Source: a virus. Taken from it: a DNA stretch of 40,318 bases. The position numbers and the translations under genes were made by a program. Below the pieces are notes generated by a model that was not told the DNA's origin, searched no databases, and was given only the letters and a program-made list of their open reading frames with translations. Within the stretch, counting starts at the first letter, position 1, and each line of letters begins with the position of its first letter. Below are positions 1 through 40,318 of the stretch, in pieces. The DNA is taken from positions 1-40,318 of IMG/VR virus record IMGVR_UViG_3300049215_000768. One strand, given 5' to 3'.

Positions 1-132
1 CAGGTGTGGGACCAGGTGTGGGACCAGGTGTGGGACCAGGTGTGGGGCCAGGTGGGGGACCAGGTGCGGGGCCAGGTGCGGGGCCAGGTGTGGGGCCAGG
101 TGCGGGACCAGGTGCGGGACCAGGTGCGGGAC
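1..132 (+). repeat. 12-bp in-frame tandem repeat (11 units)
   Basis: Eleven consecutive 12-bp units related to CAGGTGTGGGAC start at base 1, and a partial twelfth follows. They vary at only a few positions (T/C/G at base 7, A/G at base 11). Read in the frame of the overlapping gene they encode a four-residue unit, D/G-Q-V-W/R. Because 12 is a multiple of 3, gain or loss of units would keep the frame. The array runs off the left edge, so the true copy number is unknown. Confidence 0.95.
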
Positions 133-807
133 CAGGTGTATCAGTGCGGCTATGGACTCCACGATGCCGGATGGCTCGGCTACCTCGACTACTTCCAACG
201 CATCGGTCTGGATTGCTCAAGAGTCGAAGGGTTGTGGGGGCTCAGCCGGACCTGCGGCTGGTGGTGGCCATTCGAAGGGCTCTGTCTGCTGACTGAACGT
301 CCGACCCTCCTCGCGCGCGATCCCCAACATCGACTGCATTCTTCCACCGGTCCGGCGATTCAGTATTCCGACGGCTGGGGCATCTGGGCCTGGCATGGGG
401 TCCGCGTTACCGAGCAAATCATTCTGACGCCAGACTCACTCACCAAGGAGCAGATTGCGAAGGAAGCGAATGCCCAAGTCCGGCAGGTCATGGTGGAGCG
501 GATTGGCATTGAGCGGGTCTGTCAGATGTTTCAGGCACAGGTGTTGGATCGACAGACGATCCGGTTGCATCCTCAGGAGTGGGAGGGGACGAACTATGGC
601 GGACCTAACGGCACAGAGCTGCCATACGAATTGTTGCTGCTCGATCTCGGCGACGGGCGCAAACGACCCTACCTGAAGATGCTGAATCCGAGCGTCGGCT
701 GTTATCACATTGAAGGGGTGCATCCGAAGTGTCAAACCGTGCAACAGGCCATTAATTGGAGGGCAGGCGATGAAAAAATCGATTGGCAGCCAGAAGTCCT
801 TACCTAG
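1..807 (+). CDS. DUF6745-type protein with DQVW/DQVR repeat arm (5' truncated)
   Basis: The frame is open at base 1, so the true start lies upstream. About 268 residues are visible. Residues 1-45 (counting from base 4) are the DQVW/DQVR repeats. Residues 48-95 are rich in Trp, Gly and Tyr. Around residues 109-135 is the block RLHSSTGPAIQYSDGWG followed by WAWHGVRV, which I associate with DUF6745; I also recall such repeat arms from this family, but could not check this. No catalytic motif or function is known to me. The 3' end overlaps the next gene by 38 bases, suggesting coupled translation. It is not a usual phage core gene and may be cargo. Confidence 0.75.
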   Translation, partial: QVWDQVWDQVWDQVWGQVGDQVRGQVRGQVWGQVRDQVRDQVRDQVYQCGYGLHDAGWLGYLDYFQRIGLDCSRVEGLWGLSRTCGWWWPFEGLCLLTERPTLLARDPQHRLHSSTGPAIQYSDGWGIWAWHGVRVTEQIILTPDSLTKEQIAKEANAQVRQVMVERIGIERVCQMFQAQVLDRQTIRLHPQEWEGTNYGGPNGTELPYELLLLDLGDGRKRPYLKMLNPSVGCYHIEGVHPKCQTVQQAINWRAGDEKIDWQPEVLT

Positions 808-1120
808 ACAGCGGCAACAGGGCGATGTCCTGCTGGATCTTGTGCCGCTCCCGCGTGAGCTGACACGCAAACCTGGCCGCGCCATTCTCGCGCTCGGCGA
901 GGCGACCGGGCATGCGCATGAGGTCCTGGGCGACGGCGTACAGGTCTATGAGGCCGAAGATGGCACGCTGTATGTGACGGCCGAGACGGACGCGCAACTC
1001 ACGCATCAGGAACATCGTGCGCAAGTCGTCCCGGCGACTCCACCCGGCATGGCCTGGCGACGACGCATCGTGCGCGAATACGACCACTTCGAGGAAGAAG
1101 CGCGGAACGTCGCCGATTAG
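770..1120 (+). CDS. Small protein paired with the DUF6745-type gene
   Basis: This encodes 116 residues. The start at 770 is preferred because GGAGGG lies just upstream (GGAGGGCAGGCGATG); an in-frame ATG at 710 would overlap the previous gene more deeply. Motifs are QQGDVLLDLVPLP near residue 15, GEATGHAHEVL near residues 42-52, and THQEH near residue 80. I recall this QGDV plus GHAH pattern next to DUF6745 genes in other bacteria, so the two probably act together, but no biochemical role is known to me. There is no signal peptide or membrane segment. The His-rich block could bind metal; that is speculation. Confidence 0.8.
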   Translation: MKKSIGSQKSLPRQRQQGDVLLDLVPLPRELTRKPGRAILALGEATGHAHEVLGDGVQVYEAEDGTLYVTAETDAQLTHQEHRAQVVPATPPGMAWRRRIVREYDHFEEEARNVAD

Positions 1121-1122
1121 CC

Positions 1123-1302
1123 ATGGGCGTTCCCGATCATGAACTCGAACTGCCGGCGGCGCGAAGTCCGCATGAGCTGGACTGTGCGATGGAGCAGCCC
1201 TGCGGGTATTGCCTCGGCGTCATCTGTCCGCGGTGCGACGGCATTCATGAGGATGGGATGCCGTGCGAAGACGTGAGCGACCTGCCCTGGGGATTTCCAT
1301 GA
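1123..1302 (+). CDS. Small Cys-rich protein (59 aa)
   Basis: This short ORF begins two bases after the preceding stop and ends just before the nuclease gene. It contains a CGYC pair and a CPRC pair, plus extra Cys residues (DCAM near the middle and MPCED near the end), a spacing that suggests a zinc-binding knuckle. No strong Shine-Dalgarno is visible, so it may be read by coupling from the gene upstream. The spacing and codon use fit a real gene, but the family is not recognised. Confidence 0.55.
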   Translation: MGVPDHELELPAARSPHELDCAMEQPCGYCLGVICPRCDGIHEDGMPCEDVSDLPWGFP

Positions 1303-1317
1303 CTTGTGGAGGTAACA

Positions 1318-2505
1318 TTGCTGGCTGAAATCCTACACAAAGTGATGGCGCTCGATCTGCCCCAGGAGGAGCAGACGTATCGGCCGCGGCCGAGCTCGGC
1401 GGGCCCGGAACGCTGCATCCGGCAGATGGTCTATCACCGGCTCGACACGCCGCCGGACAAAGCCGTGAGCGCCCGCTTCGCGGCCGTACTGGATGACAGC
1501 GCGTGGCACGAAGAACTCACCGCCGATGTCGTCAATAAGACGGCCTATCACCTGCATTCCCGACAGATGGCCGTGGAGATCCCCGGACTGTGGTCCTGGT
1601 TGACGGACCAACCGCCCTGGTTATGCGGGGTCTGTACGAAGATGTACGGCCGCGAGATTTGGGTGCCGGCCGACACGATGCACGGGCACATTGATGGCAT
1701 CGTCAGCGACATGCTGTGGGTCGATCGGCTCTGGGAACACAAGGCCCTCTCGATGTACGGCGCCGAATCGCTCTGGGCCCGGGAGCATTGGCCGGAAGAT
1801 TACCTCTGTCAGATGGCGCTCTATCTGCGCGCGCTGCAGCGGGACAACCCGGAGCTTCGGGAAGGCCTGCTGTTGGTGAAGAATAAGAACACGGCCGGCT
1901 TTATCGAATATCTCGTCATCTACGACACGCCGGCCGACCGGCTCACCATCACGCGGATGAGTCGGCACACCGGGGAATGGTGGGACCTGCACGAGGAACG
2001 GCGGGGGATCGTCGCCGGCATTGTCGAAAAGTTCTTTGCCGTCGATTGCGCGGCCCGGGAGCATGTGCTGCCGGCCCGTCCGTACGATCCCGATCACTGG
2101 CGCTGTTCGTATTGCCGCTACAACATCACCTGCTGGGAGAACTACGCGGAGGAGGTCCAGGCCGCGGCCGAAGGCTTCCAGTTGCCGCCAGAGCTGCTTG
2201 AGCACCTCAAGTATTACCTCGAGCTCACCAAAGAGATCACCGCCAAGGAAGACGAAAAGAAGCAGATCCGCGGCCATCTGATCCAGATTCTGAAAGAGGC
2301 GGATGCCAAGGAAGGCCTGCTCCAGGGCTATGCCGTGCGGCGCCAGGCCTATAACAAGGTCATCCTGGATGAGCAGACGGTGCCGCCGGTCCTGATCCAG
2401 CAGCTCGAGCAATACAAGCGGCCGCGGCCGGTCGAGTCCCTCCGGATCTATCCCCCCAAAGCCGAGAAAGCCAAACCTGCAACCACAAGGAGAACGAAGT
2501 CATGA
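1318..2505 (+). CDS. Cas4/RecB-like PD-(D/E)XK nuclease with Fe-S cysteines
   Basis: About 395 residues from a TTG start chosen because GGAGGT ends 4 bases upstream; an in-frame GTG at 1306 overlaps that site. RecB-family nuclease motifs are visible: HE at 64-65, GHIDGI with D126, EHK with E140 and K142, and QMALY from Q165. Four cysteines are placed as in Cas4 and AddB Fe-S nucleases: C33, then C263, C266 and C272 (CX2CX5C). The protein probably resects DNA ends in phage recombination or replication. Its stop overlaps the start of the Gp3/RDF-like gene by 4 bases, so the two are likely co-translated. Not a CRISPR gene: no cas neighbours or array are present. Confidence 0.85.
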   Translation: MLAEILHKVMALDLPQEEQTYRPRPSSAGPERCIRQMVYHRLDTPPDKAVSARFAAVLDDSAWHEELTADVVNKTAYHLHSRQMAVEIPGLWSWLTDQPPWLCGVCTKMYGREIWVPADTMHGHIDGIVSDMLWVDRLWEHKALSMYGAESLWAREHWPEDYLCQMALYLRALQRDNPELREGLLLVKNKNTAGFIEYLVIYDTPADRLTITRMSRHTGEWWDLHEERRGIVAGIVEKFFAVDCAAREHVLPARPYDPDHWRCSYCRYNITCWENYAEEVQAAAEGFQLPPELLEHLKYYLELTKEITAKEDEKKQIRGHLIQILKEADAKEGLLQGYAVRRQAYNKVILDEQTVPPVLIQQLEQYKRPRPVESLRIYPPKAEKAKPATTRRTKS

Positions 2506-4031
2506 GCTTTCAGCCCGGCAAGTTTACGTCGATTAAAGGCAGTTTCAGCGAGAACCGACGGATCCCTCGACTGGGCCGCATTCGCCTGGGCATCAAGGTG
2601 CAAAAGCAGCAGAACGGCAAGCCGGTTCTCAACGACCGCAAGGAGCCCATCGAGTTCCCTAAAGAGACGGATTATTTCGTCGTGCCACCCGAGGTTGAGG
2701 CGATTTACGGGAAGCAGCCCAAAGAGCTCGATGTCATGTTTCCCCTCGAAGATGAACGCCTCGTGTTTCCGGCTTCGTTGAAATGGTATGGACGCGCCAA
2801 GGGCCTACGCTGTCATGGCAATGGCGAGACGGCCGAGCGGCTGGATGAGAAGACCGGAAAATGGGGCGAGATGAAATGTCCGTGCGACAAACTGAAAAGC
2901 GAGACCAATCCAAAAGGCGAATGCACCGAGCAGGCCAATCTGATGGTGATGCTGCCCCGTGTCAGCCTGGGCGGCATCTACCAGATTGCCACGGGCAGTT
3001 ATCACTCCGTTGTCGACATCAACAGCGGCATCGATATGTGCCGGCAAATGGTCGGCCGGATCCAGCTCGTGCCGCTGAAGCTCCGCCGCGAGGAGCGCGT
3101 GACGCACAAGGACGGGAGACCGTCGAAGCATTACACCCTCACGCTCATCCTCGACGCGAACGCCGGCGGCATTAACAAACTGCGAGAGGTCACCGATCGC
3201 GTACTCGAGCACGCGCGATATCAGATCGAAGGCCCGGCCGAGGTCAACCCGCATACGGATCCGCCGGATGAATTCGAAGATGCGGAGACCGTGGAGCATT
3301 CCGTGGTCGAGGATCCCAAGCCGGCGCAAGCTGAACAAAATCCCCCAGTCAGTACACCGAAAGCCCCTGTCGGCGGCACGAAACCTCCGGTCGCTGAAAC
3401 GCCGCCGCCCAATGTCGAGACGAAACCCGCGCCGGCGACCGCGGCCTCCACGCAACCCGCTCCCGCTCCGATCCCTCAGCCCACTTCGGCCCCCGTCGCC
3501 GAATCCACCCAGGCCCCGGCCGACGACACGGCGCCGCTCGAGCTGAGCCCGACCGGTGGCCTGGACGACATGGTCTGGTTGGGCCCGATCCTCGAATTTG
3601 AGGACGCCATTCGTCAGGAGCAGAACGGCAAGCAGCGCCTGGCCACCATCCGCGCATTCTTCCAACTGACTGGTGGCGACTATCCGCAAGACGAGGACAG
3701 CAAGGCCAGCTATGGCCAGAAGATTCGTGAGCTTCATGCGGAGCTCTGTGGCAAAGGCGCGGCGCCGGTACCTGCGGCAGCGGCCGCGCCAGCCGTGCCT
3801 GAGAAAACCGGCCCACCGCCCACGGCGATCGAAAAAGATTTTGCCGATGATGCCGTATGGCAGCGCGAGATTGAGCGCCTCATGATGAAAGATCCTGGTC
3901 CGATCTCGGAGGCATTGCGCCGCATGGGGCAGTCCTCGGCCTTTACGTTATTGGTCCATCTTCGGCAGCCGTTTCTCAACACCTTGAAGGACGTTCTGAA
4001 CGATCGGAGCAAGGGCCGGAAGGCGCGCTGA
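2502..4031 (+). CDS. Gp3/RDF-like metal-binding protein with Pro-rich extension
   Basis: 509 residues. The N-terminal 250 residues resemble the phage family annotated as recombination directionality factor (Gp3-like) or hydrolase/metal-binding protein: IPRLGRIRLG at 21-30, CHGNGET at 104-110, further cysteines at 126, 128 and 141, and YQIATGSYHSVVDINSG at 160-176. The cysteines probably bind zinc. Residues ~270-345 are a Pro/Ala/Thr-rich linker and ~345-509 form a separate, mostly helical segment I do not recognise. It directly follows the Cas4-like nuclease. True RDF activity needs a serine integrase, and none is in the window, so a role in recombination or replication is equally possible. 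Confidence 0.7.
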   Translation: MSFQPGKFTSIKGSFSENRRIPRLGRIRLGIKVQKQQNGKPVLNDRKEPIEFPKETDYFVVPPEVEAIYGKQPKELDVMFPLEDERLVFPASLKWYGRAKGLRCHGNGETAERLDEKTGKWGEMKCPCDKLKSETNPKGECTEQANLMVMLPRVSLGGIYQIATGSYHSVVDINSGIDMCRQMVGRIQLVPLKLRREERVTHKDGRPSKHYTLTLILDANAGGINKLREVTDRVLEHARYQIEGPAEVNPHTDPPDEFEDAETVEHSVVEDPKPAQAEQNPPVSTPKAPVGGTKPPVAETPPPNVETKPAPATAASTQPAPAPIPQPTSAPVAESTQAPADDTAPLELSPTGGLDDMVWLGPILEFEDAIRQEQNGKQRLATIRAFFQLTGGDYPQDEDSKASYGQKIRELHAELCGKGAAPVPAAAAAPAVPEKTGPPPTAIEKDFADDAVWQREIERLMMKDPGPISEALRRMGQSSAFTLLVHLRQPFLNTLKDVLNDRSKGRKAR

Positions 4032-4034
4032 CCG

Positions 4035-4637
4035 ATGGCGGCCTGTCCAAAGTGCAAAACCGGGCTGCTCGTGGATGAAGTCCATGAGGACCGCTGCATC
4101 AACTGCGGCAATCGCATCCAGAAGACCCGGCCCGCTCTGACCGCGTCTCGTCCGGATCTCGAGGAGGCGGAGGAAGACCACCGGCAGGCGCGGGTTCGGG
4201 CCCCTCGGCCAGCGGCGATACGGCCGGTCAGGAACCCCCGAACGGAGCCCGCGAAAGAAAGGACGCCTACCATGGCGATCGGCAAGACCTGTACGAATCC
4301 ACGTTGCGAGGATGACGCCGCCGAGAATTCGGTGTACTGCCCCAAGCATCGAGATCAAAAGAAACGGGCGAATGACCGGCAGCGGTTGAAACTCACGGGG
4401 CGGCCCATAGCTGCCAAGCCCCAGACAGCTCGTCCTCCGAAAGCCCCGCCTCGACCGGCAGATCCGGTCGCAGCAGCGTCCTCCGACGGTCCGGCTGCCC
4501 CAGCCCAGGCTTCGACGCTTACGCCGATCTCCCTCAATGGCAAGACGGTGCGACAGATCACGATCGAGGAGATCGATAATGTGATCGCCCACCTGCAACA
4601 GACGCGCGCGATGATGGTCGCCTTTCCGGTGTTGTAG
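4035..4637 (+). CDS. Two-part zinc-finger protein
   Basis: 200 residues. The N-terminus carries a zinc ribbon (C4, C7, C21, C24). A second Cys/His cluster begins at residue 80: CTNPRC followed by YCPKHR, then a basic stretch. A Pro/Ala-rich linker leads to a C-terminal helix (ITIEEIDNVIAHLQQTR). An internal ATG at 4272 with AAAGGA upstream could give a separate 121-residue product, so this may be two fused or overlapping genes. It fits tightly between the RDF-like and nuclease genes. Probably a nucleic-acid-binding accessory protein; the family is not recognised. Confidence 0.6.
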   Translation: MAACPKCKTGLLVDEVHEDRCINCGNRIQKTRPALTASRPDLEEAEEDHRQARVRAPRPAAIRPVRNPRTEPAKERTPTMAIGKTCTNPRCEDDAAENSVYCPKHRDQKKRANDRQRLKLTGRPIAAKPQTARPPKAPPRPADPVAAASSDGPAAPAQASTLTPISLNGKTVRQITIEEIDNVIAHLQQTRAMMVAFPVL

Positions 4638-5072
4638 ATGGCGAAGACCCAGACGAATTATGGCGAGCTCGATCTCGAAGAGGTGGCCCGTGGCCGGGCC
4701 AGGGTGGTGTGGCCCCGGGATTCAGCAAAGGCGGTGCCGGCGCCGACACCGAGGGGTCCCGGGCCTCACTACCGCTCACAGCTCGAGCGGGACTACGCGA
4801 CGCATTTGAATTGCCTCATGTTTGTCGGAGAAATCAAAAGCCATCGCTTTGAAGCCATGCGGTTCTTGCTGGCTAAGCGGACTAGTTATTGCCCAGATTT
4901 CCTGGTGGTGACGCGCGACGGACGAATTGAGTTTCACGAGGTCAAAGGAGCGCATGCCTGGGAAGATTCAATCGTGAAGCTGAAAGTGGTTGCGGCAATG
5001 TTCCCCATGTTCCGGTTTGTCCTGGTTACCCGCCCGGATGGGGCGTGGCTCTGGAAGGAGGTTCCACAATGA
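4638..5072 (+). CDS. DUF1064-like phage endonuclease (PD-(D/E)XK fold)
   Basis: 144 residues, starting immediately after the previous stop. The sequence has YRSQLERDYATHL with E50, then YCPDFLV with P86-D87, and EFHEVKG with E101 and K103. This is the PD...ExK catalytic pattern of small phage nucleases such as DUF1064 (Holliday-junction or VRR-NUC-like). It likely cuts branched or replicating phage DNA. It is the second restriction-fold nuclease in this operon. The stop overlaps the ParB start by ATGA. Confidence 0.8.
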   Translation: MAKTQTNYGELDLEEVARGRARVVWPRDSAKAVPAPTPRGPGPHYRSQLERDYATHLNCLMFVGEIKSHRFEAMRFLLAKRTSYCPDFLVVTRDGRIEFHEVKGAHAWEDSIVKLKVVAAMFPMFRFVLVTRPDGAWLWKEVPQ

Positions 5073-6517
5073 GTGGAGTGAGCACTGAGTTTCAGATGAT
5101 CCCGATTGGTCAAGTCCGCGAGTCATCGCTGAACCCGCGCCGCTCGTTCGACGAGACAGCAATGCAGGAACTGATCGCCAGCGTAAAAATCCACGGCGTG
5201 GTGACGCCGGTCCTGGTCCGGCCGACCGGCAAGACCTATGAGCTCGCGGCCGGGCATCGCCGCTTCCGCGCCGCCAAAGCGGCCGGCCTCACGGAACTGC
5301 CGGCCGTCGTGCGGTCGATGAAGGACGATGAATTCCTCGAGGTCCTCACGATCGAAAACATGCAACGGGCTGACATTCATCCCTTGGACGAGGCGCACGG
5401 CTATCATAATTTGATCGCCAAGTGTGGGCATGACGTCGAGCGGATCGCCGAACGGGTCGGCCGCTCGGTCAAGTATGTATACGACCGGATGAAGCTGCTT
5501 GAGCTCATCAGGCCAGCTCAGAAGTTATTCCTCGAAGACAAGATCTCCGCCGGCCATGCGATTCTGTTGGCCCGGCTGACGCCCTCTGAGCAAGAGCGGA
5601 CCATCGATCCGGACACCGGGGGCTTGTTCGTCGGCGTGCTCCACTTCGCCCGAGAGGACAATGAGGAGGGTCCCTACGCGCACGTAAAAGCCGTGACCGT
5701 CCGTGAACTCCAGGCCCACATCGATGCCCACGTGCGATTCGACCCGAACAAGGCGGATTCGATTCTCTTTCCCGAGACGGTGAAGGAGCTGCAGGCGGCG
5801 TCCGAGCTCCACGACAAAATCATTCCCATCACCCATGACCACTATGTCCGTCCCGAAGCGAAAGACGGATCGCGGACCTACGGGCCCAGCTCGTGGAAGC
5901 GCGCCGATGGCAAGCACGGGTCCAAGGCCTGCGATGGGTCGGTGACCGGCGTGATTGTGGTCGGCGAGGGTCGGGGGCAGGCCTTCAAGGTGTGCGTTAA
6001 CAAGAAGAAATGCACAGTGCATTGGGGCAAGGAGATCCGGGCCGCGGAGAAACGGAGCAAGGAGGGCCCCAAGACCGGGGAGACGGCCCAGGATCGATAT
6101 CGACGCGACGAGGAAAAGCGTAAGGCCGAGGAGGCGAACCAAGAAGCCGCGCGTGCGCGCTATGCCAAGGCGGTGCCGGCGATTCTCGCTGCGTTAGCGA
6201 AGAGAATTCAAGCGCTGCCTATGAAGCCCAACGGCTTGATGGGTGAGACCCTCATGAAAGAGGTCCGCGGCTGGAGGCACGATACGAAGCTGGATCAATA
6301 TGTGCCAATCGGCTCCACCGCCGACGACCTGGTCCGGCATGCCGTATTCATCATCGTGGCACAAAATGCTTCTGATCATTGGGCCTGCGAGGGATTCGTG
6401 ACCCAGGGCAAGGCCTTCGGGCTCGACGTGAAGAAGATCGTCGACGAGGCCGTGCCCGTCGAAACCAAAGAGCAGCCAGCCAAGGGGACCAAATCCAAAA
6501 AGACGAAGGCCGCCTGA
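5069..6517 (+). CDS. parB: ParB/Spo0J-family protein
   Basis: 482 residues from the ATG at 5069, which overlaps the upstream stop and has AAGGAGG 7-13 bases before it. The ParB N-terminal domain is clear: NPRRSF near 22-27, GHRRFRAA at 62-69 (the CTP-binding GxRR motif) and ENMQR at 96-100. An HTH follows at about 120-145 (IAERVGRSVKYVYDRMKLL). The remaining ~330 residues include a Lys/Glu-rich segment and a C-terminal helical domain that I do not recognise. No ParA gene or parS cluster was found in the window. Phage ParB proteins may act in plasmid-like partition, transcription or nicking; which applies here is unknown. Confidence 0.88.
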   Translation: MSGVSTEFQMIPIGQVRESSLNPRRSFDETAMQELIASVKIHGVVTPVLVRPTGKTYELAAGHRRFRAAKAAGLTELPAVVRSMKDDEFLEVLTIENMQRADIHPLDEAHGYHNLIAKCGHDVERIAERVGRSVKYVYDRMKLLELIRPAQKLFLEDKISAGHAILLARLTPSEQERTIDPDTGGLFVGVLHFAREDNEEGPYAHVKAVTVRELQAHIDAHVRFDPNKADSILFPETVKELQAASELHDKIIPITHDHYVRPEAKDGSRTYGPSSWKRADGKHGSKACDGSVTGVIVVGEGRGQAFKVCVNKKKCTVHWGKEIRAAEKRSKEGPKTGETAQDRYRRDEEKRKAEEANQEAARARYAKAVPAILAALAKRIQALPMKPNGLMGETLMKEVRGWRHDTKLDQYVPIGSTADDLVRHAVFIIVAQNASDHWACEGFVTQGKAFGLDVKKIVDEAVPVETKEQPAKGTKSKKTKAA

Positions 6518-6759
6518 TGCACGACTGTCCGGTATGCGGCGAGGCCTGCGACTGTGACGGCGAAGATCATTTCAACGCCTTCGCGTCCGAGGAGTGCGAC
6601 CACCGCTGTGAGCAGGACTACGACGCCTCATTCGAGGAGGATGGGCTCGAGTTCGGGGACTGGTCCGTACAGTGTCGGAAATGTGGCTGCACCAACAGAC
6701 AGGCCTGTCCCGGCGGCTGCGTGTGGGCGACGCCGGATCTCTGCAGTCGGTGCGTCTGA
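6517..6759 (+). CDS. Cys-rich zinc-binding phage protein (80 aa)
   Basis: The start overlaps the ParB stop (TGATG). The first part is acidic with CPVCGEACDC; the C-terminal 30 residues have CRKCGCTNRQACPGGCVW followed by DLCSRC. I recognise this CxxCGCT...CPGGC.W...LCS.C block from small phage and prophage proteins, where it is predicted to bind zinc. Its target is unknown. The stop overlaps the next start by one base. Confidence 0.75.
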   Translation: MHDCPVCGEACDCDGEDHFNAFASEECDHRCEQDYDASFEEDGLEFGDWSVQCRKCGCTNRQACPGGCVWATPDLCSRCV

Positions 6760-7520
6760 TGAGTCGATGGAAACGCTCCAAGAGGAAGCTGCGCTGTCAG
6801 GACTGTCGGGCCCGCTTCGAAGGCCTGCCGGAGACGAAGTACTGCCAGCCCTGTGTCCATGCGCGACATCGGGCGCGGTTGAGCGCGTATTGGGCGGCGC
6901 ACAAAAAGTACGACTGGACCGCGGAGCGGGATGCGGTGCTGAAGGCGAAATATGACGGGAAGATCCACGGGCGGGCGGCGGAGATCGGCCGAGAGCTGGG
7001 CTATCCGACCTGGAGGGTGAAGAAGCGGGCCGCGGAGCTCGGGCTCTGCTATGCGTCGGTCCGGACCCCCTGGACGAAACAGGAGGTGGCCTTCCTCCTG
7101 GAGCATGCCGGCAGCCGGACGGTGCAATGGATGGTCAAGCGGCTCCCAGGCCGGACGCTCACGATGGTGGTGTTGAAACTGAAACGGCTGCGGATCAGTC
7201 GACGCTGGCGCGAGGGCTATACCGTACGGGATCTCGAAGAGTGTTTTGGCGTCGATCATCACAGTCTCGATCGGTGGATCCGCGAGGGCAAGCTCGTCGG
7301 CCGACGGCGCGGCACCGATCGCAAGGGACCGGGCGGTAGGCCGAATGGCGGCGGGGCGGGGCCTGGGGATCCTTGGGTGTTTACCGACGCCAATTGTGTG
7401 CGCTTCATCCGAGAGCATCCCACGACGTTCCGGCTCGATAAGGTCGATCAGGTGTGGTTTTTGGATCTTGTGATTGGTGGGGGCTTGCTGCGCGTCCCGA
7501 AGACAAAAGAGGTGGCATGA
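6759..7520 (+). CDS. Zinc-finger plus HTH DNA-binding protein
   Basis: 253 residues from an ATG overlapping the previous stop. The N-terminus is a basic Cys knuckle (CQDC then YCQPCVHARHRAR). Two helical DNA-binding-like stretches follow (WTAERDAVLKAKYDG near 47 and WTKQEVAFLLEHAG near 107), resembling SANT/Myb-like phage domains, then a MerR/excisionase-like HTH (YTVRDLEECFGVDHHSLDRW) with a basic wing GRRRG. It probably regulates transcription, perhaps as a switch of phage gene expression. This is inferred from domains only; no binding site was identified. Confidence 0.65.
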   Translation: MSRWKRSKRKLRCQDCRARFEGLPETKYCQPCVHARHRARLSAYWAAHKKYDWTAERDAVLKAKYDGKIHGRAAEIGRELGYPTWRVKKRAAELGLCYASVRTPWTKQEVAFLLEHAGSRTVQWMVKRLPGRTLTMVVLKLKRLRISRRWREGYTVRDLEECFGVDHHSLDRWIREGKLVGRRRGTDRKGPGGRPNGGGAGPGDPWVFTDANCVRFIREHPTTFRLDKVDQVWFLDLVIGGGLLRVPKTKEVA

Positions 7521-7846
7521 CGCGGATCTACATCATCCACCCATTCCGAGGGCGGGATCTCCCTGGGGAACGCGAGCGCAACAGGGTCGCTATTGCCGGG
7601 CTCTGCCGGCGGATCGCCGCGCGCGGGGACGTCCCGATCAGTCCGGTCCATTGCCTGAGCTGGCTGAATGACGAGATCCCCGAGGAGCGCGCCCTGGCGA
7701 TGACCCTCTGCCGCGAGCTGCTTCGGACGTCCGATCGGGCGGAAGTCTACGGCGATTGGGCCCACAGCGATGGCTGCGAGCAAGAAATGCACTGGGCTAC
7801 GCTCGACGCGGTGCCGCTGTTCGTTAAGGAGAAGATCCGGATATGA
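7517..7846 (+). CDS. Nucleoside deoxyribosyltransferase-like (DUF4406/DUF7768-type) protein
   Basis: 109 residues, with the start overlapping the previous stop by ATGA. RIYIIHPFRG at the N-terminus, the ISPVH block, AMTLCRELL and the C-terminal YGDWAHSDGCEQEM segment match the small phage family related to nucleoside 2-deoxyribosyltransferases. In that fold the S..C..E region forms part of the active site. It may modify or salvage nucleotides, but activity in this subfamily is not established as far as I know. Confidence 0.7.
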   Translation: MTRIYIIHPFRGRDLPGERERNRVAIAGLCRRIAARGDVPISPVHCLSWLNDEIPEERALAMTLCRELLRTSDRAEVYGDWAHSDGCEQEMHWATLDAVPLFVKEKIRI

Positions 7847-8697
7847 GCACGTCAATCGAATGGACGGACGAAACCTGGAATCCCGTCGTCGGCTGCACCA
7901 AGGTCTCGGAAGGCTGCCGAAATTGCTACGCCGAGCGCCTGGCGCCACGACTCAAGACGGATTTCTCCAAGATCGTCCTGCATCCGGAGCGTCTCGAGAC
8001 CCCGCTTCACTGGAAGAAGCCGAGGCGGATCTTCGTCAACAGCCTGAGCGATCTGTTTCACGAGGACATCCCGCCCGTCTTTCTGATGAGCGTCCGTGAT
8101 GTCATGAAACAGGCTCGTTGGCATACATTCCAAATCCTGACGAAGCGAGCCGAGCGGATGCTTATAGCCGCTAAGGACTTAAAGTTTTCAGAGAACGTCT
8201 GGCTTGGCGTCTCCTGCGAAGATCAGAAGACCGCCGACGAGCGCATTCCACTGTTGCTCCAGACGCCCGCCGCCGTGCGGTTCGTCAGTGCGGAGCCGCT
8301 GCTGGGGCCGATTGATTTACATCGATACCTCTCTGGGCATGAGGAGAATGGTGTGGTGCTTGGACGACCAGCCGGGGCTTGTGTCGGATGGACGCCCTCG
8401 CTTGATTGGGCCATCTGTGGTGGTGAATCGGGCCCTGGCGCTCGCCCCTTCGATATCGCCTGGGCGCGGGCGGCCATCAAACAATGTCAGGACGCTGGGG
8501 CGCCGGTATTTATGAAGCAGCTCGGATCTAGACCCTACTCCATCGAGCAAGATGATTTCTTTCGATGGTGGGCAGTAGAAGATCACGGGAAGAAGCCGCT
8601 TCCGTACTTTGCCAGACTCAAAGACAAGAAGGGCGGCGATCCCGCCGAATGGCCGGAGGACCTGCGCGTGCGGGAGTTTCCCAAGGTGTCAGCATGA
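7843..8697 (+). CDS. DUF5131 (phage Gp37/Gp68) family protein
   Basis: 284 residues. The N-terminus IEWTDETWNPVVGCTKVSEG and the three cysteines C18, C25 and C28 are the signature of the Gp37/Gp68 family, which looks related to radical-SAM enzymes by its Cys cluster. FVNSLSDLFHEDIP, FQILTKRAERM, WLGVSCEDQ and FVSAEPLLGPI are typical family blocks. Molecular function is not established; these genes commonly sit in phage early regions near ParB-type genes. Overlaps both neighbours by ATGA. Confidence 0.9.
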   Translation: MSTSIEWTDETWNPVVGCTKVSEGCRNCYAERLAPRLKTDFSKIVLHPERLETPLHWKKPRRIFVNSLSDLFHEDIPPVFLMSVRDVMKQARWHTFQILTKRAERMLIAAKDLKFSENVWLGVSCEDQKTADERIPLLLQTPAAVRFVSAEPLLGPIDLHRYLSGHEENGVVLGRPAGACVGWTPSLDWAICGGESGPGARPFDIAWARAAIKQCQDAGAPVFMKQLGSRPYSIEQDDFFRWWAVEDHGKKPLPYFARLKDKKGGDPAEWPEDLRVREFPKVSA

Positions 8698-8900
8698 TCT
8701 GGGTCCGAATCGGGCTCAACGAACGAGCCATTCCGTGTAAGAACCGGACGAAGGCGCTGCAGAAGATTCGGCACATGCAACGGCTGCCCCGGTACCAGGG
8801 GAAAGACCTGTATATCCTCGAGGCCGCGACGCATGCGGATCTGTTCAAGGATCGATGGACGGCAGAAAGGATCGAACGGATTGCTGAGGCCATGGAATGA
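8694..8900 (+). CDS. Hypothetical small basic protein (68 aa)
   Basis: The start at 8694 overlaps the DUF5131 stop by ATGA, and its own stop overlaps the next start, matching the tight operon style. The protein begins MIWVRIGLNERAIPC and is rich in Arg and Lys, with a predicted amphipathic C-terminal helix (WTAERIERIAEAM). There is no membrane segment or Cys cluster. Not recognised. Confidence 0.6.
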   Translation: MIWVRIGLNERAIPCKNRTKALQKIRHMQRLPRYQGKDLYILEAATHADLFKDRWTAERIERIAEAME

Positions 8901-9079
8901 TCAGGAACCGGGGTAGACGGACATCCTGCGTGTTCTGCCCGAACGAGCGCGCGCTGCTATTTCGGAAACTGTTCTTTCTGCCGACGTGGATCTTGTTTTG
9001 TGAGAAGTGCGGAAGTGAATCCTCTGTCTCCGAAAAGATTTATCGCAAGCTCGTGAAAATTCGATCGAGGGCACACTAG
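8897..9079 (+). CDS. Small zinc-ribbon protein (60 aa)
   Basis: Starts within the previous stop (ATGA). The protein has CVFC and FCEKCG pairs about 20 residues apart, the spacing of a zinc ribbon, and a Lys/Arg-rich C-terminal helix. The next gene begins directly after its stop. Function unknown; probably a nucleic-acid or protein adaptor. Confidence 0.6.
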   Translation: MIRNRGRRTSCVFCPNERALLFRKLFFLPTWILFCEKCGSESSVSEKIYRKLVKIRSRAH

Positions 9080-9322
9080 ATGAAACGGATGCCCCATCAT
9101 TGTCACTGGCCCGGATGTCCCGCGGTCGTCCCGCCACGGTTGTGGGGCTGCCGAGAGCAGTGGTACCGGCTGCCGAAGACTCTCCGCGATCGGATCTGGC
9201 AGACGTACCGCCCGGGCCAGGAGGTCGATAAGCGGCCGAGTGCAGAATATGTCGCGGTCGCGAGAGAGGTGCAAGAATGGATCAAGCGTCAGGCCGGTTT
9301 TCAGGCGGGAATGCGTAGATGA
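9080..9322 (+). CDS. Conserved phage protein, CHWPGC type (80 aa)
   Basis: It starts directly after the previous stop. The sequence HHCHWPGCPAVVPPRLWGC, then LPKTLRDRIWQTYRPGQE and a final VQEWIKRQ helix, match a small family I recognise from many siphophages and prophages of Gram-negative bacteria. The Cys/His cluster probably binds zinc. Role unknown; always in early or replication regions as far as I recall. Confidence 0.8.
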   Translation: MKRMPHHCHWPGCPAVVPPRLWGCREQWYRLPKTLRDRIWQTYRPGQEVDKRPSAEYVAVAREVQEWIKRQAGFQAGMRR

Positions 9323-9471
9323 CGGGCGAGTGGAAACCGATGCCCCCACTCGCCACGCCGTCAGGCAATCAGTGGCAGTGCAGAAGCAGCCACACGATGA
9401 CCAGCCACACCCATGGAGGGAGTTTGAGGCTGAGCATATGTCACCTTTTTGCAGCGCGGGCCGAGGATTAG
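9319..9471 (+). CDS. Possible small ORF (50 aa), weak
   Basis: An ATG overlapping the preceding stop (ATGA), as elsewhere in this operon, opens a 50-codon frame. The product is rich in Ser, Thr and His and looks less protein-like than its neighbours. The same DNA encodes a more convincing hydrophobic peptide on the minus strand. The remainder of the 9323-9572 gap shows no other gene. Confidence 0.25.
   Translation: MTGEWKPMPPLATPSGNQWQCRSSHTMTSHTHGGSLRLSICHLFAARAED
9369..9437 (-). CDS. Candidate 22-aa hydrophobic membrane peptide
   Basis: On the minus strand an ATG at 9437 follows AAAAAGGTGACAT, a plausible ribosome site. The 22-residue product has a short basic start (MLSLK) and then Pro-Pro-Trp followed by about 14 mostly hydrophobic residues (VWLVIVWLLL), the layout of a single membrane-spanning peptide. 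It lies opposite the weak plus-strand ORF. It could be a small membrane or toxin-like peptide, or chance. Confidence 0.3.
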   Translation of the reverse strand: MLSLKLPPWVWLVIVWLLLHCH

Positions 9472-9572
9472 CCGGAGCTGTGGTTGGGGAAACTGATTCT
9501 ATAGCGGAAGATTCTACGACGTCGCCGAGTGACGACGATTCAAATCCTAACCTTCCTGGTTGGAGGTAGCAA

Positions 9573-11270
9573 GTGAAGTTGAGTCTTAGCCATGACCTGA
9601 CATTGCCGCTTCGGGCTGTGACCGAGAAACTCGCGTGGATCGGCACGACCGGCAGCGGCAAGACGTATGGCGCGTCGAAGCTCGCGGAGTTGTATTGGGA
9701 TGCCGGCGCGCAGTTTGTCGTGCTGGATCCGGTCGGGGTCTGGTACGGCTTGCGCCTCCAGGCGGATGGGAAAAAGCCGTCATCAATGCAGATCCCGATC
9801 TTCGGCGGGCTGCATGGAGACATCCCCTTGGAGCCGACTGGCGGCGCGTTGGTAGCCGACCTCATTGTCGACCGGACCATCTCCGTCATCCTCGACGTCT
9901 CGCAGTTTGAAAGCGATGCGCTGAAGGCCCGGTTCTCGGCCGACTTTGTCGACCGATTGTTTTTCAAAAAGAAGTCTGCCCCTTCCGCCCTCCATCTGTT
10001 CGTCGAAGAGTGCCAAGAGTTTGTCCCGCAGCATCCCCAAAAAGGGGAGGAGCGGATGCTGCACGTGTTCACCCGCGTCCAGAAGCTCGGTCGCAACTTT
10101 GGGATCGGGAGCTCGTACATTACCCAGCGGCCGCAGGAGGTGCACAAGAAGGCCCTGAATCTTGCGCAGACGTTGTTTGTCTTCCGAACGACCGGGCCCC
10201 ATGAACGGAAGGCCCTGACGGGTTGGATGGAGGATAAAGGACTTGACCAGGACATCGCCGGCGATCTCCCGAAGTTGCAGACCGGCACCTGTCATGTGTG
10301 GAGTCCGGAGTTTCTCGAGATCTCCAAAGTCATCCGGATTCTGCCGAAGCACACGTTCAATGCCTCGGCCACGCCCGAAGTCGGGGCGAAGACCCAGGAG
10401 CGCAATCTCGCCCCGATCGACCTGGAGAAAGTGCGCACCGAGATGGCGGCGACGATCGAGAAGGCGAAGGCCGACGATCCGCGGGAACTGCGCAAAACCA
10501 TCGCTCGTTTGCGGGAGGAAAACAGGAAGTTACAGGGGAGTCTTACCAAGGTGCCGGCGCCGAAGATTGAGACGACCGTCAAGGAGGTGCCGATCCTGAA
10601 GGACGCACAGGTTCGACATCTTGAACAAGCGGTCGCCAGGTTGGAGGCGGTTGGGCAGCAGGTCGGAAGCCTGGTGACTGAGATTCGAAAAGACTTACAA
10701 AAAGTCTCGAGTGTCACTTGCACTACGGCTTCACAACCTCGCGCCACCGCTACGCAATCTTTCGCGCATTCGCAGACCAGAAAATCGATTCCATCGTCTG
10801 CGGGCCAACCATCGGGCGAGCTCGGGAAAGGCGAACGGCAGACCTTGGTCGCGATTGCCCAATATCCAGAAGGAGTCACCCGCGAGCAGCTCACCGTGTT
10901 GACCGGCTACAAGCGATCGACCCGCAACACCTATCTGCAGCGGTTGTGTCAGTGGGGCTATGCAGTCAGCCGGGGAGACCGGATTGTCATCACCGACCCC
11001 GGTATGGCCGTGCTGGGCCCGGATTTCGAACCCTTGCCGACTGGGGACGCGCTGCGCAGCTATTGGTTGGCGCGGTTGCCTGAAGGAGAACGGCGGATCC
11101 TCGAATTGTTGGCCAGCGCGTATCCATACGGTGTGAGCCGGGAGGAGCTCAGCGAGCAGACCGGGTATGCCCGGTCCAGTCGGAATACCTATCTGCAACG
11201 GATGCACGCCAAGGCGCTGATTGCGTGTGAGGAAGAGGCCGTGCGAGCGAAGGCCGAGCTGTTCGGATGA
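9573..11270 (+). CDS. HerA-like ATPase with tandem winged-helix repeats
   Basis: 565 residues from a GTG start with GGAGGT 5 bases upstream. Walker A is GTTGSGKT at 24-31 and Walker B is LHLFVEEC at 140-147; SSYITQRP at 180-187 is the sensor region of HerA/FtsK-type ATPases. Residues ~285-395 include charged helical stretches likely to form coiled coil. The C-terminus holds two similar modules (~415-470 and ~500-560), each with TGY.RS.RNTYLQR, resembling winged-helix domains. HerA pumps DNA as a hexamer and usually works with a nuclease such as NurA; no NurA is seen, but two other nucleases lie upstream. Packaging is unlikely because a full terminase is present. Confidence 0.82.
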   Translation: MKLSLSHDLTLPLRAVTEKLAWIGTTGSGKTYGASKLAELYWDAGAQFVVLDPVGVWYGLRLQADGKKPSSMQIPIFGGLHGDIPLEPTGGALVADLIVDRTISVILDVSQFESDALKARFSADFVDRLFFKKKSAPSALHLFVEECQEFVPQHPQKGEERMLHVFTRVQKLGRNFGIGSSYITQRPQEVHKKALNLAQTLFVFRTTGPHERKALTGWMEDKGLDQDIAGDLPKLQTGTCHVWSPEFLEISKVIRILPKHTFNASATPEVGAKTQERNLAPIDLEKVRTEMAATIEKAKADDPRELRKTIARLREENRKLQGSLTKVPAPKIETTVKEVPILKDAQVRHLEQAVARLEAVGQQVGSLVTEIRKDLQKVSSVTCTTASQPRATATQSFAHSQTRKSIPSSAGQPSGELGKGERQTLVAIAQYPEGVTREQLTVLTGYKRSTRNTYLQRLCQWGYAVSRGDRIVITDPGMAVLGPDFEPLPTGDALRSYWLARLPEGERRILELLASAYPYGVSREELSEQTGYARSSRNTYLQRMHAKALIACEEEAVRAKAELFG

Positions 11271-11578
11271 GAAAGAGAGGAAGCCGGCGCGGACGTCCGA
11301 TGCCGTGGGAGTCGTTCATCGATCCGGGAATCGTCCGGGCGGTGCGGCTCCTCAATGAATACCAGGTTGAAACCTTTGAGTCGTGTCAGGGCGGGGAGGG
11401 GCATTGTTATCCGGAGCCGACAGTTCGCTTTCATGGGCAGCGCGATGAAGGCTTTCGCGCCTTGGCCGTCGTGCTCCAGCATGCCCTGCCAGTTCTCCAT
11501 CTGCGACGGATCTGGCCCATTACAGATGGCGAACCGACAGGACCGTACTGGGAACTCGTGTTCCGGCGGATGGACTAA
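11267..11578 (+). CDS. Conserved phage protein, ESCQGGEGH type (103 aa)
   Basis: The ATG overlaps the HerA-like stop. The block TFESCQGGEGHCYPEPTVRF and the C-terminal GEPTGPYWELVFRR are a conserved pattern I recall from small phage proteins of unknown function. The Cys, His and acidic residues could form a metal or active site. Its stop codon overlaps, tail to tail, the stop of the minus-strand gene that follows. Confidence 0.7.
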   Translation: MRKRGSRRGRPMPWESFIDPGIVRAVRLLNEYQVETFESCQGGEGHCYPEPTVRFHGQRDEGFRALAVVLQHALPVLHLRRIWPITDGEPTGPYWELVFRRMD

Positions 11579-11733
11579 GACAACCGCTTGCAATGTTCGC
11601 ATTGCGGACGGTTGCCCGTGCCAGGTTGTCGATATTTCAATTCAATATTATTACCTTCGGTACAGGACGAATTGTCGTGATAGACCTGCCGGTGCGTTGC
11701 GAGGGATGAATGCCATGGGGGCATCTTAGGCAT
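11575..11733 (-). CDS. Small conserved protein, CTEGNNIE type (52 aa)
   Basis: The best-supported minus-strand gene. ATG at 11733 is preceded by an ideal AGGAGG with 4-5 bases of spacing. The 52-residue product contains WHSSLATHRQVYHDNSSC, TEGNNIE and CEHC, a pattern I recognise from small conserved proteins found in many proteobacterial genomes; the two CxxC-type cysteines and His suggest zinc. Its stop TAG overlaps the TAA of the convergent plus gene. A reading from 11805 adds 24 residues but has a worse start context. Function unknown. Confidence 0.75.
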   Translation of the reverse strand: MPKMPPWHSSLATHRQVYHDNSSCTEGNNIELKYRQPGTGNRPQCEHCKRLS

Positions 11734-11817
11734 ATGTCCTCCTAGGGTAAAGGGTGGGAGAAGAGGTCTGCTAAAAGCGTAGAGAGGCAGTATTTGTGAT
11801 TGCAAGGAAATTCGGAC

Positions 11818-11833
11818 GTAATACTGGTATTAC
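11818..11833. promoter_or_regulatory. Perfect palindrome, candidate operator
   Basis: GTAATAC-TG-GTATTAC is a perfect 7-bp inverted repeat with a 2-bp centre. It sits between the divergent genes at 11575-11733 (minus) and 11867 (plus). TAATAC at 11819 could serve as a -10 element with TTGTGA at 11794 (19-bp spacing, poor) for the plus strand; TTGCAA and TACGCT could serve the minus strand. A regulator bound here could control both directions. The promoter assignment is weak; the palindrome itself is exact. Confidence 0.55.
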
Positions 11834-11866
11834 AAGAATGGAGAAGTGCGTAGCGAGGAGGACACC

Positions 11867-12262
11867 ATGACCACCGATCTCAGTACGATCGAACATCTGC
11901 CGCATCCGCTGACGGAGGAGCGGCGGGCGGAGCTCAGCGAGCAGCTCGTCGAAGCGCTCAAGACGAAAGAACATCTGGAGGAGATGAAGACGCGGCTGGC
12001 GGCCGAACAGACCGCCCAGATTAAGAAGCGGTCGACCGAGATCAAACGCCTGACGGAGGAGCTGCATAACGGGGTCGAGATGCTCCCGGTGGCGTGCCGA
12101 ACCGAACATGACATCCATCGCGCGATGAAGAAGATCGTCCGCATCGATACCGGGGCCGTCGTCCGGGAGCTGCCCATGACCCAGGCCGAGCTCGAGGATC
12201 TGCGGCGGCCGGATCCTGAGAGTCAGCCTGGACGCCGAGAGTATCGGATTCCAAGGAGTTAG
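11867..12262 (+). CDS. Coiled-coil phage protein (131 aa)
   Basis: The ATG at 11867 has GAGGAGG 5-6 bases upstream and is preferred over an in-frame ATG at 11846. Residues ~15-60 are a long charged helix (LTEERRAELSEQLVEALK and a Lys/Glu-rich stretch), likely coiled coil. The C-terminal part has GVEMLPVACR and RIDTGAVVRELPMTQAEL. I recall phage proteins with this layout (helix, G.E.R.V.C, DTGEVV..R.MT..E), function unknown. First gene of the plus-strand block after the divergent control region. Confidence 0.7.
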   Translation: MTTDLSTIEHLPHPLTEERRAELSEQLVEALKTKEHLEEMKTRLAAEQTAQIKKRSTEIKRLTEELHNGVEMLPVACRTEHDIHRAMKKIVRIDTGAVVRELPMTQAELEDLRRPDPESQPGRREYRIPRS

Positions 12263-12404
12263 GAGCACTTACCGATCTAATGTACCGAAAGAGTGAAAAG
12301 CTGCACATTGCACATTTTGGCAACTTGACCCTTCATGCTTGACGTGCAGACGAACGAGAGGAGGGAAACGCGGGTGAGAACGGCGAAAGGGGAGAGCGCT
12401 CTGC

Positions 12405-13196
12405 ATGGCGTGGATTGAATCGCACCAGGCGCTCCGGGATCATCCGAAGGTCATGGACTTGTCCGAGCGGATGGGATGGTCCCTGCATGAAACCATCGGG
12501 AAACTTCACCTGTTCTGGTGGTGGTGTGTCGACTACGCACTGGACGGTGATTTACGAAAATACAACGATACCCAGATGGCAGGGAGTGTTGGCCTTGCCG
12601 GGGATCGGGCGAAGGAATTCGTCGCGGCGATGGTCGCAGCGCGTTGGCTCGACCGAAAACCGTATTTTCGTGTCCATGATTGGTGGGACTATGCTGGACG
12701 GTACTTGCAGGTCAGATTTAAACATAACCCCTTGATGTGGAAGGAGATTCAATATGCATATCAGAACGCCCCTAAGAACCGTTCTAAGGGCGGTTCAAAG
12801 ACCAAGGACCGACCGACCGGACCAACCAACCTCTTAAGAGGGCCTGTGGAAACTGTGGACAGTGTGGATAACCCAACGGGGCGAGCACGCAGCCCAGCCG
12901 CCCCGGAGGATTGCTCACGCAATGGGGTAGGGGATTCGGACCGGAAGAGCGAGCAGCCCGGCGCCGGAGACATGCCGTCGCTCGGGGAATTGCTGGCCGA
13001 CTATCCCACGAAGGAGGCAGGGATGAAACGCAAGCTCTGTGACTGCGATCATGCCGATGTGGTGCATACCCGGCTCGTCGAGGGCCGTCCAAGCGGCTGT
13101 CTCTCGTGTGACTGTGCGCGCTTCAAGTTGGTTCGTGTGGAACGCACGCCGGCCCGAGGGAGCGCTCGGACACGCGGGGGCGATGATGCCGCCTAA
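12405..13196 (+). CDS. Phage replisome-organizer-like protein with C-terminal zinc motif
   Basis: 263 residues. The N-terminal ~110 residues (MAWIESHQALRDHPKVMDLS, then a Trp-rich helix WWWCVDYALDGDL, and FRVHDWWDYAGRY) match the winged-helix N-terminus of phage replication initiators (DnaD or replisome-organizer type). The middle (~115-205) is a low-complexity linker. Residues ~207-240 carry Cys/His pairs (CDCDH, CLSCDC). An internal ATG at 13023 has AAGGAGG upstream and could produce the zinc part alone. This is the only recognisable replication initiator in the window; no DnaB, DnaC or primase gene was found. Confidence 0.65.
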   Translation: MAWIESHQALRDHPKVMDLSERMGWSLHETIGKLHLFWWWCVDYALDGDLRKYNDTQMAGSVGLAGDRAKEFVAAMVAARWLDRKPYFRVHDWWDYAGRYLQVRFKHNPLMWKEIQYAYQNAPKNRSKGGSKTKDRPTGPTNLLRGPVETVDSVDNPTGRARSPAAPEDCSRNGVGDSDRKSEQPGAGDMPSLGELLADYPTKEAGMKRKLCDCDHADVVHTRLVEGRPSGCLSCDCARFKLVRVERTPARGSARTRGGDDAA

Positions 13197-13214
13197 AGGC
13201 ACGGAGGGGCCTCA

Positions 13215-13230
13215 GTGCAGACGTCTGCAC
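13215..13230. other. 16-bp perfect palindrome before terminase
   Basis: GTGCAGACGTCTGCAC is a perfect 16-bp palindrome in the 139-bp gap between the replication gene and the small terminase gene. In lambda the cos site lies just before the small terminase gene and has a partly symmetric cleavage site, so this is a candidate terminase recognition or cutting site, or an operator. Position and symmetry are seen; the function is inferred. Confidence 0.4.
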
Positions 13231-13264
13231 CGGTCACTTCAAGAAGTTTTGGGTCCTTCCAGGG

Positions 13265-13315
13265 CAGCCAGCCATGCGGGTAAGCGCATCTCGAAAATGC
13301 GCTAGGGACTGGCTG
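13265..13315 (+). other. Nested hairpin upstream of terminase small subunit
   Basis: An inner stem AGCGCAT/ATGCGCT (13283-13289 with 13297-13303, 7-base loop) lies within an outer stem CAGCCA/TGGCTG (13265-13270 with 13310-13315). No T-run follows, so it is not a standard terminator. It could be an RNA element controlling late genes or part of the packaging site. Together with the 16-bp palindrome this makes the gap unusually structured. Confidence 0.4.
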
Positions 13316-13335
13316 AAATTCAAGGGTATACCTGC

Positions 13336-13890
13336 ATGGCCGCACGGGTGGTGATGACGTGCAAGCAATACGCGAAGGCGAGGGGGATCTCCCAGCCGGT
13401 CATGTCCCGGCAGCTCCGTCGCGTGGGCATTAATCCGAGCGATGGTCCGTTCGATCCGGCCGATGCGGACCGCCGCCTGAAGGCCTCGCGGTCAGCCTAC
13501 GTCGCCAAGAATCCGTCAGGGGTGAACAAATCCGCGCGCGCGATGCCGGCCAAGCGTTCCCGCAGCCGCAAGGCGAACGAACGTCTGACTCCGCTCACGG
13601 ACAAATCGACGATTGCCGATGCGCAGCGCCACAAGGAAATCAGTCGGGCGCGGCAGGAACAGCTCAAGTATGACCGGATGCAAGGGGCGCTGGTCGAGCG
13701 CGAAGTCGTCAATCGCGAGGCCTTCAATCTCGGCCGACAAATCCGGGATGCCCTCCTGGCCGTGCCGGATCGCCTGGCCGGGATTCTCGTATCGCAGGTC
13801 CGCAGCGAACCGGATGACCACAAAGCCCAACATGTGGTCCACGAAATGCTGACGAAAGAGTTCCGCCAAGCGCTGGAGGCCGTGCAGTGA
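13336..13890 (+). CDS. Terminase small subunit (Nu1-like)
   Basis: 184 residues. The N-terminus has a DNA-binding HTH-like stretch (KQYAKARGISQPVMSRQLRR), and residues ~95-160 show the Nu1-type pattern: long charged helix (DAQRHKEISRARQEQLKYDR), LVEREVVNREAFNLGRQIRD, then VPDRLAGIL. It selects phage DNA at cos and loads the large subunit. No strong ribosome site precedes the ATG at 13336; a second in-frame ATG lies six codons on. The gene overlaps the large subunit by GTGA, as expected for a matched pair. Confidence 0.85.
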   Translation: MAARVVMTCKQYAKARGISQPVMSRQLRRVGINPSDGPFDPADADRRLKASRSAYVAKNPSGVNKSARAMPAKRSRSRKANERLTPLTDKSTIADAQRHKEISRARQEQLKYDRMQGALVEREVVNREAFNLGRQIRDALLAVPDRLAGILVSQVRSEPDDHKAQHVVHEMLTKEFRQALEAVQ

Positions 13891-15770
13891 GTCTGGCCCT
13901 GCAGGACGCGACGGATTATCGGGCGGCCATGTTGACGGGACTCCGGCCGGATCCCGATGAATCGTTCCCCGACTGGTGCGATGAGCACATCGAACTGCCC
14001 GCGGGCTTGCATTCCGAACATGGGAAGTGGCGCACCAGCCGTACGCCCTACCTGCGCGAGATCATGGAATGTCTCAGCCCGCATCACATGGCCGAAGAAG
14101 TCGTGGTGATGAAGGGCGCCCAACTCGGGCTCACGCAAGTGGGCGTCCAGTGGATCGCCGGCTATGTCCCGGCACGCGCGCCGGGACCGGGCCTGATGGT
14201 TGAGCCGACCGTCGATCTGGCCAAGAAAGTCAGTCGGATGCGGATCAAGCCGCTGCATGAGCGGACGCCGGCATTGAAGGGGAAAATCCGCGACGCCCGG
14301 TCCCGGGATTCCGGGAATACGACGCTGATGAAAGAATATGACGGCGGTGTGCTCGTCATCACCGGGGCGAACTCCGGCGTCGGGCTTCGGTTCATGTCCG
14401 CCCGCTATTTGTTTCTCGACGAGGAGGATGCCTACCCGGCGGACGTCGACGGGGAAGGTGAACCGTCCGACCTGGCGGATAATCGGCTGAGCGCCTTTTC
14501 GCGCACCAAGAAGTTGCGCGCGTCGACGCCGCTCGAGGAGCTCACCAGTGTCATCGAACCCGCCTTCCTCGCCGGCAGCCGGGCGAAATATCTCGTGCCC
14601 TGTCCGTCCTGTCTGAAAACCCAGGAGCTGATCTGGTGGCAAATCGTCTGGCCGGGCCCGGACAAGGAGGGCCTGCTCTTTGCCGAAAAGGAACTCCCGC
14701 AGAATGCGGCCTATCGCTGCCAGTACTGTCAGGTCCTGATCCCCGAAGCGAAGAAGACCTGGATGCTCGAGCACGGTAGCTGGGTGCATGCGGATCCGAC
14801 CAATCCCATCCAGAGTTTTCATATCTCGTCGCTCTATGCCCCGTATGGCTGGAAAAAAGTCAGTTGGGGGGCACTCGCCAAGCAGTTCATCAGTGCCGCA
14901 AGAAAAGCCGAGCAGGGAGACACGCGGAAGCTCAAAACCTTTTGGAACACGAAGCTCGCGCTCACGTGGAAGGAGAAACGGCAGGAGATCAAGGCGTCGG
15001 CGTTGTCTTCGCACAGAGTCGACTATGCAGCCGACGTCCCAGCCGGCGCGATCGTGCTCACCGCCGCGGTTGACGTCCAGGACGATCGCCTCGAGGCGGA
15101 GCTCGTCGGGTGGGGTGTGGGGGAGGAATCCTGGTCGATCGATTATCAGCAGTGGATGGGCTCGCCGGCGCAACAAGAGAGCTGGCTGAAACTCGATCAA
15201 TGGCTGAAGCGGACGTGGACCCATGAATCGGGTATTGCCATGGTCATCCAGTGCGCATTGATCGATAGTGGCGGCCACCATACCCAGAAAGTCTATGACT
15301 TTGTTCGGCCGCGGCAGGGCCGCCGCATTTATGCGATCAAGGGCGCCAAAGAAGCGGGCTCGCCCCTGATTCGCCGCGGCGGCCTGATTAATCACGTGCA
15401 GCTCTACTTGGTCGGAACGATCACTGCGAAGGATCTCCTCTTCGCCGGCTTCCAGGTGGTCGACCACGGACCCGGCTATTGTCACTTCCCCATGAAACCC
15501 GCCTACGATGAGGAATACTTCGCCCAGCTCACGGGAGAGGCCAAGAAGGACAAGTACCGGAGGGGCATCTTGCTGGGGACGGAGTACGTGAAGATCCGGG
15601 CGCGGAATGAAGCGCTGGACCTTCGGGTGTACAATCGGGCCGCCCTGGCCCTATTGAATCCGAACTGGAAAAAACTGGCGGGTCCAGTGGGAACAAAGGC
15701 GGGCGGCGAGCCCTCGAATGAGAAACAGCCGTCGGCGCCGCGCCGGATTCCCAGTCCGTTCGTGGGGTAA
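13887..15770 (+). CDS. Terminase large subunit (lambda gpA family)
   Basis: 627 residues from a GTG overlapping the small-subunit stop. ATPase motifs: KGAQLGLTQ at 76-84 (the degenerate Walker A of gpA proteins) and YLFLDEED at 174-181 (Walker B). Four cysteines at 239, 242, 278 and 281 form two CxxC pairs that may bind zinc. AAVDVQDD (D396) and ALIDSGG (D460) fit the acidic residues of the nuclease domain. The enzyme cuts concatemeric DNA and pumps it into the prohead. Length matches the family. Confidence 0.95.
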   Translation: MSLALQDATDYRAAMLTGLRPDPDESFPDWCDEHIELPAGLHSEHGKWRTSRTPYLREIMECLSPHHMAEEVVVMKGAQLGLTQVGVQWIAGYVPARAPGPGLMVEPTVDLAKKVSRMRIKPLHERTPALKGKIRDARSRDSGNTTLMKEYDGGVLVITGANSGVGLRFMSARYLFLDEEDAYPADVDGEGEPSDLADNRLSAFSRTKKLRASTPLEELTSVIEPAFLAGSRAKYLVPCPSCLKTQELIWWQIVWPGPDKEGLLFAEKELPQNAAYRCQYCQVLIPEAKKTWMLEHGSWVHADPTNPIQSFHISSLYAPYGWKKVSWGALAKQFISAARKAEQGDTRKLKTFWNTKLALTWKEKRQEIKASALSSHRVDYAADVPAGAIVLTAAVDVQDDRLEAELVGWGVGEESWSIDYQQWMGSPAQQESWLKLDQWLKRTWTHESGIAMVIQCALIDSGGHHTQKVYDFVRPRQGRRIYAIKGAKEAGSPLIRRGGLINHVQLYLVGTITAKDLLFAGFQVVDHGPGYCHFPMKPAYDEEYFAQLTGEAKKDKYRRGILLGTEYVKIRARNEALDLRVYNRAALALLNPNWKKLAGPVGTKAGGEPSNEKQPSAPRRIPSPFVG

Positions 15771-15775
15771 AAACC

Positions 15776-16026
15776 ATGGCGGAACAGGATAGCATCGAAG
15801 ACCGGGACTGATCTATCTGCTGTTCAACCAGGATAGTGAAGTCGTCTATGTCGGTCAGACCGTGAATCTCCTTAGCAGGCTTGGCCAACACTGCCAAGAC
15901 AAGCAATTCGTGTCTGTTGCCTTCATTTCGTGTCCCAAAGAGGAATTAGAGGCTATGGAGCTCGCATATATCGATAAGTACAATCCGCCCCTCAACCGGA
16001 TCAGAACCCTAGGGCATGTACTCTGA
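15776..16026 (+). pseudogene. GIY-YIG nuclease, frameshifted by about one base
   Basis: From ATG at 15776 only 11 codons are read before TGA (15809-15811). In the -1 frame, from about 15805, a clear GIY-YIG domain continues to TGA at 16024: LIYLLF, VVYVGQTVNLLSRLGQH, CPKEELEAMELAYIDKYNPP. That second frame has a stop at 15790 and no good start of its own. One extra G in the GGG run at 15804-15806 would join both parts into one protein of ~83 residues. No classic slippery heptamer is present, so mutation or a base-calling error is more likely than programmed shifting. It overlaps the HTH gene by 11 bases. Confidence 0.8.
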
Positions 16027-16210
16027 CTTGAAAACGCTGCCGAAAAACAAAGAGTTTTTTCGGACGGGAGAAGCGGCCTACTATTTGGAGCTTCATCGGA
16101 ACACTGTTCGCGAATGGATTGATAAAGGCTATCTAGAATTAGCACCCAGCCCCAGCGGCAAGCTCCGTATTACCCGCGAGTCACTCGAAAAATATTTGCA
16201 CAGAACGTAA
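16016..16210 (+). CDS. Small MerR/excisionase-type HTH protein (64 aa)
   Basis: The domain is clear: FFRTGEAAYYLELHRNTVRE (HTH) followed by WIDKGYLELAPSPSGKLRIT and LEKYLHR, the wing and final helix of excisionase/HTH_17 proteins. The start overlaps the GIY-YIG remnant by 11 bases, suggesting they formed a pair. GIY-YIG homing enzymes often carry a separate DNA-binding domain; here it would be a separate protein. It may instead be a stand-alone regulator. The direct repeat at 16199-16238 overlaps its stop. Confidence 0.75.
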   Translation: MYSDLKTLPKNKEFFRTGEAAYYLELHRNTVREWIDKGYLELAPSPSGKLRITRESLEKYLHRT

Positions 16211-16238
16211 CAGTTCGTCACAGAACGTCACTGTTCAA
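16199..16238 (+). repeat. 20-bp direct tandem repeat with internal GAAC/GTTC dyads
   Basis: Two adjoining 20-bp units both start CACAGAACGT and contain GAAC-N6-GTTC dyads (16204-16217 and 16224-16237). They overlap the stop of the HTH gene and precede gpW. Two spaced dyads on the same face of DNA look like operator sites, possibly for the HTH protein itself. The rest of the gap to 16297 shows no gene. Confidence 0.6.
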
Positions 16239-16297
16239 ATCTTAAATCCTGCCGCATCCTTATCGCGACGTCTTCACTTTGGCGCGCGCGAGGATCC

Positions 16298-16507
16298 GTG
16301 GCCCCCTACACCGAGACGCAACGTGCCGCCCTGCAGGCGGCCCTGACCAGCGGCGCGATGACCGTCGAATACGACGGCAAACGCGTCACCTACCGCTCGA
16401 TCGATGAAATCAAGAAAGCGCTCGACGAGGTCAATCGCGACCTGAATAGTCAGGCGGGCACGCCGAGTCCCCGACAGTTCCGGGTGACCTCGGCGAAGGG
16501 CTTTTAA
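16298..16507 (+). CDS. Head-tail joining protein gpW-like
   Basis: 69 residues from GTG at 16298. YTETQRAALQAALTSGAMTV, then VTYRSIDEIKKALDEVNRDL and a final SAKGF match gpW, which binds the portal and closes the filled head. The length matches lambda gpW (68 residues). The upstream GAGGAT is a fair ribosome site. The stop overlaps the portal start (TAATG). Confidence 0.9.
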   Translation: MAPYTETQRAALQAALTSGAMTVEYDGKRVTYRSIDEIKKALDEVNRDLNSQAGTPSPRQFRVTSAKGF

Positions 16508-18063
16508 TGCCCACGAAAGTCAAACCGCAAAAGAAGACTGGCCGCAAGATCACCCGGCCGACGACGCGGAAAGCCACCGGAGTCGCCAAAGGTACTCGAC
16601 GTCCGGTCACGCTCCGTGGGACCGCCTATGACGCGGCCGGCAATGGCCGACGCTCCAAGACTTGGCAGGCCTCGAGTGCCGGGCCCAATGCGATTCTCGC
16701 GTTCGATGCCGACGTCCTCCGTCGTCGCTCCCGCGATCTGCTCCGGCAGAATCCCTGGGCCTTCTCTGGCGTCGAATCCTTCGTCTCGAATTGTGTGGGG
16801 ACTGGCATCAAGCCCCAGTCCCGCGCGAAGGATCTCGCACTGCGTACGCAGATCCATGAAGCCTGGTCGTACTGGGTGGATGAGGCGGATGCTGACGACG
16901 CCACTGATTTTTATGGGCTGCAGTCACTCATCTGCCGATCGCTCGTGGAAGGTGGCGAATGTTTTGTGCGCTTTCGTGAACGTCGTCCAGAGGATGGCTT
17001 CCACGTGCCGCTGCAGCTCCAGGTCCTGGAAGCGGAACATGTCCCCTCGAATTGGAATATGACCCTGCCGAACGGGAACATCGTTCGCTCGGGAATCGAG
17101 TTTGATCAGATTGGCCGGCGGGTGGCGTATTGGATGTATCGCAATCACCCCGGCGAATTCCTCTGGAATCAAACCAGCCCATTCGGTCTCGTGAACGTGC
17201 CTGTGCCAGTCCCGGCCGAAAATGTGCTGCACATTTATCGCCCGCTTCGCCCTGGGCAAATTCGTGGGGAGCCGTGGATGGCTCGCGTCCTCATCCGATT
17301 GCACGAACTTGACAAGTATGACGATGCAGTCTTGGTGAAGCAGCAGACGGCCGCGCTGTTCGCGGGCTTCATCACCTCACCGGCCGCGGATCTTGGAGGC
17401 GTCCTTGGCGCGGCCGATACCGACGAGAATGGTCTGGCGGTAGCCGGCCTGGAGCCTGGCATTCTGCAGGCCCTACTACCTGGCCAAGAAATTACCTTTG
17501 CCACTCCTCCGCTCATCAACGGCGAGCAAGATTTTATTAATCATCAACTCCGTGGATCAGCCGCCGGCATGAATGTCCCGGTCGCCAACATGACGGGGGA
17601 CCTCAGCGGGGTGAACTATTCGAGCATTCGCGCCGGCATCGTCGAATTCCGACGACGATGCGAAATGTTCATCGACAACATTCTGGTCTACAAGCTGAAC
17701 CGCCAGATCTGGGAGCGCTGGCTCATGTTGGGTGTGCTCGCCGGCGTCATTGATCCACGCCCCTTCCTCGAGGATCGACGCGCATCCAGCCGGGCGATCT
17801 GGATCGGCCAGGGCTGGCAATGGGTCGATCCGCTGAAGGAAGTGGAGGCCTCGCTGATTGCCATGCGCGCCGGCCTCAAGAGCCGGTCGCAAGTGATTGC
17901 CGAACTCGGGGAGGACGCCGAACTCGTCGACGAAACGATTGCGGCGGATAACGCCCGGGCCGATCGGCTGAACCTGGTCTTCGATTCCGATCCGCGCAAG
18001 GGCGCCAAGGATCCGACCTCGACGGTCAGCCGACGTCCGGTGACGGCACCGGAGAAAGAATAA
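16507..18063 (+). CDS. Portal protein (lambda gpB family)
   Basis: 518 residues, usual length for the family. A basic N-terminal tail is followed by RRRSRDLLRQNPWAFSGVES, GTGIKPQSRA, GGECFVRF, LQVLEAEHV, VLHIYRPLRPGQIRGEPWMA and DLSGVNYSSIRAGI, all standard lambda-type portal blocks. The dodecamer forms the DNA gate at the head vertex and binds terminase, then gpW and the tail. It is followed after 10 bases by the protease gene. Confidence 0.95.
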   Translation: MPTKVKPQKKTGRKITRPTTRKATGVAKGTRRPVTLRGTAYDAAGNGRRSKTWQASSAGPNAILAFDADVLRRRSRDLLRQNPWAFSGVESFVSNCVGTGIKPQSRAKDLALRTQIHEAWSYWVDEADADDATDFYGLQSLICRSLVEGGECFVRFRERRPEDGFHVPLQLQVLEAEHVPSNWNMTLPNGNIVRSGIEFDQIGRRVAYWMYRNHPGEFLWNQTSPFGLVNVPVPVPAENVLHIYRPLRPGQIRGEPWMARVLIRLHELDKYDDAVLVKQQTAALFAGFITSPAADLGGVLGAADTDENGLAVAGLEPGILQALLPGQEITFATPPLINGEQDFINHQLRGSAAGMNVPVANMTGDLSGVNYSSIRAGIVEFRRRCEMFIDNILVYKLNRQIWERWLMLGVLAGVIDPRPFLEDRRASSRAIWIGQGWQWVDPLKEVEASLIAMRAGLKSRSQVIAELGEDAELVDETIAADNARADRLNLVFDSDPRKGAKDPTSTVSRRPVTAPEKE

Positions 18064-18073
18064 AGGAGCCACC

Positions 18074-19354
18074 ATGTCTAAGACGCCAGCTAAGGAGCCG
18101 ACCGACCAGGATGGCACCCACGGCCTTGCGCAGCCGGATCCGGATGCCGCGCCTGCTTCCACTCCGGTGGAAACGGATAAACCGACCGAGGTGACGCCGC
18201 CGGCGACAGCGGTGGCCCGCGTGGGTCGGACGGCCTGTCTCCCACATCTGGCCGCCAGAATCTTTGGCGTACCGCTGGCGGTAATGCCGGCCAAGTTGCA
18301 AACGATGTTGACGATCGTCGGGCCGCGGTTTCTCGGACTGGATATGGGACCTGTGGACTCTGCGACGTCCTCTCACGACAAGCCTCCATCCATCGATGGG
18401 ATTGCGATCATCCCCGTCGTCGGCACGCTCGTGAAGCGCGCCATGCCGGGAGATTCCACCAGCGATCTGACGTATGACGAGATCCAGGCGAGTTTTCTTA
18501 GCTCGCTGAACGACCCGTCGATCAGCGCCATTATTTTGGATATCGACAGTCCTGGCGGTGAGGTCAATGGAATGCTCGATCTGGCGGACGCCATCTTTCA
18601 AGCCCGTGGGACGAAGCCAATTGTGGCCGTAGCTAATGAGCTCGCGGCGTCGGCCGCCTACGCTATCGCCAGTGCGGCTGACAGCGTCCTTATTCCGCGC
18701 ACCGGCATGGTCGGATCTGTGGGCGTTCTCGCGGTCCATATGGACATGTCGGGGTTCGATGCGAAGGAAGGCTTCAAGTTCACGACAATCGCGGCGGGGG
18801 CGCGAAAGACTGACGGCGATCCACACGCCCCGCTCTCGCCCGACGCTCAGGCCGTGATCAAAGCAGAGGTGGATCGCATCTATAGCCTATTCACCGAAAC
18901 GGTGGCCCGCAATCGAAAGATGAGCGTAGACGCGGTTCGAAAGACCGAGGCTGGCCTCTTTAGTGGCGAGCAAGCCGTGGCGGTGGGGTTCGCCGATGAT
19001 ATCGGCACGATCAGCAGCGCTCTGACGGGACTGCTCCGGGAGCGGGCCCAAGCGGTGCGTGCGACGCAGGATCGCCAGGATATCCAGGCGGTCGTGAAAG
19101 GTGTCCAAGACCGGTTTATCCAGATCGCCAAGCTCTGTCAGTTGGCGGGACATCCCGACTCGATAGTGCGCTTTCTCGAACAGGGTTTCACGACCGAGCA
19201 GGCGGGCGCGGAGCTCCTGCGGTTGCGGACGCAAAAAGAAGAGCAGGTCATCACATCACACATTCTACCGACGACCACAGCGACGCGGCGACCGGCCTTT
19301 GATACGGCTGCCGTCTATGGGCGCCTGCGTGGCGCATCACAGAGGAGGATTTAG
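18074..19354 (+). CDS. S49 head protease (gpC-like) with scaffold-like C-terminus
   Basis: 426 residues; AAAGGAG lies 7-8 bases before the ATG. The S49/SppA-type domain spans about 105-300: DIDSPGGEV at 157-165, Ser193 in ELAASAAYAIASAAD as nucleophile and Lys245 in GARKTDGDPH as base. The C-terminal ~110 residues are helical and charged. In lambda the scaffold Nu3 is made from an in-frame start inside gpC; no strong internal ATG is visible here, so scaffold may come from cleavage or a GTG start. Residues 1-60 form an extra Pro/Thr-rich arm. Confidence 0.92.
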   Translation: MSKTPAKEPTDQDGTHGLAQPDPDAAPASTPVETDKPTEVTPPATAVARVGRTACLPHLAARIFGVPLAVMPAKLQTMLTIVGPRFLGLDMGPVDSATSSHDKPPSIDGIAIIPVVGTLVKRAMPGDSTSDLTYDEIQASFLSSLNDPSISAIILDIDSPGGEVNGMLDLADAIFQARGTKPIVAVANELAASAAYAIASAADSVLIPRTGMVGSVGVLAVHMDMSGFDAKEGFKFTTIAAGARKTDGDPHAPLSPDAQAVIKAEVDRIYSLFTETVARNRKMSVDAVRKTEAGLFSGEQAVAVGFADDIGTISSALTGLLRERAQAVRATQDRQDIQAVVKGVQDRFIQIAKLCQLAGHPDSIVRFLEQGFTTEQAGAELLRLRTQKEEQVITSHILPTTTATRRPAFDTAAVYGRLRGASQRRI

Positions 19355-19356
19355 TC

Positions 19357-20298
19357 ATGAGCCTGACCGAAGGACAACATCCCGGTGAATTTCTCGTGTC
19401 TGAAGCCGAGGGCGGACGGTCGCGCGGAAAGTTGACCCTGCTCTCCGGGCAGAATCTATCGGCCGGCGCCGTCCTGGGACGGGTCAAGCTCGGGATCGGC
19501 CGCGCCTCCATTCCGACCGTCGTCGGGACCGGCAACGGCACGATCAGTGGCGTCTTCGCCGGTCCGGAGATCGAGAAGGGGAATTATGTGCTGACGTGCA
19601 TTACCGCGGCGGCCAATGCCGGGACCTTCTCCGTGACCACGCCGAGTGGAAAAGCGCTCCCGAATGCGACGGTGGCCGTGGCCTATACCTCTCGACATAT
19701 CAACTTCACCCTCAATGACGGCTCGTCGGATTATGTCGTCGGTGACGTATTCACCATTGTCGTCGATACCACGGCGCCGACCGTGATCGGCGGCACTGGC
19801 ACCGGCGTGATGACGGCGCTGTCCCTGGGTCCAGATGCCAAGCCAGGTCGCTATCAGGTCATCAACCGCGTGGTCGTGGCCGACGGCGGAGACTTCGAAG
19901 TGATTGGACCGGACGGGAATTCCGTTGGGCGGTTTAAGTGGTCCGCCACGTCCTCGACCGCTTCGTTCACGAGCCGTCAGGTGAATTTCACCTTGTCGGA
20001 TGCGACCGACTACATCGCCAACAACTATTTTGACATTGCGGTGTTCAACGAGCTCAGCGGCGGAAAGGCCGTAGCCTGGGATCCCACGACGTTTGACGGG
20101 CGGCATCGCGTGGCCGGAATTCTGTGGGACAACGTGGACGCGAGCGCCGGCGACAAGGTGGCCGCGATTCTCGCCCGACACGCCGAAGTCGCCAAGGGCC
20201 AACTCCAATTTGCGGCGGCCATCACGACCTCGCAGATGGAAAGCGCGTACGCCGAAATGGAGAAGCTGCTGGGTATCATTGCGCGGGATTCTGTCTAG
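19357..20298 (+). CDS. Head decoration protein (gpD-like) with two inserted repeat domains
   Basis: 313 residues, far longer than lambda gpD (~110). The gpD core is split: EFLVSEAEGGRSRGKLTLLS at 11-30 and the end VAGILWDNVDASAGDKVAAI plus the LLGIIARD tail. Between them lie two homologous ~80-residue modules (57-136 and 146-229): each has GTG.G, GP...G.Y, an F.V..P.G segment and TSR..NFTL.D..DY. They are probably beta-rich domains displayed on the capsid surface. AGAGGAGG precedes the ATG. The core stabilises the expanded head at three-fold axes. Confidence 0.88.
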   Translation: MSLTEGQHPGEFLVSEAEGGRSRGKLTLLSGQNLSAGAVLGRVKLGIGRASIPTVVGTGNGTISGVFAGPEIEKGNYVLTCITAAANAGTFSVTTPSGKALPNATVAVAYTSRHINFTLNDGSSDYVVGDVFTIVVDTTAPTVIGGTGTGVMTALSLGPDAKPGRYQVINRVVVADGGDFEVIGPDGNSVGRFKWSATSSTASFTSRQVNFTLSDATDYIANNYFDIAVFNELSGGKAVAWDPTTFDGRHRVAGILWDNVDASAGDKVAAILARHAEVAKGQLQFAAAITTSQMESAYAEMEKLLGIIARDSV

Positions 20299-20371
20299 GA
20301 AGCGATCTGGATCTGCTCGCGCCGGCCGAAGGCGGTGCACATGCTGACCTCAACAACAAGGAGACGATGAC

Positions 20372-21394
20372 ATGGACAATATCCTGGACATCTTCAAACA
20401 AGATGCCTTCGGCATGGTGACGCTCACCGACTACGTCAATAAGCAACCATTCGTTCCTGGGCGCATTGGCGAACTCGGGATCTTCGAACCTATGGGCATC
20501 ACGACGCTGCAGGCGTCGATCGAGGAATATGGCGGCAAGCTCTCGCTGCTGGCGACGGCGCCACGAAGCGGGCCTGCGACGAAGTACACCCCATCGAAGC
20601 GGAAGATGCGGACCTTTGCCGTGCCGCACATTCCGTTCGATACCCATATCTCGGCGGATGAGATTCAGAACGTCCGGGCATTCGGAACGAATGACCAGCT
20701 GCAGGGCATTCAGGACGTGACCAACCAGCGGCTCATGGAAATGGTACGCATGCACGATGCCACGCTGGAGTTTCACCGGATTGGGGCGATCAAGGGCACG
20801 ATCCTGGATGCCGACGGGACGACCACAATCTATAACCTATTCACCGAATTTGCCGTGAGCCAGGCCTCCGAGGTCGACTTTGACCTGGACAACTCGAGTC
20901 CCGCGAGCGGGGCGGTCATGCTCAAGTGTAATTCGGTCCTCCGGACGATGGAAGATGCGCTTGAGCTGGGAGCCATGCAGCTCAATGAGGTCTTCGCGCT
21001 CTGCGGGTCAACGTTTTTCGATCAGCTTGTCGCGCATAAAGAAGTGCGAGAAACCTTCCTATATCAGCAGGGTGAGCGATTGCGACAGCGGACGGCGCGC
21101 CGGTCGGTCTTCTACGGCGGGATTCAATTTGAAGAATACCGCGGCACGGTGGGCTCGACGACCTTCGTCGATCCGCTGAAGGCCCACTTCTTTCCACTCG
21201 GGATCCCGGGGTTGTTCAAAACCTACTATGCGCCGGCGAATTGGATGGAGGCGGTCAATACGGTCGGACTGCCGCGGTACGCCAAAGTAGTCCTCGAGGA
21301 TCCGGCGGCGCGCTACGCGTCGGTCATGACCCAGCAGAATCCGCTGAACATCTGCACGCGGCCGAAGGTGCTCATTCAGGGGAAGAATACCTGA
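20372..21394 (+). CDS. Major capsid protein (lambda gpE family)
   Basis: 340 residues, the normal length for gpE (341 in lambda). Markers are MDNILDIFKQDAFGMVTLTD, YVNKQPFVPGRIGELGIF, MRTFAVPHIPFDTHISADEI, RMHDATLEFHRIGAIKGTIL and, near the end, AKVVLEDPAARYASVMTQQN. It forms the HK97-fold head shell and binds the gpD-like protein encoded just upstream. AAGGAGACG precedes the ATG. The 73-bp gap before it (20299-20371) holds no recognisable gene. Confidence 0.95.
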   Translation: MDNILDIFKQDAFGMVTLTDYVNKQPFVPGRIGELGIFEPMGITTLQASIEEYGGKLSLLATAPRSGPATKYTPSKRKMRTFAVPHIPFDTHISADEIQNVRAFGTNDQLQGIQDVTNQRLMEMVRMHDATLEFHRIGAIKGTILDADGTTTIYNLFTEFAVSQASEVDFDLDNSSPASGAVMLKCNSVLRTMEDALELGAMQLNEVFALCGSTFFDQLVAHKEVRETFLYQQGERLRQRTARRSVFYGGIQFEEYRGTVGSTTFVDPLKAHFFPLGIPGLFKTYYAPANWMEAVNTVGLPRYAKVVLEDPAARYASVMTQQNPLNICTRPKVLIQGKNT

Positions 21395-21396
21395 CG

Positions 21397-21738
21397 ATGG
21401 AGACGGTCTTTGCCGCGGCCCGCGACGTGCTGTTTGTCGATCTCAACCTGACGGAAGAGATCGTCTATACGGCGCAAGGCCGGGAGCCCAAAACGTTGCG
21501 GGCCAGGGTGGAGCGTCCGAAGCGTCAAGCGGATGGGGCAAATCCGATCCCACGCTTGATCAACGTCGTGGTGCTCTCGGTGGCGAATTCCTCGTCAATT
21601 GGAGTGACCGAGGTGAACGAAGGACACGACATTGTCAGCCTGAAATTGCGCCTTGGCGATTGTGACGCGACGGACCTTCGGATTGCTCGGGTGCTCGGAC
21701 ATAACGAAATGGAGTGGAAGCTCGAGGCGGAGGCGTAA
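21397..21738 (+). CDS. Putative head-tail joining protein (gpFII position)
   Basis: 113 residues from the ATG at 21397, two bases after the capsid stop. Position after the capsid gene, size (lambda gpFII is 117) and mostly beta character (AREGREP, LRLGDCDATDLRI, HNEMEWKLEAE) suggest the gpFII-like connector that forms the tail-binding end of the head. No strong sequence motif confirms it, so the call rests on gene order. The stop overlaps the next start. Confidence 0.55.
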   Translation: METVFAAARDVLFVDLNLTEEIVYTAQGREPKTLRARVERPKRQADGANPIPRLINVVVLSVANSSSIGVTEVNEGHDIVSLKLRLGDCDATDLRIARVLGHNEMEWKLEAEA

Positions 21739-22292
21739 TGAACGACGGGGCCACAGTCGTCATCTATAACCTCGAGGAATTCCAGCAGGCGCTGACCGAT
21801 GCGCCCAAGGAAGTGTTCACGTTCGTCAAGCAGGAGATGGGCCGTGGCGTGAATCGCTTTCGCAAGACCTTCATCCGCGAGCGCTTGCGCGGGAGACCCG
21901 GCATTCTCTGGACGAATACAAAACAGGTCGGGGGCAATGTGAAGACGTCGCTGACCGGGACAGACCTGGCCGACCTCACCGCCAAGGTCAAGCTGTCGCG
22001 CTTTCTGCAGGTCCATGAACTCGGAGCGACGATTACGCCCAAGAAGGGGCCCTATCTTTTTCTCCGTAAGACGGCAGGCAACCGGTTCCAAGGCAATCCG
22101 GGAAAGATTTTCGCCAAGGTCAAATCCGTCACGATTCCGGCCCGGCTCGGCTTTGTCACGCTGTGGGATCGAGAGAAAGGTGCGATCGTCACCAAGGTGG
22201 CGGCCGCCATTGATCGCGGCTTCCAAGTGGCGATGGAGCGGCGGGTGAAGGCCGTGAGCCGGGCCCTCCTTGCCGGCATCGAGGCGCTATGA
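21738..22292 (+). CDS. Tail completion protein (gpZ / HK97 gp10-like)
   Basis: 184 residues from the ATG overlapping the previous stop (TAATG). The segment LQVHELGATITPKKGPYLFL is typical of the gpZ and HK97 gp10 families, which finish the tail end that meets the head. The N-terminal helix (EEFQQALTDAPKEVFTFVKQ) and C-terminal helix (RRVKAVSRALLAGIEAL) also fit. It lies directly before the tail-terminator gene as in lambda. Confidence 0.8.
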   Translation: MNDGATVVIYNLEEFQQALTDAPKEVFTFVKQEMGRGVNRFRKTFIRERLRGRPGILWTNTKQVGGNVKTSLTGTDLADLTAKVKLSRFLQVHELGATITPKKGPYLFLRKTAGNRFQGNPGKIFAKVKSVTIPARLGFVTLWDREKGAIVTKVAAAIDRGFQVAMERRVKAVSRALLAGIEAL

Positions 22293-22777
22293 CAGACGCG
22301 GCCTTGCCCATTCGCGAGCAGATTATGCAGGCCGTCCAGGCTACGCTGACCGGCATTACCAAAGGCAATGGCTATCGGTTCACGATCAAGTCCGTGCAGC
22401 GAACGCGGAGTACGGGGCAGACCAAGTTGGAGACGCCCCTGATTCTGATCCAGGAGGGGTTGGATACACCGGCCGAAGGGCCATTAGCCGGGTCGAGCTC
22501 GGCCACCACGCGACACCTGGAAATTACGTTAGGCGTCCAGATCGCCCAGGACGCGGAGGGGGATGCGCGGGAAGGGGACACGGTGTGCAATCTCCTGCGC
22601 GCGGATATTCAAAAGGCCATGGCGGCCGATTCGAGCTTTGGCGAGCTGGCCCTCGATAGCCGGGAAACCGGGGCGCGGGAAATTGTGTTTACCGAAGAAC
22701 GCGCGGATCTCATGTTCGAACTGGACTATGACATTCATTATCGCCACCTCCGCACTGATCCGTCAGTGGCGGTGTAA
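22289..22777 (+). CDS. Tail terminator (gpU-like)
   Basis: 162 residues, ATGA overlap with the gene before. LPIREQIMQAVQATLTGI at the N-terminus, then TRHLEITLGVQIAQ and DTVCNLLRADIQKAM, followed by the C-terminal ELDYDIHYRHLRTDP strand, match the gpU-type minor tail protein that stops tail-tube growth. Position before the tube gene agrees. Sequence similarity in this family is low, so gene order carries part of the call. Confidence 0.75.
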   Translation: MTDAALPIREQIMQAVQATLTGITKGNGYRFTIKSVQRTRSTGQTKLETPLILIQEGLDTPAEGPLAGSSSATTRHLEITLGVQIAQDAEGDAREGDTVCNLLRADIQKAMAADSSFGELALDSRETGAREIVFTEERADLMFELDYDIHYRHLRTDPSVAV

Positions 22778-22789
22778 GGAGACCTAACC

Positions 22790-24229
22790 ATGCCCACTCG
22801 CTACTTTCTGGCGCGCCAAGCCGTGCTGGCTATTGCCGTCGAAGCCGTGGAGGCCACTGCGGAATCGCTGATCGGGTCGGATGCGAATCTCCTCGTCTAT
22901 AACGTCCAATACGAACCGACACTGAATCAGTTTGAGCGGAAGCCGCTCCTGCCGGATATGTCCCCCCTTGGGCCCATCGCCGGCAAACGCATGGGGAAAT
23001 TTACCTTCCAGACGGAACTCAAGGGGTCGGGCTATGTGGGCGTCGCTCCAGCGCTTGGCAGAATCCTCCGCGCCTGCAAAGCCGCCGAGACGATCAGTCA
23101 GACCGTCGGCGCGCTGAACCAAACGACCGCGGGCAGCACGGACAATAAGCTCCGCATTGGTGCGACTGACAATATTGAGCTCTCGGCCGCCTTCACCTCA
23201 GGGGGCAGCGGCGAGACGCCGAATCTGGCTCGGCTCATCCTGAAGCGGGGCGGGACGATTCCCGCCGGGAAGAAAGTGTGGGTGGAGATCCAGACGGATG
23301 CGACGGGCGATCCGTCCGGCACCGCCGTCACCGATGGCGTCTCAAACACGGTCGAAGCAGCCGGCATTCATACCGCCTATGAAACCATCACCTTTGTATT
23401 TCCCACGGCGCCCACCCTGACGGCATCCACCGCCTACCATCTCGTCTTGAAGGGCGACTATACCCCGGATAGCACGAACGTCATCTACTGGCGGTCGAAT
23501 ACCGTGGGCTCGGGGGGCAATGGTGAGATTAAAGACGCGTCCTGGGGCGACGTGGCCACGAGCGATTTCGAGGCGGTGCTTGCGGCAGGAATCAGCGTGA
23601 CCTATACCCCGACCCCCAGTCCGCCCTCCGTCACCATGGGGTTCTTTGCGGTGCCGTCCTCGGGCAGTTCGCTCAACATGATCGTCAGCGGCTCGCGCGG
23701 CAAATGGAAATTTTCCCCGAATGTCGGCGATCCGGGCATGCTGGACTGCGAGTTCAATGGGAACTATGAAAGCATTGTCGATGGCACGGCGCCGTCGCCC
23801 GTGGGCCTGGAATCGACGAAGCCCCCGGCGTTTCTCAGTACCTCGCTCACCTGCCATGGCGACAGCGGGCACAAGATTTCCAAGTTCGGGATGGATCAAG
23901 GCCATACCCTCACGATGCGGACGGACCCCGTTACGGCCAGCGGCTATTTCTCCTGCATCCATACCGACACGCAACCGACCTTTTCCTTTGATCCGGAGGT
24001 GCGCCTGGTGGCTGACCATGACTACTTCGGCAAAATGATGGCCAATGCCGAAGCGGCCCTCTCCTTTGTCCTGGGCAGTACGCCCGGCAACATCATCACC
24101 GTCAGTGCACCGAAGGCCCAATACATTCAAATCAAGCCCGCTGATCGAGATGGCCTCAAGATCCTCAACATTGATGGCCGTCTCAACCGCTCAGTCGGGA
24201 ACGACGAATGGAGCGTGGCCTTCACATGA
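22790..24229 (+). CDS. Major tail tube protein with inserted domain
   Basis: 479 residues, about twice a minimal tube protein. The tube-domain halves are ~1-110 (RYFLARQAVLAIAVE, PTLNQFERKPLL, MGKFTFQTELKGSG) and ~300-479 (FSPNVGDPGMLDCEFNGNYE, FDPEVRLVADHDYFG, MANAEAALSFVLG). Residues ~115-300 form an insert rich in Gly, Thr and Ser (VGALNQTTAGSTD, ASTAYHLVLKGDYTPD), probably a beta domain on the tube surface. GGAGA lies 9 bases upstream of the ATG. The stop overlaps the chaperone start by ATGA. Confidence 0.85.
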   Translation: MPTRYFLARQAVLAIAVEAVEATAESLIGSDANLLVYNVQYEPTLNQFERKPLLPDMSPLGPIAGKRMGKFTFQTELKGSGYVGVAPALGRILRACKAAETISQTVGALNQTTAGSTDNKLRIGATDNIELSAAFTSGGSGETPNLARLILKRGGTIPAGKKVWVEIQTDATGDPSGTAVTDGVSNTVEAAGIHTAYETITFVFPTAPTLTASTAYHLVLKGDYTPDSTNVIYWRSNTVGSGGNGEIKDASWGDVATSDFEAVLAAGISVTYTPTPSPPSVTMGFFAVPSSGSSLNMIVSGSRGKWKFSPNVGDPGMLDCEFNGNYESIVDGTAPSPVGLESTKPPAFLSTSLTCHGDSGHKISKFGMDQGHTLTMRTDPVTASGYFSCIHTDTQPTFSFDPEVRLVADHDYFGKMMANAEAALSFVLGSTPGNIITVSAPKAQYIQIKPADRDGLKILNIDGRLNRSVGNDEWSVAFT

Positions 24230-24678
24230 ACGACGCCGAGCGAAAAACCTACGAGATCGGGGGCCGACGGTTCTATCAGGAACCGCTTATTGCCATTCAA
24301 GACAAATGGATCTGGCCGATCATTAAGGACCTCATGTTTCGCGATATGACCGGGACGGAATTGCTTGATCTCGCGATGGAGCGCGGCACGGAAATCGCCA
24401 GCATCGTCCTGATCGAAGAAGGGCAGACGCCGGCCGATAAGAAGAAAGCCGGCCTTGTGGGCGTGATGCAATTGCAGGATTGGCTGGACTCACGCGTCTG
24501 TGAATTCTCGGAGGTGATCGCCGATTTTTTCGTCTCCGGCCAGCTGCAACGACTGGCCCTGCGCATGGCGAAAGTATTGCCCAGGCCATCCCAGATGACT
24601 GGGTTGATCGTGCCGTCCTCATTCTCAGCGGCGGAGACCTCCAACGTGCCGAATGGATCTGGGGTCACGTCCGGCTGA
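24226..24678 (+). CDS. Tail assembly chaperone, short form (gpG-like)
   Basis: 150 residues if read without frameshift, starting at the ATG that overlaps the tube gene stop. Features fitting a G-type chaperone are position between tube and tape-measure genes, acidic/helical character (IIKDLMFRDMTGTELLDLAM) and presence of a slippery T TTT TTC at codons 101-102. It coats the tape measure protein and recruits tube subunits. The short form ends at 24678. An ATG at 24208 would overlap the tube gene more and lacks support. Confidence 0.85.
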   Translation: MNDAERKTYEIGGRRFYQEPLIAIQDKWIWPIIKDLMFRDMTGTELLDLAMERGTEIASIVLIEEGQTPADKKKAGLVGVMQLQDWLDSRVCEFSEVIADFFVSGQLQRLALRMAKVLPRPSQMTGLIVPSSFSAAETSNVPNGSGVTSG

Positions 24679-24908
24679 GCGAGGCGGAGCCGTATCTGCA
24701 TCGGCAGATCGAGCGCCGGGCGGCCGATCTCGCGATTCTCGGGTTTTGTGGCGTGAAGTTGCCCTGGCTGGAACCGACCGCCGCGTCGGCCATCCCGCAG
24801 GATCAACCGACCGGTCAAGCCTGCGGCGGCAAACTCATTCAGACCTGTACCGGCTTTTTCGGGGACCAACTCCCCATCGCGTGTCGTACGTGTCCCGGAC
24901 CGCAGTGA
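24226..24908 (+). CDS. Tail assembly chaperone, frameshift form (gpGT-like)
   Basis: A -1 shift at 24525-24531 joins the first 102 codons of the short form to an open frame running from 24531 to TGA at 24906-24908 (125 residues), giving about 227 residues. The T part includes AIPDDWVDRAVLILSGGD, EWIWGHVRLSEAEPYLHRQI and LAILGFCGVKLPWLEP, which look like ordinary protein with no ATG start or ribosome site of its own. In lambda, GT binds the tube through T and the tape measure through G. The next gene starts 7 bases after this stop. Confidence 0.88.
24525..24558 (+). promoter_or_regulatory. Programmed -1 frameshift signal
   Basis: The heptamer T TTT TTC occupies 24525-24531 in the correct zero frame (GAT TTT TTC), the standard X XXY YYZ pattern. 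Six bases later a perfect 6-bp stem, GGCCAG at 24538-24543 with CTGGCC at 24553-24558 around a 9-base loop, supplies a stimulatory hairpin. Both parts are in the positions expected for efficient -1 slippage, and the -1 frame is open to 24908. Lambda uses GGGAAAG at the equivalent place; the sequence differs here but the logic is the same. Confidence 0.88.
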
Positions 24909-24914
24909 GGCCCC

Positions 24915-27866
24915 ATGGCTGACCAACAAGAACTCGCCGTCGTCCTCAAGCTCGTCGCCGATCAGTTCAAGAGTGAGCTGAAGAACTCGCAAGGGCTGCT
25001 CGGGGATTTCAACAAGTTTATTTCTGACTGGAAAACGCAACTCTCCGCAGCCTCCGGGGCTCTCCTGGCCATCGCGAAATCCACCGCGAACTATGGCGAA
25101 GAACTCGTCAAGGCCTCCCAGAAAACGGGCATTGCCGTCGAAAGCCTGGCCGGACTCCAGTATGCGGCGAAACTCTCGGACCTCACAAATGAACAGCTCG
25201 TCACGTCCCTGATCAAGCTGTCGAAGAACCTCCAAGACACGGCGCTCGGCACGGGGGATGCGCAACAGGCGTTCCGCGCGCTGGGGATTGCCATTACCGG
25301 CTCCAATGGTCAACTGCGGCCGACGGGCGATGTGCTTGGCGATATCGCGGCCAAGTTTGCCTCCTTCCAGGATGGTCCCGCCAAGGCCGCCTTGGCCGTG
25401 CGGCTCTTTGGGCGCTCGGGGGCCGACCTCATCCCCTTCCTCAATAACGGTCGGGATGGGCTGAAGGAACTGCAGGCAGAGGCCGAGAAATTCGGCCTCG
25501 TGATGTCGGATAAGGATGCGCGCGCTGCCAATGAATTCAACGACAACCTAAAACGGCTGACTGCCTCCATGACGGGAATGAAAAATGAGCTGGGCGCGGC
25601 CCTCATTCCCGGCCTGAATGATCTCCTCGACACCATCCTCAAGCTCAAGGGGCCAGGGGGAGACAGTCTTCTCGGCAGCATCTTTAAAGCGGCTGGCATG
25701 CAACTCGTGGCCTTCAATGTACTTGTACGCGAAGTCATTGCCAATCTCGTCGCCGTGCGCGATCTGGCCAGGGCGGCACTGCCTGGCGCGACCCTGTCAC
25801 CTCCCAATCCCGCCGTGTTGCCCGGGGCAGCCCTGCGAGGAGCCGACCTCAGCAAAGAAGATCGGGCGATGCTGGAGAAATTGGGCATGGCGCCGATTGC
25901 CACAAAACCAGCGAGCGTGGACGATATTCTCGCCAAGCTCAAGGCGGAGGTAGATGCTGCGGAAAAGGCGGGATCGAAGCGGCTCTTTGATCTGAATCAT
26001 CCCTTAGCAGCAGCCGCCCTGTCGCGCCAGGAGCAGGACGACAAGAAAGCTGGTCAGAAGCCGCCGCCCATCGTCACCGATCCCGAAGCCCAAGCCAAAG
26101 CCTTAGAGGCGCAGAAAAAGACCCGCTTGCAGGCCGCCCAAGATCTCCTGGCCATTCAGCAAAGCGAACTCAAAACCAGTGCGGCGTTGAACGACCAGCA
26201 ATTCGCCCAACGGGAGATCGATGAGCAGAGCTATTTGAACGTCAAGCAGAACCTGGCCGATATCGGCGTAGCGATGCAGGAACGGGCGGCCATGGCCGAA
26301 CTCGCCATTCTGCAGGATGTGAAAACCAAGCGCTTCGCCATTGGCTTTAAATCGAAAGAGGAGCAGTCCGAATTCGAAAGCAAATATACCGAGGAGGTCG
26401 GAAAAACCACGGCGAAGTTGCGGGTCCTGACGGGACAGCAGACAGCGGATGCGATTAAGGCCGACACCGAGAAAACCCAGAAGACCGAGCAACTCGAACA
26501 GCAACGCGGTCAGGCCATTCAACAGAACCTGTCGGCCATCTTCGCCATCAATCAGGATTTTCAGAATAAGGATCTCGACGGCGAAATCCGCCTGACTCAA
26601 GCCAAGCTCGCATTGATCCAGCAGTTGGGTGATGCCTACGGCGGCTATCTGACGACGCGGGAAACCGAACTGCGGGCCACATTGGCCAAGATGGCCCAGG
26701 AGGAAGATTCTGGCGATGCCGCGGTGCAGGCGCAACGGGCGCAACGAATGCGGGATCTCAACGCCGAACTGAAGCAAATCGAGGCAGACCGGGGCAAGGC
26801 CTCCTATAGCCGCGAGTCGGATACCAAAGCCCTCCTGGCGCTGCTCGAACAACGCAAGGCGCTGAAAGCCCTAGAGACCGTGCCCGGTACGGAGAAAAGC
26901 GAAGCGGCTATCAGGGCTGAAGGGGATGCGAAAACCCTGGCCGCGCGCAGCCAGGGGCGCACGAAGGAATTACAGGATATTGCCACCCTGGCCACGGCCC
27001 AAGTCGCCGCCGATGACGCGAACCTCGCCTCCTACGAGCAGCTCTCGCGGGATCGACTGGCCGCCCTGCAGGCGGAATTGGAAGCCCGTCTGAGTCAGGA
27101 GGGCCTGACGGAGAACCAGATCACCGCGATTAAGCTAGAAGGGTACGCCAAAATCGCCAGGGAACAGCGGCGCATCAACGCGCCCGTCACGGAAGGCCTC
27201 CTGGAGGGGCTGCAGTCCTACGTCTACAACTCGCAAAACCTCTTTTCGCTCTCCGTCGATATGGCCCGGCAGACCGCGCAGGCCATGTCGCAGGGCTTCC
27301 AGCAATTCTTCTTCGATTACTTCCAGGGCAAGATCACGAGCCTGAAGGACGCCATGACGTCACTGGTCACGTTTGTGCGGCAGATCATGAGCCAGGTGCT
27401 CGCGGCTATGGCGACGAGTTCGATTGTCACGCCGCTCGCGAGTGGCTTACCGGGGCTGCTCGGTGGATTGCTTGGCAGTCCTTCAACATCCATGACCACT
27501 CCATCCTCTACCGTTGGCCCCCTTGTCACGGCCCCATCCCTGAATCATGGCGGGATGCTGATGCGCCGGTATGCCTTCGGGGGCAACGTCCTGCCGTTTA
27601 CGAACGGCGATTCGGTGCCCGCGATGCTGACGCCGGGTGAATTTGTGGTCCCCGCGTCTCGGGTGCCCGCCTTGGAGCGGTTCATTCAGGGACAGACGGC
27701 GAACGAGGGGATGGGCGGCAATGTGCAAGTCAATGTGTATAACGCCCCAGCTGGCACGTCCGCCAAAGTGGACACCCGACGGGACAAACGCGACATGATT
27801 GTCGATGTCGTGTTGCAGGATCTGCAACACGGCGGCCCGATTCGAAACGCCATGAAGGCGGCCTGA
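24915..27866 (+). CDS. Tail tape measure protein (gpH-like)
   Basis: 983 residues, the second longest gene. The N-terminus (LVADQFKSELKNSQGLLGDF, AASGALLAIAKSTANYGEEL) and FGRSGADLIPFLNNG near residue 170 are standard tape-measure blocks; the middle ~370-740 is mostly helical and Gln/Lys/Glu-rich; the C-terminal third has a hydrophobic patch (SIVTPLASGLPGLLGGLLG) and FTNGDSVPAMLTPGEFVVPA, common near the end of such proteins. It sets tail length, implying roughly 140-150 nm at 1.5 angstroms per residue (rule of thumb). The stop overlaps the next start (TGATG). Confidence 0.93.
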   Translation: MADQQELAVVLKLVADQFKSELKNSQGLLGDFNKFISDWKTQLSAASGALLAIAKSTANYGEELVKASQKTGIAVESLAGLQYAAKLSDLTNEQLVTSLIKLSKNLQDTALGTGDAQQAFRALGIAITGSNGQLRPTGDVLGDIAAKFASFQDGPAKAALAVRLFGRSGADLIPFLNNGRDGLKELQAEAEKFGLVMSDKDARAANEFNDNLKRLTASMTGMKNELGAALIPGLNDLLDTILKLKGPGGDSLLGSIFKAAGMQLVAFNVLVREVIANLVAVRDLARAALPGATLSPPNPAVLPGAALRGADLSKEDRAMLEKLGMAPIATKPASVDDILAKLKAEVDAAEKAGSKRLFDLNHPLAAAALSRQEQDDKKAGQKPPPIVTDPEAQAKALEAQKKTRLQAAQDLLAIQQSELKTSAALNDQQFAQREIDEQSYLNVKQNLADIGVAMQERAAMAELAILQDVKTKRFAIGFKSKEEQSEFESKYTEEVGKTTAKLRVLTGQQTADAIKADTEKTQKTEQLEQQRGQAIQQNLSAIFAINQDFQNKDLDGEIRLTQAKLALIQQLGDAYGGYLTTRETELRATLAKMAQEEDSGDAAVQAQRAQRMRDLNAELKQIEADRGKASYSRESDTKALLALLEQRKALKALETVPGTEKSEAAIRAEGDAKTLAARSQGRTKELQDIATLATAQVAADDANLASYEQLSRDRLAALQAELEARLSQEGLTENQITAIKLEGYAKIAREQRRINAPVTEGLLEGLQSYVYNSQNLFSLSVDMARQTAQAMSQGFQQFFFDYFQGKITSLKDAMTSLVTFVRQIMSQVLAAMATSSIVTPLASGLPGLLGGLLGSPSTSMTTPSSTVGPLVTAPSLNHGGMLMRRYAFGGNVLPFTNGDSVPAMLTPGEFVVPASRVPALERFIQGQTANEGMGGNVQVNVYNAPAGTSAKVDTRRDKRDMIVDVVLQDLQHGGPIRNAMKAA

Positions 27867-28423
27867 TGCTCACGCTCGATCTCAAAGTGAATAGCGACCT
27901 CTCTGCGCCGATTCTGGCCCCCGCGATTCAGCAAGGGTTGGGCAACGGCGTGCCGTTCCTCCGGCGCAAATGGGCGAAGGCTCGGCATCAATTCAAGCCG
28001 GTGGTGGAACTCGCGTCCAGGGCCGAAGCGGAGCAACTCGTGGGACTCCTCCGCTATCTCCAGGGCGATACCCCGGTCTGGTACGACGGCGCGGATTACG
28101 GCGACATTCAGAATCCGATTCTGATCGGCTACGGGGATAGAGTAACGACCCACGTCTTTCTTCCGCACGACAACGTCTTCTCGGCCTCCCTCGTCGTGTA
28201 TGTGAACGGGGTTGTCAACAGCGACTGGACGCTGACCGAGAGTACCGGCCTGCTCATCTTCGGCACGGCCCTCGCCGCCGACGCCGTGATCACCGCGAAG
28301 TATCAGTGGCGGGCGAAATGCTTCATCGAAGGCGTGAGCGATCCCTTGATTAGCTATGACCGGCAATCCTTTGGCCGCTACAAAATCACCGTCACGCTCC
28401 GGGAGATGCCCCAGGCCGCATGA
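27866..28423 (+). CDS. Minor tail protein (gpM position, DUF2460-like)
   Basis: 185 residues. It follows the tape measure like lambda gpM and appears beta-rich. FLPHDNVFSASLVVYVNGVV, WTLTESTGLLIFG and the end YKITVTLREM recall the DUF2460 and distal-tail style with a hairpin domain. It probably caps the tube at the baseplate. Family assignment is uncertain, position is the main support. The stop overlaps the next start by ATGA. Confidence 0.65.
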   Translation: MLTLDLKVNSDLSAPILAPAIQQGLGNGVPFLRRKWAKARHQFKPVVELASRAEAEQLVGLLRYLQGDTPVWYDGADYGDIQNPILIGYGDRVTTHVFLPHDNVFSASLVVYVNGVVNSDWTLTESTGLLIFGTALAADAVITAKYQWRAKCFIEGVSDPLISYDRQSFGRYKITVTLREMPQAA

Positions 28424-28956
28424 AAGCCTTTAGCGACGAGTTTGTCCGCAAGCTGAATGCCCGCTCGGAGGCCGGGACCTTCCTCAAGGCCATTGAGGTC
28501 ACCGAAGACGCCGACACGCCGATCATTCGGCGCTATGTGGACTTCGAACGGGAAATTACCTACGGTGGGAATACCTACAAGCGGCTGCCCATGGCCTGGA
28601 GCGGGTTGGAGATTCAACCGGGCATGCAGTTGCCGACGATGGACGTGACGGTGCCCAGCGTGCCGATGGAGCGGGAAGACGGGGAGATTCATAGCGTCAG
28701 TGAGTGGATTGAACTGCTGGATCTCCTCGAGCATGACGTCCGCCTGCTGATTCTCCATCTGGATCTCTTAGACGATTCCACGGCGAAGGATCAGGTCCTT
28801 CTGCAAATCCAGACGGTCCAGGACGATCCGGCCGCCGGCGCCTGCGTCATCCGCCTGGGACTCAATCTCGACCTGACGGACATGCTCCCGCGGGGGGTGA
28901 TTACGAAAGCCGAATTTCCGGGGATCCCTGATGATCGCGTCCGCATCCAAATCTGA
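28420..28956 (+). CDS. Minor tail protein (gpL position, DUF1833/DUF2163-like)
   Basis: 178 residues. The N-terminus (FSDEFVRKLNARSEAGTFLK) and strand-rich core (FEREITYGGNTYKRLP, LEIQPGMQLPTMDVTVP) recall phage minor tail proteins of the DUF1833/gpL type; gene order (between gpM-like and NlpC/P60) agrees. Lambda gpL carries Fe-S cysteines near its C-terminus; no matching Cys set is seen here (only one Cys), so that domain appears absent. Overlaps the next gene by 26 bases. Confidence 0.6.
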   Translation: MKAFSDEFVRKLNARSEAGTFLKAIEVTEDADTPIIRRYVDFEREITYGGNTYKRLPMAWSGLEIQPGMQLPTMDVTVPSVPMEREDGEIHSVSEWIELLDLLEHDVRLLILHLDLLDDSTAKDQVLLQIQTVQDDPAAGACVIRLGLNLDLTDMLPRGVITKAEFPGIPDDRVRIQI

Positions 28957-29344
28957 TCGCCTCGCCATGTGGAGCCGTCACTGGAAGCAGGGCGGCCTCA
29001 TCGGCTGTCCCTATGTGCCCGAGGGGCGGAGTCCGGAGACCGGCTTTGATTGCTATGGCCTCGTCCACTACCTCTTCGCCGAACTCGGGCAGCCGCTGCC
29101 GTCCGATGTGTACGAGGCCGGGCGATTGTTCCGGAAGCTTGAGGCCGGAGATCGCGTGCAGCCGTGGGACCTGGCCTATTTCCAGGAATCAGCGGTCGGG
29201 CGACGACACCTCGGGGTCATGGTGGAAAGCCGTTGGATGCTCCATACCTGTCTCCAAACAAATGGCGTGGCCCGGTCTGAAATCACCCGCGCTCCCTGGT
29301 ACCTCATGTTGACCGGGCTCTATCGGCGCAAGGAGGCGGCATGA
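28931..29344 (+). CDS. NlpC/P60 tail peptidase (gpK-like)
   Basis: 137 residues. The catalytic core is clear: TGFDCYGLVHYLFAELGQPL with Cys41, then RRHLGVMVESRWMLHT with His93 as the base and a second His near 105. In lambda-like phages gpK cuts host peptidoglycan during DNA entry or tail assembly. The start at 28931 overlaps the previous gene by 26 bases; a start at 28967 (MWSRHW) is an alternative. The stop overlaps the tail-tip gene. Confidence 0.88.
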   Translation: MIASASKSDRLAMWSRHWKQGGLIGCPYVPEGRSPETGFDCYGLVHYLFAELGQPLPSDVYEAGRLFRKLEAGDRVQPWDLAYFQESAVGRRHLGVMVESRWMLHTCLQTNGVARSEITRAPWYLMLTGLYRRKEAA

Positions 29345-32300
29345 TTCTCCGGATTCATGATCCGCTCGACGTGCGGCCACGCAGTATCGCCTGCCCAGCC
29401 CTGCCGAAGGCGCTGGGCGAGTGCGTGCCTAACCCCGGTGCGGTCATGGCCTGCCAAGTCAATGGTGTCTTCCGGGAGGAGTGGCGCGGCCTAATCCCCG
29501 AGCATCACGATCAAATTGATTTCTTCGTCGGTAAGCCAGGTGTCGGCCCTGAATGGGGCTTCGTGATTGTGACGCTGGTCTCCATTGCGCTCAACACCGC
29601 CCTCTCCTTTCTCATGCCGAAACCGCGCTCGCCCAACATTCCCTTGGGCGGCACGAGTCCCTCCCGTCCAGCCGAAGCCTTCGGCATCGCGGGATTAGTG
29701 AACACGATTGCCCCCGGGACGCCCAAGTTCGTCATCTATGGGCAGCGGCGCGTCTTTGGGCATCTCATCGGCACCTCCGTCGATATCGCGAGCGACGGCA
29801 AGGGCATGACCTTTGGGGCGCTGTACTTCATGGGCGATACCGGCGGGGATGGCTATGAAGACATCAGCCAAGTGGAGATCAATGACATTGGCGTGGCCGA
29901 TCTGCCCAATGTAACGACGGACGTTCGGCTCGGTAGCTCGGTCCAGACCGTGATTCCTGGCTTCGAAACCGTGAGCCAGGTCTTTTACGACGGCAGAAGC
30001 CTCGTCTACAACACCCCGCTCACCTACACGACACAGGGCACCACCGTCGCCAAGGCGAAAGTCATCCTGCAATATCCCGGAGGCCTCCGTCGCGTCGATC
30101 CGAATTCCGGCGCAGACCTGTCGGGGCATTCCTCGATCCTGGTGGAATTTAAAAAGCCGGCGGACGTGGGCTGGACCACCGCGAGCACCACCACCTTCGA
30201 CGAGCTCAGCCTCTCGGCGCTCTATAAGCAGATCACCGTGACGTTCCCATCGGTCGATCAGTGGCAACTCCGCGTGACCGAGACGCACGACAAAAACAGC
30301 ACGACGCCGCCGACGGCGACCCAGGATGCCACGCTCTACAACCTCGATGAGATCCAGGCCAACACGCGCAGCTATCCCAATTCCGCCTTGCTCGCCGTGC
30401 AGGGAGTGGCCTCGGCCCAGATTCAATCGCTAGACTCCATGCGGGTGTCTGCGTTGGTGAAGGGCAAGAAGGTCAATGTCTGGGACGGCTCAGTCATGAC
30501 GCTCCAGTGGACGCAGCAACGCGCCTGGATCTGTCGAGACATTCTCACGCACCAGAAGGTCGGCCTGGGCCATCGGTTCTCCGCCTCGCTGCATGACGAT
30601 AACGCAGCGCTGGCGGCCCAAGCGGTGTGGAATGCCGACGCGCTCGATGAGGACGGGAATACCGAGACGCTCGATCAATGCGATGTCATTCTCAACGAAC
30701 GACGGAGCGGCTGGGATTGGCTGAAGGATCTGCTCGCCGAAGGCCGCGGGTCCTATATCCCGTCCGGTGGCAAGTACAAGTTGGTCGTCGATCATGCCGT
30801 GACGCCACGGCTGCCCTGGGCGATGCCGGGCAATATCATCGAAGGCTCCCTCAAGATTGTGCTGGGGACGGGACAGAAATCCCTGAACACCCTGCGCGGC
30901 CAGTTCCCGGACGCGACGAAAGCCGAGAAGACGAACATCATCGAGCTGCGGACGGCCGATGCTGAACCGGAAGGCAGCGAACCCATCCGGGACAAGGGCT
31001 ACACCTATATTTCACTCATCCGCCAATCGAACGTCGCCCGCGAACTGGGGTATCAGCTGAAGAAGCAGGCGTTAACACGGTCGTGGCAATTCACGGCCAA
31101 CCAAGGCGCGCAAATCAGCGAACCCCTCGACGTGGATTATCTGAGCTATCAAACCACGGACTATCTCCGGGGCTATTCGGGGTTCGTGGGCGAGGCGGGC
31201 ACGGCGCTCCAGCTCTATCTGGATCGTCCAGTGACGCTGGAAGCGGATACGACCTATGAAGTCATCCTGCGACGTCCCGACAACACGACAGACACACGCA
31301 CGATCGCCGATGGGCCTGGTACCTGGGGGCTGCTCTCGGTCACGGAGGCCTTCACGACGCCGCCGGCTGCCGGCGATATCTGGGCGCTCGGCAAACAACA
31401 CGAACATATCCTGCCGGTGCAGATCCAATCGGTGAAACCGAATGATGACGGCACGGTGGACGTCGTCGCGCAGGAATATGACGAAGATGTCTATGTCGCG
31501 AGCGACCTCCCAGCGGTCGTTCCGGCGAACTACCTCACCACCTCGTCCTTTCCGCCGATTCCCTTGGCCGATGCCCGTGTGCGGGAACAGGTCATTAGTA
31601 ATAAAGATGGCTCCTGGGCCTCGAGCCTGTTCTTCGATATCTCGCCCGGGTTGGTGAAGCAAGCGGGGAATGCGCAGGCCGGGGCTGCCTCGACAATTAC
31701 GCTCGCGTCCACCGAACTCGCCTTTGATGATGCCTTCAACGCCGCCGTGATCGAAATTGTGAACGGCACGGGCACCGGCCAGCAACGGACGATCAGTGAT
31801 TACGTAGGCTCAACCAAGGTAGCCATGGTGGATGCGGTCTGGGTCACCAATCCCGACAGCTCCAGCCAGTATGTCATCAGCCGCCTCCGCTATGCGCCGC
31901 TCGGCGGGTTCAGTGTGGAGGAAGGGGCGAGCAGTTCCGGGCCGTGGACGACAATCGGGCAATTTTCCGGTCTCAGCGGCAAGTTGCCGGGGGCGGGTCC
32001 TGGCCGGACGGCCTACTACCGCTTCACCCCCCTCAGTGACGCGAATATCCCGAACCCCCTCGGACGTATTGTCCAGTCTCTGACCATCCAAGGCGATGTC
32101 ACGGCGCCGGCCGCGCCCTCCGCCGTGGACGTGTCGTCCTACCTGAAAGCGCTGGTGGTGGAAATCACGATGGATCGGCCGACCGCGATCGATCTGGCCG
32201 GTTGGGAAGTCGAAATCTGGAAGGACGACATCGGCGGGAGCGGCACCTCGCAAGGCGTCTTTCGCGTCGGCGTCCCACAAGACAATGCGGGCAGCGGCTC

Positions 32301-32781
32301 GATGAAGGCTCGACAGACCTTTGCTCTGCCGACATTGGCCGTGGGCGATACGGTGCTGGCGCGGGCACGATCTGTCGATGGGTCGAATAATAAATCCGCG
32401 TATACGGATTCTGGCAGTACCGTGTTGACCGGCGCGAGTAATGTCACAACCTCGGGCGGTGGCAGCGGCTCTGTCGGGGCCGGCGGGACCTCCACCATCC
32501 ATAGTGCCAGCGTGACGACGAATGGCGGCAAGGTTCTTGTCACGGCTCGCCTGTTCGTCACCCTCGATGATCTCGTGAGTTCCAATCTCACCTGGTATCT
32601 CCAGCGGGCGGGCGTGAATTACGACATTTGCAGCAGTATCAGCCGCGAAGGCTGCATTGTGCTGATCGGTATTGATGAGACCGCCCCGCCGGGATCGAAC
32701 ACCTATGACATTGTTGGGCAGAACACTGGAACGGGGAATGCCACGGTCAGCGATGCCTCGTTGACGATTACGGAGTACTGA
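29341..32781 (+). CDS. Tail tip protein, gpI-like N-terminus fused to gpJ-like
   Basis: 1146 residues. Residues ~1-65 are a small domain with Cys residues; 73-92 (FVIVTLVSIALNTALSFLM) are hydrophobic; then PKPRSPNI and, near 118-140, VNTIAPGTPKFVIYGQRRVFGH, which parallels lambda gpI, where a hydrophobic patch precedes PKARTPRI and a VLYGEMRVGS block. From ~160 the protein continues as a J-type tip (VEINDIGVADLPN, GWDWLKDLLAEGRG, LGYQLKKQALTRSWQFT), with Fn3-like strands toward the end (~900-1146). In lambda I and J are separate genes, so this appears to be a fusion. It contacts the host receptor. Confidence 0.85.
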   Translation: MILRIHDPLDVRPRSIACPALPKALGECVPNPGAVMACQVNGVFREEWRGLIPEHHDQIDFFVGKPGVGPEWGFVIVTLVSIALNTALSFLMPKPRSPNIPLGGTSPSRPAEAFGIAGLVNTIAPGTPKFVIYGQRRVFGHLIGTSVDIASDGKGMTFGALYFMGDTGGDGYEDISQVEINDIGVADLPNVTTDVRLGSSVQTVIPGFETVSQVFYDGRSLVYNTPLTYTTQGTTVAKAKVILQYPGGLRRVDPNSGADLSGHSSILVEFKKPADVGWTTASTTTFDELSLSALYKQITVTFPSVDQWQLRVTETHDKNSTTPPTATQDATLYNLDEIQANTRSYPNSALLAVQGVASAQIQSLDSMRVSALVKGKKVNVWDGSVMTLQWTQQRAWICRDILTHQKVGLGHRFSASLHDDNAALAAQAVWNADALDEDGNTETLDQCDVILNERRSGWDWLKDLLAEGRGSYIPSGGKYKLVVDHAVTPRLPWAMPGNIIEGSLKIVLGTGQKSLNTLRGQFPDATKAEKTNIIELRTADAEPEGSEPIRDKGYTYISLIRQSNVARELGYQLKKQALTRSWQFTANQGAQISEPLDVDYLSYQTTDYLRGYSGFVGEAGTALQLYLDRPVTLEADTTYEVILRRPDNTTDTRTIADGPGTWGLLSVTEAFTTPPAAGDIWALGKQHEHILPVQIQSVKPNDDGTVDVVAQEYDEDVYVASDLPAVVPANYLTTSSFPPIPLADARVREQVISNKDGSWASSLFFDISPGLVKQAGNAQAGAASTITLASTELAFDDAFNAAVIEIVNGTGTGQQRTISDYVGSTKVAMVDAVWVTNPDSSSQYVISRLRYAPLGGFSVEEGASSSGPWTTIGQFSGLSGKLPGAGPGRTAYYRFTPLSDANIPNPLGRIVQSLTIQGDVTAPAAPSAVDVSSYLKALVVEITMDRPTAIDLAGWEVEIWKDDIGGSGTSQGVFRVGVPQDNAGSGSMKARQTFALPTLAVGDTVLARARSVDGSNNKSAYTDSGSTVLTGASNVTTSGGGSGSVGAGGTSTIHSASVTTNGGKVLVTARLFVTLDDLVSSNLTWYLQRAGVNYDICSSISREGCIVLIGIDETAPPGSNTYDIVGQNTGTGNATVSDASLTITEY

Positions 32782-33386
32782 TGCCGATGCGCGCGCAGCT
32801 TGTCACCAGCAGTTATCCGTTGCTGAATCGGCTCCCGGAGAGCCTGCGCAGCGCGGTCCTGTTTTATGCGCCACTGACTATGCACACGGAAAATGTCGGG
32901 CCCGGCCTGCCGACCTTCACGCGCGTGGGCGGGGCCGTAGGCACCTGGCGCGATGGCGCGTCCCATTCGCTTCAGCCCCATCAGCCGGTCTTCGACTATG
33001 CGGGCGGGACTCCGCTGGGGCTGGCCTACAAGCGAAAAGGTGAAGGCTCACGGGTCGGCCATGACCAGTTAGCGTGGACCAGCGGCGACGGCTTCACGCT
33101 CCACGACCAAACGGGATCCGTCGCGTGCGTGGCCGAAACCAGTCCGGGAAGTGGCGTCTATGTCGCGGGCGGGGTGAGCTATGACTATGGCGCCGGCACC
33201 GAAAAGGAATATACGAAGGCCGGGCTCACGCAGACGCTGACGGGCAAAACCCAGTCGGACGATTTCCATGACGGGCGGCTCTTGCCCACGCCGCTCAATC
33301 TGCGCATCCGACACGTCGTGAGCTTCAACCGCATCCTGACTGACGCAGAAATGACGGCCGTCTTGACCATAATGGAGGCACTCTAA
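32781..33386 (+). CDS. LamG-like tail accessory protein
   Basis: 201 residues, starting within the stop of the tip gene (TGATG). The C-terminal RHVVSFNRILTDAEMTAVLT is typical of the last strands of LamG/concanavalin-like domains in phage tail proteins. SLRSAVLFYAPLTMHTENVG near the N-terminus fits the start of such a fold. It may bind surface glycans or link the spike to the tip. No catalytic residues recognised. Confidence 0.6.
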   Translation: MPMRAQLVTSSYPLLNRLPESLRSAVLFYAPLTMHTENVGPGLPTFTRVGGAVGTWRDGASHSLQPHQPVFDYAGGTPLGLAYKRKGEGSRVGHDQLAWTSGDGFTLHDQTGSVACVAETSPGSGVYVAGGVSYDYGAGTEKEYTKAGLTQTLTGKTQSDDFHDGRLLPTPLNLRIRHVVSFNRILTDAEMTAVLTIMEAL

Positions 33387-35305
33387 TGCCACTGTTCTCC
33401 GCGACGATCAATGAGACCTTCGGCATCGACAACCTTGCCCTCTCAGGAGACTATGCCAGCCTCAATGCGGCGGTCACGGCGATCGGCTCGGCCGAGATGA
33501 CGCTGCTCGTCACCACAGCCCTGACCGTCAGCGCGAATGTGACGGTGCCGGAAACGCTCGGCCTGAAATTCATCGGGGCCGGCCAATTGACCGCGGCGAG
33601 CGGCAAAACCGTCACGATCAACGGACCCATCGAGGCACGCCTCCGAAAGATCTTTGCGGACAATGTGACGGCATCATTTTCCACGAATCGCTTCATCGGC
33701 GAGATCTACCCGCAGTGGTTCGGCACCACCGGCAATGGTTCGACCTCGGACACCGCGGCCTGGCGGAAATTTCTGGCGGCCTGCGGCGGGAAGACGGGCC
33801 GGGTGTTGGCAGGGACCTATTTGTTGGACGATACGGCGCTGCCGGCCTCGCTGGCGGGGAATACCCATATTTTTGGCGAGCCAGGGGCGATCATCGACCG
33901 CAGCGACTTTAATGCCAATTCCACCGCGGCGATCTATATCGAAAGCGTCAATGACTGCATTATCGAAGGCCTGACCTTCACCGGTCGAAATACGGGCGCC
34001 GCGTTTAATGTGAGCAACCAATTTAATGTACCGATTGTCGTCGCCGGGGGAAATCGCAACAAAGTGCATCACTGCACCTTTCGAAACCTCTGGGCCGATG
34101 CGGCCGTCTATTTGGGTTCGGTCGGCTCCGACACCTCGACGCATAGCGATCATAACGAGGTCTCGTTTTGCACCTTTACGCGAACCGGCGTCTATGGCCC
34201 GGTCGTCATCGCGGGGAGCTATAACAAATTCACCCACAACTACTGCGAGGACTGCGATCTCGGGCAGGAATCGAACGATCCCGCCCAAGTTCTGGCGTAC
34301 AACGAATATACCCACAATACCCTCATCGGGGTGCTGCGGACGGGCAGCTCAACCTACCCGGTGGCCATTCAGACTGGCTCCCGCACGGCCAGTGATCGCG
34401 GTAATGTGGTTGATGGGAACACCGTCATCAACGGCACGGTCGTGGGCACGGCGCCGTATACGCGATTCACGAACAACCTGATTAAGTCCGCCGATGTGGC
34501 GCAGTACTATCAGCTCCCGATGAGTTGGTCCGGCAGCGGCACGGCGGTGGGGTATACGATCACGGGGAATGTCTATGACTGTTCGGCCAATAACATCGCC
34601 AACGCGGATGCGCGCGGCGCCGTCATGTTCGATGGCTATACGGATAGCAGCATCTGCCACAACGTGTTCATTGGCTCGCCACATTTGCCCTGTCTGGAGT
34701 TTCGTGCCAATAACCGGATTACGTTCAGGGGGAACGTGCTTCGCGATGGGGGCGATTATGGACTGTATATTTATGGGGACAATTCCGTCTATGACCTGCT
34801 GATCGAGGGCAACCTCATTATCGACAATGCGCTGAGCGGCCTCTACATCCGCACGATTGCCGACCCCGGCAACTTTACCTATCGGGTCCACGTCCGCAAC
34901 AACGAAATCATCTCGCCCGCCTCCGATAAGCAGGGCATCCCCATCGTCTGGGGATATACCGTCGACAGCTCGATCGAAGGGAACGTCCTGACCCCGCGGC
35001 AAAATGCCACCGCCATCACGATGAACGGGCACGATACGAATCTCCGGATTAAAGACAACATTGGCTATGCCACGGAGGCCAACGGCACCGGAACGATCAA
35101 CAATGGGGCGACGAGCGCCACGATTACCCATGGCCTGAGCATCACCCCAGCCTTGAAAAATATCGCAATCACCCTGGGGGAGAATCCGACCAATGACCCA
35201 GGGATTATTTGGGTCGATACGATCGGCTCGACCACGTTCCAGGTGAACTGTCGGGCTGATCCGGGCGCGAGCAATCTCGATTTTGCATGGCAGGTCAATT
35301 CATGA
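33386..35305 (+). CDS. Tail spike with right-handed beta-helix
   Basis: 639 residues. A short N-terminal attachment region (~1-105) leads to PQWFGTTGNGSTSDTAAWRK near 109, the start of a pectate-lyase-3-like helix. Coils with N, G and hydrophobic ladders follow (NDCIIEGLTFTGRN, YNKFTHNYCEDCD, GNVVDGNTVING, DNSVYDLLIEGNLI) to about residue 560. The last ~70 residues form a separate end domain. It probably binds or cleaves surface polysaccharide; catalytic acids are not identifiable by eye. The stop overlaps the endolysin-like gene by ATGA. Confidence 0.85.
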   Translation: MPLFSATINETFGIDNLALSGDYASLNAAVTAIGSAEMTLLVTTALTVSANVTVPETLGLKFIGAGQLTAASGKTVTINGPIEARLRKIFADNVTASFSTNRFIGEIYPQWFGTTGNGSTSDTAAWRKFLAACGGKTGRVLAGTYLLDDTALPASLAGNTHIFGEPGAIIDRSDFNANSTAAIYIESVNDCIIEGLTFTGRNTGAAFNVSNQFNVPIVVAGGNRNKVHHCTFRNLWADAAVYLGSVGSDTSTHSDHNEVSFCTFTRTGVYGPVVIAGSYNKFTHNYCEDCDLGQESNDPAQVLAYNEYTHNTLIGVLRTGSSTYPVAIQTGSRTASDRGNVVDGNTVINGTVVGTAPYTRFTNNLIKSADVAQYYQLPMSWSGSGTAVGYTITGNVYDCSANNIANADARGAVMFDGYTDSSICHNVFIGSPHLPCLEFRANNRITFRGNVLRDGGDYGLYIYGDNSVYDLLIEGNLIIDNALSGLYIRTIADPGNFTYRVHVRNNEIISPASDKQGIPIVWGYTVDSSIEGNVLTPRQNATAITMNGHDTNLRIKDNIGYATEANGTGTINNGATSATITHGLSITPALKNIAITLGENPTNDPGIIWVDTIGSTTFQVNCRADPGASNLDFAWQVNS

Positions 35306-35820
35306 CGATCGACGAGCTCCAACTCGGTCCCATCACCCGTGCGGCGGCGGAGCAGCTCCACCGCGAGCATCCCGGCGTGGTGTTCACCAGCGGGGCCCGG
35401 GATGGCCACGGCCAGGCGCGGGCCATGGCGAAGCATGTCCTGCAGAATCGGTACTGGATCATCCAGACCTACACCCGCCGGGAACGGCCGAGTTATGCCG
35501 TCGCTCTCGCATTGCAGGCCTGGGTGGATGGCCATCCGGAATGTCAGACAGTCGAGGCGCTGACCGAGGGGCTCTATGGCGTCCTGAAGGCTCGTCCAGA
35601 TGGGTGGCAGATCTCGAAACATTGTTGGATGCGGCAGGGAAGGCCGGCGTCGGGGGCGTTCGATCTGAAGCCAATGGAGCATGCGGACGGCACCATGACG
35701 GAGGAAGGCCAGGCCGTGTGGAATGCAATCCTGCGCTTACCCGGTCTGGATCCGCCGCCGCTCACGCGCGAAGGCGGTGCACATGTCTGGCACGCGCAGT
35801 TTTTCGAGGACGGAGACTGA
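35302..35820 (+). CDS. M15-like peptidase, endolysin candidate
   Basis: 172 residues from the ATG at 35302, chosen for its ATGA overlap with the spike stop; an in-frame ATG at 35287 lies inside the spike gene. TSGARDGHGQARAMAKHVLQ, WISK-like WQISKH (His107), ASGAFDLKPM (Asp121) and AHVWHAQF (His164) give the His-Asp-His zinc set of M15-type peptidases, which cut peptide cross-links in peptidoglycan. No signal peptide is present, so release would need a holin. The H-to-D spacing is wider than the usual HxxxxxxD. Confidence 0.7.
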   Translation: MTIDELQLGPITRAAAEQLHREHPGVVFTSGARDGHGQARAMAKHVLQNRYWIIQTYTRRERPSYAVALALQAWVDGHPECQTVEALTEGLYGVLKARPDGWQISKHCWMRQGRPASGAFDLKPMEHADGTMTEEGQAVWNAILRLPGLDPPPLTREGGAHVWHAQFFEDGD

Positions 35821-35821
35821 C

Positions 35822-36082
35822 ATGGACGAGGTCGATCGGACCCAACGCACCCTGACGGACGGCTCCCCGGTGACGCCCGATCACCGGGACATCGACCCGA
35901 AGACCGGCCAGCAGAAAGGCTATGTCATGCCTGAGTGGATCTATGTCGAACTCTTGGATTGCCCGTACTGCCGAAAGCGCTTGGAGCGCGTGGACAACCG
36001 CAATCCCTGGCTGTGTCCCTGCGGGTACCGAAGCGACGGCCGGCAGTTCGATCGCAAGGTGAAACGAGCGGCGCATGTCTGA
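35822..36082 (+). CDS. Zinc-ribbon phage protein (86 aa)
   Basis: The ATG at 35822 lies one base after the endolysin-like stop; a longer in-frame reading from 35723 is a shadow. The C-terminal half carries DCPYCRKRLERVDNR and CPCGYRSDG, a CxxC...CxC zinc ribbon, and a basic tail. Unusual among late genes, which seldom need zinc fingers. Function unknown. Confidence 0.65.
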   Translation: MDEVDRTQRTLTDGSPVTPDHRDIDPKTGQQKGYVMPEWIYVELLDCPYCRKRLERVDNRNPWLCPCGYRSDGRQFDRKVKRAAHV

Positions 36083-36263
36083 GCCTGACGAGGTGATGAA
36101 AGTCGCGGAGGTGGCCGCATATTTCCGCGTGCCGAAGTCGACGGTGTATCAGCTCGCGCGGGCTGGACACTTGCGAGGGACCAAAATTGGGAAGCACTGG
36201 CGGTTCTCACGGACCGTCGTGCGGGACTATCTGGCGAAGGCCGAGCGCCATGCATCCGGATGA
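36075..36263 (+). CDS. Excisionase-type HTH protein (62 aa)
   Basis: MKVAEVAAYFRVPKSTVYQL followed by GHLRGTKIGKHWRFSRT and VRDYLAKAE is a complete HTH_17/excisionase domain. Overlaps the previous gene by 8 bases. Such proteins either help excise prophage DNA or regulate genes; the position in the late region, far from any integrase in the window, makes excisionase less likely. It may control the neighbouring accessory genes. Confidence 0.8.
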   Translation: MSEPDEVMKVAEVAAYFRVPKSTVYQLARAGHLRGTKIGKHWRFSRTVVRDYLAKAERHASG

Positions 36264-36475
36264 GGAAAGTCCATCATCTGTATGCCTATTTCGATCGGCG
36301 AACTGGCCGCTATATCGGCTGGAGTTCCAAGGCGCTGCGAGACAACCCGGCCTACATCCGGCGCGTCTTGCGGCCAGCCTGGCTCTGTGAACCCGAGGAG
36401 GAGGATGATGAACATGAGACGGATAGCCCGACTCACGGCCTCTATATGGTGCCTCCTTGCGCTGACGCTGGCTGA
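36260..36475 (+). CDS. Hypothetical small protein (71 aa)
   Basis: The ATG overlaps the HTH stop (ATGA). YAYFDRRTGRYIGWSSKALR is basic and aromatic; the C-terminal half is acidic (EPEEEDDEHE). It overlaps the exported-protein gene by 68 bases in another frame, more than elsewhere in this genome, so the last third may not be functional. Not recognised. Confidence 0.5.
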   Translation: MRKVHHLYAYFDRRTGRYIGWSSKALRDNPAYIRRVLRPAWLCEPEEEDDEHETDSPTHGLYMVPPCADAG

Positions 36476-36992
36476 TGGCGTCATCGCAGACACGACGTTG
36501 ACGATTACCACACGACTGACCAATGTCGCCGGCTATGCGTGGTGTGCGGTTTCCCCAACTGGGGACATGGATTGTCAGGCTGCGGCGGTCAGCTCCAGCC
36601 CGACGGCCGGCCTCACTCCGCAAGCGCCGACCCCCAGTCCCAGCAGCTCTACGGCATTGCAGAGCGAGGCCCTCAAAGCCTTACCGAAACTCGATGAGAT
36701 GAATGGGCGCTTCAATGCGGGCGGCATTCTATTTTCATGCCCGACTGGGGCGATCACATGCTATGTCGTCGCGAGTGCAGACAGAGGGGCGTCGTATCTG
36801 ACCAACCAGCCCCTAAACGCCTTCCCGGTCGATGCAACAGGACGCAAGACGCCGGTCCAACAACCCATTCAGCCAGGAACCGTCAAGCCAGATCTGACGA
36901 TGCCCCAAGGCGAACCGTACTGCTTAATGGCCTATGCCGTGGATGCGAGCGGGAAGGCGTTTGGGAGAACGGACGGGGTCTGTATCTATTAG
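36408..36992 (+). CDS. Exported protein with signal peptide (194 aa)
   Basis: GAGGAGGAGG lies just upstream of three clustered in-frame ATGs (36405, 36408, 36414); 36408 or 36414 gives the best spacing. The N-terminus has Arg residues (RRIAR), then a hydrophobic stretch (ASIWCLLALTLADGVIA) and a likely signal peptidase site before DTTLTI. The mature part has a Ser/Pro/Thr-rich segment, several cysteines (YAWCAV, LFSCPTGAITC, YCLMAYA, GVCIY) that could form disulfides, and no recognised domain. Host-exported phage proteins are often morons that alter the cell surface or block superinfection. Confidence 0.7.
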   Translation: MNMRRIARLTASIWCLLALTLADGVIADTTLTITTRLTNVAGYAWCAVSPTGDMDCQAAAVSSSPTAGLTPQAPTPSPSSSTALQSEALKALPKLDEMNGRFNAGGILFSCPTGAITCYVVASADRGASYLTNQPLNAFPVDATGRKTPVQQPIQPGTVKPDLTMPQGEPYCLMAYAVDASGKAFGRTDGVCIY

Positions 36993-37012
36993 CACCGTGG
37001 GGCGGACCGACG

Positions 37013-38983
37013 ATGTATCTCACACTCAATCAATATCGGTGGGACGGCTACTACGATGCGAAAGCGCAGCGCCTCTCATTTCTGACACCGGCCTGGCGTT
37101 TGCCAGATGGCGCCCATATAGGGATCGATCTGCGAGCTCCAGCGCTACGAGCGATCGCGGGAGGGAAGTCCAAGGGCTATGCCTGCTTCTTGTCTGAGGT
37201 TGAGAGTAAGGCAGGTCTCCTGCTCTCGGATGATCCGGCAGGTGCGCTATCAGGAAAACAACGAGATCAGATCGCCCAACTGTTGGGCGTCGGAATAGGA
37301 TCCACGACGGTGCTCGACATGCTCTGGGAACTGTTCACGGTTCATGCCGATGGCAAGACCCTCACCGCGCCGCTGATTCCCAAGCCCGGCCTCGTCGTGG
37401 AACTGTGCGTCGGGCCTGTGCGTAAGCAGGTCGTCTCGGAAAAGGGGGGCGTGGGGTGGGACGCCTTACAGGCCACGCTCCAGGAGCAATATGCTCAGAC
37501 CAAAGCGAGTAACCCAGTGGCCGCGCAGAAGTTGTTGAGTAAATGGTTAGAAGAGTACCCGGATCCCTCCATTCATTTCTCCGACTTCATTCCCGCTGGC
37601 CTCCCGATTATCGAGCCGGAGGACCATGACACCATCAACGTAGACGATTTCAATCGGGCGAATGCGCCCACGCTGGGCACGGCCAGTGGCGGCTGGACAT
37701 GGACGACGACTGGCGGCAATGTCGCCATTTCCGGCAATCAGGCGCTGTTTGCCCATACGGGAAGCGCCTCAGATCGAGCGTGCAGATGTGGCGCCACTGT
37801 CAGTAGTAATAATAACTATGCTAAGGGAGTCGTGAGCGGCCGCAATGGCGTGCTCACCGGCCCCCTGGCTCGTTATAACAGCACCTACGATTCAGGCTAT
37901 ATCTGGTACTGGCATACCTATCTTCCGGGTCGCATCGCCTATGAAGTCGTGTCGGGAGTTGCGACGGAGTTGGGACGCACGGGTGACCCGGGAGGGTCAT
38001 ATCCTAACGGCATGACATTTGAGCTTGATTGCAGCGGCACCACGATTACATGCCGCGATGGAGGTGCGTGGGGCACCTTTACCGCTACGGGCGTTTCCGC
38101 TGGTGTCTACGGCGGTTGGTACATGTATACCGATGTTGCCGATGACGCGACGCTCGATGATTTCGAATTTGGCGATCTGGGGGGCGGCGGCACAACATAC
38201 ACCTATACCGGATCCGGCGGCCTGACCTTCGCGGGGACTGCTCAGCTCGCCGCGAGCTGCTCCGTCGTGGGCACGGGTGGGGTGACCTTCTCCGGAACCG
38301 CCCTGCGACGTGCCTCCTGGTCCATCTCCGGGGTCGGCGGTCTGACCCTGTCGGGGAGCAGTCCGCGGATCGTCACCGCCGCGATTGTCCCCAGCGGAGG
38401 CATCACCTTCGCGGGCACCAGCCCTCGCGCGTGTACGGTCCAACCCTCCGTGGGCGGCGGTCTGGCGTTCTCGGGAACGGCTCCGCGTACGTTCACTGTC
38501 GTCTGCCAACCGAGCGGTGGAGTGTCCTTCGTCGGCAGTGCGTCCGTACGCATTACCTGGGCGATCGCCGGCCGCGGCGGGGTCGTGTTCGGGGGATCGG
38601 GCGGCTCGGCGGAGTTCACCTATATCGGCTCCGGCGGTTTGGCGTTGGCGGGAAGTGCTCCACGGTCGTTCACCGCCTCTATGCATCCGAGCGGCGGCCT
38701 GGCATTCGGCGGTACGGCCGCGAAGGCGATCACGTCCGCCTACCGCGGGGGTGGAGGGCTCAGCCTGTCCGGGACCGCCGCGCGTGTGGCGAGCCTGTGT
38801 CCGGCCGTCAGCGGCGGGATGCACTTTGCTGGGACGGCGGAGACCGCCTTCGTCCCCATGATCAGCACGCCGCTTGAGATCTTCCTGGCCGCGGCGCGGA
38901 CGCGCGTCTTTCTGGCGGACCACCGGATATCCATCTTTCTCGCCGATCGACGCACCACCACGTTCCTTGCGGGGACACGATGA
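37013..38983 (+). CDS. Adhesin-like protein: lectin-like domain plus glycine repeats
   Basis: 656 residues from ATG at 37013; an upstream in-frame reading from 36737 runs through the exported-protein gene and is rejected. Residues ~1-200 (TLNQYRWDGYYDAKAQRLSF, LDMLWELFTVHADGKTLTAP) are unrecognised. Residues ~205-395 resemble a LamG/ConA-like fold (VDDFNRANAPTLGTASGGWT, the start of such domains). Residues ~402-614 are eleven 20-residue repeats with GG[LVI].[FL].G. The end (EIFLAAARTRVFLADHRISI and two more FLA units) repeats about every 11 residues. Likely a tail fibre or receptor-binding part. Confidence 0.75.
   Translation: MYLTLNQYRWDGYYDAKAQRLSFLTPAWRLPDGAHIGIDLRAPALRAIAGGKSKGYACFLSEVESKAGLLLSDDPAGALSGKQRDQIAQLLGVGIGSTTVLDMLWELFTVHADGKTLTAPLIPKPGLVVELCVGPVRKQVVSEKGGVGWDALQATLQEQYAQTKASNPVAAQKLLSKWLEEYPDPSIHFSDFIPAGLPIIEPEDHDTINVDDFNRANAPTLGTASGGWTWTTTGGNVAISGNQALFAHTGSASDRACRCGATVSSNNNYAKGVVSGRNGVLTGPLARYNSTYDSGYIWYWHTYLPGRIAYEVVSGVATELGRTGDPGGSYPNGMTFELDCSGTTITCRDGGAWGTFTATGVSAGVYGGWYMYTDVADDATLDDFEFGDLGGGGTTYTYTGSGGLTFAGTAQLAASCSVVGTGGVTFSGTALRRASWSISGVGGLTLSGSSPRIVTAAIVPSGGITFAGTSPRACTVQPSVGGGLAFSGTAPRTFTVVCQPSGGVSFVGSASVRITWAIAGRGGVVFGGSGGSAEFTYIGSGGLALAGSAPRSFTASMHPSGGLAFGGTAAKAITSAYRGGGGLSLSGTAARVASLCPAVSGGMHFAGTAETAFVPMISTPLEIFLAAARTRVFLADHRISIFLADRRTTTFLAGTR
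38216..38854 (+). repeat. 60-bp / 20-residue glycine repeat array (11 units)
   Basis: Units begin at the double glycine codons at 38216 and recur every 60 bases (one unit is 57) to 38813. The protein pattern is GG, hydrophobic, x, F/L, x, G, S/T, then about 12 variable residues. DNA identity between units is modest, so the repeat is old or under diversifying selection rather than freshly copied. Even spacing suggests a beta or polyglycine structural repeat. Confidence 0.9.
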
Positions 38984-39285
38984 CGCCACGGAGCTTCACC
39001 AAACAGCCGTTTGAGGAAATCACCAAGGCAACGGATTTCAGCCAAGTGGTGGAATCCGGGGTCACCGTGAGTAGTGGCACGGTCACGGCCATCAAGGTCG
39101 GTGATCAGAGCGATGCCAGCATGGATGTGTTGAGCGCTGGGACATGTGTGGTCTCCGGTCTGCTGGCGACGTGGAAGGTAAAAGGCGGGGTCGATCAGGA
39201 AGATTACAAAATCACGGTGAAGGTCACCTTCAGTAATGGAGACAAGCTCGAGGAAGACGTCACCATGAAGGTGCGCGAACAATAG
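38980..39285 (+). CDS. Small Ig-like tail-associated protein (101 aa)
   Basis: The ATG overlaps the adhesin stop by ATGA. RSFTKQPFEEITKATDFSQV, VTVSSGTVTAIK and the C-terminal ITVKVTFSNGDKLEEDVTMK form beta strands of a pattern I recognise from small proteins next to tail-fibre genes in many siphophages. It probably decorates the tail or head; exact place unknown. Confidence 0.7.
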   Translation: MTPRSFTKQPFEEITKATDFSQVVESGVTVSSGTVTAIKVGDQSDASMDVLSAGTCVVSGLLATWKVKGGVDQEDYKITVKVTFSNGDKLEEDVTMKVREQ

Positions 39286-39295
39286 GGAGGCTGCC

Positions 39296-39700
39296 ATGTC
39301 GCTGGTTGTTGTGAATCAAGGGGAAGTTCGGGCGCTGAAGGCGCTGCTCAATCACACGGCGGGGCAGAACCTCGTCCTGAAGCTGTACAAAAACAATGTG
39401 ACGCCGGCTGAGACGGACACGGAAGGCGCCTATACGGAGGCCGACTTTACCGGCTATTCCAATGTCACGCTTACGGGCTCGAGTTGGACGGTCACGAGCG
39501 GGGCCCCATCGTCCGCGGCCTATGCGCAGCAGACCTTCGCCTCCTCGGCCGATCAAGCCGCCCAAAGCATCTACGGATATTTCTATGTCCAGGTCACGAG
39601 CGGGGAGCTGGTGATCGCGGAACGGTTCAGCAATGGGCCCTACACGATTGCCAACAACGGCGATTCCGTCAAAGTCACCCCGACGATCACCGCCGATTAA
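39296..39700 (+). CDS. Small structural protein, LVLKLYKNN type (134 aa)
   Basis: GGGAGG lies 6-7 bases before the ATG. The block LVLKLYKNNVTPAETDTEGA is a recurrent motif of small phage virion-associated proteins; the rest is beta-rich with Thr and Ser, including QTFASSADQAAQSIYGYF. I infer a structural role in tail or fibre. No membrane segment or catalytic motif. Confidence 0.7.
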   Translation: MSLVVVNQGEVRALKALLNHTAGQNLVLKLYKNNVTPAETDTEGAYTEADFTGYSNVTLTGSSWTVTSGAPSSAAYAQQTFASSADQAAQSIYGYFYVQVTSGELVIAERFSNGPYTIANNGDSVKVTPTITAD

Positions 39701-39729
39701 TCGACCGCAACCGCGCGCAGGAGGCAGCC

Positions 39730-39969
39730 ATGCAAGAGCGTTTTCGAAAAGGGATGTGGGTGATGGCGAAGGCCAAAGACGGAACAGAGCATATTGGGAT
39801 TTTAAATAGTGTCGATCGGGTCTTCGGGGAAGTCCATTTGGTCCAGGACAACGGCGAGACCAATACCGTCGTCGTCTTCGCGCTCACGGACGTCCGCCAG
39901 GCGAAGGTCGAGGAAATTCCAGAATCCCGGCGCCCAGCGCCGGAGTTGGCAGCGCGGCTTGGATATTAG
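39730..39969 (+). CDS. Hypothetical protein (79 aa)
   Basis: Start at 39730 chosen for AGGAGG 6 bases upstream; a longer in-frame reading from 39484 lies inside the previous gene. The product has a short barrel-like strand pattern (GMWVMAKAKDGTEHIGILNS, GEVHLVQDNGETNTVVVFAL) suggestive of an SH3-like fold, and an Arg/Pro-rich tail. Not recognised. Confidence 0.65.
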   Translation: MQERFRKGMWVMAKAKDGTEHIGILNSVDRVFGEVHLVQDNGETNTVVVFALTDVRQAKVEEIPESRRPAPELAARLGY

Positions 39970-40000
39970 AGGCTATCTGAACAGGATGGAATGAAGCCCC

Positions 40001-40318
40001 ATGGACGTGCATGACCCGCAAGGATTCGGCTTGCGCGTGTTGGAGTTCCTGATTGGGGTGGGGGCGGCGATCGCCGGCGCCTGCTGGACCGTCTTTCTGT
40101 TCAGCAGCAAGAAATTCGATCAGCTGTGGAAGCGCGTGGCCGAGATCGATCGGGATGTCACCAGCTTGAAGGTCGCGGCGGGCGTGCAGCATCAGATGCA
40201 TAACGAAAATAAGGCGCGCTTCGAACGGCTAGAACAACAGCTTGGGCGCCTGGATGCGAAGCAAGACCGGATCCTAGATGAAATTCGAGATATCAACCGA
40301 GGAGGCCCCCATGAATAA
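40001..40318 (+). CDS. Holin-like protein: one membrane segment plus coiled coil
   Basis: 105 residues ending exactly at the window edge (TAA 40316-40318). Residues ~13-34 (LEFLIGVGAAIAGACWTVFL) form one membrane span; the remaining ~70 residues are charged heptad-like helix (FERLEQQLGRLDAKQDRILD). This layout is common in phage proteins encoded in the lysis region, such as holin-like, spanin-like or DUF-type membrane proteins. No signal sequence cleavage site. GAGGAGG before the next ATG follows in its last codons. Confidence 0.65.
   Translation: MDVHDPQGFGLRVLEFLIGVGAAIAGACWTVFLFSSKKFDQLWKRVAEIDRDVTSLKVAAGVQHQMHNENKARFERLEQQLGRLDAKQDRILDEIRDINRGGPHE
40311..40318 (+). CDS. Start of next gene (truncated by window end)
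   Basis: ATGAATAA at 40311 has GAGGAGG 5-6 bases before it (40299-40305), inside the end of the holin-like gene, the usual overlap style here. Only Met-Asn can be read. By position it may belong to the lysis region, but nothing identifies it. Confidence 0.5.

Follow-up and report, generated by a model that had tools for sequence, protein, structure and literature searches.

A conserved T_TTT_TTY slippery site and a very probable programmed -1 frameshift in a predicted tail assembly chaperone gene (lambda G/GT type) of uncultured phages

The window analyzed here, 40,318 nt in length (positions 1 to 40,318 of IMG/VR virus record IMGVR_UViG_3300049215_000768), contains two overlapping reading frames that meet at a T_TTT_TTC heptamer and very probably constitute a tail assembly chaperone gene of the lambda G/GT type, expressed through a programmed -1 ribosomal frameshift. 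The original prediction of a -1 frameshift in a tail chaperone gene was thus supported, by the conservation of the heptamer and of the -1 frame, by a lambda-type gene order and by a chaperone-like predicted fold. What the DNA shows directly is the pair of frames, the conservation of the heptamer, the selection acting on the -1 frame and the order of the genes. The frameshift gene, its signals and the flanking tail genes all lie on the + strand.

The 0-frame ORF (nt 24226–24678), whose ATG at 24226 overlaps the stop codon of the major tail protein gene, encodes a short G-like product of 150 aa, consisting of an N domain of 102 aa up to the heptamer followed by a tail of 48 codons. The heptamer, located at nt 24525–24531, forms the last seven letters of GAT TTT TTC, codons 100 to 102 in the frame of this ATG, which is the phase that a tandem -1 slip requires and the frame claimed for it in the original prediction. 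The -1 frame has 125 open codons, from CGT at 24531 to the TGA at 24906–24908 that lies six bases before the tape measure ATG, and encodes the T domain (nt 24531–24908), which the frameshift would join to the N domain as a fusion of 227 aa. As had also been claimed, this frame lacks a start of its own: no ATG, GTG or TTG was found in it upstream of the conserved T core, either in the window or in the relatives L042, L046, L050, L051 and L056. The stop codon of the 0-frame (nt 24676–24678) falls within the T core.

Codon statistics learned from 19 other genes of the window assigned the N half to frame 0 (+57 bits versus -70 bits for the -1 frame) and the region 3′ of the heptamer to the -1 frame (+20 bits versus -45 bits for frame 0). 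No further in-frame T6 heptamer was present in the 19 other window genes tested. Among the predicted tryptic peptides, VCEFSEVIADFFR would be found only in the fusion and VCEFSEVIADFFVSGQLQR only in the 0-frame product.

Relatives of the gene were reached through its neighbor. Direct scans with the N half or the T half alone retrieved no relative, searches of genomes and phage records with the fused protein gave no confirmed relative, and the tape measure profile A2 found none in genomes. An alignment of two tape measure N-termini led to 16 IMG/VR loci, four of which carried homologues of the T half, and a T-half alignment then retrieved 22 IMG/VR contigs representing 17 distinct relatives. 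When further assemblies of the site were sought, with the length of the T run allowed to vary, none was retrieved, and therefore no second assembly of the exact site in the window was seen. Contig L004 (5.5 kb), from a different sample, carries a portal gene whose product is 100% identical to the window's portal protein, which means that the same phage, or one very near to it, has been observed twice.

The half-proteins N and T stand in the same -1 relation in 22 of 22 contigs, and the heptamer at their junction is T_TTT_TTC or T_TTT_TTT in all relatives, that is, T_TTT_TTY at the homologous position in 17 of 17. The codon supplying the first T varies, being Asp GAT in eight sequences, His CAT in seven, Arg CGT in two and Ala GCT in one, with T as its last base throughout, and TTT is used for the first Phe codon in every case, in contigs with a GC content of 57–65%; L056 has three Phe codons and a run of nine T. 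When each locus was assessed against its own codon usage, the chance of the heptamer multiplied over the 18 sequences was about 10^-15, a figure that treats the loci as independent and overstates the significance because they share ancestry. Most pairs of sequences are less than 75% identical in DNA around the site. Substitutions peak at third codon positions, in frame 0 across the N half and in the -1 frame across the T core, and the -1 ORF, homologous across the relatives, is under selection at the protein level. Judged from these comparisons, the heptamer at the junction is not a chance occurrence. The original prediction had named homologues lacking both the heptamer and the -1 frame as counter-evidence; the 17 distinct relatives all have both. 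It had also proposed an alignment of related phages for heptamer and hairpin, in which the heptamer was conserved and the hairpin was not, no common structure being present beyond close relatives.

Three other origins of the two frames were considered. Homopolymer runs are prone to indel errors, and the window by itself could not separate a frameshift from a single continuous gene split by a real indel, or by misreading or misassembly of the T run. However, the same run and the same -1 relation recur in 22 contigs at 37–55% protein identity, with T_TTT_TTY always in phase, and its conservation in all relatives despite the varied preceding codon excludes a sequencing indel and indicates a programmed -1 frameshift; the error or indel reading is refuted by the relatives and almost certainly false. 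The second frame could instead arise from transcriptional slippage on the T run, which reaches eight T in L051 (nt 4251–4258) and nine in L056 (nt 4938–4946), and such slippage has been reported for longer runs, Tn with n>8 (PMC3711429). Yet the runs are mostly of only six or seven T, and their phase is always that required for a tandem tRNA slip. Transcriptional slippage might contribute in L056 and L051, but as the source of the second frame in place of ribosomal slippage it is highly improbable.

The T domain might also be a separate gene, translated by internal initiation or by re-initiation, and a strong Shine-Dalgarno (SD)-like sequence does lie upstream of the site. This sequence is not positioned ahead of any start in the T frame, which in the window and five relatives has none of the three start codons before the core, and re-initiation after the 0-frame stop would truncate T because that stop sits inside the core. 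Both forms of this explanation were accordingly rejected, there being very little chance that either applies.

With a programmed -1 ribosomal frameshift as the preferred reading, we infer from the sequences that slippage occurs, and likewise its efficiency, its stimulator and the chaperone role of the products. Most ribosomes would keep the frame and produce the G-like protein, while a minority would slip at U_UUU_UUC with tRNA-Phe in both the P and A sites, the pairing with UUU-UUC being exchanged for UUU-UUU, and would continue to the GT-like fusion. Anti-Shine-Dalgarno pairing 10 nt upstream would probably aid the slip. In E. coli, heptamers made up entirely of pyrimidines shift comparatively readily (PMC4066793). 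If the proteins work as their lambda counterparts do, the N domain shared by both products may bind the tape measure protein, and recruitment of the tail tube protein may fall to the T domain; the ratio of the two products would then matter.

The candidate for this pairing is the internal SD-like sequence GGAGGTGATC at nt 24510–24519, overlooked in the original prediction, whose GGAGG core ends 10 nt before the heptamer. Its duplex energy of -15.7 kcal/mol was the strongest among all + strand 10-mers in the window, as calculated against an E. coli-like 16S tail. The 10-nt spacing fits the 9–14 nt published for SD stimulators of -1 frameshifting (PMC5009743). With distances counted directly from the sequences, this spacing was found only in the window; in 10 relatives a strong SD-like site lies 19 nt upstream and is favored by the codon choice there, and 7 have none. 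The SD is thus a good candidate in the window and not a conserved requirement.

A possible stem-loop was located at nt 24538–24558, with GGCCAG (24538–24543) and CTGGCC (24553–24558) enclosing a loop of 9 nt. The perfect 6-bp hairpin starting 6 nt after the heptamer, as originally described, is therefore present, but, as a proposed stimulatory element, it was not shown to exceed chance: in window genes, 2.0% of codon positions are followed by a comparable stem, the region is no more stable than shuffled sequences (folding z about -0.5 in the window), and the downstream RNA of the 18 sequences showed no excess stability (mean z = -0.16). Similar arms, with loops of differing length, occur in the close relatives L036, L037 and L039, and the other relatives share no common structure. 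This recurrence adds little weight because the first arm also encodes the conserved residues RLRPA. The internal SD is probably the better stimulator candidate of the two.

The genes around the site are arranged as in lambda. A tail terminator gene (nt 22289–22777; PHROG tail terminator, E-value 5e-9) in the position of lambda U is followed by a major tail protein or tail tube gene (nt 22790–24229; tblastn matches to annotated tail tube proteins) in that of lambda V, by the frameshift gene, and by a tape measure gene (nt 24915–27866; PHROG tape measure, E-value 2e-54) in that of lambda H, an order equal to U-V-G/T-H. A homologue of the major tail protein gene lies upstream in every relative and one of the tail terminator gene in most, and the order of a gp21714 homologue, tail terminator, major tail protein and frameshift gene was kept in most relatives with enough upstream DNA. 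The tape measure gene directly follows the frameshift gene in L046 and L055, while some relatives have intervening genes (in L045 it lies 4.1 kb further). No significant sequence match connects the gene to a described chaperone family, and its membership is hence based on the arrangement of the genes, on the architecture with two products and on a weak similarity of fold; a programmed -1 frameshift in a tail chaperone gene is strongly supported, and the gene is a probable chaperone of the lambda G/GT kind.

Some features of the neighboring genes were also recorded. The tblastn matches of the window's major tail protein in nearly all relatives are split by about 160 extra residues (aa ~103–260), which may be an inserted surface domain; the flanks of this segment are nearly adjacent in those relatives. 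Over its first 250 residues (nt 24915–25700), the tape measure protein is about 49–60% identical to its counterparts in the phages L022–L035, which have repeat-rich, fiber-like genes directly 5′ of the tape measure gene. A gene with many tandem repeats of the GSGGLTFAGTA type occupies nt 36737–38983 of the window, and a similar repeat gene lies 5′ of the tape measure gene in L021. A GTG-rich tandem repeat of about 12 nt, open in two frames, is located at the start of the window (nt 4–130).

The N half shares 19–45% identity with those of the 17 relatives and the T domain 38–54%. Pfam, PHROGs and PDB sequence searches gave no significant match for either half, nor did tblastn of the T domain of a relative against cultured phages and plasmids. 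The AlphaFold model of the N domain, based on an 18-sequence alignment, predicted a beta hairpin followed by helices (pLDDT 89, pTM 0.81). In Foldseek comparisons with viral models (BFVD) this model matched N15 GT (probability 0.90, TM 0.46) and several annotated tail assembly chaperones, at E-values of 0.02 or weaker; there was no match at an E-value of 0.001, and the structure search of the PDB was empty. The T domain was modeled with low confidence (pTM 0.43), and searching with its fold was uninformative. Near its C-terminus the T domain has a cysteine motif, C-x(7)-C-x11-C-x2-C, encoded at nt 24822–24905 and corresponding to C100, C108, C120 and C123 of alignment A6. Kept in 17 of 17 relatives, the motif is possibly a metal-binding (zinc) site.

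Similarities to known systems are of several kinds. As in lambda G/GT, the gene is situated between those for the major tail protein and the tape measure protein and would yield a short 0-frame product and a -1 fusion, and the -1 frames, counted from the heptamer, are of similar length (146 codons in lambda and 127 in the window), whereas the heptamer is GGGAAAG in lambda and TTTTTTC in the window. In phage P2, E and E + E′ likewise have a heptamer with a U run, TTTTTTG, and a -1 shift before the tape measure gene, but the -1 stretch is 59 codons long and the operon is that of a contractile tail. The P2 shift site is T6G, with T7G or T7C in related prophages (PMC3931495); the observation that the heptamer of the window consists of U plus C was correct, but an all-U shift site in such a gene position is not new. 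N15 GT has an equal gene order and the weak match to the predicted N-domain fold, but its annotated slippery sequence is GGAAAAG, and an hhalign comparison with the lambda-like N15 G gave a probability below 1%, with no detectable sequence similarity. In the E. coli dnaX and IS911-type signals, too, an internal SD that precedes the shift site serves as a stimulator, although in another gene and with another heptamer, and the shift product of dnaX is the shorter one.

The number of zero-frame codons 3′ of the site is 5 in lambda, 6 in P2, 48 in the window and 35 to 94 in the family, and the two products therefore differ over the whole C-terminal half. The 0-frame is unconstrained in most of its overlap with the T domain. 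In the L040-type clade, which has nine members, the tail looks constrained over its first 16 or so residues, and the 0-frame is open for longer than would be expected from the T protein sequence (each p 0.02–0.10; combined 4e-5 if independent), whereas the window itself showed no excess openness (p 0.30). The longer 0-frame and the tail constraint in this clade are suggestive only. A mid-gene shift site giving two functional C-terminal arms, with a 0-frame tail overprinted on T for up to 94 codons and itself maintained, is a tentative and rather unlikely interpretation.

Frameshifting in such a gene position is classical; what is new is the unrecognized family, its cysteine-rich T domain and the 35 to 94 zero-frame codons. 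Neither half is picked up by the usual profile libraries, so an annotation program that does not handle frameshifts would report the short product, drop the T domain and give the gene no name. These findings add a protein family unrelated in sequence, with members all from uncultured phages, to the phages that make two forms of the tail chaperone by frameshifting, and the 18 naturally occurring versions of one U_UUU_UUY signal, some with an internal SD and some lacking it, provide a set for comparing stimulators.
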